A stretch of 64,000 nt of DNA from Cyanobacteriota bacterium (GTDB lineage: Bacteria > Cyanobacteriota > Cyanobacteriia > Cyanobacteriales > Microcoleaceae). The translations under genes and the position numbers were made by a program. The stretch covers positions 1 through 64,000 of the forward strand of contig JANYGO010000158.1 of NCBI GenBank assembly GCA_025362325.1. Reading direction: 5' to 3'. A model generated the notes under the pieces. That model was not told the DNA's origin, searched no databases, and saw only the letters and a program-made list of their open reading frames with translations. Every line of letters begins with the position of its first letter. Position 1 is the stretch's first letter. Below, piece by piece: positions 1 through 64,000 of this stretch.

Positions 1-82
1 GGGCTACTTTCCTGATTGATGTATCACCTTGTTCATAGGTTTTAACTATTTTTTCACGAAACTCGATCGAATAAGCTTTCAT
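1..82 (-). mobile_element. IS630-family transposase, N-terminal fragment (runs off window edge)
   Basis: Reverse complement of 1-82 reads ATG AAA GCT TAT TCG ATC GAG..., MKAYSIEFREKIVKTYEQGDTSIRKVA, the typical helix-turn-helix start of IS630-type transposases. Not in the ORF track because it is short and truncated. Confidence 0.8.
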
Positions 83-107
83 TTTTTATGCTGATATACT
101 GAATTTA

Positions 108-1337
108 GTGTACCACACATACATGGAATCTGCTGTAAATATTTACTTGACAAAATTGCAAACATCAGCGACAGAATTGGAAGAATTAATCGAAGCTGTA
201 GTGATACCGGAAACTTGGTTTTTTCGAGATCGCGAACCTTTTGTTTTTTTGAGCCTCTATGCGCTTTCGGAATGGTTGCCGAAAAATCCCTGCCGAACCT
301 TGCGCGTGTTGAGCCTTCCTTGTTCGACGGGGGAGGAACCTTACTCGATCGCGATCGCCCTACTCGAAGCTGGTTTAAATCCGATCAACTTCAGCATCGA
401 TGCGGCAGATATCAGCAAAGTTGCTCTCAAAAAAGCTCAGCGCGGAGTTTATGGCAGAAATTCTTTTCGGGACAAAAAGTTAGACTTTCGCGATCGCTAT
501 TTTACTGGGCTGGCGGGAGACGTTTATCAGTTAAACGACTCGGTGAGAAGAACAGTTAATTTTATTCAGGGTAACATTCTAGACAGCTATTTTTTAGTTA
601 ACCAACTTCCCTACGATGCAATTTTTTGCCGCAACGTGTTAATTTACTTTGATGGGGCAGGCAGAACTCAGACTGTGCAACTTTTAAATCGCTTGTTAAA
701 AAAAACAGGAATATTGTTTTTGGGTCACTCGGAAAGCGGGCAAAAATTGCCTGATCAATTTGTTTCGGTGCGTCATTCCCTAGCATTTGCTTACCGCAAA
801 ACCGACATTCCCGGCGAGCAAGTGCAGGTTGAAAAAAAGCAGACGAATATCAATTATTCTGCGCTGGTTCGGGAGTCGAAAGGCGCGGAAACTAGCGAGA
901 ATGTCCGCAGTTACAATTGGGAAACTGGTAAGAGTAAATCCTTAACGGACGATCGCAAATCTCTGAGGGAGGGTGATAATTCGCAGATTTTGCCAATTGG
1001 GGCGATCGCCCGAAGCGCAGACGTTGGTAAGTCTGCGAGTGCCGGTTTAGACGCAGCGCGCTGCGCAGCCGATCGCGGACAATTGCAGGAAGCCGCCAAA
1101 CTGTGCGAAACTTACCTCAGTCAAAATCGCACGAATGCTGACGCTTACGTTTTGTTAGGTCAAGTTTACCAAGCTTCGGGCGATCGCCAACAAGCCGAGC
1201 AATCTTTCCAAAAAGCAACTTACCTCAAACCAAATCACTATCAAGCACTAATTCACTTAGCTTTGCTTAAAGAAGAGCGAGGAGATAATGTCGGTGCTGC
1301 GATCGTCCGCCAGCGCATTCAGCGAATCGAAAAATAG
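108..1337 (+). CDS. CheR-type MCP methyltransferase with C-terminal TPR (WspC-like); N-terminal domain appears truncated
   Basis: ELIEAVVIPETWFFRDREPF, LSLPCSTGEEPYSIA, IFCRNVLIYFD and LGHSES motifs; TPR near C-terminus. Starts at GTG close to the IS630 end and lacks most of the usual CheR N-domain. Confidence 0.85.
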   Translation: MYHTYMESAVNIYLTKLQTSATELEELIEAVVIPETWFFRDREPFVFLSLYALSEWLPKNPCRTLRVLSLPCSTGEEPYSIAIALLEAGLNPINFSIDAADISKVALKKAQRGVYGRNSFRDKKLDFRDRYFTGLAGDVYQLNDSVRRTVNFIQGNILDSYFLVNQLPYDAIFCRNVLIYFDGAGRTQTVQLLNRLLKKTGILFLGHSESGQKLPDQFVSVRHSLAFAYRKTDIPGEQVQVEKKQTNINYSALVRESKGAETSENVRSYNWETGKSKSLTDDRKSLREGDNSQILPIGAIARSADVGKSASAGLDAARCAADRGQLQEAAKLCETYLSQNRTNADAYVLLGQVYQASGDRQQAEQSFQKATYLKPNHYQALIHLALLKEERGDNVGAAIVRQRIQRIEK

Positions 1338-1366
1338 CCGGATCGGCAATAACAGAGAACTCGATC

Positions 1367-2684
1367 ATGAACAACATTTTTAAGCATATGACTTTGCAAA
1401 GACGCATGATGGCTGCGTTTGTGTTCATGGGGGCGATCGTGCTTGTTGTCGCTTTGGTTGGTGCGATCGGCAATTTTCGGCTATCCGGGCGCCTGGAGTC
1501 GATCGCCAACAACGCTTATCCGAGCACCGTGGCTTTGTGGAAAATCAACGAAGGACAGACACAGGTGCAGTCTTCCGATCGAATGCTGCTCAACGAAGCA
1601 ATCAATGCTGAGCAAAGACGCCGAGAAATTACGAGAATAAATAATGCTTGGAATCAGATAAATCAAGGTTTTAGAGAGTATGAAAAAACTCCTCGCGACG
1701 ACAGCGAAGACAAACTATATCAATAATTTAAACCGCTGTGGCAAAGGTGGACTGAGGCTCACAAACAATTCCAAGAACTGAATACAGAATATGAAAAGTT
1801 GGGGATTGTCAACCCCCGGCAAGTCCAAATTAATTTGCTCAAACAGGGTAAAATTAAATCGCCTGAACTAGCAACTGCGGCATCAGCGGTCCAAGTCCTT
1901 AACAGAATGAACGAACAAGCTTTGAATGTGAAAGTAACTACATTTCAAGCCGCGACTGAGAGAATATTCGATAAACGAAGTTGTAGCTACAGCCAAAGAA
2001 ATCGCCGCCACCAGCGGGAAACTCGTAAAAACTATGGATGAATTTTCCCATATATCAGAGTCAACCGCCCGGGAAGCTGGCACAGGTCAAAAAGATTTAG
2101 GTCGCATGGAAAATACTATGAAACTGTTAGGACATTCGACCAGTTATATCTCGAACAAACTCGGAATAATTAGCGAAAAAGATCACAATATCAACAGCAT
2201 TGTGACGACGATTACTAAAGTTGCTGACCAAACTAATTTACTTTCCTTAAATGCGGCGATCGCAGCCGAAAAAGCTGGAGAATACGGTATGGGTTTTGCC
2301 GTCGTCGCCCGCGAAATTCGCCGCCTCGCCGACCAAACAGCCCTTGCCACTTTAGATATTGAAAATATGGTTAAGGAGATGCAGTCAGCCGTTTCTACTG
2401 GGGTGATGGAAATGAACAAGTTTACTGAGGAAGTAAATGATAGCGTTGAGGATGTAGAAAGTGTGAGTTGGCAACTGACTGAAATTATCGAGCAGGTGCA
2501 GGCTATTACTCCGCGTTTTGCCGTGGTAAATCAAAGTATGGAGACTCAATATGAGGGCGCTCAGCAAATTAGCGAGGTAATGGTTTATTTGAGTGAATCA
2601 TCGTCGCAAACGGCGGGCGCATTGCGCGAAATTAACGGTGCCATCTCTCAATTAAATGAGGCATCTCAAGGTTTACGTCAATAA
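1367..2684 (+). pseudogene. Methyl-accepting chemotaxis protein 1, disrupted
   Basis: ORFs 1367-1726, 1799-2041 and 2034-2684 form one MCP: in-frame TAA at 1724-1726, then a frame change near 1970 accompanied by loss of the TM2/HAMP region seen in the adjacent paralogue. Signalling hairpin [43 protein letters not shown] present. Confidence 0.85.
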
Positions 2685-2721
2685 ATCTCTCGGTTTAAAG
2701 TAAGCAATAAGGATGTATAAA

Positions 2722-4312
2722 ATGTTTAAAACTATTACTTTTAAAAAGCGGCTGAATGCAGCGTTTTTTTTTTAGCTGTGATTGTTTTAGCCGTAGCTTC
2801 TATCGGTTGGAGTGGCAATTCTCGGCTCGTTACACATATTGATACGCTAGCTAATAATAGCCTGCCGAGCATTAGTGGATTGTGGAAAGTTAATGAAGGA
2901 CAAACGCAAATTGAATCGTCGGAACGGGCTTTGCTGAATCTGGAAATCAGCCCAGAGGAAAGAAGAGCTGAATTGACGAAAATTCAGAAAGCTTGGGAGC
3001 AGATTAATGAGGGTTTCAAAGAGTACGAACCCGCCCCCCGGAGCGCGGAGAAAGACAAGGTGTACAAAGAATTGCAGGCCAAATGAGATATCTGGAAGAA
3101 AAATCATGAAACGTTTTTAGATTTTAATAAAAGATTTGAGAGTTTGGGAATTTTCAACCCATTTAAAAGGCAGATCGAACTGATAAGCCAAGGGAATACC
3201 AAGTCGCCGGATATCGATGCTGCTAGAAGGGCGGGCGCGTTTTACAATCAATTGAGCGATCGCGCAAAAGCGAACCGCGCCTCGTTTGAAGCAGCTACTC
3301 ACTTAATCTTGGAAGACCTCAAAATCAATGAAACGACGGCACAAGTAGCTAAACAGCAGTCTAAAAACGATATTACTCAAACCACGTTCTGGGTGATTTT
3401 GGGCATGATTCTTGGGCCGCTAACGGCGGGACTCTTTGGACTGTTTCTCACGAGCACGGTATCCCAAACTCTGGAAAATCAAATAGATATGTCTGGCATC
3501 AGAATTAGCGGTTCTACTAACCAAATTGCTGCTTCAGGCAAGGAATTAGAAGCGACGATGAACGAACAAGTTGCCTCAACTAATGAAGTAGTAGCTACGG
3601 CTCAAGAAATTGCTGCTACTGCTATGCAACTCGCGAGGACAATGGATGAAGTTTCCCAGATGTCGCAGCAAGCTGCTCAATCTGCTGGCGGCGGAAAACA
3701 AGAAATTGGTCGCATGGAATCCACGATGAATAGATTAGCAAATTCTACCAGTGCAATTTCTGGTAAATTGGGTGTTATTAGCGAAAAAGCTAATAATATT
3801 AACAGTATTATTACGACGATTACGAAGGTGGCAGATCAAACTAATTTGCTTTCGCTCAACGCGGCTATTGAAGCGGAGAAAGCGGGTGAGTATGGGTTGG
3901 GTTTTGCGGTAGTTGCTCGGGAAATTCGCCGACTGGCTGACCAAACGGCGGTGGCTAGTTTGGATATTGAAAATATGGTTAAAGAAATGCAGTCTGCTGT
4001 GGGAGTTGGGTGATGGAAATGGATAAGTTTACTAATGAAGTGCGCCGGGGGGTGGAAGATGTGCAAACTATTAGTTTGCAGTTGGAGTCGATTATTCAGC
4101 GGGTGGAAGCTTTAACTCCGCGTTTTGAAGAGGTGAATGAGGGGATGGATGCGCAGTCTCAGGGTGCTCAGCAAATTAGTGAGGCTATGGTGCAGTTGAG
4201 TGAGGCTTCTTCGCAAACTGCGTCGGCGCTGCGGGATATCAATGGGGCGATCGGGCAAGTGAACGATGCTACACTCGGTTTGCGTCACGAAATGCTAGCG
4301 TTTTTAAAGTAA
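2722..4312 (+). pseudogene. Methyl-accepting chemotaxis protein 2, disrupted
   Basis: Start ATG 2722 (MFKTITFKKRLNAAFFF*), frame lost at T10 tract 2764-2773, TGA at 3084-3086, frame change near 4008 (ORF 3144-4013 to ORF 4010-4312). Canonical MCP hairpin [38 protein letters not shown]-type sequence. Confidence 0.85.
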
Positions 4313-4424
4313 ATAGGGCCGATTCTCATCAATTCGGTTTCTTAGAACAATCACAGGTGTGGGGAGGATAAATATCAAATCGATTTTTTTTGTAAAATAG
4401 GAGCGAATATCAAGAAAATCTAGC

Positions 4425-4463
4425 ATCTAAAATCTAAAATCTAAAATCTAAAATCTAAAATCG
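4425..4463. repeat. Heptanucleotide tandem repeat (ATCTAAA)n
   Basis: Direct reading: atctaaaatctaaaatctaaaatctaaaatctaaaatc immediately 5' of the cheW start. Confidence 0.95.
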
Positions 4464-4464
4464 A

Positions 4465-5133
4465 ATGACTGATGATTGCTGGAATCGGATCGGAGTTGGG
4501 GGCGATCACACTTGTCCCCAATTAAAGACATTTATTCACTGCCGCAACTGTCCTGTCTATTCCGACGCCGGCCGCAGTTTGCTGGAACAGGAACTGCCGG
4601 CAGGGTATCTGGAAGAGTGGACTAATTTATTGCGATCGAGTCAAGGAGTAACTAACGCCGTCACGGCTGCGGGTACTGTATCTGTAGGTATTTTTAGGCT
4701 TAGCGGCGAATGGTTGGCTTTACCCGCTCAACTGTTTAAAGAAGTGACGCAGATCTCTGTTATCCACACTGTGCCACACCGCAGCAATAATATACTTATT
4801 GGTTTGGTGAATATTCGGGGCGAAATTCAGTTGTGCATTTCGCTAAAAGCACTTTTGGGATTGGAAGCGGCAGATGCCGGCCAACAAAATATTAGTCCTG
4901 TTGTTTACGAACGGATGGTAGTTGTTGAGAGAGAAGGCAGCCGCTGGGTGTTTGAGGTAGATGAAATTTATGGCATTCACCGCATTCTCCCGGAACAAAT
5001 AAGAAATGTTCCGGCTACTGTTTCTAAGGTGCCATAAACTTATACTAAAGGGATTATAAATTGGCAGGGGCAAAGTGTTTGTTATCTGGATGATGATTTG
5101 CTGTTTTATACGTTGAATAAGAAGATTGTCTGA
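4465..5133 (+). pseudogene. CheW-like protein with N-terminal Cys motif (WspD-like), in-frame TAA at 5035
   Basis: MTDDCWNRIGVGGDHTCPQLKTFIHCRNCPVYS; CheW fold VGIFRLSGEWLALPAQLFKEV, VNIRGEIQLCISL. After TAA 5035-5037 the same frame continues TYTKGIINWQGQSVCYLDDDLLFYTLNKKIV*, the expected CheW C-terminus. Confidence 0.8.
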
Positions 5134-5135
5134 CT

Positions 5136-5262
5136 GGGCGAATGGAATTCGCGTCTACACAAACTCTCACCCGCCTCCGCGGGTTGAAGAACGGGCGAAT
5201 GGAATCGGGCGAATGAAATTCGCGTCTACACAAACACTCACGCGCCTCCGCGGGTTGAAATA
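5136..5262. repeat. Dispersed repeat family A, two adjacent copies
   Basis: GGCGAATGGAATTCGCGTCTACACAAAC...CCGCCTCCGCGGGTTGAA twice; related to copies at ~14.8, 27.3 and 61.6 kb. Confidence 0.75.
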
Positions 5263-5281
5263 AATTAAGGAGTAATAAAAA

Positions 5282-5662
5282 ATGAGTAATCAAGATATGA
5301 GCAATTTCTCCATGATGGATTTATTTCGCATGGAGGCGGACACCCAAGTAGCAATATTAAATGAGAACATTTTGGTACTGGAAAATAACCCTAGTTCTCC
5401 TACTGAACTGGAATCTTTGATGCGGGCGGCTCATTCTCTCAAGGGCGCGGCGCGGATTGTGGGACTGGATGCTGCTGTGCGAGTCGCTCATGTGATGGAG
5501 GATTGCTTTGTGGCGGCGCAGGCTGGAGCGATCGCTCTAGACTCACCAGATAAGATTGATGTGATGCTGCGGGCGATCGACCTTTTGGCCCAAATCAGCC
5601 AGATCCCGGAAACCGAGATCGAAAATTGGCTCCCATCAATCGATCGCAAATTGAAAGCTTAG
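5282..5662 (+). pseudogene. Hpt domain of CheA, separated from the rest of CheA by a frameshift
   Basis: MRAAHSLKGAARIVG Hpt motif; frame ends at 5662 while ORF 5626-8307 continues the protein in another frame. Confidence 0.75.
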
Positions 5663-8307
5663 AAACTGCTATTTTAGAAATTATCAATAACGAACAATTA
5701 GATTTTGACAGCCAATCTGAAGCAGAACAAATAGAACCAGAGACAATTTTTGAGAGCGAAATTACGCCAGAACTTGCCTCGCAATCCCATCTGAAATTTA
5801 CCATAGAAACAACAGATTATCCCCAATCAAATTCTGATATTTCTCCAGAAAAATTGCCAGAATTGCCACCGATGGAAACTCCAGAAACTCGGCTGGTAAA
5901 AACCGATCTGTCGATGTTAACTTTATTTTACGCAGAAGTAGAAGCCCAATCAATCCTGTTAAACCAAACTTTACTATCGCTCAAAAATAACCCCAACGAA
6001 TACTTAGACTTGGACTCCCTTGTCAAATCCGCTCATTTAATTAAAGGTGCTGCTAGCATAGTTCAGTTTTCTGAACTTGTCAAACTTGCCCGGGCGATCG
6101 AAAATCTATTTGTGTCACTTTCCAAGCAAAAATATAGCTTAAATGTCAATCAAATTGATAGCCTGCTTGCCGGAGTAAATCTCCTGGTACATATGCAGGA
6201 CATTCCGGTGATAGAAATTGAGAACTGGCTGGCAGAACGAGATGAAGAAATAGATCGGATTGTCGCAGCGATAAGTTTGATTGCTGAAGCAGCAGCTAAA
6301 ACTCAGAACACAGCAATTGCCGCAGTTACCTCACAAAGAACTGCCGAAGAAACGAGTTCCCAAACAACGCAGAGTTCGCAACTAAAACCTCAAAATAATC
6401 CTGCCGAACCAACAGAAAATCGCGGTAAACTTTCGCCTACGGGCAATTCCCCAGTAAATAATGTAGAGCAACGACCGACTCAACTTGCGATCCTCTTCGA
6501 GGGCTTCGCTAACGGACAACCTTCAAGTTCCAATCTCAGGGAAAGCGCTCAAAAACCTAAAACTGCTGACCGCGTAGTGCGAGTTAATGCGGAAAACTTA
6601 AACCGGATTATGGGTTTGGCGGGAGAATTTTTAGTAGAAGCAAAATGGCTGCAACCGTTTGCTGATTCATTATTGAAACTGAGAACTCACCAAGGACAAT
6701 TGTATAGTTTGTTGGAAAAGTTGCAGGAATCTTTAGGCGATTCTGTGCTGGATCAGCGGTCGGAAGATTATCTCAGCAGTGCTCGAAAAAAAGCTAATGA
6801 TGGCCGCCACATTTTGTCCGACCGCCTAAATGAACTAGAACTTTTTGCCCGCCGTTCTGCCAACTTGTCTGACCGCTTGTACCGAGAAGTTATTGCTAGT
6901 AATATGAGACCGTTTGCCGACGGCGTTTCAGCTTTTCCACGAATGCTGAGAGATTTAGCCCGACAGTTGGGTAAGCAAGTAAAATTTGAAGTTGTTGGCA
7001 AATCTACTCAGGTCGATCGAGATATTTTAGAAAAATTAGAAGCACCGCTGACGCACATTTTACGTAACGCTCTTGACCACGGGCTCGAACTGCCGTCAGC
7101 GCGTTTGGCTGCGGGGAAGCCGGCTGAAGGTACAATCAGGTTGGAAGCTGCACACCGGGGCGGGATGCTGTCAATTACTGTCTCGGATGATGGTTCGGGA
7201 ATAGAACCGGAAAAACTGCGCCAAAAAATTGTGACAAAAGGCATGGTAAGTGCGGAAATGGCGGCGAATTTGACGGAACCGGAACTGATGGATTTTCTAT
7301 TTTTGCCGGGATTTTCTACTGCTAGTCAAGTGACGGAAATTTCGGGCCGCGGTGTGGGTTTGGATATTGTGCAGAGCATGGTGCAGGAGGTTGGTGGCAT
7401 TGTGCGCGCGGTATCTGTGCCGGGAAAAGGCATGAGTTTTTATTTGCAGTTGCCGCTAACTCTGTCGGTAATTCGGACGCTGTTGGTGGAAATTTCGGGG
7501 GAACCTTATGCTTTTCCGCTGACTCGGATCGATCGCATTTTGATGGTTGAGAGTGCTGAGATTGCGATCGCGGAAAACCGACAGTATTTTACTATGGACA
7601 ACCAAAACATTGGTTTGGTGACAGCTTATCAAGTGTTGGAATTACCGCCGCCGCTTCAGAAGTTGGATGTGGTGCCCGTGATCGTTGTCAGCGATCGCTC
7701 TAGCAGTTACGGTTTAGCTGTAGACAAGTTTCTGGGTGAACGCGATTTAGTTGTCAGGCCTTTAGATCCGCGTTTGGGTAAGGTAGCGGATATCAGCGCC
7801 GCTGCTTTTATGGAAGACGGTTCGCCGGTGCTGATTATCGATGTTGAAGATTTGGTGCGATCGACTGATAAACTGCTGACTGAATCTCGGTTGCAGAAAG
7901 TTACTCAAACTGCACAAACTGCTGAATCAACAAATCGCAAGCGCGTTTTGGTCGTAGATGATTCGATTACTGTTCGAGAAGTAGAGCGAAAACTTTTAGA
8001 AAATCAAGGATATGAAGTAGAAATAGCTGTTAATGGGATGGACGGTTGGAATGCTCTGCGCACGGGGCGTTTTGACTTGGTAATCAGCGATGTTGATATG
8101 CCGCGCATGACTGGAATCGAGCTGGTCAGTCAAATTAAAAATCATTCTGGTTTAAAGTCGATTCCGGTAATTATTGTTTCTTACAAAGACCGCGAGGAAG
8201 ATAGAATCAGAGGCTTGGAAGTGGGAGCGGATTATTATTTAACTAAAAGCAGTTTTCATGACGATACGCTGTTAAATGCGGTGGTTGATTTAATCGGCGA
8301 GGCTTGA
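5626..8307 (+). CDS. CheA-type histidine kinase: Hpt, HATPase, CheW-like domain, receiver (WspE-like)
   Basis: KSAHLIKGAASIVQ (second Hpt), HILRNALDHGLELPSAR, ISGRGVGLDIVQ, C-terminal REC KRVLVVDDSITVREVERKLLENQGYEV...VISDVDMPRMTG. Start codon uncertain because of the upstream frameshift. Confidence 0.9.
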   Translation: MAPINRSQIESLETAILEIINNEQLDFDSQSEAEQIEPETIFESEITPELASQSHLKFTIETTDYPQSNSDISPEKLPELPPMETPETRLVKTDLSMLTLFYAEVEAQSILLNQTLLSLKNNPNEYLDLDSLVKSAHLIKGAASIVQFSELVKLARAIENLFVSLSKQKYSLNVNQIDSLLAGVNLLVHMQDIPVIEIENWLAERDEEIDRIVAAISLIAEAAAKTQNTAIAAVTSQRTAEETSSQTTQSSQLKPQNNPAEPTENRGKLSPTGNSPVNNVEQRPTQLAILFEGFANGQPSSSNLRESAQKPKTADRVVRVNAENLNRIMGLAGEFLVEAKWLQPFADSLLKLRTHQGQLYSLLEKLQESLGDSVLDQRSEDYLSSARKKANDGRHILSDRLNELELFARRSANLSDRLYREVIASNMRPFADGVSAFPRMLRDLARQLGKQVKFEVVGKSTQVDRDILEKLEAPLTHILRNALDHGLELPSARLAAGKPAEGTIRLEAAHRGGMLSITVSDDGSGIEPEKLRQKIVTKGMVSAEMAANLTEPELMDFLFLPGFSTASQVTEISGRGVGLDIVQSMVQEVGGIVRAVSVPGKGMSFYLQLPLTLSVIRTLLVEISGEPYAFPLTRIDRILMVESAEIAIAENRQYFTMDNQNIGLVTAYQVLELPPPLQKLDVVPVIVVSDRSSSYGLAVDKFLGERDLVVRPLDPRLGKVADISAAAFMEDGSPVLIIDVEDLVRSTDKLLTESRLQKVTQTAQTAESTNRKRVLVVDDSITVREVERKLLENQGYEVEIAVNGMDGWNALRTGRFDLVISDVDMPRMTGIELVSQIKNHSGLKSIPVIIVSYKDREEDRIRGLEVGADYYLTKSSFHDDTLLNAVVDLIGEA

Positions 8308-8375
8308 AAACTAAGATAGGGTTAAGTTTTTTAATGAACAAATAAAAATTAGCTAAAAATGTGGTAGGAATATTA

Positions 8376-8511
8376 GTAGGGTGCGTCAGCCTGCGTAATT
8401 TGCTCGATAATTGAGAAGCTGTTTGCTGACGCACCCTACAATTCCGAGTAGGGTGCGTCAGCCTGCGTAATTCGATCGGTAATTGAGAAGCTGTTTGCTG
8501 ACGCACCCTAC
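8376..8511. repeat. Two tandem 72-bp-period palindromic units between cheA and cheB
   Basis: GTAGGGTGCGTCAGC...GCTGACGCACCCTAC at 8376-8439 and again 8448-8511. Confidence 0.9.
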
Positions 8512-8597
8512 AAGTTTTGTTTTCAATAAAATTCCGCCGCCTAAAAAATTGTATCAGCAGGCTCCGGCAAATACCCGCAACCGAAAATTAATCAAGT

Positions 8598-9617
8598 ATG
8601 ATCAATTTCAACATGAAAATAGCGATCGTCAACGACACGCTAATTGCTGCTGAAGCTTTGCGCCGAGTTTTGGTGACAGTACCGGAGTATGAAATTGCTT
8701 GGATAGCTGGCGACGGGGCCGAGGCTGTAGAAAAGTGCGCCCGCAATACGCCGGATTTGATTTTGATGGATTTGATCATGCCGGTGATGGATGGCGTTGA
8801 GGCGACGCGCCTGATTATGAAGCAATCTCCCTGCGCGATTCTGGTGGTGACATCCTCGGTAACAGGTAATGCCGGCAGGGTTTTTGAAGCTATGGGATAT
8901 GGAGCTTTGGATGCTATTAATACGCCGATTTTGGGGTTGATGGGCAATTCCCCAAGCGGCGGTATGGAATTGTTAAAAACTATTTCTAAAGTTGCTAGAT
9001 TGATTGGCAAAAGTAATTCGACTTCTATATTTCGCAGCGCCTCTCCCAAATGCTTGACTCCGCCGCTGCTGGCGATCGGCTCTTCGACTGGCGGGCCGCA
9101 AGCTTTGGCAACTCTGCTATCGGCTTTACCTGCCAATTTATCTGCGGCTGTGGCGATCGTCCAACACGTAGATGCTGAGTTTGCTCCTGGTTTGGCAGAA
9201 TGGCTGAGTCAAAAAAGTAAGTTGTCGGTGAGTGTGGCAGTTCGCGATCGACCTTTGGAAGTCGGTAAGGTGGTGATTGCCGCGACTAACGACCACTTAG
9301 TATTACAATCCAATTTAACCCTTAAGTATACGAAGGAACCTTTAGACTATCCTTACCGCCCGTCAGTAGACACTTTTTTTCAAAGTGTCGCCCAACACTG
9401 GCCGGGTAAAGGGGTGGCAGTGCTGTTAACCGGCATGGGCAAAGATGGCGCTAAAGGGCTCAAGGTTTTGCGATCGGCCGGCTGGCACACGATCGCCCAA
9501 GACCGCGCCAGTTCAGTAGTTTACGGGATGCCCAAAGCGGCGGCCGAGTTGAATGCGGCCGTGCAGGTTTTACCAATTGAGGCGATCGCCCCAGCCTGCA
9601 TCAAATATTTAGTGTAG
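8598..9617 (+). CDS. CheB-type protein-glutamate methylesterase with receiver domain (WspF-like)
   Basis: [19 protein letters not shown]...[59 protein letters not shown] motifs. Confidence 0.93.
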
Positions 9618-9997
9618 AAATTATCAGAGATGTTTGGGCCATATAGCTTAAGCTCTTGAGCATAATGGCCGGTGACGGGTGAGACCCTCACAAAGGATCA
9701 TCTATCTATGAGGGGATGTTTTGGGAGTTTGTCGATCGTGCTTGTATGTTGCAGAAGTCCGTAGTTTCGCAGGCTTCTGCGCGGAGGGCACTCGGTAACT
9801 GTACGCAGCGCCGAAGCCCGCTGACGCAAAAACTAGCGATCGCAGCGGTTGCAATAAAAATCAAGCGTGCTAGGCTGTGTAAAGATTTTACAAAAATGAG
9901 CTTGTAGCATTTTACAAACCTGGTATTATCACCTGGTAAGGGTACTTAAATAACACCGGGTCGCTATTGACAATTACAAAAATATTAAGTAAAAGTT

Positions 9998-11368
9998 TTG
10001 AGCCTCTCCAGACAATGGCTGTTGCCAGATCCAGTTATGAACTTAACTCACTCTCAGGCTATGGAAGTCGATCGCCATTGCGCAGTAAATCAACGAGAAA
10101 GCCAAAAATTCAACGGCAACGTGGTAACGTTGAAGTTTAAACATACGCCAAACGAGGCCAAAAACCCAGTTACAGCAAAAGATAGCGCAATTGTCAGTAA
10201 CACCAAGTTTGAGAACAGCCGCCACTCTATTGACTTAAATTTACCCTTAAATTCAGAAAGCAAAAAATTATCTAGCTTGACCAAATATAGTGTGACAGTT
10301 TTACTGATTGACGATCAGGAAATGATCGGCGAAGCGCTGCGCCGAATGCTTGCTAGTGAAAAAGATATTAAATTTTATTATTGTAACGATCCGGCTCAAG
10401 CAATTAATAAAGCATTAGAGGTGAACCCAACAGTAATCCTCCAAGATTTAGTAATGCCAGAAATAGATGGATTGCAGTTGTTGCGATTTTTTCGAGCGAA
10501 TTCGCTGACGCGAGACATTCCGATGATCGTGCTCTCCAGTAAAGAAGAAGCCTCACTAAAAGCGCAAGCATTTTCCTTGGGCGCTAACGATTATTTAGTG
10601 AAATTGCCCGATCGAGTCGAGTTCATAGCTAGAATCCGCTATCACTCCAAAGCTTATACACACCTGTTAGAAAGGAATCTCGCCTATCAAACCATGCAGG
10701 ATTATTTACAAAAATTAGAGATAGAACAAAAAAAATCTCAAGAGTTGTTACTAAATATATTGCCAGAGGCGATCGCCGAAAGATTAAAAAAAGAACAAGG
10801 TGTAATCGCCGACGAATTCGCAGCAGTTAGTGTCATGTTCGCCGACATTGTGGGCTTCACCCAGTTGTCAGCATCGATATCGCCTAAAAAATTAGTACAT
10901 TTACTCAACGATATATTTTCCAAATTCGACGCACTCGCCGAAAAGCACAGTTTAGAAAAAATTAAGACAATTGGCGACTGTTATATGGTAGTAGCCGGAC
11001 TGCCAAATCCGAGAGAAGATCACGGAGATGCGATCGCCGAAATGGCCTTAGATATGCAAGAAGCCATCGCCACATACCGAGAAAAGCTCGGCATCAGTCT
11101 CAGCATCCGCATCGGCATTCATTCCGGGCCAGTCGTAGCCGGAATCATCGGCACGAAAAAGTTTATTTACGATTTGTGGGGAGATACGGTAAATACCGCT
11201 TCCCGCATGGAATCTCACGGTATCCCGGACGGTATTCAGATTACGGAAGCAACTTATTTCCTCATTGAAGACAAGTATGAGTTTGAAAAACGCGGTTTAA
11301 TTAGTGTCAAAGGTAAGGGACAAATGGCAGCTTATTTATTGAAAGGAAGATTGGAAGTTGATTTTTAA
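9998..11368 (+). CDS. Receiver domain-class III adenylate cyclase
   Basis: REC: TVLLIDDQEMIGEALRRML...ILQDLVMPEIDGLQLL; cyclase: VSVMFADIVGFTQLS, EKIKTIGDCYMVVAGLP, YDLWGDTVNTASRME. Start may lie slightly downstream. Confidence 0.92.
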   Translation: MSLSRQWLLPDPVMNLTHSQAMEVDRHCAVNQRESQKFNGNVVTLKFKHTPNEAKNPVTAKDSAIVSNTKFENSRHSIDLNLPLNSESKKLSSLTKYSVTVLLIDDQEMIGEALRRMLASEKDIKFYYCNDPAQAINKALEVNPTVILQDLVMPEIDGLQLLRFFRANSLTRDIPMIVLSSKEEASLKAQAFSLGANDYLVKLPDRVEFIARIRYHSKAYTHLLERNLAYQTMQDYLQKLEIEQKKSQELLLNILPEAIAERLKKEQGVIADEFAAVSVMFADIVGFTQLSASISPKKLVHLLNDIFSKFDALAEKHSLEKIKTIGDCYMVVAGLPNPREDHGDAIAEMALDMQEAIATYREKLGISLSIRIGIHSGPVVAGIIGTKKFIYDLWGDTVNTASRMESHGIPDGIQITEATYFLIEDKYEFEKRGLISVKGKGQMAAYLLKGRLEVDF

Positions 11369-11400
11369 TTGGGAAAATCATATCCTGTCAATTACCAAGC

Positions 11401-11672
11401 GGAAAAAGGGTTCGTAGTGAGGACTTTAGTCCTTCGATTTGGCAGGACTAAAGTCCTCACTACGAACCGGAAAAAGGGTTTGTAGTGCGAACTTCAGTCC
11501 TTCGATTTGGCAGGACTAAAGTCCTCACTACGAACCGGAAAAAGGGTTTGTAGTGCGAACTTTAGTCCTTCGATTTGGCAGGACTAAAGTCCTCACTATG
11601 AACCGGAAAAAGGGTTTGTAGTGCGAACTTCAGTCCTTCGATTTGGCAGGACTAAAGTCCTCACTACAAACC
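11401..11672. repeat. Four tandem 68-bp palindromic units
   Basis: Units begin at 11401, 11469, 11537, 11605 with GGAAAAAGGGTT(C/T)GTAGTG...GTCCTTCGATTTGGCAGGACTAAAGTCCTCACTA; exact 68-bp period. Confidence 0.95.
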
Positions 11673-12932
11673 TTGTAAATAATATTGTTCTGCTTCCGAC
11701 CAATTCAGTTTAAGTAGCGAATCATCTCCAACTGGAAGCTTGACTATCGGCTTAGTTACTTTCATCCCCAAAGCACTAATAATCTGCGCTGCTACAGCTT
11801 TCGCCAATAGCGGCGGTACAGAATTTCCGACTTGGCGGAAACCGTGCCATTTTGTGACGTGAAATCTAAACCAGTCAGGATAGGAATGCAGCCGCGCTGC
11901 TTCCCTGACTGTAATGCACCGAGGGGCGATCGGGTGAATCGGCCTTGGCGAAGTATAAGCGCCCCTCGCCCTGTCGGTTCCAGCCCTGAGAGTGTTGCAA
12001 ACTCCGTCGGGGTGCAGCTTGTAAAAACGGGTAATCGGCTCTTTTTCGCCGTGTTTGGCAGCAGCAAACCTTTCCATACATTCGGGAGAATGTTTGGTGC
12101 GCCGGCTAGAAGAGAGGATTTGTCGATCGTACTGGCGATCGTAAGCATAATCATTTTCAAAATCATCGAATCCGCGCAAAAAACTCGCGTAATCGCTGCT
12201 GCACTTTCCGTACTCCGCCATTACCCAATCTCGGTTTAGCAACTCGCTGTACTTTTCCACTTCCGGCAAATCTCCAATCGCATCCCAAACTGTCGGAACC
12301 GCAGGTAAATCAACTTTTTTATAGCGTTTAGGAAGTTTCTTTTTCGGCAAAAACGTAGTTGCCTGAGGGTATTTTGGTAGCTCATAACCTTTTTTGCACC
12401 CAATCAGAAACAATCGTTTGCGAGCTTGTGGCACTCCGTAGTTAACGGCGTTGAGGACTTGATAATTTTCTTCTACTTGATAGCCTTTTTCCAGAAAAGA
12501 GCTAATTAAAAGATTTAGGAGTTCTTTGTGTTCGCCCGCCACAATTCCCGGCACATTTTCCATCACAAAAAACTTGGGTTTTAACTCTAAAACCAAGCGC
12601 TGAAAGTGGAAAATTAGAGAATTTCGCGGGTCGTCTACATCGCGCTTGCCCATCATCGAGAATCCTTGACAGGGGGAGCCGCTGATTACTACGTCTATCT
12701 CGCGTTGCCCGATCGCCGATTTTTTCCGAATTTCCGATCCTGTGAGTTGTGCGACATCTTTGCACAAAATAGAACACATCGGGAAATTAAACTGGTGTGT
12801 AGCGCAGTGAATTGGGTCAATTTCCACTGAAGCAAGTACGTCAAAACCTGCTTGTTCAAAGCCCAGCGTCATGCCGCCCGCGCCTGCAAATAAATCAACA
12901 GCGATCGGTCGCTTTTTCCGATTGCTTGGCAT
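11664..12932 (-). CDS. DNA (cytosine-5-)-methyltransferase, no adjacent restriction endonuclease recognised
   Basis: DLFAGAGGMTLGFEQAGF, SGSPCQGFSMMGKRDVDDPRN, VMENVPG, GVPQARKRLFLIG, ITVREAARLHSYPD, QVGNSVPPLLAKAVA. Confidence 0.93.
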   Translation of the reverse strand: MPSNRKKRPIAVDLFAGAGGMTLGFEQAGFDVLASVEIDPIHCATHQFNFPMCSILCKDVAQLTGSEIRKKSAIGQREIDVVISGSPCQGFSMMGKRDVDDPRNSLIFHFQRLVLELKPKFFVMENVPGIVAGEHKELLNLLISSFLEKGYQVEENYQVLNAVNYGVPQARKRLFLIGCKKGYELPKYPQATTFLPKKKLPKRYKKVDLPAVPTVWDAIGDLPEVEKYSELLNRDWVMAEYGKCSSDYASFLRGFDDFENDYAYDRQYDRQILSSSRRTKHSPECMERFAAAKHGEKEPITRFYKLHPDGVCNTLRAGTDRARGAYTSPRPIHPIAPRCITVREAARLHSYPDWFRFHVTKWHGFRQVGNSVPPLLAKAVAAQIISALGMKVTKPIVKLPVGDDSLLKLNWSEAEQYYLQGL

Positions 12933-12955
12933 AACATTTCTATACTAAAATTGCT

Positions 12956-14128
12956 TTAAGAAGCTGTATTTAATTTAACATTTTTCATGATTTCGGCAGC
13001 CGCGCGATCGCACACACCGACATCTCCGAGACTTTCGCGCATTTCGCGATAACCCGCTTTTATTTGCTGGCGTCGATCGGCATTTTGCAGCAATTCCAGT
13101 GCGTGGCTGACAATATTTTCCACAGTCGCCTCGTCTTGCAGCAACTCCGGAACGATCAGCTTCATGTGCACTAAATTGGGCGGAGAGATAAAAGGAATCG
13201 ACAATTTCAGCACGTGGCGAGCAATAATCGCCGTAATCCGACTAACGCGGTAGGCGACAACTTGCGGAACGTCGAGCAAAGCCAGCTCTAAATTAACAGT
13301 ACCAGATTTAGTAATAGCCAGATCGGCAGCAGCCAAGATTTCCAGAGTTTGATTTTCCAACAAAGTAGCCCGCAAACCGTAATTCTCGATCGCCTGTTCG
13401 ATTTTGCTGCGGAAAGCTGCTTGAGAAAGCGGAATCCAGAAATGAACTTGCGGCAATTTAGCTTGAATAATTTGAGCAGCCTCAAATATAACCGGCATCA
13501 GGTACTTGAGTTCTTGCTTCCTAGAAGCAGGAATTAGCGCGACTGACACCTGTTCCGGGTCAATTCCCAAAGTTTTGCGGGCCACTTCGCGGCTGGGCGC
13601 AGATTGCATTCTATCGACCAAAGGATGACCAACCCAACTCACTTGAGCTCCTTTTTTCTGATAATAACAAGCTTCCTCGGGGAAAATCGCCAAAATTCGA
13701 TCGGCAATATTGACAATCAGCTCAGTATTGCGAGGAGAAATCGAGCAAACCCATTCTTGAGGTGCGATGTACCAAACCACAGGCAAATGCGGCAAACAGC
13801 GGCGAATGTAACTACCAATGCCGAGATTGGGAGTCAAATAATCAATCAATACAACGGCATCAGGAGGAAACTTTTTGAGATATTGTTTAGCTTTTTGCTG
13901 AACTTTTATCGTTGGCCAAATATAGGGCACTGATTCTATAATGCCCATAGAACCAATGCCCACAGTATCGCCTAAAAGAGTAGCCCCAGCTTCCGCCATG
14001 CGTCGCCCGCCCAATGCGGTTATTTCTAACTCCAAACCAGCGGCGACAGCGTGACGTTTTAAGGCAGCAACTAACAAAGATCCTTGCAAATCGCCCGAAA
14101 CCTCACCAGTGCTGATAAAAATTTTCAT
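12956..14128 (-). CDS. lpxB: Lipid-A-disaccharide synthase
   Basis: MKIFISTGEVSGDLQGSLL, PDAVVLIDYLTPN, SRKQELKYLMPVI, AITKSGTVNLE. Confidence 0.93.
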   Translation of the reverse strand: MKIFISTGEVSGDLQGSLLVAALKRHAVAAGLELEITALGGRRMAEAGATLLGDTVGIGSMGIIESVPYIWPTIKVQQKAKQYLKKFPPDAVVLIDYLTPNLGIGSYIRRCLPHLPVVWYIAPQEWVCSISPRNTELIVNIADRILAIFPEEACYYQKKGAQVSWVGHPLVDRMQSAPSREVARKTLGIDPEQVSVALIPASRKQELKYLMPVIFEAAQIIQAKLPQVHFWIPLSQAAFRSKIEQAIENYGLRATLLENQTLEILAAADLAITKSGTVNLELALLDVPQVVAYRVSRITAIIARHVLKLSIPFISPPNLVHMKLIVPELLQDEATVENIVSHALELLQNADRRQQIKAGYREMRESLGDVGVCDRAAAEIMKNVKLNTAS

Positions 14129-14150
14129 CTTAGTTAATTAAACTCTGACT

Positions 14151-14753
14151 TTAAACCGGTGATATTTGTTGTATTAATTCAGTCACAGCATCGTATTGAT
14201 CTGGCATATTAGCACAGCGCAATAGTAATTCTAAATCTAGGTCAGGCAGAAATGTACTGCTGGTAACTTGCTCGTAATTTTCACCTCTCAAGCAGTAGAG
14301 AGATAACTGGTTGTTTTGCCAAAACCAAACTTCCCGAACCCCCAATCTTTTGTAAAATTCTAGAGTGTCTATCCAGCCGCTGATAATTACTACTTCAATA
14401 GCAATATCTGGGATGGTTTTTGGGACTCCTATGTCATAAGAATCATCCGGCTCTTTTCTACCTCCTAACTCTCTGTTACCCAGAGTCGCGCCGCCCTTGC
14501 CGTAAAATCGAATCCCGCTGGCTCTCATGTATGCCTCTACCAGTATACAGAGAGTTTTTTTGATTGTTTCGTGTTCGGGGGAGACAGTCATAATTTGCAG
14601 AATGCGATCGAGATAGAAAAATTTTACACCGCCGATATCTTTAAATGCTGATTCTATCGCTTCAAATTGCTCCCAGCTAACATCTAAAAACCTGATGCAG
14701 CCATCTTGTTCTGTTTCAGGGGATGTATATTTGACTGAAGTATATACATTCAT
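14151..14753 (-). CDS. Uma2 family (DUF820, PD-(D/E)XK-like) protein
   Basis: PDIAIEVVIISGWIDTLEFYKRLGVREVWFWQNNQLSLYCLRGENYEQVTSSTFLPDLDLELL, characteristic of Uma2 proteins. Confidence 0.85.
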   Translation of the reverse strand: MNVYTSVKYTSPETEQDGCIRFLDVSWEQFEAIESAFKDIGGVKFFYLDRILQIMTVSPEHETIKKTLCILVEAYMRASGIRFYGKGGATLGNRELGGRKEPDDSYDIGVPKTIPDIAIEVVIISGWIDTLEFYKRLGVREVWFWQNNQLSLYCLRGENYEQVTSSTFLPDLDLELLLRCANMPDQYDAVTELIQQISPV

Positions 14754-14827
14754 AGGTCAACAGTCGCTTAGTTAATAGCTTTATTCTACCTCATATCCAA
14801 TTTGGCTTTAATACCCCTTAATTCTTG

Positions 14828-14946
14828 AGTCGGCGTCCGGCGGACATTGTTTGTATAGTCGCGGTTTCAACCGCCGAGTCTTAATTCTTCAGTCCGTGCA
14901 GGCGGACGAAAGTTTGTATAGCAGCGGTTTCAACCGCCGACTTTTA
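14828..14946. repeat. Dispersed repeat family A copies
   Basis: TTTGTATAG(T/C)...CGGTTTCAACCGCCGA twice, with TCCGTGCAGGCGGAC / CGTCCGGCGGAC. Confidence 0.75.
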
Positions 14947-14968
14947 TCTAACCCAAATTTAGAATCAT

Positions 14969-15763
14969 TCACTTTTTACCAGGAATTAAACCGCGCCGCC
15001 CTTTGCTGACAGACTGCTGTACAAATCTCCGCAGGTGCAGCAAGTGCGGGTTTTCTGGCAACAAATCCAACTGTTCCAAAGCTTGATTGAGAGTGTAGCC
15101 AGAATGGTATAAAATCCGAAAACTTTTCTTCAAGACTAGCAAATCTTCTGCTGTAAAACCTGCGCGTTCGAGGCCTATTTTGTTGATAGCTCGCACTCTC
15201 GAAGGATTCCCCTCGATTAACATATAAGGAGGCACATCTCGATCGATCCTGCTCAAGCCACCTACCATAGACAAGCGGCCGATGTGGACAAACTGGTGCA
15301 CGCCCAAAACACCGCTCAGTCGGGCTTGGGACTCGATTTTGACGTGTCCGGCTAGGGCTACGGCATTGGCGATGATTACTCGATCGGCAATATCGCAATT
15401 GTGGCCCACATGAACATAAGCCATCAACATATTATTATTGCCGAGCGTCGTGCTTTCCCCCGCTCCTGTAGCGCGGTTGATTGTCACGTATTCCCGAATC
15501 ACATTGTTGTCGCCAATTGTCACCCTAGTCAGAGAACCTTCGTACTTCAAATCTTGAGGTTCCAAACCAATCGCCGCACCGGGGAAAATTTGATTGCGAG
15601 CGCCTATTTCTGTTAGCCCGTCGATAATTGCATGAGCGCCAATCTTAGTCTCTGGCCCGATTTTCACTCTTTCCCCAATTACAGCATAAGCGCCCACCTC
15701 TACAGTCGGGTGGAGTTCGGCGCGGGGATGAATCACAGCAGTTGGGTGAATCAAAGTAAGCAT
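14969..15763 (-). CDS. lpxA: Acyl-ACP--UDP-N-acetylglucosamine O-acyltransferase
   Basis: LIHPTAVIHPRAELHPTVEVGAYAVIG hexapeptide repeats, GVLGVHQFVHIGRLSMVGGLSRIDRDVPPYMLIEGNPSRVRAIN. Confidence 0.95.
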   Translation of the reverse strand: MLTLIHPTAVIHPRAELHPTVEVGAYAVIGERVKIGPETKIGAHAIIDGLTEIGARNQIFPGAAIGLEPQDLKYEGSLTRVTIGDNNVIREYVTINRATGAGESTTLGNNNMLMAYVHVGHNCDIADRVIIANAVALAGHVKIESQARLSGVLGVHQFVHIGRLSMVGGLSRIDRDVPPYMLIEGNPSRVRAINKIGLERAGFTAEDLLVLKKSFRILYHSGYTLNQALEQLDLLPENPHLLHLRRFVQQSVSKGRRGLIPGKK

Positions 15764-15989
15764 TTGTCAGTTTTTTGCAGGTAATTAGTAATTGGTAATT
15801 GATAATTGATAATTGGCAATTGGTAATTGGTAATCGAGCGTTGGTAAGTGGTAAGTGATAATTGATAATCGATAATTCGCAATTTTGCTTCGCCCAACCG
15901 TTAAGTTGTCAGCTATTCCCCATTACCAATTCCCATTACCCACTCCCCATTCCCGGATCGATTTCCCGATCAATTCCTGATTAGCAAAT

Positions 15990-16511
15990 TTAATCTACCA
16001 TCGAAAACGTCAATTCTCCTTCACAAACTTTTTGTTGGTCCACTTCAGCGATCGCCAGCATTTTTCCGAAGCGGCGGCGTTTTACCCACAGCAATTCAAG
16101 AGTCATCAGCAACTGATCGCCCGGTACAACCGGACGGCGGAACTTGACCTTATCAATCCCGGTAAACATCCACAATCCTTGTTCGATATCAGGTAGCTGA
16201 GCGAGAACAATACCACCAACTTGAGCCATCGCTTCGACAATTAAAACCCCAGGCATAATCGGCCTTCCGGGAAAATGTCCTTGAAAATGCGGTTCGTTGA
16301 AAGTCACATTTTTAATTCCTACAGCCCGCACTCCCGGCACGTAATCAACAATTTTGTCTACCAGTGCAAAAGGATAGCGGTGAGGCAATAATTTATGAAT
16401 TTCTTCCACAGTAAAAGTGGATTTAACTGTTGCAGAATCCAGAACATTCTCGGTTTGAGTAGATTCTATATCAGCAGTATTGATAGTGTTAGCTTCAGTC
16501 AGCGTAGACAT
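15990..16511 (-). CDS. fabZ: 3-hydroxyacyl-ACP dehydratase FabZ
   Basis: [52 protein letters not shown]. Confidence 0.95.
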
Positions 16512-16593
16512 TACTTGACTATTTTTGAGTGTATTGGGGAAGAAGGAGGAAGGAAGAAGGAGGATGTAATCTTCACATATTGCTTGTTTTTTT

Positions 16594-17448
16594 CTAACTT
16601 GTCTCTAGCGCGGCTAGAGCTTGCGATTTCAGGGATTTGGCAAGTTGGACGTGCAGATTGTGACTGGCTTTGTAAGCCAAGTAGTGAGCTTTTGGCCAAG
16701 TTCCCAGGAGGCTGAGGTCGCCTACTAAGTCTAGGATTTTATGGCGCACTGGTTCGTTGGCAAATCTCAAGGGCGGGTTGATCCAGCCGGATCGATCGCA
16801 AACTAAGGCGTTCTCTAGGGTACCACCTTTAATCAAACCTGCTTGTCGCAATTGGTCAACTTGACGAGCAAGTCCAAAAGTGCGGGCTGGGGCGATCGCG
16901 CTAGCAAAACTTTCTACCTCTGGCGACCAACTGTACCATTGATTGCCGATCGCCTGTTCCTCAAAATCAATTCCGTAGCTAAACCGAGTTGGGGCCGACG
17001 GTAGGGCAGCGACAAAAGCATCCCCGTGACGCACCCAAATCGGCTCAGTCAGGACGAATGACGGAGTTGAATCTTGCTGCGATGCTTGAGGAATTAAGCC
17101 GGTATGGGCGATCGCCTCCACCCAAACCATCGCCGAACCGTCCAGCAGTGGCACTTCCGGCCCATCAACCTCAATTCGAGCATTATCCGCTCCCATCCCC
17201 GCCAAAGCCCCTAATAGATGCTCTACAGTGCGAATTTGAGCATCGATACCTACCAGTTCAGTTGAAAGTGCAGTCTGACCAACCGCCTCAATTTTTGCCG
17301 GAATTATCGGAGCACCGGGCAAGTCAATTCTGACAAAATAGCGGCCTTCACCAACCGCAGCGGGAAGCACTCGGACACGAGTTTGTTCGCCGCTGTGCAA
17401 ACCGATTCCCGACAGTTCAAATTCAGATTTTAGGGTACGTTGAGTCAT
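16594..17448 (-). CDS. lpxC: UDP-3-O-acyl-N-acetylglucosamine deacetylase
   Basis: [78 protein letters not shown]. Start placed at the internal Met of ORF 16594-17502. Confidence 0.93.
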
Positions 17449-17494
17449 TTGGAAAAAGTAAGAAGGAAGAAGGAAGTTAACCCTAGTTAACTCG

Positions 17495-17803
17495 TTAACC
17501 ACATCCTAAGATGTGCTTAACGCCCTCGACTACAGCCACCACAGCCGCGATATCTAAAAGTGACTGGAATGGCACTATTATCGAGGTGATGCTAGCTCCA
17601 ATTGCAAGACCTCCTAGAACCTTTGCTACTACGGCGGGTATTGTAATTAACATAGCTGGCACATTAGCTGTAGCAGCAAAGGTTAAAAGTCCCCCCATTA
17701 GAGCAACGATCGCGATTAACTCCGACGGTCCGACAGTATGACAAGAGCTAGTTTCTGCTATTAGAGTAAATTGCAATAACAGCATCGGAAAAAATGGACT
17801 CAT
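17495..17803 (-). CDS. Small hydrophobic protein of unknown function
   Basis: 102-aa ORF in the lpxC-bamA gap, same strand; mostly hydrophobic helices ([51 protein letters not shown]). Confidence 0.45.
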
Positions 17804-17866
17804 CTTGGGCTGGTGGTAAGGTTCTCTAGGATTTTAACCGCAAGAGCGTCACAGTCCCCTAGCCAG

Positions 17867-17914
17867 GCGAGGCAGAGCCTCTAGACATCGGTTCCCAGGC
17901 AGAGCCTGGGAACC
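17867..17914. repeat. Dispersed repeat family B
   Basis: AGGCGAGGCAGAGCCT ... GGTTCCCAGGCAGAGCCTGGGAACC palindrome; related copies at 37815-37922 and inside the giant ORF at 60289-60346. Confidence 0.8.
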
Positions 17915-17963
17915 AGTGAAATGCCCAATGCCCAATGCCCGATGCCCGATGCCCAATTCCCAA

Positions 17964-20363
17964 TTAGAATCGCTCACCAATCCCAAAGTGAATTTGATTG
18001 TCGCCACTGTCGTTGATACCGTAATCGATCCGGATCGGGCCTAAAGGAGATTGAATCCGCACGCCGAGACCGTAACCGTAACCGCTACCGGGCTTTCTGC
18101 GGACACCAGCCGGGTCGCCGGGGACATCTTTGCCTGTACCCAAATCAGTGCCAGCATCCAAAAATAGTGCTCCGCCGATAAACGAAATAATCGGGAAACG
18201 GTACTCAACGCTGCCTTCTAGGAAGCTGCGGCCGGCTCCCAGGTCGCCTTCGTTGTATCCGCGCACCGAGTTGGCGCCGCCCAAAGCAAAAGCTTCGTAG
18301 GGAGGCAAATCTCCGAATATGGTGCCGGCTTTAAAACTGAATGCCAGGGTTTGAGGGCCTTTTGTAAAGTTGGTGTACTTGACTGGTAGGTAAAAGTTGT
18401 AGCTGGCCCGCAGGCGGTTGAACAGGATGTTTCCGGAACCTACAGGAATAGACTGTTCGACGCCAAACCTGAGCAGGGAACCGCTAGTGGGGCGGAGGGG
18501 GTCGTTGCGCCGATCGCGCACAACACCGGCTTGCAGTGTTGTCAAGTCGTCGTTGCCAGAATTGCTAAAAGTTAACTGGTTGCCGAGTTCGTCCTCGGCT
18601 ACGCGCCTGCCCTTGCGATCGGCAGTTGAGACTCGCTGGTACTGCAAGCCGACTGAAGCAATCCACTCAGAATCGGCAAAAGGATTGCGCGACAGGGGAC
18701 GGGTAAAATTAATGCCGAGTCCGGTGCGGATGATGCGGGGTCGATCGCCATTGGGCAAGAAAACTTCATTTTTTCCACCGTCAAAAATCACGCTGATCGA
18801 TTGTCTGCTAAACGCATTCACCGTATAAGAAGTGCGGTAAGGATCGCCCGCAATCCAGGGGTCAGTAAAACTCAGATCAAACAGCGTTTGCCGTTCCCCG
18901 ATTTGTACTTCAGCCCCCAATTTCTGGTTTCTACCGAACAAGTTTTGCTGCTGGTAACTCAACGTACCGAACAAACCCGTCGCCGAGCTCAAACCCGCAC
19001 CTGCGGCTAGAGAACCAGTATTTTTCTCGATGACATTGACAATTACCCTTGCTTTGCGGGGGTCTGTTGTTCCCGGTTCCAAGGCAAGCCGCACGTCTTC
19101 AAAAATCCCCAAACCAAACACCCGCCTCAAATCCGTTTCCGCCTTGGTGCGGTTAAAGATATCTCCGGGCTTGAGTTCTACTTCGCGGGTGACGACAAAG
19201 CGACGGGTATTGCCTCGAATCGGCTGACCGGTGGCATCCGTTGGTTCTCCCTCCTTGTTCAGGAAGCGGACATCAACGGATTCGATCTGGCCTTCTGCCA
19301 CTAGCAGCGTGACAGTGCCGTCATCTGCTACTTGTGGCGCATCAGTGATTTGGCCCAAAACATAGCCATTGTCTTGATACCACGCATTAATTTTTTTCAC
19401 TCCCTCCTCAAAGCGGCGGAGGTTGAGAATTTTGCCGTATTGATCGCTAAAGCTTTGGTCAATTACGGTTTGGGGGAGCACTTGCTGGCCAGTGATTTTG
19501 ACTCCCCGCAGCACCGGGTTTGCCTGCACGATAAAAGTCACCCGCACGCCCAACGGGGTGTCTTCCGGTACTGCGCGCACGTTTCTGAAAAAGCCTGTGG
19601 CAAAAATAGCGTTGATGTCTTGTTGCAGTTGGGCGCGGTTTGTCGTGCGTCCCGGTTGGGTGCTGATGACTCGGTAAATCTCGCTTTGCAGGTCTCCCGT
19701 CGCCCCGGTGATGGTAACTTCTGCCACTAGCACTTGCGGTTCTGCCGCCCCGGCTGGTGCGGGGGCTGGTCTGGGTTGCGGTACTGCTGGGCCCGAGGGC
19801 AATGGGGGAAGGGTGTTAGTTGGCGGTCTAGCTGGGGCCGGTCTAGCTGGGGCCGGTCTGGGAGGAATTTGGGGGTTTTGGACGATCGCCCCTGATTCGT
19901 CCTGTTTCCGAGGCTCTACCGCAACCCAGGCGGGCGAAACAGCGGTCTCCGAGGGGGGGAGCGGGCTGGCAATTTGCGCGTTTGGCAGGGGATTTTGGCT
20001 GCTAGAGGCGAGGGATGGGTTGGATGCTAGCTCGGGTTTGAGTTGAAGTCCAGCAGGCGAAACCGGGGAGGCCGGTTCTGTGGCTCGGTTTGGGGGTTCG
20101 CGGTCGTTCTCTCCTCTGCCAGGGGCCGCCACTATTTTGAGGGCTTCCGCTTTGCTGTTTTTAGCTGCTTTGCGGTTTTGAGGAGGATTTTGGGTTAATT
20201 CTGGAACGGGGCGATCGGATAATTCGATCGACTCAACTGGGGGAACGGCGGCCAAAGCTTCCTCTGCTGATTCAGAGTAGGATGTTTGGCCGCTTGCCGA
20301 ATTTGATAGTCCGAATGTTGCTGAGACAGTAAGAACTGCCACCAATACAGCAGATAAGCGCAT
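17964..20363 (-). CDS. bamA: Omp85/BamA-family outer membrane protein assembly factor
   Basis: POTRA repeats and C-terminal barrel: GGANSVRGYNEGDLGAGRSFLEGSVEYRFPI ... IRIDYGINDSGDNQIHFGIGERF. Signal peptide MRLSAVLVAVLTVSATFGLSNSASG after internal Met. Confidence 0.93.
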   Translation of the reverse strand: MRLSAVLVAVLTVSATFGLSNSASGQTSYSESAEEALAAVPPVESIELSDRPVPELTQNPPQNRKAAKNSKAEALKIVAAPGRGENDREPPNRATEPASPVSPAGLQLKPELASNPSLASSSQNPLPNAQIASPLPPSETAVSPAWVAVEPRKQDESGAIVQNPQIPPRPAPARPAPARPPTNTLPPLPSGPAVPQPRPAPAPAGAAEPQVLVAEVTITGATGDLQSEIYRVISTQPGRTTNRAQLQQDINAIFATGFFRNVRAVPEDTPLGVRVTFIVQANPVLRGVKITGQQVLPQTVIDQSFSDQYGKILNLRRFEEGVKKINAWYQDNGYVLGQITDAPQVADDGTVTLLVAEGQIESVDVRFLNKEGEPTDATGQPIRGNTRRFVVTREVELKPGDIFNRTKAETDLRRVFGLGIFEDVRLALEPGTTDPRKARVIVNVIEKNTGSLAAGAGLSSATGLFGTLSYQQQNLFGRNQKLGAEVQIGERQTLFDLSFTDPWIAGDPYRTSYTVNAFSRQSISVIFDGGKNEVFLPNGDRPRIIRTGLGINFTRPLSRNPFADSEWIASVGLQYQRVSTADRKGRRVAEDELGNQLTFSNSGNDDLTTLQAGVVRDRRNDPLRPTSGSLLRFGVEQSIPVGSGNILFNRLRASYNFYLPVKYTNFTKGPQTLAFSFKAGTIFGDLPPYEAFALGGANSVRGYNEGDLGAGRSFLEGSVEYRFPIISFIGGALFLDAGTDLGTGKDVPGDPAGVRRKPGSGYGYGLGVRIQSPLGPIRIDYGINDSGDNQIHFGIGERF

Positions 20364-20545
20364 TTTTGTTAACTTTTTTGGGCAATCCACACACCACATT
20401 ATTCGTCATTAGTCATTAGCCATTAGTGATTAAGTCGGTTGAATTTCGCGCTGATCCCAAAAACGGATACAAGCCCCCGACACTGATGAGGGTCGAGTCA
20501 AACATTTTAGACTAAGGTTCAAGCTCCCAGATTCAAAGCTGCAAG

Positions 20546-20579
20546 TAAATCTCAAATCTCAAATCTCAAATCTCAAATC
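20546..20579. repeat. Heptanucleotide tandem repeat (AAATCTC)n
   Basis: aaatctcaaatctcaaatctcaaatctcaaatcg read directly. Confidence 0.93.
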
Positions 20580-20674
20580 GACTGACCGTTAATTGATGAC
20601 TGTTGACCGCTGATTGCTGACATCGAAGGTAGAAGGGTGACAAACTGTGCAATTCTAGCGCATTGTTAAGTGCT

Positions 20675-21403
20675 CTAGACTTTCTGAGCTAGAACCCGCT
20701 GGAGAACTTGCTGGTAAGCGGTTTCTACCGATCCCATGTCGCGGCGGAATCGGTCTTTGTCCATCACACGGGCGTCGGGGTCGGTTTCTGCGTTGTCCCA
20801 GAGGCGACAAGTGTCGGGACTGATTTCGTCGGCGAGAATCAGATTTTGATGTTGGTCGATACCGAATTCCAGTTTGAAGTCTACCAGGGTGATGCCGCAC
20901 TGGGTGAAAAATTCTTTGAGTATTTCGTTGATTTCACGGGCGGCGATTTCTAGTTGGTCTACTTGTTCCGGGGTAGCTAGCTGCATTAACTGCAATCTGC
21001 CGCGGGTCAACAGCGGGTCTCCCAAATCGTCGTTTTTGTAATAAAACTCCACCAGTGGCGGATTGACAATTGTGCCGAGGGCGAGTCCGGTTTGCTTGCA
21101 CAGGCTGCCGGCGGCAATGTTTCTGACGACGACTTCTAGAGGCAAGATGCGGACGCGGCAGACTCGCATTTGGTTGGGCGCGGGCGTGTCGATGAAGTGG
21201 GTGGGTATGCCTTTGGCTTCTAGCATCCGAAACAGGTGGGCGGATATGGCATTGTTGATTTCGCCTTTGCCGGCGATGCTGCCGCGTTTCTGGGCGTTAA
21301 AGGCGGTGGCGTCGTCTTTGAAGTGGGTTAGCAAAATTTCGCCCTCTTCGGTGGAGTAGAGGATTTTGGCTTTGCCTTCGTAGATTTTGCGATCGGGTGA
21401 CAT
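20675..21403 (-). CDS. purC: Phosphoribosylaminoimidazole-succinocarboxamide synthase
   Basis: KIYEGKAKILYSTEEGEILLTHFKDDATAFN, VVVRNIAAGSLCK, LVDFKLEFGIDQHQNLILADEISPDTCRLWD. Confidence 0.95.
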   Translation of the reverse strand: MSPDRKIYEGKAKILYSTEEGEILLTHFKDDATAFNAQKRGSIAGKGEINNAISAHLFRMLEAKGIPTHFIDTPAPNQMRVCRVRILPLEVVVRNIAAGSLCKQTGLALGTIVNPPLVEFYYKNDDLGDPLLTRGRLQLMQLATPEQVDQLEIAAREINEILKEFFTQCGITLVDFKLEFGIDQHQNLILADEISPDTCRLWDNAETDPDARVMDKDRFRRDMGSVETAYQQVLQRVLAQKV

Positions 21404-21568
21404 GGCGATTAATAATCTAGATTAGTTGGAATTTTTACAGTAGCTCGATCGCGGATTATATCATTTTTAATTTTTTATCAGAAAATTGGGTTTAAAACCC
21501 CGTCCTTCGCTTGACGGCTTTATATTTACTAGCATTGCATCTGCCACTAGATATGCTAAAATAGTGAG

Positions 21569-22832
21569 ATGCTAACCATGAATTACCGCTATCGAATCTA
21601 TCCCAGCATCACTCAAGAGCAGTCACTCAAAGAGTGGATGGATGTTTGTCGCGTTGCCTACAACTATGGGCTGCGCGAAATTAAGGATTGGTGCAATAGC
21701 CGGAAGTGCATAGTTGACAGATGCTCTATCAGTCATGAATACATCATGCCTGCCGACAGTCCTTTCCCTAGCGAAGTGAATCAGCTTAATGCTTTGCCAA
21801 GCGCTAAAAAGGTATTTCCCCGATTAGGTGAAGTACCAAGCCAAGTCTTGCAACAAGCTATTAAACAACTGCACCGAGCATGGGATGGGTTTCAAAAAGT
21901 TGGGCATGGATTTCCCAGATTTAAAAAGTTTGGACAATTCAAGTCTTTGTTGTTTCCCCAATTTAAACAGAATCCAGTGCCGGGGGTACATATTGCCTTG
22001 CCTAAGTTGGGGCCCATTCCAATTAACACGGGCAATCGCCCGATACCAAGTGGGTTTGTGGTTAAGCACGTTCGGATAATTAACAAGACTGATATTTGGT
22101 ACGAAGAATGTCAATATCCAATGCGATGTTAGTGTTCCCAACCCTATGCCTCATGGACATCCAATTGGGGTAGACGTTGGACTTTCCAAGTTTTTGGCAA
22201 CTAGCGACGGTGTTCTTGTAAAATCGCCGAAGTTCTTGAAAGTGATGCAAAGCGAGCTGAAATTGCTGCAACGCAGACTTTCTAGAAAGAAGAAGCGGTC
22301 TAAAAATTACGAGAAACAACGAATCAAAGTTGCTAGACTCCACCACACGATTGACAACACCCGTAAGGATTTTCACTTCAAACAGGCTCACGCCCTTTGC
22401 GGGGCTGGTGATATGGTCTTCGTGGAAGACTTGGATTACCGAACTCTTGCTCAAGGGATGCTTGGGAAACAGATGCTGGATGCTGGTTTTGGACAATTCC
22501 GAACTATCACCAAGTACGTGTGTTGGAAGCGTGGTAAGTTTTTTGGGGAGGTCAACGCTAGGGGGACTTCTCAAGAATGTCCTGAGTGTGGTGCAACCGT
22601 TAAAAAAGACTTGAGTGTTAGAGTACATCATTGTCAAGAATGTGGATTCATTGCCGATAGAGATGTGGCTAGTGGACAAGTAATCAGAAATAGAGGAATA
22701 GAATTAATTAGTACGGCGGGACACGTCGGAATCCAAAACGCCTATGCAGACGGTTTGCCGGGGGCTGAGGTATCTCAGTCTAGGTCAAAGTCGAAAACCC
22801 GCAAGGGAACAACTAGGAAATCTTTGAAGTAA
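21569..22832 (+). pseudogene. tnpB: IS200/IS605- or IS607-type TnpB (RuvC-like) split by a frameshift
   Basis: ORF 21569-22132 (N-term MNYRYRIYPSITQEQ...) and ORF 22146-22832 (GVDVGLSKFLATSDG, VFVEDLDY, CPECGA...CQECGFIADRDVASGQVI). The two frames connect near 22100 (VNIQCDVSVPNPMPHGHPIGVDVG). Confidence 0.88.
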
Positions 22833-22958
22833 TTCAAAGAAGCTCCGTGCCTTGACAGTCGGAGTCATGTCACTTTCGATTGAATAATTGGCAACGACTG
22901 ATTCTGTATGGGTTTCGAGCTGACCTACAGTTGCAGTCTTTTTTTTAACCTGCATCAC

Positions 22959-23017
22959 AGGGGATTTAAGCCCCCACCTTTAGGTGGATTGTTTTTAGGC
23001 TGGGGCTTAAATCCCCT
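22959..23017. repeat. Nested inverted repeat (16-bp perfect arms) downstream of tnpB
   Basis: AGGGGATTTAAGCCCC (22959-22974) and GGGGCTTAAATCCCCT (23002-23017), with inner CCACCTTTAGGTGG hairpin. Confidence 0.9.
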
Positions 23018-23274
23018 GCCTAAAAACGGGATCACTCCGAAGTCAACTGTCAACTGTCAACTGTTAATGCGATGATTGGCTCGATGGGGTCGCAAGCCTG
23101 TGCCCTTAATTCGCTGGGGCGAGTACGCCTCTAGATATATACCGCCAACGGCTGAGGCATAAATGATTCTTGACAAAGCACAATAGAGATTAGACCTGCT
23201 AGGTTCGCTATCCGTGCTGACTGAATCTCCCAAGCAGACTATCGCTTAAAAAACATCTATAAAATGGCTGATTT

Positions 23275-23706
23275 ATGGAAGACAAAAAAATTCATATCCT
23301 TTTGGTAGAAGATGATGAGGTTGATGTGATGAACGTCCGGCGAGCGTTCAAAAAAAATAACATCGTCAACCCGCTCTACATGGCTGCAAACGGATTAGAA
23401 GCTCTGGCTGTATTGCGCCAAGAAAGCAAAACAGAGCCTGCAATGCCTCAAGCGCGCCGGTTGATTTTGCTGGACTTGAATATGCCGAGAATGAACGGCA
23501 TCGAGTTTTTGCGAGAATTGCGGCTGGATGAAACTTTGAGGTCGATTCCCGTGATCGTCCTCACAACTTCTAATGAAGATAGAGAGAAGGTAGAAGCTTA
23601 TAATTTAAATGTAGCTGGCTATATTCTTAAGCCTGTCACTTTTTCTAACTTTGTGGAAGTTATGGGTACCCTCAACAGATACTGGATGCTGAGTGAATTT
23701 CCCTAA
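23275..23706 (+). CDS. Single-domain response regulator (Rcp1-like)
   Basis: IHILLVEDDEVDVMNVRRAFKKNNIVNPLYMAANGLEALAVL...LILLDLNMPRMNGIEFL...VIVLTTSNED. Confidence 0.93.
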   Translation: MEDKKIHILLVEDDEVDVMNVRRAFKKNNIVNPLYMAANGLEALAVLRQESKTEPAMPQARRLILLDLNMPRMNGIEFLRELRLDETLRSIPVIVLTTSNEDREKVEAYNLNVAGYILKPVTFSNFVEVMGTLNRYWMLSEFP

Positions 23707-23826
23707 ATAATGGAAAATTTAAAATAAAAAGTTTCAAGGTGGCTTTTGTAATTTTTTAGCGGTGCATTTGTTTTTATTAATTTTTGTAGGTCGCAGCTTT
23801 TTCGGATTAATCCACAATTCGGTGTT

Positions 23827-26800
23827 ATGGACAAACTTATTAAAATTCTGATAGTTGATGACGATGCAGTCGATCGGATGGCGGTGAAACGCTACCTCAA
23901 GTCCGCTGGGATTTCGGTAGAAGTTACTGAAGCAGAAGACTGCGCCGAGGCCATGGCAAAACTCTCGGTCAGCAAAAATTATAGCACTGCGATCGCCCAA
24001 CTATCCAAACTAGATAAATCTCAACATTTAAGCGAGGTTGAGGAGACAGAGAAATCTCTGCTATTAAATCAGATATTTGACTGCAAATTTGACTGCGTAT
24101 TCGTCGATTACCGCTTGCCAGACGGAGACGGATTGACTTTGGTGGAAGCTGTACGGGAATCGGGGCAGAAAGTTCCCTTAATTGTACTCACCGGTCAAGG
24201 GGACGAAGAAATTGCTGTGAAATTGATGAAGGCTGGAGCTTCTGATTATATCGCTAAAGGTAAGATGTCTTCAGAGAGTTTGTCCCGCAGTTTGCACACT
24301 GCCCTTCGCGTTTACCGCGCCGAATCTGAGGCGTTTCATACCAGTCAAAAACTTAAGGAAAGCGAGGAACGCTACAGGTTAGTTGTAGAGGGAGTTAATG
24401 ACGGAATTTGGGATTGGGATTTAAGTAAAAATGATGTTTATTGGAACGATCGCCTTTTGGAATTTATCGGTTTGCCCCGAGATCAATTTGGCAGCACTAT
24501 GGATGCTCTCTACAGCCGCCTGCACCCAGAGGACAAGGACGGCATCGTCCAGGCGATCGCAGCTCACTTAGAGCAAGAAATCGACTACAATGTAGAATTC
24601 CGGCTGCTGCACTCATCCGGTGCTTACCGCTACTGCACTTCTCAGGGAAAAGCTCAGCGGAATCCCCAAGGAAAAGCGCTGCGGATGGCCGGCATCATTA
24701 GCGATATTACCGATCGCAAACAAGCCGAAGATGCCCTAGAAAGGGAACGGCAGCAACTGAAACAAATTATTACCTGCGCCCCCGTAGCAATGGCGATGTT
24801 CGATACAGAAATGCGCTATGTAGCTAACTCTAACCAATGGCTGACTCAATTTAATTTTGAGTGGCAGTCCCTGACCCACCTCAGTCATTACGAATTATTT
24901 CCAGATACACCAAATCGCTGGAAAATGTTGTATCAACAAGTGTTAAAGGGTGAGCTAGTTTCTGTGAGCGAAGATCCTTGGGAACGAGCCGACGGCTCTG
25001 TGATGTACCTGCGCTGGGCAGCTCACCCTTGGTACAATCCCGATGGCCAAGTGGGGGGAATGGTGATGGTGGCAGACAAGATTAATGAATTGGTGGAAGC
25101 GCGGGAAAGTGCCCTAGAAGCAAGCCGGGTGAAGTCGCAATTTTTGGCGAATATGAGTCACGAAATTCGCACTCCGATGAATGGGGTTTTGGGCATGGCT
25201 CAATTGCTGCTGCGCGCTCCTCTAGAACCGAAACAGCGGGAGTGCGCTCACACTATTTACCGCAGTGCTGAACATTTGCTGACCGTGATTAATGATATCC
25301 TCGATTTCTCTAAAATTGAAGCTGGAGAAATGCGGCTAGAAAAGGCTGATTTTGATTTGGATGGCTGCATTGAATCGGTGATAGAAATGGTGGCGCCTTT
25401 GGCTGAGGAAAAAGGTCTAGAATTGAATATTTTAGTTGACAGCGCGGTGCCGAGAAAGTTGGTGGGCGACTCGGGCAGATTGAAGCAAATCTTGCTAAAT
25501 TTGACGGGAAATGCCATAAAATTTACCGATGGCGGTCAAGTTTTCGTTCACGTAACTGTCAAGCGGGACAAGCAACTGGCCGATGGCAAACAATGCGCAA
25601 AATTGCTATTTTCGGTGCGGGATACTGGGATTGGAATTTCGCCGGAAGGGCAAACAAAGCTGTTTCAATCTTTTTCTCAGGTAGACGCTTCTCCGACTAG
25701 GCTGTACGGCGGCACGGGTTTGGGTTTGGCGATTTGCAAGCAGTTAGTGGAGATGATGGGCGGTGAAATTGGGGTTCGCAGTTTTCTCGGCAACGGTTCG
25801 ACTTTTTGGTTCGCTGTACCTTTGGAAAAACAGTTGCAAGTTGATCCTCAGACTACCAAACTTGCGGGTAAGAAGCTGTTAGTAGTCTCTGGAAGCGCTT
25901 TGAGGAGGGCCGCGGTACGATCGCTCGCTCAAAGTTGGGGTGCCCGCTGCGACGAGGCAGAAACTGCTGCTGAGGCTTTGACTTGGTTAAAGAATGCCCA
26001 GGGCGGGATTTCTCAGCATTCGGAGTCAGGGGAAAAATGCTGCGATGCGGTGCTTGTGGATTTGCAAATGCCGGATTTGGATGCGGAGGAATTTGGTTTG
26101 AAAGTGCGATCGCTCTCAGCAGTTGGCTTGTTAGTCGCCATGACTGCTTTGCGGGAACAGCCGAAAGCTGAAGCGCTTTGCGGTGTGGGTTTTAGCGGCT
26201 ATTTGAGCGAGCCCGTGCGGCCTTCTCGCTTGCTTGAAGCTTTGCTGACCCCGATAAATGATGACAGCTTGGAGGCAGTTAATACTTGCAAATGGCCAGG
26301 AGTTAATTCTCAATATATTACTCCCAATTCCCCCTCAGCGCTGAGAATCCTCCTGGCGGAAGACCACCCGATCAATCAACAAGTGATTGTCGAACAGTTG
26401 GCTGCTTTAGGCTATGATGCTGACTGTGCTGCTAACGGTCAAGAGGCGCTGGATTTGCTGGCACAAAAGGGCTATGATTTGGTGTTAATGGACTGTCAAA
26501 TGCCCATAGTTGACGGTTATGAAACGACGCAAAAGTTGAGGGAACGAGAAAAGGGCGATCGGCATACTTTTGTGATTGCTTTAACGGCTCACGCAATGCC
26601 GGGAGAACGAGAAAAGTGTCTGGGGGCGGGGATGGATGATTATCTCAGCAAACCTGTGGATTTAGATGCTTTGGCTACGGTGCTCAAAAAGTATGAATCC
26701 CAAAATTTTGAGTTGGAAAATAAGTATGGAGTTAAAAGCATTAATTTGGAAGATCGTCCTCAATTAGAAACAAATTCTACAGAAGTTTTGGAAAAAGCGG

Positions 26801-27255
26801 AGGTTGTGGCTGTGCCTGCACCAAGGGCGATTCCCTACCCGATAGCTTCGCCGCGCGTACTTCAAGCTTGGGAACACGCGGACTGCGACGGACTGTTCGA
26901 CAGGAGCAGATTGGAGCAACTGGGACGGGTTAATATTAAATTGCCCGATCGGCTTTTGCAAGCATTTGTGGGAAACGCACAGGCTGATGTAGCTGCTGCC
27001 AAAATTGCCGTAGAAGCTAGAGATTGGCAAGCAGTGGAATATCAAGCACACCGTCTCAAGGGAACTGCTGCTAATGTGGGAGTTGCTCTAATGTCGGATT
27101 TAGCCGCACAATTGGAGCATCAAGCGCGAGGCTTTAAATCTGAACCGCTAGCTTCGGGATTGTTAACTATTGAGGGGGTTGAGAACATATTATTGAGTTT
27201 ATCCAGTCATTTAGCCAGAGTTCAAGAATTTGTGGAAACTCGAATGTTTGGTTAA
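23827..27255 (+). CDS. Hybrid histidine kinase: REC-PAS-PAS-HisKA-HATPase-pseudoREC-REC-HPt
   Basis: [24 protein letters not shown] (H box), [51 protein letters not shown]...[18 protein letters not shown]-terminal [15 protein letters not shown] HPt. Confidence 0.95.
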
Positions 27256-27280
27256 ATATTTAAGTTGTTAGATACGTCGG

Positions 27281-27482
27281 CGATTAGAGTTGGCGATTGA
27301 AATCGCCCCTACACAAACAATGTCCGCCTCCGCGGACTCAAGAAAATAAGGTAATTTTAACCGCACGGTCTAATTATCTTCAACCGGCGTCGGCACGTGA
27401 GTGTCTGTATAGACGCGGTTTCAACCGCCCGGTCTTCAACTGCGGAGGCACGTGAGTGTCTGTATAGACACGGTTTCAACCA
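27281..27482. repeat. Dispersed repeat family A cluster (both orientations)
   Basis: GGCGATTGAAATCGCCCCTACACAAACAATGTCCGCCTCCGCGGACTC then two copies of CACGTGAGTGTCTGTATAGAC(G/A)CGGTTTCAACC. Confidence 0.8.
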
Positions 27483-27512
27483 GTCTTTTATAAAAAATCG
27501 ATGAGTTAACCT

Positions 27513-29834
27513 ATGACTTACGATACCGATAGAAACCCTATTTTACCTACCAATTTCTTAGAAAATAATGGAGAAGTCCTGACACCTTTGATAGCTTTTG
27601 CTCAGGAAGTTTTATTCCATGAAAATAATGCTTTTTCTGGAGAAGTTTCTATAAATGCAGTGCCGTGTTCGCGCGACGAAATAAATAATTTCTGTGTTGA
27701 AAATCTGGTAGCAAAAGTAGCTCGCTGCTGTCGAGAAAGCAAGATGGGTAAAAAATTACCAACGGCTTTCTACATTCACGTTTTGGCCTTGTCAGCACTC
27801 AACCCTGTACTTAGAATTTACGAAAATTGCGCCAGACGCCATCTCGAAAATATTGATGAAGCAACTTTAGTTAAATTTTCACTCCAGCAACCTAAAATAT
27901 CTTATCTTTTTTACCCGGATTTTGATACAGATGCTCACCCTGCTTTGCAAGCCAGCACCCAAATTAATCTGGAAACAGGGGAAGTTAAATATTTCGATTA
28001 CAGCAACAGCGAAAATCCGCCGGTTTTGCACCGTAAGGAAACTTTTGTAACTGCGGATTATCCCAATTACGAAAAATTTGCTCGACTGACTCGCAGCGAG
28101 GAAAAGTGGGGACTTTTGGACAATACTAGCGTGATCGGCACTCGCGATGGTTGGCTCAAATATTTGGGATATTGCGGTGTAGAAATTCAAGATCATGCTG
28201 TTGTCGAATGTTTGAAACAGGAAAATAGCGAGTTATCAAATCCTAAGATTGAGCGGCACAAAGCTGCGATGGTTCGCAACTCTATTTCTAAACCTGTGCG
28301 CCTGGTTTTGGAATCTGATTTGTTTTTTGATGGGATGACTTTCTTTGATTACGGTTGCGGCTATGGCGGCGATGTTAAATGTATTGCCGAAGAGGGTTAT
28401 GCTGCTGCGGGTTGGGACCCATATTATCAGCCGGATACTCCGCGAATTTCTGCGGATATTGTGAATGTTGGTTATGTAATTAATGTGATTGAATCCTTGG
28501 CGGAACGCCGAGAAGCTTTGCTGAATGCTTGGGAATTAACTAAGAATTTATTGGTGGTGGCGGCTCAGGTTTTGATTGATGATGGCGATCGCGGTCAAAT
28601 TGCTTATGGGGATGGGGTGATTACTTCTCGCAATACTTTTCAGAAGTATTACGAACAGCAAGAGTTGAAGGTTTATATTGACCAAGTTTTGAATGTTGAT
28701 GCGATTCCTGTGGCTTTGGGGATTTATTTTGTGTTTCGGGATGCGACGGCGGGTGAGGGTTTTCGGGCTTCTCGGTTTCGATCGCGCTTATCGACTCCCA
28801 GAGTGCGATCGCAAGTCAAGCGATTTGAGGATTATGCGGAAATACTGGCTCCTTTGATGGCTTTTGTGAGCGATCGGGGGCGTCTTCCGGTGAAAGGCGA
28901 ATTAGCGGAAGAATCGCCAATCAAGCAGGAATTCCACAGTTTTAACCGCGCTTGGAGGGTGATTTTGCAAGCTACCGACGCGGATGATTGGGAGAAAATC
29001 GCCGACAAGCGCCGCCAGGATTTGCTAGTATATCTCGCTCTCAACCGTTTGGGCGATTCCCTACAGGATGGCGACGCGGTGCGTCCTTCGATGCGCCGGC
29101 TTCCGGCTCAAATCCGCAATGACATTAAGGGTTTGTTTGACAGTTATCAAAAAGCTTGCACTTTGGCCGATTTAATGCTATACAGTTTGGGCAAAGCTGA
29201 TATTGTGGCGGATTGTTGCGAGGATAGCGCGATCGGCTACAAACAACCCGGTTCCCTTTCAGTTCACGTCTCATGTTTAGAAGAACTAGACCCTTTGCTG
29301 CGACTCTACGAAGGCTGCGCCAACCGCACAATTGGCAGGCTTGACGGTGCTACAATCATCAAATTTCACACTCGAAAACCGCAGATATCCTATTTATTTT
29401 ATCTCGATTTTGACACTAACCCGCATCCAGCCCTCCACAGGTCTATGCACATACATTTGCGCGACCTTTCTGTCAGCTACGAAGACTATTCAGATGCGTA
29501 CAATCCGCCAATTTTAGTTAAAAAAGAAGCTTTTGTCAATCCGAATTATCCGCATTACGAAAAGTTCGCGAAACTCACCCGCCAAGAGGCAAAGTTAGGG
29601 ATTTTGGATGGTTCCGTCGTTAAGAAATATCGGGAATGGGTGAAGTGTTTGGAGGACAATTGCGTGAGAATTAAGGGGCATAAGTTGTTTTGGCGATCGG
29701 ATGCTGACCCGGAAAAATTGAAAATACTGCAAACAAATGCGTCGGAACGCCAGCAGAAAAAAATTGAGGTTAATGCGGGTAAGAGTGAAGGAACCGCAGA
29801 GGGCACAGAGGGCACAGAGGATGGGAAAGAATAG
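27513..29834 (+). CDS. Putative SAM-dependent methyltransferase resembling DNA phosphorothioation-associated methyltransferases, with duplicated flanking domain
   Basis: IERHKAAMVRNSISKPVRLVLESDLFFDGMTFFDYGCGYGGDVKCIAEEGYAAAGWDPYYQP...ADIVNVGYVINVIES; internal homology between ~27700-28190 and ~29160-29690. Confidence 0.75.
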   Translation: MTYDTDRNPILPTNFLENNGEVLTPLIAFAQEVLFHENNAFSGEVSINAVPCSRDEINNFCVENLVAKVARCCRESKMGKKLPTAFYIHVLALSALNPVLRIYENCARRHLENIDEATLVKFSLQQPKISYLFYPDFDTDAHPALQASTQINLETGEVKYFDYSNSENPPVLHRKETFVTADYPNYEKFARLTRSEEKWGLLDNTSVIGTRDGWLKYLGYCGVEIQDHAVVECLKQENSELSNPKIERHKAAMVRNSISKPVRLVLESDLFFDGMTFFDYGCGYGGDVKCIAEEGYAAAGWDPYYQPDTPRISADIVNVGYVINVIESLAERREALLNAWELTKNLLVVAAQVLIDDGDRGQIAYGDGVITSRNTFQKYYEQQELKVYIDQVLNVDAIPVALGIYFVFRDATAGEGFRASRFRSRLSTPRVRSQVKRFEDYAEILAPLMAFVSDRGRLPVKGELAEESPIKQEFHSFNRAWRVILQATDADDWEKIADKRRQDLLVYLALNRLGDSLQDGDAVRPSMRRLPAQIRNDIKGLFDSYQKACTLADLMLYSLGKADIVADCCEDSAIGYKQPGSLSVHVSCLEELDPLLRLYEGCANRTIGRLDGATIIKFHTRKPQISYLFYLDFDTNPHPALHRSMHIHLRDLSVSYEDYSDAYNPPILVKKEAFVNPNYPHYEKFAKLTRQEAKLGILDGSVVKKYREWVKCLEDNCVRIKGHKLFWRSDADPEKLKILQTNASERQQKKIEVNAGKSEGTAEGTEGTEDGKE

Positions 29835-29967
29835 GGAGGGGAATAGTCATGGAACCAGAGTATGATTTTAGTTAGGGTAAGCGAGGGCGATCGCATTTTA
29901 ATTTTGCTAGGTGGTCAAATATTGGTACTTTTGTTCTAAACTTGGCTCATGTGCTAGATTTAAGTTC

Positions 29968-30255
29968 ATGAAGTTTGAGTGGGACGATCGTAAAAACCAA
30001 AGCAACCTTGCAAAGCATGGGTTTGACTTCGCTGATGCTTTTCGTATCTTCAACCTACCGATGGTTGTCGAATTAGATGAGCGAGAGGATTATGGTGAAG
30101 ATCGATGTATCGGTATTGGTTTACTTGATGGACGAGTTGTAGTTGTTGTCTACACGGAGCCCGATCGGGAAACAGTTCGCATTATCTCATTACCAAAGTC
30201 ACTGTCTTATGAACGCAGACGCTATGAACAATACCTCAAAAACCGACTGGGCTAG
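29968..30255 (+). CDS. brnT: BrnT-family toxin
   Basis: MKFEWDDRKNQSNLAKHGFDFADAFRIFNLPMVVELDEREDYGEDRCIGIGLLDGRVVVVVYTEPDRETVRIISLPKSLSYERRRYEQYL; start taken at internal ATG 29968. Confidence 0.9.
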   Translation: MKFEWDDRKNQSNLAKHGFDFADAFRIFNLPMVVELDEREDYGEDRCIGIGLLDGRVVVVVYTEPDRETVRIISLPKSLSYERRRYEQYLKNRLG

Positions 30256-30502
30256 AATCGACGCAATGAGCGATGAAGATATCGATACTTCCGATAGTCC
30301 ACCACTATCGGAGGAGTTCTTTACTAGAGCGCAATTACGAATGCCTCAGTCGGCTATTACTATGCCAGTTCAAGTCGATCCTGAAACATTTGCTTGGTTT
30401 CAGGCACAAGGAGAAACTGCACAACAGCAAATGTCTGTAGCACTTAGGATTTATGCAGATGCACACAAAACCTATCCTGCATTCGTAGCAAAGCCAGCAT
30501 AA
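30209..30502 (+). CDS. brnA: BrnA-family antitoxin
   Basis: Overlaps 3' end of brnT; SEEFFTRAQLRMPQSAITMPVQVDPETFAWFQAQGETAQQQMSVALRIYADAHK. Start at 30209 or 30224. Confidence 0.82.
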   Translation: MNADAMNNTSKTDWARIDAMSDEDIDTSDSPPLSEEFFTRAQLRMPQSAITMPVQVDPETFAWFQAQGETAQQQMSVALRIYADAHKTYPAFVAKPA

Positions 30503-30646
30503 CGCTCGGCAGTACGATGAGGAAAGTTATGGAAACAGAGTATGATTTTAGTCAGGATAAGCGAGGGGCGATCGATCCAACATTACCTGGGAAAACTTTG
30601 TTGATAAGCGTTTACAATTCAGACTGTAGAATTCCTAGCGGTTGAT

Positions 30647-31246
30647 ATGGAAGAATACTTGAAAGTGAGTGAAGTTATTGATTGGCAGCATCCCGAAATT
30701 AGGGAATGTGCTAAACAAATCGCATCGGGACATGAGACACCAAGGGCGATCGCCAAAGCGTGTTTTGAGTGGGTTAGAGATGAAATTCGTCACAGTTATG
30801 ACTATCAAATGAGTCCTGTTACCTGTCGAGCTTCAGATGTTCTTCAGCACAAAACAGGTTATTGCTATGCGAAAAGTCACTTGTTAGCAGCGTTACTAAG
30901 AGCAAATGATATTCCAGCAGGTCTTTGTTACCAGCGGTTGAGTATTGATGATAAAGGTGCGCCTTACTCATTGCACGGTTTCAATGCCATTCATTTACCT
31001 GAAGTTGGTTGGTATCGGGTTGATGCCAGAGGTAACAAAGAAGGAGTCAACGCTCAATTCACTCCACCTCAAGAACAATTAGCTTTTAAGATTCAGTTTC
31101 CTGAAGAGGCATATTTTCCAGCCATATTCTCAGAGCCGCTTCCAGTCGTTATAGAAGCATTGCAAGCACAGAAGACATGGGATGATATGCTTCGCAATCT
31201 CCCAGACATTTCGTTGGAGTCCGCCAATAGTTATGGTCTGCTATGA
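30647..31246 (+). CDS. Transglutaminase-like domain protein
   Basis: AIAKACFEWVRDEIRHSYDYQ...ASDVLQHKTGYCYAKSHLLAALLRANDIPAGLCYQRL...HGFNAIHLPEVGWYRVDARGNKEG (Cys-His-Asp arrangement). Confidence 0.9.
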   Translation: MEEYLKVSEVIDWQHPEIRECAKQIASGHETPRAIAKACFEWVRDEIRHSYDYQMSPVTCRASDVLQHKTGYCYAKSHLLAALLRANDIPAGLCYQRLSIDDKGAPYSLHGFNAIHLPEVGWYRVDARGNKEGVNAQFTPPQEQLAFKIQFPEEAYFPAIFSEPLPVVIEALQAQKTWDDMLRNLPDISLESANSYGLL

Positions 31247-31304
31247 TACACATCGAATCCTGCTTTGGGCAGGCGCAGCGTTTTGAATTGTTCACGGGGT
31301 AAAA

Positions 31305-31367
31305 GAGCCGCAACTTATTTCAGGACGTAAAGCAACTCGTCAGGAGAGGGCAGAGTATGAAAGTTGA
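31305..31367 (+). pseudogene. BrnT toxin C-terminal remnant
   Basis: Frame reads EPQLISGRKATRQERAEYES*, matching the BrnT C-terminal signature; in-frame TGA at 31284-31286 just upstream, no N-terminal domain found. Confidence 0.65.
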
Positions 31368-31650
31368 AGCATTAAAGCAGCGATTAAACCGCAACCGTCC
31401 AATGACTAGCGTGACTATCCGTATGCCCGAAGATGTTGTGGAAGATTTAAAAAAAGTTGCACCATTGTTGGGTTTTTCGGGTTATCAGCCATTAATTCGT
31501 GCTTATATCGGTCAAGGTTTGCGCGTTGATTTAGAACGATTTGAGAGCGAGACAGTCACAGCCTTAGTAGCAAGTTTGAAGCGTCGAGGTGTCAGCGATG
31601 CAGTGATTGATGAGGCATTAAAGGAAGTCGTTCATGCTAAATCATGTTAA
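31357..31650 (+). CDS. Ribbon-helix-helix/BrnA-like antitoxin (orphan)
   Basis: MTSVTIRMPEDVVEDLKKVAPLLGFSGYQPLIRAYIGQGLRVDLER; ATG overlaps the stop of the BrnT remnant. Confidence 0.75.
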   Translation: MKVEALKQRLNRNRPMTSVTIRMPEDVVEDLKKVAPLLGFSGYQPLIRAYIGQGLRVDLERFESETVTALVASLKRRGVSDAVIDEALKEVVHAKSC

Positions 31651-31804
31651 TTGTATCTAGTAACGGAGGACACGGCAATGCCGTTTCCCTACATCAAAAT
31701 AATCGCAGCACGGGCAAAAACTCCCAGCCACAATAATCGCGAGAGATGTAACTACCGCCGATTAATTGTAGGGACACGGCAATGCCGTGTCCTTACCCGT
31801 AGCA

Positions 31805-32977
31805 TCAAGCAAACTTAATCTTCAAATAATCATCCTCCATCTTCGCCCCCGAAGGTTGCAGCGCCGCTAGAGCTTGTGGCAACACCATATTGCGGCGGTG
31901 ATTGCCAATCCGAACATTCAACTCATCTCCCGTTTTGGTCAACTGAATCTGATCCTTAGCAATTCCCGGCAAATACAGTTCTAGAACATATTGATTATTG
32001 TCCTGCACAATTCTAATCGTATTTTCTGTGTAATAAACCTTGCTTGGGTCTTCATCTGCATAAAGCGTTTCTTTCAAGCGTTCCAAAGCCGGCAAACCGC
32101 ACATTTCCTCGGAATAAAGCGGCACTTCTTTTACAGGTAGCGGCCGAAAATTTTCGTGAATTTCCTGCTTGTACTGCTGCTGGTTCTCTTTCCAACGCTT
32201 GAAAAATGGATCGGTTACTTCTTCAGGAATAATCCGGTTGGCGACAATTAAATCTGTGGCAACATTGTACAAACTCAAATAGGCATGAGCGCGCAAAGAT
32301 TCTTTAATTACCATTTTTTCAGGATTCGTAACTAACCTTACTGAAGTCACAGTATTGTCAGTTAAAATCTTTTCCAAAGCTTCAATTTGTTCGTAAAATT
32401 CGTAAGGTGCATCCATCACCTCTTTGTTCGGTAAAGAAAAACCGGCAATTGGTCGAAAAATCGGTTCAACTAAAGGTCTGAGGGCGGCTGATATGCCTTG
32501 CAATGGTTTGTAAAATTTTCTCATGTACCAGCCGCCAACTTCCGGCAAACTTAGCAATCGCAATGCTGTACCTGTGGGTGCGGAATCGATAATTAAAACA
32601 TCATAAATTCCCTCGTCGTAATGCCGTTTCATCCGCACCAAACCAAAGATTTCGTCCATTCCCGGCAAAATGGCTAATTCTTCAGCTTGCACGCCATCAA
32701 GTCCCTGCGCTCTCAAAACGTCACTAATGTAGCGTTTGACTGCTCCCCAATTGCCTTCTAATTCCCTGAGAGCGTCCAATTCTGCTCCCCACAAATTGGG
32801 TTTTACCAGTCGAGCATCGTGTCCGAGTTCCATGTCGAAGCTGTCGGCTAGGGAGTGGGCGGGATCTGTGCTCAGCACTAGGGTTTTGTATCCCAATTCG
32901 GCGCATCGCAGCCCCGTAGCAGCGGCTACGGAGGTTTTGCCAACGCCGCCTTTTCCGGTCATTAATATTAAGCGCAT
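31805..32977 (-). CDS. ArsA/GET3-family ATPase with C-terminal Hsp20-like domain
   Basis: [67 protein letters not shown]-terminal [38 protein letters not shown]. Confidence 0.93.
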
Positions 32978-33282
32978 TTATTGTTTAGCTCGTCTGAAAG
33001 TTCTTTCCTTCTATATTGTAACGGAATGTAACAGAGATTAATTTAGTGGTGGAATTAATTTGGGCGATCGCCCGTCGGGTGACACAGCACATTTCCGGTG
33101 ATTCACGAAATTGGTGCGATGTCAATATCAAGAAGTCCGGTCAGCAGTTAGGTTAAGTTGGGGGTTGAGTGCATAAAAAGGGCGATTCACGAAGAGGGAT
33201 AGCTGCGCCGCGCGTACTTAACATGATATAATATCAATTATCCCGTGAATTTCCACCAACTTTAAAATAGGATTATTCACCC

Positions 33283-33636
33283 ATGCAGCTCGAAGAATAT
33301 TTTGACTTTCAGCGGCCCGATGATATTCGAGTAAAAGGGACGCGAATCGGCATTGAAACTATCTTATATAATTTCATTCATCGCGCTCGCACTCCTGAAC
33401 AAATTGCTCAAACCTATCCATCTCTTAACTTAGAACAAGTCTATGCTACTATCCTTTACTATCTGCATAATAAAGATGCCGTTAGTAACTACATTGCTGA
33501 TTGGTTGGAGTGGAGCCACCAGCAACTTAAAGCACAACAACTTAATCCTCCACCTGGTATTGCTAGACTGCAAAAATTGAGAGCGGAACAAAAAGCTAAA
33601 CAAATCAAAAATGAGTCTGAATTATCTGTTGGATGA
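33283..33636 (+). CDS. DUF433 domain protein (VapB45-like antitoxin)
   Basis: DIRVKGTRIGIETILYNFIHRARTPEQIAQTYPSLNLEQVYATILYYLHNKDAV. Confidence 0.8.
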   Translation: MQLEEYFDFQRPDDIRVKGTRIGIETILYNFIHRARTPEQIAQTYPSLNLEQVYATILYYLHNKDAVSNYIADWLEWSHQQLKAQQLNPPPGIARLQKLRAEQKAKQIKNESELSVG

Positions 33637-33971
33637 AAATATCGATCGTAGCTATAAAGCTGAAATCCTGACACGCAATCCCGATTTGATAATTTGGTGG
33701 GTGAACCCGAAGCTCCCAGTCGGGGCACTTTAGATCCAGAAATTCTTAAATGGTGCGAGGAATATAACTTTATATTGGTGACGAACAATCGTAAATCGAT
33801 GCCCGTGCATTTGACAGATCATTAGCTGAGGGTCGTCATATTCCGGGGATTTTTATCCTCACTGCCAAATTAAGTATTGGACAAAACATTCGGCAATTAA
33901 TTTTTATTGCTGAGGCATCTTTTAATGATGAATATCAGGATCAAATAGTTCATTTGCGAGAGATTGTTTGA
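33611..33971 (+). pseudogene. DUF5615/PIN-like toxin, frameshifted
   Basis: Three frames together read MSLNYLLDENIDRSYKAEILTRNPDLIIW / VGEPEAPSRGTLDPEILKWCEEYNFILVTNNRKSMP / RAFDRSLAEGRHIPGIFILTAKLSIGQNIRQLIFIAEASFNDEYQDQIVHLREIV*. Confidence 0.8.
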
Positions 33972-34116
33972 ATAAATTTGTCAAGGGCGATTCCCTACGG
34001 GATAGTTGCGCCGCGCGTAATTCGCCTGAGAAAGCAGGTTTCTGTCAATATCTGATTTTAGCTAAACGTCTCTAACCAGAAACTGGGTTATGAAGGTCGT
34101 GCGTAAGTTCTAGATA

Positions 34117-34503
34117 TTAGTTGCGATCGGGAAATACCACTTGTTTGAGCACGTCCAACCGCGAACAGTTCCAGTAATCAATATGGGAAACGATTAAACC
34201 CTCGCTGTTAACCTTCAGTTCGCTCCTCCCGGCGATCGCCATTTTCGGTTTCCAAGGTAGCGGTGCAATCCAACTCAGAGTCCAGCGAGTTTGTATAGTA
34301 TCTCCGGACTGAGAAATCTCGTGCAAGTCAAGTTTAATCTGTTGAAACAAAGTCCCCATAAACCCGATCATTTTTCGGTAGCGATCGACTCCTGTAAATC
34401 GATTCACTGGGTCTTCAAAATAAACATCTTTGGCATAAATGTTGTAAGTCTGATTTTCGGGGAATCTTTGATAATCGTCTTTGAGAATTTCAATAATATC
34501 CAT
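34117..34503 (-). CDS. DUF2358-like (SnoaL/NTF2-like) protein
   Basis: MDIIEILKDDYQRFPENQTYNIYAKDVYFEDPVNRFTGVDRYRKMIGFMGTLF. Confidence 0.75.
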   Translation of the reverse strand: MDIIEILKDDYQRFPENQTYNIYAKDVYFEDPVNRFTGVDRYRKMIGFMGTLFQQIKLDLHEISQSGDTIQTRWTLSWIAPLPWKPKMAIAGRSELKVNSEGLIVSHIDYWNCSRLDVLKQVVFPDRN

Positions 34504-34572
34504 TATGATTAGCTATTTGCCTTAAATTATTATAATATAGCTTATACCTGCTTGAGAAAAGGCGGACAACTT

Positions 34573-35187
34573 ATGATCGACCTCTACACTTTTACCACAC
34601 CGAACGGCCGCAAAGTCTCGATCATGCTCGAAGAGATAGGTTTACCCTACAACGTGCACGTCATAGACATCAGCAAAAACGACCAATTTAGCCCAGAATT
34701 CATCGCCATCAACCCCAACAGTAAAATTCCGGCGATAGTCGATCGCGATAACGGCATCACAGTCTTCGAGTCCGGCGCCATCCTGATCTATCTTGCCGAG
34801 AAAGTAGGTCAATTTCTGCCCACAGACAAAGAAAAATACTTTCAAGTCATGGAGTGGCTGATGTTTCAAATGGCCAGCGTCGGGCCAATGTTCGGTCAAC
34901 TCAACCACTTCAAACGCTATGCACCCGAACAAATTCCCTATGCAATTCAACGCTACGAAAAAGAAACCTTGCGGCTGTACGGAGTATTAGACAATCAACT
35001 AGCAAAACACGAATACATCTGCGGCGAATATTCAATCGCCGACATTGCTACCTATCCCTGGGTGGCTATTTACGAATTTCAAGGATTGACTCTCGACAAC
35101 CATCCCCACCTCAAACGGTGGGTAGAAACCTTGCAGAAGCGTCCCGGCGTTGAGCGCGGCATGGCGGTTCCATCTATACAAAAATAG
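34573..35187 (+). CDS. Glutathione S-transferase family protein
   Basis: MIDLYTFTTPNGRKVSIMLEEIGLPYNVHVIDISKNDQFSPEFIAINPNSKIPAIVD...FESGAILIYLAEKVG...EYSIADIATYPWV. Confidence 0.92.
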   Translation: MIDLYTFTTPNGRKVSIMLEEIGLPYNVHVIDISKNDQFSPEFIAINPNSKIPAIVDRDNGITVFESGAILIYLAEKVGQFLPTDKEKYFQVMEWLMFQMASVGPMFGQLNHFKRYAPEQIPYAIQRYEKETLRLYGVLDNQLAKHEYICGEYSIADIATYPWVAIYEFQGLTLDNHPHLKRWVETLQKRPGVERGMAVPSIQK

Positions 35188-35324
35188 GACTTTTTTGTGG
35201 CGCGCTCGCGTGCCCACCCCACAAGTAATTTTATGCTTTTGGGCGGGCACGCGATCCCACCCAACCATAAAATTCACTCTTTGTGGAACGGGCACGCGAT
35301 CCCGTTCAAAAAAATCACTCAAAC

Positions 35325-36749
35325 TCAATCAGCAAAGTGCTTAATAATCGCCTCAGCAAACTCCGAACACTTGAGTTCCGGCACAGGCGGCTCCATCAAC
35401 CTCGCCAAATCATAGGTAACTTCACCGTTAGAAATTGCGGCTGCCAAACCCTTCTTAATCAAATCTGCGGCTTCCTGCCATCCCATATATTCTAACATCA
35501 TCACTCCCGACAAAATCAGGGAACCGGGATTGACTTTATCTAAACCAGCGTGTTTCGGTGCAGTACCGTGAGTGGCCTCAAAAACAGCACATTCATCACC
35601 AATATTCGCGCCGGGGCCCATGCCCAATCCGCCGACAATGGCGGCGGCCGCATCGGACAAATAATCGCCGTTTAAATTCATCGTCGCCAAAATCGAATAT
35701 TCGCCCGGTCGAGTTTGAATTTGTTGGAAAATACTGTCAGCAATGCGGTCATTGACCATGATTTTTTCCTTCCACTGCCCGCTGCCGTGACTTTCCCAAA
35801 TTGCCGACAGAACATCGGCGACTTCTTTACAGATTACTGCTTGTTTTTCGGGTGTCAAAGCATCGTAGCCCGGGTCTATTTGGCGGGCATTGTCTTCTAA
35901 GCTAATGTCGGGATTGCGTTCTTTGTTGCCGAGAATCCAAGATTCTCTTTCTGTTACGCACTCAGCGCGATATTCGGTGGTTGCTAATTCGTAACCCCAA
36001 TCTCGGAAAGCTCCTTCGGTGTATTTCATGATGTTGCCTTTGTGCACCAATGTTACTTGCTGCTTTTCTTTCGGCAACCGCAAAGCGTGAGTCATTGCCC
36101 GCCTGACTAAACGCTGAGAACCGCTTTTGCTAATTGGTTTAATTCCGATTCCCGAATCGAGGCGAATTTGTTTTTTGCCGTGTTCTGGTGTTGCGGGAAT
36201 TAACTCATTATTGAGATATTCAATTAGTTTGAGGGCGATTTCGCTGCCTTGCTTCCATTCAATTCCCAGGTAAATATCTTCTGTATTTTCCCGGTAAATA
36301 ATTACGTCTAGCAGTTCAGGAGTTTTGTGCAGCGATGGGGTTCCATCGTAATATTTGCAGGGCCGCACGCAGGCGTAAAGGTCAAAGATTTGGCGCAAGG
36401 CTACGTTGAGCGATCGAATTCCGCCACCGATTGGGGTTGTCAGCGGCCCTTTGATGGCTACGCCGTATTCTTTGATGGCGTCTAGGGAATCCTGGGGCAA
36501 ATATTGGTAAGTTCCGTAGACATCGCAGGCTTCATCGCCTACGTAAATCTTGAACCAATTAATTTTCCGCTGGCCGCTGTAAGCCTGTTCTACCGCAGCA
36601 TCCATGACTTTCTGGGATGCTGGCCACAAATCTACGCCCGTACCGTCGCCACGTATGAAGGGGATAATTGGGTCGTTGGGGACGATCGGCAAACCGTCTT
36701 TGAAAGTAATTTTAGAACCAGTGGTCGGGGCTACAATTTTTTCGTACAT
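35325..36749 (-). CDS. icd: Isocitrate dehydrogenase (NADP+)
   Basis: [116 protein letters not shown]. Confidence 0.95.
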
Positions 36750-37061
36750 ATCTTAACAGTGCGGATAGCAATGTTCCCTATTTTGCCACGATTTTCTGTC
36801 TAAATCTCAATCAATCTTAAATATTTGTCTAAATTTAAGTTTGATGTTTGGGCGATGGGCTGCCGGTGACTGTGATGATATGACAGTAAATTTAAAATAG
36901 TAGCAAAGATAGCAGAAATTTATCTCAAGTAGGCAAATCTATTTTTCATGGTTACTGTTCGGGACATCGTGGAAGCAAGTCACAATGGTGATTGATTTTT
37001 AACCGCAGATGACAGCAGATGAACACAGATGCAACGCAGATAATTTTGAGGATATCTGCGT

Positions 37062-37676
37062 TTACTTGCGATATTTTTCCTTCTGCATATTCTTTTTGAC
37101 AACCCACAAAACAAACCCGATGACAATAGTCACTGCAACTATTTTAGAAACCGGAGCCAAATAATCATCGACAAGCGCATAATTTTCGCCGAGTTTATAT
37201 CCGGCAAAAGTGAGGAAACTCACCCACAAAATAGTCCCGCCTGTTGAGTAGAGCAAAAACGGAATTAAAGGCATATTGTTGATGCCAGCGGGCAGGGAAA
37301 TCAGGGTGCGGACTCCGGGGACGAGGCGACACAAAAACACGGCTTTGTTGCCGTGTCTGTTAAACCATCTATTTGCTTTGTCAATATCGGCGCCGGATAC
37401 TGCGATCCATTTGCCGTATTTGTCGGCTAAATCCCTCAATCGTTCTTCGCTTAATAATTTACCCGCATAGTACCAGGGAAGTGCCCCTAAAACTGTGCCG
37501 ATCGTCCCTGCTGCGATCGCCAGTGACAACTGCATATCGCCCTTGGATGCGGTGAATCCTGCCAGCGGCATAATCAATTCTGAGGGGATGGGCGGGAAAA
37601 GGTTTTCTAAGAACATCAACAGTGCAATTCCCAGATAACCCATGGACTGCATTGTGTTAGTTATCCATTCAACCAT
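37062..37676 (-). CDS. DedA family membrane protein
   Basis: GIALLMFLENLFPPIPSELIMPLAGFTASKG, GKLLSEERLRDLADKYGKW, FLCRLVPGVRTLISLPAGINNMP. Confidence 0.92.
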   Translation of the reverse strand: MVEWITNTMQSMGYLGIALLMFLENLFPPIPSELIMPLAGFTASKGDMQLSLAIAAGTIGTVLGALPWYYAGKLLSEERLRDLADKYGKWIAVSGADIDKANRWFNRHGNKAVFLCRLVPGVRTLISLPAGINNMPLIPFLLYSTGGTILWVSFLTFAGYKLGENYALVDDYLAPVSKIVAVTIVIGFVLWVVKKNMQKEKYRK

Positions 37677-37704
37677 TTTGATTTAATAATTGGTAGTACG
37701 TACA

Positions 37705-37812
37705 GCAGAAGGAAGAAGGAAGAAGGAAGAAGGAAGAAGGAAGAAGGAAGAAGGAAGAAGAAGAAGAAGAAGAAATAAGAAAGAAAAAAGAAGAAGGAAG
37801 AAGGAAGGAATG
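37705..37812. repeat. Polypurine low-complexity tract (AAGAAGG)n/(GAA)n
   Basis: gaaggaagaaggaagaaggaagaagg...aagaagaagaagaaataag read directly. Confidence 0.95.
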
Positions 37813-37814
37813 CT

Positions 37815-37922
37815 CGTTCCTAGGCTTTGCCTGGGAACGCATATATAGAGGCTCTGCCTCCACTGCGAACCAGGGAGGCAGAGCCTCCGTCTATTCATTC
37901 CCAGGCCGAGCCTGGGAACTAG
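37815..37922. repeat. Dispersed repeat family B copies
   Basis: GTTCCTAGGCTTTGCCTGGGAACGCATATATAGAGGCTCTGCCTC...GGCAGAGCCTCC...TTCCCAGGCCGAGCCTGGGAA. Confidence 0.85.
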
Positions 37923-37931
37923 AAACTATGA

Positions 37932-39263
<1,332 letters not shown>

Positions 39264-39505
39264 CTATCTGCGGGCAAGTGCTGGTTTTTTACTCGATCGC
39301 GAAAAGGCGGTGCTAACCTTAAATTTTGATTGTGTGCGATCGGCGATATCAGCACCGCGCAGTCACCCACACAGCCAGAGTCCGTCGATGTTAGGTGTCA
39401 GGCGGAGTCAATCTTTTTTGTTAAGTAAATCCACCTAACTAAACGTAAAATACAGATCGCGAAAAAAGTTGCTGTGTTTGTCTTCTTCCTTCTTCCTTCT
39501 TCCTT

Positions 39506-40108
39506 CTACTTAGCGCGGCGTTCTTGAATTATATGAATAATCGAAGGCACAAAAGAAAGTACGATTATTCCGCCAACAATCGGCAGTAAATATTGGTCAA
39601 CTTGCTCTGGACGCATCGTCTGTCCCAAATAATAACCCAGCAGAGTTAGCCCCACCGTCCACAAAAACGCGCCGATCAGGTTGTAAAACATAAAAGTTTT
39701 GTATTTCATCGCCGCCACTCCCGCCACTATCGGTGCAAATGTGCGGACAATTGGCGTAAATCTCGCCATTACAACTGCTTTTTGACCGTGTTTTTCGTAG
39801 AAGTTTTCGGTTTTTTGTAAATATTCTTTTTTAAACATCCACGAATCTTCTTTCTCAAATAAGCGACGGCCCCAACGGTGTCCAGTTGCATAGCCAACAT
39901 TATCGCCAGCCACGGCGCAGACAAAACATCCAAAAATTAGCGTCCAAATATTCAGAGAGTTGGGTCCAGACGCTACAATTCCCGCAGCAAACAGCAAGCT
40001 GTCTCCCGGCAGAAAAAAACCGAACAGCAATCCGGATTCCGCGAACACAATAGCCCAAATTCCCAAATATCCGAAGGTTTTAATCAGTTGCTGCAAATCA
40101 AAATTCAT
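39506..40108 (-). CDS. DedA family membrane protein
   Basis: FAESGLLFGFFLPGDSLLFAAGIVAS, GDNVGYATGHRWGRRLFEKEDSWMFKKEYLQKTENFYEKHGQKAVVMARFTPIVRTFAPIVAGVAAM. Confidence 0.93.
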   Translation of the reverse strand: MNFDLQQLIKTFGYLGIWAIVFAESGLLFGFFLPGDSLLFAAGIVASGPNSLNIWTLIFGCFVCAVAGDNVGYATGHRWGRRLFEKEDSWMFKKEYLQKTENFYEKHGQKAVVMARFTPIVRTFAPIVAGVAAMKYKTFMFYNLIGAFLWTVGLTLLGYYLGQTMRPEQVDQYLLPIVGGIIVLSFVPSIIHIIQERRAK

Positions 40109-40262
40109 TTTTCTGTTTTTCCGGGGAAGGAACTAAGCAGTACATAAATGACATCTACGATATCATTCTCTGTTGAATCTAGCATAAAATGAGGAGCTGG
40201 CAAAATCAGCAATTAGCCAGCGATCGATTATTTGCCTAAAATTTTTTAGTTCAAATTTAACA

Positions 40263-41139
40263 ATGGGCGCAGTAGTTCAACAGATCCAAACTAGCTTGTT
40301 AAACCTCCTGGGTCAAGCGATCGAGGCAATGCCGTCCATAGCGGTGCGGCTGTGGTAGTTATTTTGCTCACCCGCACCGCAGCTAGGTTTGTGCGACGAT
40401 TGAGTTCGGCAGCTTCTGAACTTACTGTCAAAAGTTTGTCTTTGCGATCGCTCACGAGTGCAGATAGCCTTTGCCCTCACTTGGGCTGCTGGCAGTTCGC
40501 TCGCCTGCGTGATTGCTTTCCCTGTGCGTCCGGGAGACATCATCGGCTTGCTAGGATTGAGTTCAGTCGCTATTAGTTTCGCCTTCCAAGACATCTTCAA
40601 AAACTTTTTAGCACCCATATTGCTGCTGCACGAACCGTTTCAATTAGGCGATCAGATAGTTGTAGAAGGCTTTGAAGGTACAGTGGAAGAGATTTCGATG
40701 CGTTCAACTCAAATTCAGACTTATCAGGGAGAGCGAGTTATTGTGCCGAATGCGATCGTATTTACCAATTCAGTGCGGGTACTCACAGCGATGCCACACA
40801 GGCGAACAGACCTGCCTTTAATTTTAGACTACGATACCGAACCTTCCCGAGCAATTGAAACCTTAGTTCAAGCAATTTCTGAAGTCGAAGGCGTTTTGTC
40901 GCAACCAACGCCAGAAGTAGATATTTCAGGTCTTAACGATGGTTATTTGCATCTAATTGTCCGCTATTGGACGCTGCCGGAACTCTTCACAGGTGCGGCG
41001 GACAAAAACCCGGACTGTGATGGCGGTTAAAGCAGCGTGCGATCGAGCAGAGATTAAAATTCCTCAACCCGTACCCGTGAGTTTGTTTGACTTTCACTCG
41101 TCGAACAACTCTGCGTCAAATTCAGCTAGCAACGCATAA
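40263..41139 (+). pseudogene. MscS-family mechanosensitive ion channel, frameshifted
   Basis: MGAVVQQIQTSLLNLLGQAIEAMPSIAVRLW* then ORFs 40352-40576, 40458-41030 and 40957-41139; RPGDIIGLLGLSSVAISFAFQDIFKNFLAPILLLHEPFQLGDQIVVEGFEGTVEEISMRSTQIQTYQGERVIVPNA is MscS core. Confidence 0.82.
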
Positions 41140-41145
41140 TTAAGC

Positions 41146-41318
41146 TGCGAGATGGGGAGATGGGGAGAGTGGGAGAGGGGGAGATGGGGAGAGTGGGAGA
41201 GTGGGAGATGAGGAGAGTGGGAGATGAGGAGAGTGGGAGATGCGAAAAATCCTCTTTCTTCCCTCTTCCTTCTTGCCTCTTCCTTCTTCCTTCTTCCTTC
41301 TTCCTTCTTCCTTCTTAA
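41146..41318. repeat. Low-complexity G/A-rich (GGGAGA) and C/T-rich (CTTCTTC) tracts
   Basis: gagatggggagatggggagagtgggagag... and cttcttccttcttccttcttcc read directly. Confidence 0.93.
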
Positions 41319-41415
41319 ATCAAGCAAAAGGCGAGCCGATTTCCGATCGGCGCGCCTGCACATCATATTCTTTTTTGTCAAACGTAATTTAGTAGAGCAT
41401 TCCGGTTTAAAAAAA

Positions 41416-42120
41416 TTAGGAAGCTGTCTTGCTAGCGCGGCGGCGGCGTGCTGCAACCAAACCGCCGAAACCTAGAGCCAAACCAGTCATCGTAATCGGT
41501 TCGGGAACTGCTTCTGCGCTGACGGTGAAGTCTTGGAAGTCTTTGTCGTTGGCGTTACCGCGATCGTCAAAGGAGATTGTTGTGCCTCCGCCAAACAGAG
41601 AACTTGCTCCGTCTGTGAAATTTCCAGCAGCTTGGAAGCTGTTGGTTGTTTCTTTGCCGAGTGCGTTCCACAGGGGCGCTCCGCCAAACACAGCTTGCTG
41701 ACTGCCGGTAGAGGCGACGTTCAGGTTCAGCCCCGATGTCGAGTAGACCATGCCGGCGTCGCCGCTGGAGAGTCCTAAAGTGTAAACTTTATTGGCCAGG
41801 AATGTGAATGCTGCGGTGCCAGAACCCAAGACTGTATTGCCCAGAGTTCCTTTCCATTCGTTGGCGGAGCCGTTGTCTGAGGATTTAGTTTCCGAAAATA
41901 AGTCGGCAACTTTAGAGAGTGTAAAGCCGTTCACGTCGTAAATTCCCAAAGAGGATTGGTACATACCGTGAGATTCTTTGAAGTTAAAGTTGACACTTGT
42001 ATCTTCTTTGAAGCTGATGCCGTTGGTACCAAAGGAGAAGGCATGAGCTGGAGCTGCGGCGCCCAACATAGCTGTGGCGGCTGCGGTAGCTGTTAGGACT
42101 GATAAGAGTTTGGTATTCAT
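41416..42120 (-). CDS. PEP-CTERM sorting domain-containing secreted protein
   Basis: Signal peptide MNTKLLSVLTATAAATAMLGAAAPAHA; C-terminal AVPEPITMTGLALGFGGLVAARRRRASKTAS. Confidence 0.9.
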   Translation of the reverse strand: MNTKLLSVLTATAAATAMLGAAAPAHAFSFGTNGISFKEDTSVNFNFKESHGMYQSSLGIYDVNGFTLSKVADLFSETKSSDNGSANEWKGTLGNTVLGSGTAAFTFLANKVYTLGLSSGDAGMVYSTSGLNLNVASTGSQQAVFGGAPLWNALGKETTNSFQAAGNFTDGASSLFGGGTTISFDDRGNANDKDFQDFTVSAEAVPEPITMTGLALGFGGLVAARRRRASKTAS

Positions 42121-42744
42121 AACTGCTGCCTGGTGTGCGAGGACGTTAATATGTTTATTATGCGATACTTTGTTGGTGTTTGTGGCTTTTTCGGCTATTT
42201 TGACAGACTCTTTATCAAGTCTTTACACATCCTTTACAAATGCTGTCCATTGCATCTGAACTGCGGGCGATCGCTCTTTAAAAATAAACAAAATAATTAT
42301 CACAATTGTGGACTGAAACCGGGCAGTCGGGGGGAGGGAGCGCGAATATCCCAACTGATTTTGGTCGGGTTTATCCTAATTTTTATTTAAATTGACCTGA
42401 GAGATTCTCGATAGCAAACACTTACGTATAAACACTGTGGCACCAGCGTTAACTGAGCGTTACAAAAGTTTTATATTAACCAGAAACTGGGATTATTTGT
42501 TTTTTTTGGACTTACGTAGGTCAGTTAAAGTAGTTTAGGGATGGGGTAAATTACGTACAAACTGCGATCGCGATCGTTGACATTTGTTGGTGAAATTAGG
42601 GAAAGTCCGTGCCGCCGACAGCTCCCAAAAATGCGATCGCCAGCCGGCGATGGGAGCAAATTGAAGCGATAGAACAGCGGATTTCTCCTCAACAAATAGC
42701 GTATATAGAAGCTCTCGTCAAGTCCCCTATCGCGATCGACAGCA

Positions 42745-43344
42745 TCAAAACAGACCGCTGTAGCGTTCCTCAGCCCAGGGTTCGCCCCGGCGGTGGTAGC
42801 CGTTGCGTTCCCAAAAACCGAGTTGTTCGGTTTCTGTAAACTCCAGGCCGTTAATCCATTTAGCGCTTTTCCAGGCGTACAAGTGCGGAACTACCAGCCG
42901 CATCGGGCCGCCGTGGTCGGGGGATAGGGGTTCCCCGAAGACGGTGTGGGCGAAAAAGTTTTCTTCTCGCAGGAAGTCGGCGCGAGCAATGTTAGTGGTG
43001 TAGTCGCCGTAGCAGTGCTCGACGATGTGGCCGGCGGAGCGATCAAGTTCTACGCAGTTCATGAAGTCTGTGACTTTGACTCCCGTCCACTGCACGTCTA
43101 GTTTCGACCAGCGGGTGACGCAGTGAAAATCCGCAGTAAAATTACTTTGGGGCATGGCCTGGAAGTCCGACCAAGTGAAGGTTTTTGGTTTTGCCAATCC
43201 CCAGACTTTCAATTCCCAAGTCTCAATGCTGACGGATGGTGTATCGCCGTAAGTCAGCACGGGAAAGCCGTTGGCGAGGTATTGACCCGGCGGGACGCGA
43301 TCGCTATTTTCTGATTCTGGCTTACGAAAAAATTTGCCCTGCAT
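42745..43344 (-). CDS. Sulfite oxidase-like molybdopterin oxidoreductase
   Basis: VWGLAKPKTFTWSDFQAMPQSNFTADFHCVTRWSKLDVQWTGVKVTDFM, HGGPMRLVVPHLYAWKSAKWINGLEF. Confidence 0.9.
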   Translation of the reverse strand: MQGKFFRKPESENSDRVPPGQYLANGFPVLTYGDTPSVSIETWELKVWGLAKPKTFTWSDFQAMPQSNFTADFHCVTRWSKLDVQWTGVKVTDFMNCVELDRSAGHIVEHCYGDYTTNIARADFLREENFFAHTVFGEPLSPDHGGPMRLVVPHLYAWKSAKWINGLEFTETEQLGFWERNGYHRRGEPWAEERYSGLF

Positions 43345-43651
43345 TGATTCACGCTCTACAGTAACTGACTGCAACAATCAGTATAACTTGCAGAGATAGG
43401 CGCACCGCAATTCATCTCAAGGTAGAAGGCTTTCATCACTTATGCAGAAAGAATAATCCCCCAATTCTGACCAAGGCGAGCCTACTTCTGCCTTTGGAGA
43501 GAGCCCAAGCTAAAAATTAAAAAATTATTGCTTCAGCGTATTAATTCTCTAACCTTAAATCTTAGCGCAATTTAATTGTGCATTTCCGAATCTTTGATGT
43601 ATCGTTACAATATGCTGATATGCCATAAAAAAAATTGATGGGGTAAAAACC

Positions 43652-43885
43652 ATGATCGCAACTTGCTTAATTCCATTGACCGTCTGCTTGATTGCTGGGT
43701 GGGTGACTGCTGGGACTGACGACAGAACGCTAGACGGGATTCCGGCTCCCATAGCTGCAATTATTGGGGTGTGTTCGTTAATTTGGTTTGTGGCGGTGTG
43801 TCCTTGGCCTGTTGAACTCGCTCTAGTCTTGGCGGTGCTGGTTTGGGGCAGAGCTTACCTGAAAGATATATTGAATGTAAGCTGA
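43652..43885 (+). CDS. Small membrane protein of unknown function
   Basis: 77-aa ORF with two or three hydrophobic segments, GTDDRTLDGIPAPIAAIIGVCSLIWFVAVCPWPVELALVLAVLVWGRAYL. Confidence 0.5.
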   Translation: MIATCLIPLTVCLIAGWVTAGTDDRTLDGIPAPIAAIIGVCSLIWFVAVCPWPVELALVLAVLVWGRAYLKDILNVS

Positions 43886-44144
43886 ATTTTCAGGGCTAGC
43901 GCTCCTAGATTTGCAGGAGCGCGATCGGGTGCTTCTACTTTTATTTAATAATTTTCCGTTTTGGCTATTGTTTGGGTTGTGTTTTTAAAGGAAGCTGGAA
44001 CGGCTCAAGCGACTCCTGTATCGTTGAAATTCAATTGAGATATTTCGATTAAAAATTAAAAGATCGAGGCGATCGTTCGATCGCACATAATATAAGGTGC
44101 AACGTCAGCACCTTATACTATGGAGTAAGTAAAATAGCGAGCTA

Positions 44145-44840
44145 TTAAATTGGCAAGCGATCGATATCTTTGTTAGAACCAATTACTACTATTGATGTCC
44201 CCTTTGTCAAACGTTCAGTTGGCGGGAAATTAATCTCAAACTTGTTAGCGCGATTTACTGCTAGCAGGTTTAAACCGTAATTGCGCCGGAGTTCTAATTC
44301 GGCGATCGTTTTGCCGTCAAATTTTTCGGGAACTAGCAACTCAACTATACTGTGATCTGGGTCGAGGTCAAAGCGTTCGAGAATGCTGGGTTGGGCGAGC
44401 GATCGGGCGATCGAGCAGCCCATTTCGTGTTCGGGAAAGATCACCCGATCGGCCCCGACTTTTTTTAACAGTTTGACGTGGATTTCGCTGGAAGCTTTCG
44501 CCACTACGCGCGCCACTCCCCCTTCTTTGAGATTGAGGGTGGTAACGACGCTTTCTTGAACGTAATTGCCAATTGCCACAATTACTGTATCTAGTTCAAA
44601 AATGCCAGCTTCTTTGAGGGCGGCGGGTTCGGTTGAGTCTAATTGCAAAGCGTGGGATACGATGCGATCGGCCAAGACTCGATCGACCCGTTTTTTGTCG
44701 CAGTCAACTCCCAAAACTTCGTATCCCATGTTGTGCAGCGTCGCGCACGCAGCCCGCCCGAAACGCCCCAGCCCGATCGCTGCAAATTGCTTGTTGCTAG
44801 CACCCAAATTGTTAAAAAACCTCAATGATGACAAATCCAC
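44145..44840 (-). CDS. ktrA: TrkA/KtrA-type potassium channel regulatory subunit
   Basis: QFAAIGLGRFGRAACATLHNMGYEVLGVDCDKKRVD...VRVVAKASSEIHVKLLKKVGADRVIFPEHEMG; TrkA-C at C-terminus. Confidence 0.9.
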   Translation of the reverse strand: MDLSSLRFFNNLGASNKQFAAIGLGRFGRAACATLHNMGYEVLGVDCDKKRVDRVLADRIVSHALQLDSTEPAALKEAGIFELDTVIVAIGNYVQESVVTTLNLKEGGVARVVAKASSEIHVKLLKKVGADRVIFPEHEMGCSIARSLAQPSILERFDLDPDHSIVELLVPEKFDGKTIAELELRRNYGLNLLAVNRANKFEINFPPTERLTKGTSIVVIGSNKDIDRLPI

Positions 44841-44983
44841 AGGTGCTCTCTATTTTACTTGAATAGGACTTAGGCACGGGTGCTGAGAAACCGGTTTTTT
44901 TTGGCAGAGAAGACGCATTACAGCCCTTGAACCGGGCAAAAAACCCGGTTTCTGAAGGTTTTGATGCGTAATTTTTGGTAAAT

Positions 44984-46318
44984 TTAACCGACCAGCAAAT
45001 TGCTTTCTGGATAACGAATGTCGCTAGGTTTGCTTTCGGCCCCAAACGCCGACATTACTAGCAAAACTCCTACTCTACCCGCATACATAGTAGCAATTAA
45101 AGTCAGTTTTGACAAGATTGAAAGGTTGGCAGTGATGCCGGTTGAATAGCCGACAGTGCCGAAAGCGGATGTTACTTCAAACAGTATTTGCAGAAAAAAC
45201 AAGTTTAAATCGCTTAAAGCAATAATCGCGGTAGCGCCAGCAACTAAAATCCCCGAACCTACCGTTACTGCTACGGCCCTTAAAATCAATGCAGTGGGAA
45301 TTTTTCGCTGGTAACAGAGCACTTCTTCTCTGCCGCGCAGCACGGCATCCCTACAGCTTAACAATACTCGAAAACTGGTGATTTTGATGCCGCCTGCCAT
45401 GCTGCCGGGGCCACCTCCAACAAACATTAGACCGATGATAATAAACAGAGAAGCTTGGTGCATTTTGCCAATGTCAACGGTGTTAAAACCGGAGGTGCGG
45501 GCGGCGCAGGCGTGAAACCAAGCGGCCATCAATTTTTGTTGCCAATTTAAGGGGCCGAAAGTATCTGGGTTGTAACATTCTGCCACCAGCAGCGATAAAG
45601 TGCCGAAAACTAATAGAAAAAAAGTTGTGCTGACAACGATTTTGAAATTGAGGCCAAAAACTGTGCAGGTAGATTTTCGGGTGAGGCGATCGCGCAGCCA
45701 CACCAGCAGTTCTACGATTACTTGATATCCGATTCCGCCCAAAATAATTAAGCCTGTTATGGTAAAATTTAAAATGGGCGATCGGGCGTAATCCATGAAA
45801 CTATTTGAGAACAAACTGTAACTGCCATTGGTAAAAGCGCTGACGCTGTGAAAAATAGCCAACCACAGCCCGTAATTAAATCCGTAATCTGGCACAAAAA
45901 CTAGCATCAACAGCAGCACACCGACACTCTCAAACAGCAGCGTTGTCACAATGATCGATCGAACTAAATCCAATCCGCCGCCCATCCCCGGCAGATCTAG
46001 CGATTGTTGAATAGCCATTTTATCTTGCAAGCTAAACCTGCGCCTCAGTAGCAACAGCAGAAAGGTGGTTGATGTCATGTAACCGAGGCCGCCTACCTGC
46101 ATCAGGAGCAAAATAAATAGCTGACCCCAAAAAGAATAGTATTTCCCCACATCTACTACAGACAATCCGGTGACGCAGGCGGCAGATGTAGAACTAAATA
46201 GTGCTGTTACTAAATCGCTACCATTCCCGTCACTTGTGGAGAAAGGCATCATCAACAACAGAGTTCCTGCGGCAATGAGGGCTAGAAAGCCCAAGCAAAT
46301 AGTTCGGGAGACAGTCAT
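44984..46318 (-). CDS. ktrB: TrkH/KtrB-type potassium transporter
   Basis: TALFSSTSAACVTGLSVVDVGKYYSFWGQ, HSVSAFTNGSYSLFSNS, RTSGFNTVDIGKMHQASLFIIIGLMFVGGGPGSMAGGIKITSFRVL. Start set at MTVSRTICLGFL because upstream codons lie in a heptamer repeat. Confidence 0.92.
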   Translation of the reverse strand: MTVSRTICLGFLALIAAGTLLLMMPFSTSDGNGSDLVTALFSSTSAACVTGLSVVDVGKYYSFWGQLFILLLMQVGGLGYMTSTTFLLLLLRRRFSLQDKMAIQQSLDLPGMGGGLDLVRSIIVTTLLFESVGVLLLMLVFVPDYGFNYGLWLAIFHSVSAFTNGSYSLFSNSFMDYARSPILNFTITGLIILGGIGYQVIVELLVWLRDRLTRKSTCTVFGLNFKIVVSTTFFLLVFGTLSLLVAECYNPDTFGPLNWQQKLMAAWFHACAARTSGFNTVDIGKMHQASLFIIIGLMFVGGGPGSMAGGIKITSFRVLLSCRDAVLRGREEVLCYQRKIPTALILRAVAVTVGSGILVAGATAIIALSDLNLFFLQILFEVTSAFGTVGYSTGITANLSILSKLTLIATMYAGRVGVLLVMSAFGAESKPSDIRYPESNLLVG

Positions 46319-46348
46319 TCGATTTTGGATTTTGGATTTTGGATTTTC
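46319..46348. repeat. Heptanucleotide tandem repeat (GATTTTG)n
   Basis: gattttggattttggattttggattttcgatt read directly, between secF and the likely ktrB start. Confidence 0.9.
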
Positions 46349-46374
46349 GATTGAAGAAGTGGGAATTGCGCTGC

Positions 46375-47310
46375 TCAAACTAAGGTTATAGTGGGGCGAA
46401 TTCGCACTCGCCACCAAGCCAAAAAAGCGCTAGCAATGAAAATGCTGGAGTACGCTCCCATTGTAAATCCAATAATCAAAGTTAAAGCAAAGTTTTTGAT
46501 AGTTTCTCCGCCGAACAGAAACAGCGAAAATAAAGTCAGCAAGGTAGCAAAAACTGTATTGATCGAACGGGACAGCGACTGCGTGACTGAATCGTCAACG
46601 ATTTGCTCAATTGGCTGGTCAGGATGAAGTTTGATATTTTCCCTAACTCGATCGTAAATCACCACAGTATCTTGCACGGAAAAACCGGAAATCGTCAGCA
46701 GCGCCACAATAAACAAGCTGTCAGCTTCCAGTCCCAACACCAGCCCCAAAATCGAAAAAATTCCCACAGTCATCAAAATATCGTGAAGCAGCGCAACCAG
46801 GGCAAAAAAGGCATAGTCGAACTGAAAGCGAAAAGTCAAGTAAGTAACAATTCCCAAAAACGAAACCCCAAGGGCGAGCAATCCCGAGTTCAAAAGCTGC
46901 CGCCCAATCGTTGGCCCGACGGTATCAATTTTAGTTTGGGCGGGAGCGAAAGCGCCAATTTTTTCAGTTAAAGCTGTTTGAAGTTTAGTGCGCTGCTCAA
47001 CATCCAAAGGTACTGTGCGAATCGAGGCTGCACGCTGTTGTGTACCGATAATTTGAATGCTGCTGCTTGCCAAATTTTGCTCTGCGAGAACGCCCCGCAC
47101 GGTACTGAGATCGAGGGGCTTAGTACAGTTATTCGGTTGAGTGCAGTCCAACTCAAACTGCAACCGAGTACCGCCAATAAAATCAAGTCCGGGGCGGATA
47201 ATAACACCGAACTGGTGGAGGGATATCGCCATAGCAATGAAGCCGCTGAGAATGATTGTGGCTGAGATAGTCCACCAGTAGCGCTGCTGTTTGATGACGC
47301 TGAATTTCAT
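46375..47310 (-). CDS. secF: Protein translocase subunit SecF
   Basis: GLDFIGGTRLQFEL, TVGPTIGRQLLNSGLLALGVSFLGIVTYLTFRFQFDYAFFALVALLHDILMTVG, GFSVQDTVVIYDRVREN, SRSINTVFATLLTL. Confidence 0.93.
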   Translation of the reverse strand: MKFSVIKQQRYWWTISATIILSGFIAMAISLHQFGVIIRPGLDFIGGTRLQFELDCTQPNNCTKPLDLSTVRGVLAEQNLASSSIQIIGTQQRAASIRTVPLDVEQRTKLQTALTEKIGAFAPAQTKIDTVGPTIGRQLLNSGLLALGVSFLGIVTYLTFRFQFDYAFFALVALLHDILMTVGIFSILGLVLGLEADSLFIVALLTISGFSVQDTVVIYDRVRENIKLHPDQPIEQIVDDSVTQSLSRSINTVFATLLTLFSLFLFGGETIKNFALTLIIGFTMGAYSSIFIASAFLAWWRVRIRPTITLV

Positions 47311-47313
47311 TAT

Positions 47314-49011
47314 TTACAGTTTGTTTGCTAGTTGAAAAGCTTCGGCTAAAGGCCCCAAAGCCAGCACCGGTAAAAAGGTCAGAACCCCTAAAATCAAAAT
47401 GGTTGCAGCCGTTACTCCCGTAAATAAAAGAGTATCTGTCCGCAAGGTGGCAGGTGTTTCCGGTGCAGTTTGTTTGCCGGACATACTATCAGCTAATAAT
47501 AGCATGGCGGTGATGGGAATAAACCTGCCAGCCCAGAGTGTAAAGCTGGTAGTCAGATTCCACCACAAAGCAGTAGGTGCAGGTTGACTGTCAGCTAGCC
47601 CTTCAAAGCCGGAACCGTTGCCCGCTGCTGCTGAAGCGTACTCGTAAACTACTTGAGTCAGGCCGTGAAAGCCGGGGTTGCTAATCCCTGCCAAAGTATC
47701 TGGAAAGGCAAGGGTAATGGCGGCAGGAATTAAAATCAAAATTGGGTGGACGAGCAAAATTATGCTGACTAATGTGATGTCCCATTGCCCTATTTTGCGA
47801 CCCATAAATTCCGGCGTGCGCCCCACTAACAAGCCGCTCAAAAACACAGCCAAAAACAAATAAATAAATAACAAAGCTGTGCCGGTGCCGATCGATCCCC
47901 AGATGACTTGAATCAATAAATTGAGCAGAGCGCAAAAACCTCCCGCAGGCATTAGGGAGTCAAACATTCCGTTAGCGGAACCTGTCATAGTTGCGGTGGT
48001 GGTAATTGCAAATAAAGTGGTTTGAGCTGTACCCAGCCTGACTTCTTTGCCTTCTAAATTTGGAGCAGTGCCGATCGCACTATTGACTAAAGGATTGCCG
48101 AGATCCTCGCCAACCGCAGTGACTGCAATCAACACAGCAAAAATGACAAATACCATGCCGTACAGCAGCCAAGCTTGTTTTGTATTGCCAATAAACAAGC
48201 CGTAGGTATAGATTACGGCTGCTGGAATTAGCAGCATCGATAAAATTTGCCAGAGATTAGATGCTGGGTTGGGATTTTCAAAGGGGTGCGCCGAGTTACC
48301 TCCAAAAAAAGCGCCGCCGTTTTCTCCTAGCATTTTAATCGATTCAAAATGGGCAACCGGGCCGCGGGCGATGACTTGGGTTGCGCCTTCTAAGGTGGTG
48401 GCTGTTGCTGGGCCTGCTAGTGTTTCGGGGACGCCTGCGGCGATTAGCAATATAGCGCCGATCATGGCTAGGGGCAGTAAAACTCGGGTAATCGATCGAA
48501 TAAAATCAACGTAGAAGTTGCCCAAGTTGCGCCCGGTGATGCCTCTAATGAAGGCAATTCCTACTGCTAAGCCTGTTGCGGGAGCCACAAACATTAAGAA
48601 TCCTAAGGCTGCGATTTGGCTGAAGTATGAAAAGGTAATTTCCGGCGTGTAGTGTTGCAGGTCGGCATTGACTAAAAATGAGATGCTGGTGTGTAAAGCT
48701 GTATCCCAAGTCGGCATTCCTAATTTTGTGGGATTTAAGGGGAGCCACTGTTGCAGCATTAGCAGCAGAAAGACTAATATGGCGATCGCCGAGTTACTGA
48801 TTAGTACGGCAGTGGCGTATTCCTGACCGGTCATGTTTTCTTCTGGCTCAACGCCGCCTATCCGGTAAATTACCCGATCGACTGGTGTGGCGATTGGATC
48901 GAGAAACGTTTTTTTGAATTGAAACACTTGAGCTAAGTATGTGCCGAATATCGGTGTGATACCTACGACAAGCAGCAGCGTGAGAGCTATTTGAAAAAAT
49001 CCTTGCAACAT
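47314..49011 (-). CDS. kdpA: Potassium-transporting ATPase potassium-binding subunit
   Basis: [80 protein letters not shown]. Confidence 0.95.
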
Positions 49012-49422
49012 CGCGCAACAAAATATTAAGTTAAATTGATGGGGTTGATGGATGACGGTGGCGATCGCACAAATGAAAAGTCGGAACTAGGTTGGCTTTG
49101 CTGTTGAGTTTGAATTTATCCTAACTAAAGTCACCTACTTAATTATCACTGAATTTTTATAAAAAATAGATCTTCTGGAATTAGGCGCTGTTAACGTAAA
49201 ATTCCGGTTTGAGATTGCAGGCGCACAGAAAGCAACGCTGGAAAATTGCTAATTGGCGCTCGGTGATTTGTCAAGTGCCTAGGGTGAGAATAATTCTTGC
49301 CAGAGTGCAATTTTACGGAAATTAAACGTAGCTGCCGATCGCCAGATCGAACTGGCGATCGCAAAAGGTGACAAGATTGGGAAAATAACGGTAGAATTCC
49401 TTTAATAACTTGCGATCCGGCG

Positions 49423-50373
49423 ATGACATCAACACTTTACCAGCAAATTCAGGAACTCTACGACGCTTCTAGCGGTTTGTGGGAACAGGTGTGGGGCGAA
49501 CATATGCACCACGGGTTCTACGGCCCGGATGGCAATTTGAAAAAAGAGCGCCGACAGGCTCAGATTGATTTGATCGAAGAACTGCTGGGCTGGGCTGGAG
49601 TACCGAAAGAGCAGGCACTCTGTGAACCTTACCGCATTCTGGATGTCGGTTGCGGCATCGGCGGGAGCACGCTGTATTTGACGCAAAAGTTTAGTTCGAT
49701 CGCCCAAAATAATTTAAAGTCGGATGCTGGGGTCGATCGCGATTTTAGTCGCTCAACACCAGATAAGACGAGCCCTAGAGTTACAGCTACTGGCATTACT
49801 CTGAGTCCGGTACAAGCAAACAGAGCGGCCGAACGTGCTAAAATTGCTGGACTGGAAAGCAATGTGAATTTTTTGGTAGCCGATGCTTTAAATATGCCTT
49901 TTCCTGATGAGTCCTTCGACTTGGTTTGGTCACTCGAAAGCGGCGAACATATGCCCGACAAAATTAAGTTTTTGCAGGAATGTTGCCGCGTGCTCAAGCC
50001 GGGAGGAACTTTGATTTTGGCAACTTGGTGTCACCGCCCGCTGGGAGAAACGGCGGGAGAATTGACTGATGCAGAGAGAAAGGAATTGGCAGAAATTTAC
50101 CGGGTTTATGCTTTGCCTTACGTGATTTCTTTGCCGGAATATGAGGAAATTGTCCGCAGTTTGCCTTTCACAAGTATTCGCAGCGCTGATTGGTCAAAAG
50201 CTGTGGCTCCTTTTTGGGATGTGGTAATCGATTCTGCTTTGACTCCGAGCGCAATTTGGGGTTTGCTGACAAGCGGTTGGACGACTATTCAAGCTGCACT
50301 TGCTCTCTCGTTGATGAGCCGCGGATATGAGAGCGGATTGATTCGTTTCGGGCTGATTTGTGCTGTAAAATAA
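49423..50373 (+). CDS. Tocopherol O-methyltransferase-like (VTE4-like)
   Basis: YDASSGLWEQVWGEHMHHGFYGPDG, ILDVGCGIGGSTLYLTQKF, ATGITLSPVQANRAAERA, FDLVWSLESGEHMPDKIKFLQECCRVLKPGGTLILATWCHR. Confidence 0.88.
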   Translation: MTSTLYQQIQELYDASSGLWEQVWGEHMHHGFYGPDGNLKKERRQAQIDLIEELLGWAGVPKEQALCEPYRILDVGCGIGGSTLYLTQKFSSIAQNNLKSDAGVDRDFSRSTPDKTSPRVTATGITLSPVQANRAAERAKIAGLESNVNFLVADALNMPFPDESFDLVWSLESGEHMPDKIKFLQECCRVLKPGGTLILATWCHRPLGETAGELTDAERKELAEIYRVYALPYVISLPEYEEIVRSLPFTSIRSADWSKAVAPFWDVVIDSALTPSAIWGLLTSGWTTIQAALALSLMSRGYESGLIRFGLICAVK

Positions 50374-50490
50374 ATCTGAAGGAAGAAGGAAGAGGGTTGG
50401 GTAGATGGTATTTCTGGCGGCAAGTTCAATTAAGTAAGGTGGACAATTTCCACCTTACTTAATATTATTTCTGGTGCGTTTGTAGGATTT

Positions 50491-51495
50491 ATGGGCAACG
50501 ATTCGATTGGTAAGTCTTGGATTGATAAAGATAACAATGGCTCGGCTCCGCAAAGCTGGGTGAGGGCATTTTGGGAGTTTTCTCGGCCGCACACGATTGT
50601 GGGCACTACGTTGAGCGTAGTGGCTTTGTATGCGATCGCCCAAAGCACGCGGTTGTTGGTGAATCCTATATTTTTGCCCCTAGCTTTTGCTTGGTTGGCT
50701 TGCATTTGCGGCAATATTTATATTGTGGGATTGAACCAGTTAGAAGATGTGGAAATTGATAAAATAAATAAGCCGTATTTGCCGATCGCCTCGGGAGCGT
50801 TTTCTCGCAAAACAGGAGAGGCGATCGTACTTGCAACGGGAATTTTAGCAGTTGTGATTGCTGTGTTGCAAGGCCCGTTTTTGCTGGCGACGGTTGGGGT
50901 GAGTTTGGCGATTGGGACTGCTTATTCTCTGCCACCAATTCGGCTGAAACGGTTTCCTTTTTGGGCGGCGCTGTGCATTTTTACGGTGCGGGGCGCGATC
51001 GTCAATTTAGGGCTGTTTCTGCATTTTAATTGGGTGTTGAGCTTGGGAAGGGCGAAAAGTGCTTTCTCTGGCTGGAGTTTGGAGAGTCTGTCTGTGGCGA
51101 TTCCTGCGGAAGTTTGGGTGCTGACGGTTTTTGTGGTGGTGTTCACTTTTGCGATCGCAATTTTCAAAGATATCCCCGACATGGAGGGCGACAAGCAATA
51201 CAATATTACTACGTTTACGATCGAGCTGGGCAAACCCGCTGTTTTTAATTTGTCTCGCTGGGTGTTGACGGTTTGTTATTTGGGCGCGACTTTGGCCGGA
51301 GCACTCGTGTTGTCTAACGTTAATTTAGTGTTTCTGGCAGTTTCTCATTTGGCGGCTTTGGGTTTGATGTGGTTTTGGAGCGCTAAAGTTGATTTGGACG
51401 AGCAAAAAGAAATTGCTGATTTTTATCAGTTTATTTGGAAGTTGTTTTTCTTGGAATATCTGATTTTTCCAGCAGCTTGTTTGTTGGGTAGATGA
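50491..51495 (+). CDS. Homogentisate phytyltransferase (VTE2-like)
   Basis: FSRPHTIVGTTLSVVALYAIA, IYIVGLNQLEDVEIDKINKPYLPIASG, FAIAIFKDIPDMEGDKQYNITTFTIELGK. Confidence 0.9.
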   Translation: MGNDSIGKSWIDKDNNGSAPQSWVRAFWEFSRPHTIVGTTLSVVALYAIAQSTRLLVNPIFLPLAFAWLACICGNIYIVGLNQLEDVEIDKINKPYLPIASGAFSRKTGEAIVLATGILAVVIAVLQGPFLLATVGVSLAIGTAYSLPPIRLKRFPFWAALCIFTVRGAIVNLGLFLHFNWVLSLGRAKSAFSGWSLESLSVAIPAEVWVLTVFVVVFTFAIAIFKDIPDMEGDKQYNITTFTIELGKPAVFNLSRWVLTVCYLGATLAGALVLSNVNLVFLAVSHLAALGLMWFWSAKVDLDEQKEIADFYQFIWKLFFLEYLIFPAACLLGR

Positions 51496-51779
51496 AGGAA
51501 GTTCGGCAGCGGATGAGTGTAGCGGATGTAACGGATGTAACCGATGGATTTTGAGAAACAAGGAAAGAGGGAAGAAGGAAGGAAGAGTTAACAGATTAAA
51601 ATAAATTGGTAAGTAAGTCATTGCGAAAAAACAATAGTATTTTGTAGGGGCGGGTTTAGCTAAAAATCCATGATACCAACCAGCTTATGAAGGCAAAACC
51701 CGCCCTCCCCATAAGAATGTTTATTTGTACCCACCTACTCGATCGCAAGTTAGCGAACTCCCAAACAACAAAGACAACT

Positions 51780-54700
51780 ATGGCTTCTAAAAAAAAATCG
51801 CAAAAACTAGCCGTCAAACTGGATGTAGAAGACTCTTTGAACATAGCTTGGGAACATCACCAAGCGGGGCGTTTGTTAGAAGCTGAGAATTTGTATCGGC
51901 AAATCGTAGAAGTGCAGCCGGAATTAGCAAATGTGCTGTGTTTGTTGGGAATAGCGCTGAGACAGCAGGGAAAAGTTGCTGAGGCGATCGACTTTTACGA
52001 TCGCGCGATCGCCCAAAACCCGGATTTTGTTGAAGCACATTTAAACAAAGCCCATGTTTTGATGGATGTCGGCGAAAGTCACAGGGCGATCGCCAGTTAC
52101 GAACAAGTCATCAAAATTCAGCCAAATTCCGTACTAGCATACAATAACTTGGGCTGGCTCAAACAGCAAGTCGGCGACATAGACTCGGCAATTTTATATT
52201 ATCAAACAGCGCTCAGGCTTGACGCCAACCTGCTCGAAACAGCGCACAATTTAGCAAGAATATTTACACAAAAAAATCACTTAAACGATGCAGTCGCCTG
52301 TTACAGGCACGCTTTACAAATTAATCCCAACTTGATATATTCTCTCATTGGTTTGGGAAGAGTTTTGCAGCAGCAAGGTCAATTAACTGAAGCTTTCAAC
52401 TGCTACCAACAAGCTCTAGAAATAAAACCAAACAATCCCGATGCTCAGAACAATGTGGGAGCATTTTACCACGAACAAGGCAATACAAAAGCAGCAATCT
52501 CGCATTACCGAGAAGCATTGAGATTAAAGCCGGACTTAGTGGATGCTATTAACAACCTCGGACACGCTTTGGTAGATGTAGGAGAATTTCAAGAGGCTTT
52601 TTGGTGTCACTGTAGAGCCTTGGAATTGCAGCCCGACAACGCCATCGCACACTTGGAATTAGCTTTAACTTTGCTGTTGTTTGGAGATTACCAGCGCGGT
52701 TTTGCTGAGTACGAGTGGCGGTGGCGCACTCCACAACTACAACCGAGACAATTTCAACAGCCGCTTTGGGATGGTGCAGATTTGCACTTTAAAACTATTT
52801 TACTGCACGTCGAGCAAGGCTTCGGCGATTCGATTCAGTTTATTCGCTACGCGCCGATACTGCACAGCCGAGGTGCTAAAGTTATGGTGGCTTGCTATCC
52901 AGAATTGATGCGGTTGTTTGCGACTGTTGTCGGCATTGAATATTTATCAGTTAGTCTTGAAGGTTTGCCAGCATTTGATGTTCACGCGCCGCTGATGAGT
53001 TTGCCGAGAATTGTGGGGACAACTCTGGAAACAATTCCGGCAAATGTTCCTTATTTGAGTCCGCCTGCTGAGTGCAAGTTTGCGCTTTCTTCTGATGCAA
53101 ATCTGAAGGTAGGGATTGTTTGGGCGGGGAGTCCAAAACGGCGGAAAGACAATCAACGCTCTTGCAGTTTAAGCGATTTTATTCAATTCTTGGATGTGCC
53201 GGGAATTGCTTTTTATAGTTTACAAAAAGATTTATCCGAGGGCGATCGCACTTTGCTCAATCAGCACCTAGTACCGGATTTGAGCCCGCACCTGGACGAC
53301 TTTGCTGATACGGCTTCGGCGATAGCTCAACTGGATTTAGTGATTACTGTCGATACCTCCGCGGCGCACTTAGCCGGTGCTTTGGGAAAACCCGTTTGGG
53401 TGCTGCTTTCTTTTGCTCCTGACTGGCGCTGGCTGCTGGAGCGCGAAGACAATCCTTGGTATCCAACTGCAAGGCTTTTTCGCCAAAGTCAGCCGGAAAG
53501 TTGGCAAGAATTGTTTGATGAAGTGCACGCGGCTTTGAGTTTATTTGCGATCGCCAATACGGATACTTATGCCGAGGATTTGGCGCCAAATCTGCCGCTG
53601 ACAATGACTCTCAATCATACGGCTTCCCTCGATGCGACAGCGCTGGAAATGACAGGCGCCAGTGAGAGCAAACAAATATTTTTGACAGCGGGCGAAGCGG
53701 TAGCTAATCGCTCCGCAGTCAAGCAATTGCAGGGAATTGAGGCATCTGCGGCGATCGCAAATTCCGTCGTGTTAGAGAATTTATTGCGGCAAGCCGAACA
53801 TTTAATGGAAACAGGTGATAAGCAAGAGGCGATCGCCCTTTACGCACAAATCATCTCTCTGGAACCAAATTGCGTGCAAGCGCGGATTAATTTTGGTTTT
53901 CTCAAACAAGAAAATGGCGAGTTAGATGCAGCTATTCCGCATTACCGAGAAGCTTTAGCGCTCGATCCAAATATTCCTCAAACAGCTTACAACTTGGCAC
54001 AGATTTTTGAGGAAAAAGGTCAAGTCGAAGAGGCGATCGCACATTACGAACAAGCTCTTGTTGCTGAACCGGATTTCGTGCCCGCACTGATTAATTTAGC
54101 GGTGGCGCTGCAAGAAAAAGGCGAGCTGTTAAGGGCGATCGATCTGTATCGGCGAGCGCTGGAAATTCAGCCGCATAGCTGGGAAGCTTACAACAATCTG
54201 GCCACAGTGTTGCAAGAACAGGGGAATTTAGAAGAGGCGCTGGAATATTACCACAAAGCTCTGGAATTGCTACCGGATTTTGTGGAAGCAATCAACAATT
54301 TAGGCAGGACTTTTCTAGAAAAAGGCGCGGTGCAAGATGCGATCGCCTGTTACAAACGAGCGATTTATTTGAATCCAGATCATGCGAGCGCTCACCTGAA
54401 TTTGTCCTTGGCTTTGCTATTGGTGGGAGATTTGAAAAATGGTCTCGCCGAATACGAGTGGCGCTGGCAAATTAAAGAATTTCAAACCGGACATTCCTGT
54501 TTTGTGACGGGGCCGGAAAACAACGTTTCGGCAAGAGAATACCGGCCGCTGTGGGATGGTTCCGATTTGCAGGGAAAGACTATTTTGCTGCACGCCGAAC
54601 AAGGTTTGGGCGATTCAATTCAGTTTATTCGTTACGCTGCGATCGTCAAAAATAAAGGCGGTAGGGTAATTGTTGGCTGTTATCCGCAAGTGCAGCGCTT

Positions 54701-57700
54701 GTTTGCAATGGTTGATGGGATTGATTTGCTCGTAGTTAGAGGCGAGCAGCTACCGGAATTTGACCTGCAAGTGCCGATGTTGAGTTTGCCCTATGTTCTC
54801 GGTACAACGCTGGAAACAATCCCGGCAAATACTGCTTATTTATCCTCGCCTGCGGGTGCTGAATTTGCACTTTTGCCCGATCGCAATTTGAAAGTTGGGA
54901 TTGTCTGGGCGGGGAATCCCAAACACCGCAAAAATACCCAGCGTTCTTGCAGTTTGAGTCAGTTTATGCCGCTTTTGGACGTGGCGGGGGTAACTTTTTA
55001 CAGCTTGCAGAAAGAGCTGTCCGAGACCGATCGCGGGCTGCTGCATCAAACGCCGATCGTCGATTTGAGCCCGCATTTTGGCGATTTGGCAGATACTGCT
55101 GCTGCGATCGCCAAACTGGATTTAGTGATTTGCGTCGATACCGCTGTCGCCCATTTGGCGGGCGCTTTGGGCAAACGGGTGTGGATTTTGCTGGCGTTTT
55201 CCCCGGATTGGCGGTGGTTGTTGGAGCGGGAAGACAGTCCTTGGTATCCGACGGCGCGACTGTTCCGCCAGCAGCAGCGGGGCGACTGGGAACCTGTTTT
55301 CGCTCGGGTGGCGCAAGCTCTGAGCAGCCTGGTTTCCGCAGCACCTGCGCTGTCGGATGCGGCGGATGCGGAGTTTCGCTCGGGGCGGGATTTGCAGCAG
55401 CAGGGCAATTTTGGCGGTGCGATCGAATGTTACGAGCGGGCGATCGCGATCGCTCCCAGTTATGCCGCCGCCCACAGCAATTTGGGCGTTGTCAAACAGC
55501 AAAGCGGGCGCTTGACAGAGGCGATCGCGCACTACAGGGAAGCGCTAGAAATCGATCGCAATTTGGCGGAAACTGCGAGCAATTTGGGTAGCGCGCTGGC
55601 GGAAGCAGGGGAGACAGCAGGGGCGATCGCAGAATACGAGCGGGCGCTGTCTTTGAACCCGAATTGCGCGGAAGCACTGGTTAATTTGGGCGTGCTGCGG
55701 GAAGAGCAAGGAGAGGTGGAGGTGGCTATCTGGTGCTACCAGCAAGCGGTTCAGCTAAATCCAAATTGCGCTGCGGCTTATTTTAATTTGGCAATCGTGC
55801 AGGAGGAACAAGGCCGGGAAGCGGAATCGATCGCGAATTACGAACGGGCGATCGCGAATTACGAACGGGCGATCGATCGCGAGCCAAATTATTTCCACGC
55901 CTTGCACAACTTAGCATACGCCTCGATCCGCCAGGGCAAAATTGCTCGCGCGATCGAATTTTACGATCGCGCTCTGGCGCTGCAACCGAATTTAGCAGCA
56001 TCTGCGATCGCTTTGGGGAATTCCCTGCAACAGCAAGACAAGTTAGATGAGGCTCTAGCCGTTTGTCAGTTGGCGATTCGGCATTCGCCCGAAAACTCTG
56101 AGGCTCGGTGTATTTTGGGCCTTGTGCTGTACAAACAAGGGAAAATTGAAGATGCGATCGCCTGCTATCAGCAAGCTTTGAGTCTGAAACCCAACTTTCC
56201 AGAGGCTTTGAACAATCTCGGTAAAGCTTTTGAGGAAGCGGGAAAAATGGCAGAGGCGATGGAATTTTACCGTCGCGCGATCGAACTCAACCCAGGCGAT
56301 CTCAATAGCCTCAACAGTTTGGGAACTGCTTTGCACGATCGCGGCGAATTTGATGCTGCTGTCACCTGTTACAGTCAAGCAGTAGAATTTAATCTCGCCA
56401 CCCCGGAAGCTCATCTAAATTTAGGTTTAGCACTGCTGCTGGCGGGAGATTTGCAGCGCGGTTTTTCCGAGTACGAATGGCGGCTGCTGGTTGAACAAAA
56501 ACAGTTTCCCCATCACAACTTTCACCAGCCGCTTTGGGACGGCAAAGATTTAGCAGGAAAAACAATTTTGCTTTGCCCGGAACAGGGCTTGGGCGATGCA
56601 ATTCAGTTTGTCCGCTACGTAGAGTTAGTCAAGCAAAAAGGCGGCAGGGTAATTTTTTGGTGTTTGCCGCACTTGGAGCGGTTGTTTGCCCAAGTTTCAG
56701 GAATTGATCAGTTAATCGTCAGCCCAAAAGCTGCACCGGATTTTCAACTGCGCGCGCAGCTATTGAGTTTGCCGTATCTCCTCCAAACAACTTTAGAAAC
56801 AATCCCGGCAAAAGTTCCTTATTTAGCTCCGCCGCCGGATTTAGAATGTTATTTGCCTGAAAATTCTCAATTAAAAGTGGGAATTGTTTGGTCGGGAAAT
56901 CCCAAACATTCACAAAATAAAGTGCGATCGTTACCGCTAAAGTTGCTGTCAAAACTGTTAGATATTCCCGGAGCAGAATTTTACAGTTTGCAAAAGGAAC
57001 TTACCGCAGACGATCGCGCTTTGTTAGAGCAACTGCCGATCGCAGATTTAAGCTCTCATTTGCACGACATGGCGGATACTGCGGCGGCCATTTTGGCTCT
57101 GGATTTAGTGATTTCTGTAGATACTTCTGTGGCGCACTTGGCCGGTGCTTTGGGCAAACCTGTGTGGGTGTTGCTGTGTTTTGTGCCGGATTGGCGGTGG
57201 ATGCTGGAACGCGAAGATAGTCCTTGGTATCCGACGGCGCGCTTGTTTCGCCAGTCAGCAGCGGGGGATTGGGATGGAGTTTTAGAACGGGCTATTTTGG
57301 CGCTGAAATCGAGAATTTTCCAGCATCAAGAAGCTCTACTGCCAATAGCAACTCAGCCAAATATTGAGTTGGCTAAGAAACAGTTCGATCGCGGAAATCT
57401 GCTGAAATCGCAAGGAAAATTAATCGAGGCGAGATCGTATTTTAAGAATGCTTTGGTTTTGCAGCCAGATTCGATCGAGTCCGCTACTAATTTAGCAGTG
57501 ACGCTGCACCAAACAGGCGATTTAGCCGAAGCTGCTGTCTATTATCAGCGCGCGATCGAAATCGACCCGAACTGCCCTCAAGCGCAAAATAACCTGGGAA
57601 TTTTGCTGCAAGATAGCGGCCGTATCGCCGAGGCTGCCTTTTGTTTTCAACAGGCGATCGCCCTAAATCCGATTTACGTCAAAGCCATCAACAACCTCGG

Positions 57701-60700
57701 CGCGACACTTCAGCAGCAGGGCGAGTTACAAAGTGCGATCGCCTATTTTCAGCAAGCACTTTCCATCAATGGCAATTACGTGCCAGCGCTGTTAAATTTG
57801 GGCGTGGCGATGCAGGCAAAATCTCAGCCAGCAGACGCAGAAAGGCTTTACCAGCGAGCGATTGCAGCCGAACCAAATAATTCTAAAGCACACTATCACC
57901 TGGGAAATTTATGCTTGGCTGCGGGCAAAATAGAACAGGCAATTTCTAGCTTGGAACGAGCCATATTATTGCAGCCAAATTATGTAGAAGCACTGAACAA
58001 TTTAGGCAGTGCTGTCGAACAAATGGGAGACCTGAAGCGTGCGTTTTCGTGTTACAATAAAGTCCTGGAGCTTGATGCAAATTGTGTTAAAGCTCACTTC
58101 AATTTAAGCTTAATTTTGCTGTTAGCTGGAGACTTGGCGCGCGGTTTAGCAGAATACGAGTCGCGCTGGCAAACTGAACAGGCGAAAAACTTGCCGCGGT
58201 TGAATTTCGAGCGACCGATTTGGGACGGTTCAGATTTGAACGGACAAACTATTTTGCTCCGCTGCGAACAAGGTTTGGGCGATGCCATTCAATTTGTGCG
58301 CTACGCAGCAATTGTGCAGCAAAAAGGCGGCAAAGTCATCATTTCTTGCTATCAAGAACTGAAGCGTTTATTTAAGCAGATTCCTGGCATCGAACAAGTG
58401 GCGGTGCGGATGGACGAATTGCCTGATTTCCAATTGCAAGCACCGCTGATGAGTTTGCCGCATATTCTGGGAACAAATTTAGAAAATATACCCGCAAATG
58501 TTCCTTATTTAGCTGCGCCGCCGCATTGGCAATTTTCGCTAAATTCCGATGACAATTTCAAAGTTGGGATTGTGTGGGCGGGAAGTTCGGAACATTTGAA
58601 GGATTTTCAGCGCTCGCTCGATTTAAGCTATTTCCTGAAATTGTTAGATATTCCCGGCGTAAGTTTTTACAGCCTTCAGAAACAAGTGTCGGCGGGCGAT
58701 TTAACTTTGTTAACTCAAATTTCCGTAAGAGATTTGAGCGACAATTTGAACGATTTTGCCGATACTGCGGCGGTGATCTCGCAACTAGATTTAGTCATTT
58801 GCGCGGATACGGCTGTCGCCCATTTGGCGGGTGCTTTGGGCAAACCGGTATGGATTTTGCTGTGTTTTATGCCGGATTGGCGGTGGATGTTGCACCGCGA
58901 AGACAGCCCCTGGTATCCTACCGCGCGGCTGTTTCGCCAGCAAACACCGGGCGATTGGGATGGAGTGTGCGATCGCCTAAAAACCGCCTTACAAGAATTA
59001 ACAACCTCATTTTTTGCCAGTCAAGGGCTACAACCCCCAAGCGCGATCGCTCCCAACGCCATCACACAAATTGACATACAGTTTCACATAGCAAATGCCT
59101 TGCGAAAAAAAGGTAAAAAAGCAGACGCCGCCGCGCGCTACCAACAAGTAATCGCCGCCTCGCCCAGCCACGCTGAAGCCCACAGTTATTTAGGTTATTT
59201 CAAACAGGAAAACGGGCAAATAGCCGAGGCAATTTTGCACTACCAACAAGCGCTAGAAACAAATCCCCATCTCGGCGAAACAAATTTGTATTTAGGTTGC
59301 GCCCTCGAAGAACAAGGAAAATTTGTCGAGGCGATCGACTGCTACAATAAAGCAATTAAACTATGCCCAGAATCACCGGAATCGCATTTGAGATTTGCCT
59401 TAGCTTTGCTGTTAACTGGGAATTTTCAACAGGGTTTCCTGGAGTACGAATCGCGCTGGCAAACTCAAGAATTGGAGCCGAGATATTTCGCACAACCGCT
59501 GTGGGACGGTTCTGATTTGCACGGAAAAACAATTTTGCTCCACCCAGAACAAGGTTTGGGCGATACCATCCAGTTTGTCCGCTACGCGCCTTTAGTCAAG
59601 CAAAAAGGCGGCACAGTTGTTGTGGCTTGTCATGTCTTGCTGAAGCGTTTATTTGAAGGAATAGCCGGAGTCGATCGCGTAGTAGTGCGCCCCAGCGAGT
59701 GCGTGGATTTTCAAGTGCAAGCGCCGCTGCTAAGTTTGCCGCGAATTTTGGCAACAACTTTAGAAAATATACCCGCGAATATTCCTTATTTAGCTGCGCC
59801 GCCGGATGCGAAATTTTCCCTAGAAGCGCACAATCAACTAAAAGTCGGCATTGTCTGGGCGGGCGGCCCGCTGCACCGCAAGGATCGCGAGCGATCGTGC
59901 AAATTCAGCGATTTTGTGAAGTTTTTAGATGTTCCGGGAGTGAGTTTTTACAGCCTTCAGAAAGATTTGTCGGCGGGCGATTCCAGTTTATTAAATCAAC
60001 ACCAAATTCAAGATGTAAGCGAACATTGCATCGATTTTGCCGACACCGCGGCGATTGTTTCGCAACTCGATTTAGTCATTTGTGTGGATACTTCTATTGC
60101 TCATTTAGCCGGTGCTTTGGGCAAACCGGTGTGGATTTTACTGTCTTTCGTCCCCGATTGGCGCTGGATGCTCGATCGCGAAGACAGCCCTTGGTATCGC
60201 ACTGCGCGCCTGTTTAGGCAGTCAAAACCCGGTGATTGGGATGGCGTGTGCGATCGTATCAAAGCAGCCCTAGAACAGCTAATTACCCGTTCCCAGGCTC
60301 GTTCCCAGGCAGAGCCTGGGAACGCATATCCAGAGGCTCTGCCTCAAAATCCCCTCCCAGAAACCCCGCCACAAATAACCGGAATCGGAATTAGTTGGCC
60401 GCTCAGCATCACCAGCGGCTGGGGAATTTACGGCATGAATTTAACACTGCAACTGCTGCGAAATCCCGCCTGGGAAGTAGCACTTTTAGTCCCGCCATCC
60501 ATCACCTCAGAATCGCTCAATCCGCTGCACAAATCCCTGTTATTACCCCTAATAGAAAAGCAGAAAAATTTTCAGGAATTAGTAACCGCGAATTATGACA
60601 AACAAATAGCTTGCAACTTTCCCGTACTTTACGGTTTGGGGAATAATTTAGTATCGTCGGGAGTTGAGAATCAAATTACCAGCGCTTGTCAAGTAGGAGT

Positions 60701-61568
60701 CATATTTTTTGAAGACACGCGCATCACAGCAGAAGCAGTAGAAAAAGCCAAACAATATAGCGTGATTGTCGCCGGTTCTAACTGGAATGCGGATGTTTTG
60801 AGAAGCTGCGGCTTGACTAATGTGGCAATGGTAAATCAAGGAATTGACCCGGCAATTTTCCATCCTGCACCTAAATCTAATCTATTTGGCGATCGCTTCG
60901 TCATCTTCTCCGGCGGCAAACTCGAATATCGCAAAGGACAAGACATTGTAATTGCCGCTTTCAAACAATTTCGCGCCAAACATCCCGAAGCTTTGTTAGT
61001 AACAACCTGGCACAACTTCTGGCCTCAGTATATGCTAGGAATCGAACAAACCGGAAACGTTGCGGGACTTCCCAATATCAACCGCGACGGAAGTTTAAGA
61101 ATTTCCCAATGGTTGGCGGCTAACGGTTTGCCGGTTGACTCTTTTATCGACATCGGCTTAATTCCCAATCACCTCGCCGGACAAATTTTGCGAGAAGCCG
61201 ACTGCGCTGTTTTCACCAACCGCTGCGAAGGCGGCACTAATTTAGTGGCAATGGAAAGTATGGCCTGCGGAATTCCGACTATTTTATCAGCAAATACCGG
61301 ACATTTAGACTTGATTTACAGCAACATTTGCTATCCTTTATCGCATCAGAGACGGGTTAAACCCACTGCTCATTTTCCCGGTGTGGAAGGTTGGGGAGAG
61401 TCTGATGTTACAGAAGTTGTCGAGGCTTTGGAGCAAGTTTATAATAATCGCGAAGAAGGGAAACGTCGAGGTTTAGCAGCGGCTAATTTTATGCTCGATT
61501 GGACTTGGGAAAAACAGGTTAAGCGCTTTCTTGATGTTATATTAAATCTGAGATCTGACGGCGGTTGA
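51780..61568 (+). CDS. Giant multi-module TPR / glycosyltransferase-like protein (five TPR-GT modules plus C-terminal GT4-like domain)
   Basis: Uninterrupted ORF. GT-like units at ~52640-53545, 54385-55330, 56405-57310, 58085-58990, 59380-60275, each with WDGxxLxGKTILLxxEQGxGDxIQFxRY, LKVGIVWxGxP, LDLVIxxDTxxAHLAGALGKxVW and DWRWxLxREDxPWYxTARLFRQ. C-terminus GISWPLSITSGWGIYGMNLTLQLL ... FTNRCEGGTNLVAMESMACGIPTILSANTGH. Start at ATG 51780 preferred to 51687. Confidence 0.92.
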   Translation: MASKKKSQKLAVKLDVEDSLNIAWEHHQAGRLLEAENLYRQIVEVQPELANVLCLLGIALRQQGKVAEAIDFYDRAIAQNPDFVEAHLNKAHVLMDVGESHRAIASYEQVIKIQPNSVLAYNNLGWLKQQVGDIDSAILYYQTALRLDANLLETAHNLARIFTQKNHLNDAVACYRHALQINPNLIYSLIGLGRVLQQQGQLTEAFNCYQQALEIKPNNPDAQNNVGAFYHEQGNTKAAISHYREALRLKPDLVDAINNLGHALVDVGEFQEAFWCHCRALELQPDNAIAHLELALTLLLFGDYQRGFAEYEWRWRTPQLQPRQFQQPLWDGADLHFKTILLHVEQGFGDSIQFIRYAPILHSRGAKVMVACYPELMRLFATVVGIEYLSVSLEGLPAFDVHAPLMSLPRIVGTTLETIPANVPYLSPPAECKFALSSDANLKVGIVWAGSPKRRKDNQRSCSLSDFIQFLDVPGIAFYSLQKDLSEGDRTLLNQHLVPDLSPHLDDFADTASAIAQLDLVITVDTSAAHLAGALGKPVWVLLSFAPDWRWLLEREDNPWYPTARLFRQSQPESWQELFDEVHAALSLFAIANTDTYAEDLAPNLPLTMTLNHTASLDATALEMTGASESKQIFLTAGEAVANRSAVKQLQGIEASAAIANSVVLENLLRQAEHLMETGDKQEAIALYAQIISLEPNCVQARINFGFLKQENGELDAAIPHYREALALDPNIPQTAYNLAQIFEEKGQVEEAIAHYEQALVAEPDFVPALINLAVALQEKGELLRAIDLYRRALEIQPHSWEAYNNLATVLQEQGNLEEALEYYHKALELLPDFVEAINNLGRTFLEKGAVQDAIACYKRAIYLNPDHASAHLNLSLALLLVGDLKNGLAEYEWRWQIKEFQTGHSCFVTGPENNVSAREYRPLWDGSDLQGKTILLHAEQGLGDSIQFIRYAAIVKNKGGRVIVGCYPQVQRLFAMVDGIDLLVVRGEQLPEFDLQVPMLSLPYVLGTTLETIPANTAYLSSPAGAEFALLPDRNLKVGIVWAGNPKHRKNTQRSCSLSQFMPLLDVAGVTFYSLQKELSETDRGLLHQTPIVDLSPHFGDLADTAAAIAKLDLVICVDTAVAHLAGALGKRVWILLAFSPDWRWLLEREDSPWYPTARLFRQQQRGDWEPVFARVAQALSSLVSAAPALSDAADAEFRSGRDLQQQGNFGGAIECYERAIAIAPSYAAAHSNLGVVKQQSGRLTEAIAHYREALEIDRNLAETASNLGSALAEAGETAGAIAEYERALSLNPNCAEALVNLGVLREEQGEVEVAIWCYQQAVQLNPNCAAAYFNLAIVQEEQGREAESIANYERAIANYERAIDREPNYFHALHNLAYASIRQGKIARAIEFYDRALALQPNLAASAIALGNSLQQQDKLDEALAVCQLAIRHSPENSEARCILGLVLYKQGKIEDAIACYQQALSLKPNFPEALNNLGKAFEEAGKMAEAMEFYRRAIELNPGDLNSLNSLGTALHDRGEFDAAVTCYSQAVEFNLATPEAHLNLGLALLLAGDLQRGFSEYEWRLLVEQKQFPHHNFHQPLWDGKDLAGKTILLCPEQGLGDAIQFVRYVELVKQKGGRVIFWCLPHLERLFAQVSGIDQLIVSPKAAPDFQLRAQLLSLPYLLQTTLETIPAKVPYLAPPPDLECYLPENSQLKVGIVWSGNPKHSQNKVRSLPLKLLSKLLDIPGAEFYSLQKELTADDRALLEQLPIADLSSHLHDMADTAAAILALDLVISVDTSVAHLAGALGKPVWVLLCFVPDWRWMLEREDSPWYPTARLFRQSAAGDWDGVLERAILALKSRIFQHQEALLPIATQPNIELAKKQFDRGNLLKSQGKLIEARSYFKNALVLQPDSIESATNLAVTLHQTGDLAEAAVYYQRAIEIDPNCPQAQNNLGILLQDSGRIAEAAFCFQQAIALNPIYVKAINNLGATLQQQGELQSAIAYFQQALSINGNYVPALLNLGVAMQAKSQPADAERLYQRAIAAEPNNSKAHYHLGNLCLAAGKIEQAISSLERAILLQPNYVEALNNLGSAVEQMGDLKRAFSCYNKVLELDANCVKAHFNLSLILLLAGDLARGLAEYESRWQTEQAKNLPRLNFERPIWDGSDLNGQTILLRCEQGLGDAIQFVRYAAIVQQKGGKVIISCYQELKRLFKQIPGIEQVAVRMDELPDFQLQAPLMSLPHILGTNLENIPANVPYLAAPPHWQFSLNSDDNFKVGIVWAGSSEHLKDFQRSLDLSYFLKLLDIPGVSFYSLQKQVSAGDLTLLTQISVRDLSDNLNDFADTAAVISQLDLVICADTAVAHLAGALGKPVWILLCFMPDWRWMLHREDSPWYPTARLFRQQTPGDWDGVCDRLKTALQELTTSFFASQGLQPPSAIAPNAITQIDIQFHIANALRKKGKKADAAARYQQVIAASPSHAEAHSYLGYFKQENGQIAEAILHYQQALETNPHLGETNLYLGCALEEQGKFVEAIDCYNKAIKLCPESPESHLRFALALLLTGNFQQGFLEYESRWQTQELEPRYFAQPLWDGSDLHGKTILLHPEQGLGDTIQFVRYAPLVKQKGGTVVVACHVLLKRLFEGIAGVDRVVVRPSECVDFQVQAPLLSLPRILATTLENIPANIPYLAAPPDAKFSLEAHNQLKVGIVWAGGPLHRKDRERSCKFSDFVKFLDVPGVSFYSLQKDLSAGDSSLLNQHQIQDVSEHCIDFADTAAIVSQLDLVICVDTSIAHLAGALGKPVWILLSFVPDWRWMLDREDSPWYRTARLFRQSKPGDWDGVCDRIKAALEQLITRSQARSQAEPGNAYPEALPQNPLPETPPQITGIGISWPLSITSGWGIYGMNLTLQLLRNPAWEVALLVPPSITSESLNPLHKSLLLPLIEKQKNFQELVTANYDKQIACNFPVLYGLGNNLVSSGVENQITSACQVGVIFFEDTRITAEAVEKAKQYSVIVAGSNWNADVLRSCGLTNVAMVNQGIDPAIFHPAPKSNLFGDRFVIFSGGKLEYRKGQDIVIAAFKQFRAKHPEALLVTTWHNFWPQYMLGIEQTGNVAGLPNINRDGSLRISQWLAANGLPVDSFIDIGLIPNHLAGQILREADCAVFTNRCEGGTNLVAMESMACGIPTILSANTGHLDLIYSNICYPLSHQRRVKPTAHFPGVEGWGESDVTEVVEALEQVYNNREEGKRRGLAAANFMLDWTWEKQVKRFLDVILNLRSDGG
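60289..60346. repeat. Dispersed repeat family B copy inside the giant ORF
   Basis: GTTCCCAGGCTCGTTCCCAGGCAGAGCCTGGGAACGCATATCCAGAGGCTCTGCCTC, near-identical to 37815-37862; translated as RSQARSQAEPGNAYPEALPQ. Confidence 0.88.
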
Positions 61569-61780
61569 AACCGCTTCTATACAAACGATGTCCGCCGGAC
61601 GCCGACGAAGAAATTAAGATCGGACGTACAGTTAAAACCGCGTCTATACAAACGTAGGCGTTAGCCTTCGGGAAGGGTAGTCCGCCGACGCGGACTGAAG
61701 CAGGTAACCTAATTTTAACCGCCTCATCTTCAACCCGCAGAGGCGGGTTTGGTCTGTATAGACGCGCTTTCAACCGCCTT
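61560..61780. repeat. Dispersed repeat family A cluster between convergent genes
   Basis: GGCGGTTGAAACCGCTTCTATACAAACGATGTCCGCC, AAAACCGCGTCTATACAAACG, GTCTGTATAGACGCGCTTTCAACCGCC. Confidence 0.8.
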
Positions 61781-61790
61781 GGAATTAAGA

Positions 61791-64000
61791 TTATTTCTTT
61801 TGAAACCAGACTCCTGTTTCATCAATAGTATGCAGAGAAAATGACTCGCCTTTCATCCTCTCAAAATCGTGTACTGCTTGCTTGCAGCCCTCCCAGTGCC
61901 CGTAATCATCAACCTGAATCAAACCGTTAGCAATCACGCTGTCATAAAGCGTATTAAATATATCCATTGTGGACTCATACCAATCTCCATCAGCGTGCAG
62001 AAACGCAATACTTCCTATTGCTGACTTGTATGGGGGTAAAGTCTCGGCAAATAATCCCTTAACTGGTACCACAATATCTTTAACTTGCAGTAATTCACAG
62101 ATTTTATTTAAATTTTCACTAATTGCAGCTTTGAGAGTTCCTTCGCCGAAATCAGTAAGATTTGCAGGTATTCCCTGATGTTTATCGATCGCAGTAGGTG
62201 CGGGCATTCCTTCAAACGTATCAAAAGCATACAGCACTCTCGGACGGCGGCTGTAATGTTTGATTACAAATGCCATTAACGCGGCTGAACCGCCTTTGCA
62301 AGTTCCGCATTCAACAAAATTTCCCGGCAAATCTTCCACGCATATTTGCTTGGTCAAACAATACAGAGAAAACAGTCTCGATTCGCTCAGCAGCGTGTAG
62401 GGGCGGACAATAGACAAGATATTTTTAAAGTTTGCAGGAGAAGTTTGAACTGACGATTTGCTGCTTTGAATAATTGTCTGGTAATTATGCTGTGGTAGGG
62501 TTGGCAACTCTTTGATGGCTGAAATACCGCTGACGGCATAACCGTACAAATGTGCTGGTAACTGCCAAGAAATATGGGGATCAGGTTGATGTTTGACTGG
62601 CGCGAAATTTCCCCGCCAAGCTGCCCCCATAATTTGCATTGTTTGATATATTACCGTTTGCCATCCCCTTTGTTTCAAGTAATCTAAACCCTTAGCTACA
62701 GCGGGAGCTGCTAAATCGTGAAATAAAATTATTGCATCTTCTTCAGCCAATTTTTCGCAGGCGATGGCATCATTTAATGGCCCATCACCTTCGTGTTCTC
62801 CGTCAATAAAAATTAACGACCATTTGCGGTTAAATTCGTTTGCTAATGCCTCTACTCTCTGAGGGCTATAACCGGGTACTAGCTTGACGGAAGTTTGCAC
62901 GCCAGACGCATTGAGAGCACCTTGAATTGAATCTATGACACTTTGTCTGATACTCTCGGTTTCTAACAGCGGATCGACGACATCTAATTCAACTCCGGCG
63001 AGGGCTAAGTGACACGCAGACCATCCCAGCCAACAGCCTATTTCTAAGGCTTTTTTGCCTGGAAATTGCAGGGCTGTATTGTAAAGGATGTGCGCTTCGT
63101 CGCGGCTGAGAAATCCGACTGAACTCGCACGGCGATCGACATACCAATTGTGCGGTATTTCTCGGCGCAGGTAAGGCCACGGACAAGTATTGGTATCGCC
63201 AACAATCATGTTAGGAAAGTACGCATCTGGGAGGATAATTTTCAATCCGGGCGACACGTAATCTCCGGCGGTTAACAAAGTATTGTTTGTGATTTCAGAT
63301 GGTGGTTGTACTGTTTTTAATTGTGGAGATACTGGGCGTTGTATGGGTTGGTAGCGGAGACTAATTTCTACTTGATTCCCGTCGGTTGTTGCTAATTTTA
63401 CTAAGTCGTGCTTGTGACCGGTGATGTGCAGAATGCCGATCGCCCCGTGCGGCAAATACGGCTCCACAAAACAGGCTTGCTGCTTGTCCCAGACGGGCAA
63501 ACCAAAGTTGCAGCTCCAGTTACAGCGAGCGGGCAGCATCTCGGTGCGATCGAACATTTCAGTGCCGTAAACCAACCGATTCAAAGCTATTTGGTCAGTC
63601 ATCAAAGAAACGTGCCGCTGCAATCCCTCTTCCAGATATTCCGCCCAAAGTTCCCAGTGCGGCGCGTCTTTGTGCAGCGCGAAAACACCTGCATTTAGAG
63701 TTGGGTAGCTGTGCAACTGTTTGGCGACTTCTTCCCCAAAAACTGCTTGATAATCGCGGTAAACAAATTCCCAGTACCAAGGCAATTTGCCGTAAGCTAA
63801 ATAATAGCCTCTGTCCAATTCTGGCACAACTGCCAAACCCCGTTTTACCGCGCCTTTCACGAACAATTCAACAGCTTGCCAATCTTGCACCCAAGCATCG
63901 GCATCTATCCACAGGTAGATGTCAAAATTAGGAAAGTATCTGCGTAGACACGGACGCGCCAAAAGTCCTTTGAGATAGTGAGGCGCTTCATTTTTCCCGG
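61791..64000 (-). CDS. Glycosyltransferase-SAM methyltransferase-TylF/MycF-like methyltransferase fusion, N-terminus beyond the window
   Basis: Reading open to the window end (…PGKNEAPHYLKGLLARPCLRRYFPNFDIYLWIDADAW). KKALEIGCWLGWSACHLALAG...LIFIDGEHEGDGPLNDAIACEKLAEEDAIILFHD; C-terminal GNFVECGTCKGGSAALMAFV...VLYAFDTFEGMPAPT...FLHADGDWYESTMDIFNTLYDSVIANGLIQVDDYGHWEGCKQAVHDF. Confidence 0.88.
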   Translation of the reverse strand, partial: GKNEAPHYLKGLLARPCLRRYFPNFDIYLWIDADAWVQDWQAVELFVKGAVKRGLAVVPELDRGYYLAYGKLPWYWEFVYRDYQAVFGEEVAKQLHSYPTLNAGVFALHKDAPHWELWAEYLEEGLQRHVSLMTDQIALNRLVYGTEMFDRTEMLPARCNWSCNFGLPVWDKQQACFVEPYLPHGAIGILHITGHKHDLVKLATTDGNQVEISLRYQPIQRPVSPQLKTVQPPSEITNNTLLTAGDYVSPGLKIILPDAYFPNMIVGDTNTCPWPYLRREIPHNWYVDRRASSVGFLSRDEAHILYNTALQFPGKKALEIGCWLGWSACHLALAGVELDVVDPLLETESIRQSVIDSIQGALNASGVQTSVKLVPGYSPQRVEALANEFNRKWSLIFIDGEHEGDGPLNDAIACEKLAEEDAIILFHDLAAPAVAKGLDYLKQRGWQTVIYQTMQIMGAAWRGNFAPVKHQPDPHISWQLPAHLYGYAVSGISAIKELPTLPQHNYQTIIQSSKSSVQTSPANFKNILSIVRPYTLLSESRLFSLYCLTKQICVEDLPGNFVECGTCKGGSAALMAFVIKHYSRRPRVLYAFDTFEGMPAPTAIDKHQGIPANLTDFGEGTLKAAISENLNKICELLQVKDIVVPVKGLFAETLPPYKSAIGSIAFLHADGDWYESTMDIFNTLYDSVIANGLIQVDDYGHWEGCKQAVHDFERMKGESFSLHTIDETGVWFQKK

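Follow-up and report, generated by a model that had tools for sequence, protein, structure and literature searches.

Identification of a two-lobed TIGR04096 methyltransferase

The window, which is the whole 64,000-nucleotide stretch of cyanobacterial DNA that we analyzed, contains a complete open reading frame (ORF) with an ATG start at positions 27513 to 29834 of the plus strand. Its 773-amino-acid (aa) product scored 868.1 bits (cutoff, 150) against TIGR04096, the NCBIfam family "DNA phosphorothioation-associated putative methyltransferase," so the HMM search confirmed the family assigned in the initial annotation. The match spans residues 245 to 728 and all 478 positions of the profile, in which a methyltransferase portion is followed by a single C-terminal lobe. 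A second match (193 bits), confined to profile positions 312 to 476, revealed an additional copy of the lobe of ~165 aa at the N terminus (residues 67 to 232; 27711 to 28208, plus strand). Aligned over 162 aa, the lobes share 49% identity and score 160 bits, versus 22.7 bits for the best shuffled copy. This recurrence had been reported previously for this ORF, and the peptides quoted in that report are present verbatim.

The domain order is thus lobe, methyltransferase, helical linker, lobe, all on the plus strand. The class I SAM-dependent methyltransferase domain (residues ~245 to 420; 28245 to 28772) was delimited by the start of the TIGR04096 profile, an AlphaFold2 model, and fold matches in the PDB. 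It includes SAM-binding motif I (the FDYGCGYGGD region, residues 277 to 287; 28341 to 28373), and D279, Y280, G281, C282, G283, D287, W301, D302, and P303 of the SAM site are invariant among 55 aligned family members. The linker (residues 421 to 540; 28773 to 29132) is helical in the AlphaFold2 model and basic in composition (calculated pI, 10), and the C-terminal lobe (residues ~557 to 728; 29181 to 29696), which belongs to the standard profile, was modeled with a pLDDT of 90. Judged from its sequence, the protein is a putative SAM methyltransferase with a conserved SAM-binding site and an ordinary member of a known family. PADLOC, Pfam, and PHROGs offered no family for it (Pfam Methyltransf_23 reached only E = 0.05), and PF18735, our first guess, turned out to be irrelevant. 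The source genome carries a single full-length copy of the gene.

The doubled lobe is common in the family

The double-domain layout had been proposed as a novelty of this ORF. Whereas the TIGR04096 profile holds one lobe, most of the members that we examined, like the 773-aa protein, add an N-terminal one. Across 291 genomes of the class, the full-length members listed were mostly ~660 to 810 aa with a separate second lobe match, and about ten were 483 to 530 aa. Almost all members in 30 genomes of the source genus were two-lobed, as were roughly four-fifths of the carriers in a 60-genome survey of the order. All six annotated plasmid members examined, which span cyanobacteria and three proteobacterial classes, also had two lobes (Synechocystis, Trichormus, Massilia, Methylibium, Pseudoalteromonas, and Microvirga, the second copy being weak in the last). 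Among fetched loci, a set that overrepresents Nostocales, BLAST identified 66 two-lobed and 44 one-lobed members, the latter mainly from Nostocales.

The short, one-lobed forms (~485 aa) are a minority found chiefly in Nostocales dnd operons, and two or three changes on the tree explain them. The simplest reading of these sequences is that the N-terminal lobe was lost in a few lineages, although the root of the tree is insecure and an Acidobacteria member is also single-lobed. The gene is therefore ordinary for its family, and the surprise claimed for its layout does not hold, on the very grounds that the initial annotation had named as counting against novelty.

Structural models and catalytic motifs

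The AlphaFold2 model of the 773-aa protein (pLDDT, 82.6) has a class I (Rossmann-type) fold in the catalytic domain, for which the best PDB matches were Trm9, METTL6, TehB, NmbA, and natural-product methyltransferases, all of them weak (E of about 1e-4 to 1e-3). TehB, NmbA, Trm9, and METTL6 are class I enzymes that use SAM to methylate small molecules, thiols, and tRNA. What the protein shares with them is the Rossmann-type domain and the glycine-rich motif I; none of the four has a counterpart of the flanking lobes. The base-methyltransferase motifs [DNS]PP[YFW] and PCQ occurred in 0 of the 55 aligned members, with NPP[VI] confined to the lobes, so by catalytic motif these members do not belong with the DNA base methyltransferases (N6A, N4C, or C5C).

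Neither the sequence profile of the lobe nor its structural model had a significant match in the PDB; one viral model matched part of the lobe model (E = 5e-6). The paired nucleic-acid-binding lobes suggested in the initial annotation are a possible reading of the layout. Both lobes are neutral to acidic by calculated charge, and an argument for DNA binding from charge alone is unsupported.

Genes surrounding the methyltransferase

Between the methyltransferase gene and a conserved ArsA gene (29911 to 31650) lie ORFs for BrnT, a BrnA-like protein, a 199-aa transglutaminase-like protein, and a CopG-like protein, a set that varies among relatives. The initial annotation described decayed and intact toxin-antitoxin modules here, which is largely right: the BrnT toxin ORF is intact (29911 to 30255; 79.6 bits), the score of the BrnA-like ORF is under its cutoff (19.8 versus 26.1 bits), and a CopG-like ORF comes after it. 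The wider gene order is kept in 19 Microcoleaceae loci, with a response-regulator family upstream in 16 and ArsA in 18, and the toxin-antitoxin and other small genes between them variable. The G+C content shows no step around the window copy.

The source genome carries dnd genes on another contig

The adjoining ORFs examined include no dnd gene, as noted previously, and none lies within about 10 kb of the methyltransferase gene in the 19 Microcoleaceae loci. This absence is true of the window alone. Another contig of the same genome (C185) encodes DndC (TIGR03183, 711.8 bits), DndD (TIGR03185, 639.3 bits), DndB (Pfam, 291 bits), and DndE (Pfam, 146 bits), with dndB divergent from dndC-dndD-dndE (locus L135), and PbeC- and PbeA-type genes lie on a third contig (C344). 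SspB (DUF4007, PF13182) had no match in the source genome (G000). The dndBCDE genes give the source genome a phosphorothioation (PT) system, and adjacency to dnd genes is not something that the TIGR04096 model demands.

G277, a completely sequenced genome from this genus, has the methyltransferase gene at 2.61 Mb and dndC at 6.22 Mb. Given this megabase-scale distance, the separation is real rather than an effect of assembly. Within the genus (30 genomes), the methyltransferase exceeded the TIGR04096 cutoff in 29 genomes, dndC was present in 28, and 27 had both; G316 has dndC without a full methyltransferase gene, and G291 shows the reverse. The dndBCDE genes have been independently reported in Microcoleus (PMC8546630), and a survey found cyanobacterial dnd genes to be scattered and mostly vertically inherited (PMC8569181). 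That survey reports dnd clusters in Cyanobacteriales alone, and we found full-length DndC in genomes labeled as other orders of the class; the taxonomy versions may differ.

The methyltransferase accompanies both Dnd and Ssp systems

Among the 291 cyanobacterial genomes, 107 of which carry the methyltransferase by our hand tally (108 by the search program's count), it was present in 51/51 genomes with DndC, 48/50 with SspB, and 28/29 with a DndC-like gene of ~400 aa, or 94 of the 97 genomes with any of the three. Thirteen of 107 carriers lacked all three, and several of these hold PT-gene fragments. Since DndC and SspB barely correlate with each other (14 genomes with both; P = 0.04, a value inflated, like others for these correlations, by the relatedness of the genomes), a single common descent fails to account for the co-occurrence, and the association held within two genera (P = 0.007 and P = 0.005). 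Physical linkage was also frequent, with 73/103 copies having a PT gene no more than 12 kb away, 31/50 SspB genes within 4 kb of the methyltransferase gene, and 26/51 DndC genes within 12 kb of it.

The arrangements differ among lineages. The gene is part of the dnd locus in Nostocales (dndC-dndD-dndE-methyltransferase), Pseudoalteromonas (heading dndBCDE), and Rhodococcus (after dndABCDE; PMC8416521), whereas dndBCDE in the source genome is not adjoining. In other cyanobacteria, a 54 to 57% identical methyltransferase is encoded divergently from sspB-sspC-sspD (PADLOC SspB, SspC, and SspD, 1e-118 or better), as on plasmid A of Trichormus variabilis ATCC 29413, whose copy NCBI has annotated (AVA_RS27575) and whose sspBCD set is complete, and in two proteobacteria the gene adjoins SspFGH-type genes; in a further setting, it adjoins the DndC-like gene. 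The family as a whole shares the SAM motif, C-terminal domain, and PT-gene link of the 773-aa protein. Another relative already annotated by NCBI is SGL_RS00125 on pSYSM of Synechocystis PCC 6803, and its presence in a model cyanobacterium makes the family directly testable. The pSYSM locus (L195:21602-24235) encodes SspB beside an SspC-like ORF of just 563 aa (versus about 1,180 aa), a DndA/SspA-type desulfurase, and the methyltransferase; this Ssp system looks incomplete.

Where one genome has both an Ssp-side and a Dnd- or DndC-like-side copy, the two are 95.0% (G213), 93.7% (G012), 91.0% (G269), 94.6% (G257), or 74.6% (G118) identical. On the methyltransferase tree, the Dnd/Ssp context has to change eight times, seven of them forced by well-supported branches. 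The near-identical pairs may owe something to gene conversion between copies in the same genome, yet this too would require that one protein be able to serve both systems.

The family therefore appears to serve two unrelated PT machineries interchangeably. It is curated and apparently uncharacterized, although cyanobacterial PT systems have it almost as regularly as they have the enzyme that inserts the sulfur. Our literature search for it yielded an annotation table (PMC8416521) and otherwise unrelated papers, and the surveys and reviews of PT components that we found do not discuss it (PMC8569181, PMC10853773).

An unannotated ~200-aa family is a second partner

A family of ~200 aa (alignment A3), represented at L148:16018-16623, L227:2322-2753, L198:12083-12502, and L228:5388-5987, matched nothing in Pfam, NCBIfam, or the PDB. 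Its members occur repeatedly next to the methyltransferase, in Ssp and Dnd neighborhoods as well as in unlinked ones. The methyltransferase was present in 47/50 genomes with a full-length copy of this second partner, and 33/50 copies were within 12 kb of the methyltransferase gene. In cyanobacteria the two are encoded side by side, whereas in proteobacteria (Massilia, 872 aa; Methylibium, 918 aa) and on a viral-collection contig (L227, 874 aa) the partner forms a C-terminal fusion with the methyltransferase; at L228, its gene lies between sspD and the methyltransferase gene. Its invariant residues include DQH, GAA-DF, and H-S, and by eye it resembles M15/LAS-type zinc peptidases, which is only a lead. 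The family is missing from the source genome.

Possible roles of the methyltransferase

Descriptions of the best-studied Dnd and Ssp systems have them functioning without such a methyltransferase. Based on these sequence comparisons, we consider it probable that the product of the window gene is a SAM methyltransferase associated with PT, that it cooperates in trans with dndBCDE, encoded on a separate contig, and that it acts on something that Dnd and Ssp share. Target selection distinguishes the two systems (double- versus single-strand PT), and sulfur mobilization is common to both (PMC8092258). Since they have only the sulfur steps and the PT-DNA product in common, the enzyme would act either on the sulfur-mobilizing pair (DndA/SspA and DndC/SspD) or on PT-DNA. 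The two lobes may hold or recognize the substrate around the catalytic domain and, more speculatively, single-lobe members might pair up.

Our leading, if tentative, candidate for the reaction is that DNA receives a further modification at PT sites or immediately beside them; we rank this above a thiol, persulfide, or protein substrate. A more specific version, to which we give perhaps one chance in a few, is that the methyltransferase, often with the ~200-aa partner, provides an extra step shared by Dnd and Ssp that methylates PT-DNA and so creates, tunes, or erases the mark. If so, many natural PT sites would bear an additional modification, at least transiently. Against a PT-associated role in trans stand the lack of linkage to dnd in the source genus, the 13 carriers without a full PT gene, the discordant genomes G316 and G291, and the descriptions of well-studied systems that function without the gene.

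A possible, though doubtful, alternative is that the enzyme methylates a thiol, persulfide, or Fe-S/persulfide state of DndA/SspA or DndC/SspD. It would then regulate the supply of sulfur or render it harmless instead of marking DNA. The sulfur steps are exactly what Dnd and Ssp share (PMC8092258), and the fold matches to TehB and the bacillithiol methyltransferase NmbA, the neutral-to-acidic lobes, and the missing DNA-base methyltransferase motif are all consistent with such a substrate. However, tRNA methyltransferases match the fold at similar scores, and a small-molecule enzyme would not need lobes of this size and conservation.

The PT-independent DNA modification or defense methyltransferase suggested as possible by the initial annotation is improbable. 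The unlinked genes of the source genus, the 13 carriers, and a jumbo phage that lacks DndC yet encodes the lobe and, in a different ORF, a weakly related methyltransferase would fit a standalone enzyme. Yet dndBCDE and PbeA/PbeC elsewhere in the genome and the joint presence of the methyltransferase and dndC in 27 of the 30 genus genomes make a standalone function unlikely, and the near-complete co-occurrence with DndC and SspB, the lack of [DNS]PP[YFW] or PCQ, and the lack of a PADLOC hit argue in the same direction. A nonfunctional remnant of a lost or relocated dnd operon, as the dnd-free surroundings of the 19 Microcoleaceae loci might suggest, is highly improbable for a gene that is intact, exceeds the cutoff in nearly every genus genome, has an invariant SAM motif, and is kept alongside dndC.

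Related genes in other settings

The DndC-like gene encodes a PP-loop protein of ~400 aa that reached about 137 bits against TIGR03183, short of the cutoff; it is paired with a gene for a 248-aa protein beside the methyltransferase gene (L145:8318-10449 and L143:12227-14359). This pair sometimes occurs in genomes without DndC and represents a possible third PT-type setting. In the jumbo phage, an uncultured 485-kb phage (LR745208.1; L202:4944-6635), the standalone lobe is 190 aa (85 bits), and the weakly related methyltransferase ORF lies just downstream. The source genome also encodes, on contig C83 (L154:5728-6591), a methyltransferase with related motifs I and II fused to a HIT domain, which scored 58 bits, under the TIGR04096 cutoff, and is present in nearly all genomes of the genus.

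Follow-up and report, generated by a model that had tools for sequence, protein, structure and literature searches.

The locus studied here raises the question of why several glycosyltransferase (GT) active sites are carried on one polypeptide chain. To our knowledge, the glycosyltransferases guided by tetratricopeptide repeats (TPRs) that have been described so far contain one such unit per chain. In the 64,000 nucleotides of DNA that were analysed as a whole (the window), a single gene of the filamentous cyanobacterium Microcoleus encodes five TPR-GT units and ends in a glycosyltransferase domain of another type. The gene, its parts and its two neighbours are as follows.

50491..51495, + strand: UbiA-family prenyltransferase gene, upstream neighbour and marker of the conserved slot, not claimed as part of the system
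51780..61568, + strand: whole gene, 5 x (TPR array + GT9-like GT-B domain) + GT4 domain, 3262 aa
51834..52760, + strand: unit 1 TPR array, approximate bounds
52761..53561, + strand: unit 1 GT domain
53800..54545, + strand: unit 2 TPR array, approximate start
54546..55361, + strand: unit 2 GT domain
55362..56528, + strand: unit 3 TPR array, the longest of the five, approximate bounds
56529..57329, + strand: unit 3 GT domain
57330..58214, + strand: unit 4 TPR array, approximate bounds
58215..59027, + strand: unit 4 GT domain
59028..59495, + strand: unit 5 TPR array, the shortest of the five, approximate bounds
59496..60308, + strand: unit 5 GT domain, modelled together with its TPRs (pLDDT 93.1)
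60351..61565, + strand: C-terminal GT4-type glycosyltransferase domain
61791..64000, - strand: convergent neighbour with Methyltransf_24 and TylF methyltransferase domains, running past the window end, a possible partner

The frame is open from position 51660 onward, and its stop codon ends at 61568; an alternative upstream ATG at 51687 would yield a product of 3293 aa. In an alignment of 22 orthologs, however, conservation begins at MAS-KK, encoded from the ATG at 51780, and therefore we place the start there, which agrees with the single uninterrupted ORF of about 3260 aa that the original prediction had set at the same coordinate. The five TPR-glycosyltransferase modules that it had described in one chain are indeed present as collinear units, and a search of the host genome found no GT-unit copies beyond these five. 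Units are carried by 28 of the 29 Microcoleus genomes searched, and in most of these a single frame of about 3130-3380 aa contains all five; the genome that lacks them is 84% complete. The same five-unit array is present in two single-contig congener genomes and also in the complete chromosome of Microcoleus vaginatus HSN003, while in some draft congeners it is fragmented or its frames are split. The few draft genomes with split frames are what would speak for an assembly artefact or an array of pseudogenes, and the chance of this is negligible: recurrence in most congeners and in single-contig or complete genomes is explained neither by chance nor by misassembly, and the identity among the five GT units (55-67% for protein, 61-73% for DNA) is too low for assembly copies. 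The gene is real, old and kept by selection.

Its age is indicated by a maximum-likelihood tree of 154 GT units, which includes 35 Microcoleus units from seven species. Each of the positions U1 to U5 forms one clade across the seven species (SH-aLRT 99-100) and all 35 units together form one clade (SH-aLRT 99). The duplications are therefore older than the Microcoleus radiation, and the five positions have not been homogenised since. A phylogeny of the units had been proposed together with the original claim of serial duplication as opposed to an assembly artefact, and the separate position clades, along with the five units found in single-contig genomes, bear this claim out. In the same tree the units of Trichodesmium, Okeania and most of Hormoscilla cluster by lineage. 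Lineage-wise clustering is also seen, with weak support (76), for the units of the genome G082. Such clustering outside Microcoleus suggests separate expansions, although an older array that was later homogenised would look no different.

The array occupies the same genomic slot across the congeners. On its upstream side lie a methyltransferase gene and the UbiA-family prenyltransferase gene, which look like tocopherol genes and serve here as slot markers, not as claimed partners. Downstream, most loci that reach far enough contain the convergent methyltransferase-domain gene and a tetrapyrrole methylase-HemD fusion. The convergent gene, which continues to position 7295 of L043, encodes about 370 N-terminal residues without a Pfam match, then Methyltransf_24 and then TylF; it is kept in the slot, but its length differs among the congeners and TylF is present in only some of them. 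A WIDADAW motif in its N-terminal part could perhaps belong to a glycosyltransferase.

TPRs precede each of the five GT domains, which are about 267-272 residues long, and make up about half of the chain; among the Microcoleus orthologs the length of each TPR array is typical of its position. The chain does end, as predicted, in a different domain, and this domain is of the GT4 type by profile, fold and conserved residues alike: its last ~400 residues match Glycos_transf_1 (PF00534) with 45.5 bits against a cut-off of 26.4, the best structural matches of its model (pLDDT 77) are the GT4 enzymes PimA, BshA and PimB', with HepE also similar, and both glutamates of the pair in EGGTNLVAME are invariant in 22 sequences.

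The GT domain of the repeated unit is less easily placed. Its only match in Pfam and NCBIfam is to GT9 heptosyltransferases, over 33-48 residues. The GT9 profile PF01075 matches 39 of the 43 units scanned, but not over most of its length; in unit 5 of the window the match covers only profile positions 173-205 of 247 (24.3 bits, cut-off 22). Alignment by hhalign with four E. coli GT9 enzymes extends over 47 columns (probability 95%, E 1.9e-8), which correspond to the donor-binding Asp-Thr-x3-His region. This region and perhaps a GD motif close behind the first strand make up the likeness to WaaC and WaaF: in the GT domain the aspartate of the GxGD motif comes after strand one, like Asp13 of WaaC, a correspondence matched by eye only, and the matching residue of TibC, Asp110, is a candidate catalytic base (PMC4358343). 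Judged by these alignments, the domain appears to resemble GT9 heptosyltransferases at the donor site only.

A GT41 match was absent from the Pfam scan of the 43 units, as was OGT from the matches to the GT part in a PDB profile search. PDB searches revealed no solved structure that matches the GT part by sequence; the sole hit of the GT profile, a ferritin, is spurious. The model of unit 5 comprises a TPR superhelix followed by the GT domain, and its best PDB matches are SPINDLY (SPY) and OGT, protein O-glycosyltransferases of family GT41 with the same order of TPR superhelix and GT-B domain. As the TM-score is about 0.3, these matches support the TPR-then-GT-B plan and not membership in GT41, and it is largely the TPRs that drive them. 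SPY and OGT differ from the units described here in that their GT shows no sequence match, the global superposition is poor and each chain contains a single GT.

The original prediction had allowed that some of the five units are non-catalytic, and on this point the conservation data speak against it. In an alignment of 368 family units, in which some genomes are represented twice, near-invariance is seen at columns that include G20, G22, D23, R29, W121, R133, D198, T199 and H203 as well as W222-R-W, W233-Y and R241-Q. All five units of the window keep the near-invariant columns, including GxGD and DTxxAHLAGALGK, and degenerate units were rejected on this ground. Substitutions occur at columns slightly less strict than the near-invariant set: in unit 5, R replaces P in PWYPT (PWYRT, 60192-60194), where 98% of the 368 units have P, and in unit 2, R replaces P in GKPVW. 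Each of the units has a dN/dS of 0.12-0.28 relative to three congeners, i.e. it is under purifying selection, and thus all five sites of the Microcoleus array are kept by selection. It is therefore very unlikely that the protein is a TPR scaffold whose GT domains, all or most of them, only bind partners or sugar nucleotides and catalyse nothing, however well the large share of repeated TPR arrays in the chain would suit such a role.

Whether the five units do the same thing was approached through 110 Microcoleus units from 22 species, in which 78 of the 271 alignment columns can be called invariant, with more than 98% identity. When a strict position-specific column was defined as one that is fixed to at least 90% at each of the five positions and has a minimum of three states among them, only two were found, column 16 (H/H/C/R/H from U1 to U5) and column 128 (R/R/S/L/R); a looser cut gives 27. 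Both strict columns lie near conserved motifs in sequence, EQGxGD and R133, and U1, U2 and U5 have identical states at both. This pattern leans towards a shared chemistry of the five units, with position-specific tuning of units 3 and 4 as a possibility.

The explanation that we tentatively prefer, with a likelihood that falls somewhat short of even, is a cytoplasmic TPR-guided glycosyltransferase with multiple active sites, comparable to FlmG and OGT, whose acceptor is probably a protein and whose GT4 domain adds a different sugar. Each TPR superhelix would bind the acceptor, most likely a polypeptide with multiple sites, and present it to the following GT-B domain, which would transfer a sugar from a nucleotide-activated donor onto it. 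The GxGD aspartate would be the probable general base and the DTxxAH region would hold the donor. Five units with the same or similar chemistry on one chain could modify several places or act in quick succession, and the GT4 domain could add a further sugar by a different type of enzyme. The motifs kept in all five units, the selection on each of them, the invariant columns and the donor-site alignment are consistent with such catalysis, and the unit 5 model with its SPY and OGT matches points to the same plan, even if the TPRs drive these matches and the GT9 likeness is confined to the 47 aligned columns. A close analogy is FlmG of Caulobacter crescentus, a TPR-GT whose TPRs bind the flagellin acceptors; in cells that make pseudaminic acid it is both required and sufficient for flagellin O-glycosylation (PMC7591256). 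It has an N-terminal TPR and a C-terminal GT-B domain, as the unit 5 model does, and its size of about 600 aa is that of the single-unit relatives found here; compared by domain plan, FlmG is one unit without GT4, whereas the Microcoleus gene has five units and GT4. The WaaC-like protein heptosyltransferase TibC (BAHT) demonstrates that an enzyme of this kind can modify protein (PMC4358343). However, TibC has an N-terminal beta-barrel where the unit 5 model has TPR helices, and for its iron finger or ring we know of no counterpart in the Microcoleus gene.

The analogy with FlmG does not extend to its substrates. FlmG uses pseudaminic acid on flagellin, whereas the host genome (94.9% complete) contains no match to flagellin (PF00669) and no recognised nonulosonate synthase (NeuB/PseI); its only PF03102 match (35.9 bits) is an ORF that resembles DAHP synthase by sequence, as identified by eye. 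Pseudaminylation of flagellin in the manner of FlmG was therefore rejected for this host. Among the relatives, a flagellin gene lies within 10 kb of single-unit genes at six loci, all non-cyanobacterial. At L128, L131 and L142 a single-unit TPR-GT stands beside Maf or Maf-like and CMP-sugar genes, with flagellin present at L128 and L142, and these loci are possible flagellin glycosylation clusters. This neighbourhood would favour a protein acceptor, but flagellin was found near the family members at none of 20 alphaproteobacterial loci, and thus its proximity is not general evidence for one, nor can a link between flagellin and the family as a whole be maintained. The lack of an evident acceptor gene adjoining the Microcoleus array in the neighbourhoods examined also counts against our preferred reading. 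Oscillin and pilin were considered as acceptors and no evidence linking either of them was found.

One could argue that the acceptor is a lipid-linked or free saccharide and not a protein, and that the multi-unit enzyme acts on a glycan of the surface or the sheath. Its GT9-like donor site is reminiscent of the heptosyltransferases of lipopolysaccharide, the GT4 model resembles PimA, BshA and HepE, and the host genome contains an rfaE-II-like nucleotidylyltransferase, just over its curated cut-off, and an rfaE-I-like kinase, below its cut-off, so that a heptose-nucleotide donor is possible. However, arrays of TPRs typically serve to bind proteins, and in the neighbourhoods examined no gene for polysaccharide export or for a polymerase adjoins the array, which makes us regard a saccharide acceptor as rather unlikely. 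It is also conceivable, in line with the assembly-line idea of the original prediction, that donor or linkage varies among the five units and that these act one after another on a tethered acceptor to assemble a defined oligosaccharide, GT4 taking the first or the last step. The five positions form distinct clades of considerable age that have escaped homogenisation within the genus, their TPR arrays have position-typical lengths, columns 16 and 128 are fixed per position close to EQGxGD and R133, and the GT4 domain, which is of another type, always occurs singly and in most cases stands at the end. Yet only two columns are position-specific by the strict definition (27 by the looser cut), three of the positions share the same states at both, and the number of units differs widely between lineages. 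We therefore consider such ordered synthesis unlikely, and it is just as improbable that one polypeptide serves as a glycan assembly line on which lineages change the glycan via the number of modules.

The plan is not confined to Microcoleus. Across cyanobacteria we find GT4-capped arrays of the plan n x (TPR-GT) + one GT4: n = 1 in Roseofilum (L136), UBA2566 (L134) and G161 (L168), n = 3 in the last gene of an Okeania cluster (L070) with seven units spread over three genes, n = 4 in G038 (L076), n = 5 in Microcoleus and Trichodesmium (L071) and n = 7 in a 4169-aa frame of the complete genome G082 (L166). The GT4 of Geomonas was not counted as the same cap, since very long branches separate the two. 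Fusion of 3 to 7 units with a single conserved GT4 cap seems to have taken place separately in several lineages of cyanobacteria. In G161, which belongs to another family, the one-unit version lies immediately downstream of the UbiA gene that also precedes the five-unit gene here (59% identical); this would fit growth of the array in place, and it is only a hint because the grouping of the G161 unit with those of Microcoleus is not clear. The series from n = 1 to 7 offers a natural setting in which to ask why several active sites are carried on one chain, and also whether the order of modules encodes glycan structure in bacteria.

The module itself is widespread in bacteria and already known in databases, where the 'tetratricopeptide repeat-containing glycosyltransferase family protein' is the same module in single-unit and few-unit members, usually one unit of about 500-790 aa, and where plasmid records annotate relatives as TPR or TPR-containing glycosyltransferase proteins. 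Mostly as a single unit, it is present in 79 of 194 sampled cyanobacterial genomes and in 58 of the 144 genomes sampled from an alphaproteobacterial class, and single-unit or few-unit relatives occur in Azospirillum, Nitrospirota, planctomycetes, cyanobacteria and others. What is unusual is the long fused array with its GT4 cap: the five-unit and seven-unit frames are rare, searches of the open-access literature found no paper on the giant fused gene, and the capped series therefore seems to be undescribed. This suggests that Microcoleus and Trichodesmium possess a glycosylation system that has so far escaped description.

Several further arrangements were observed. The complete genome G082 contains eleven units in one region (L165/L166, C1:373001-408000), in the order of the 4169-aa frame with seven units and GT4, a GT2-TPR gene and a 2289-aa frame with four units. 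In Hormoscilla sp. GUM202 (L120) a seven-unit frame of 3695 aa lies beside two further two-unit frames, followed at the contig edge by a GT4 piece in a frame of its own. Two loci of the alphaproteobacterial class sample (L217, L218) have three units fused in about 1660 aa with a single-unit gene adjoining, and thus fusion is not confined to cyanobacteria. Finally, cyanophage and other viral records (ON615601, MW015081/NC_070963, MW202512 and MH319737) contain sequences distantly related to the GT unit, with 26-33% identity.
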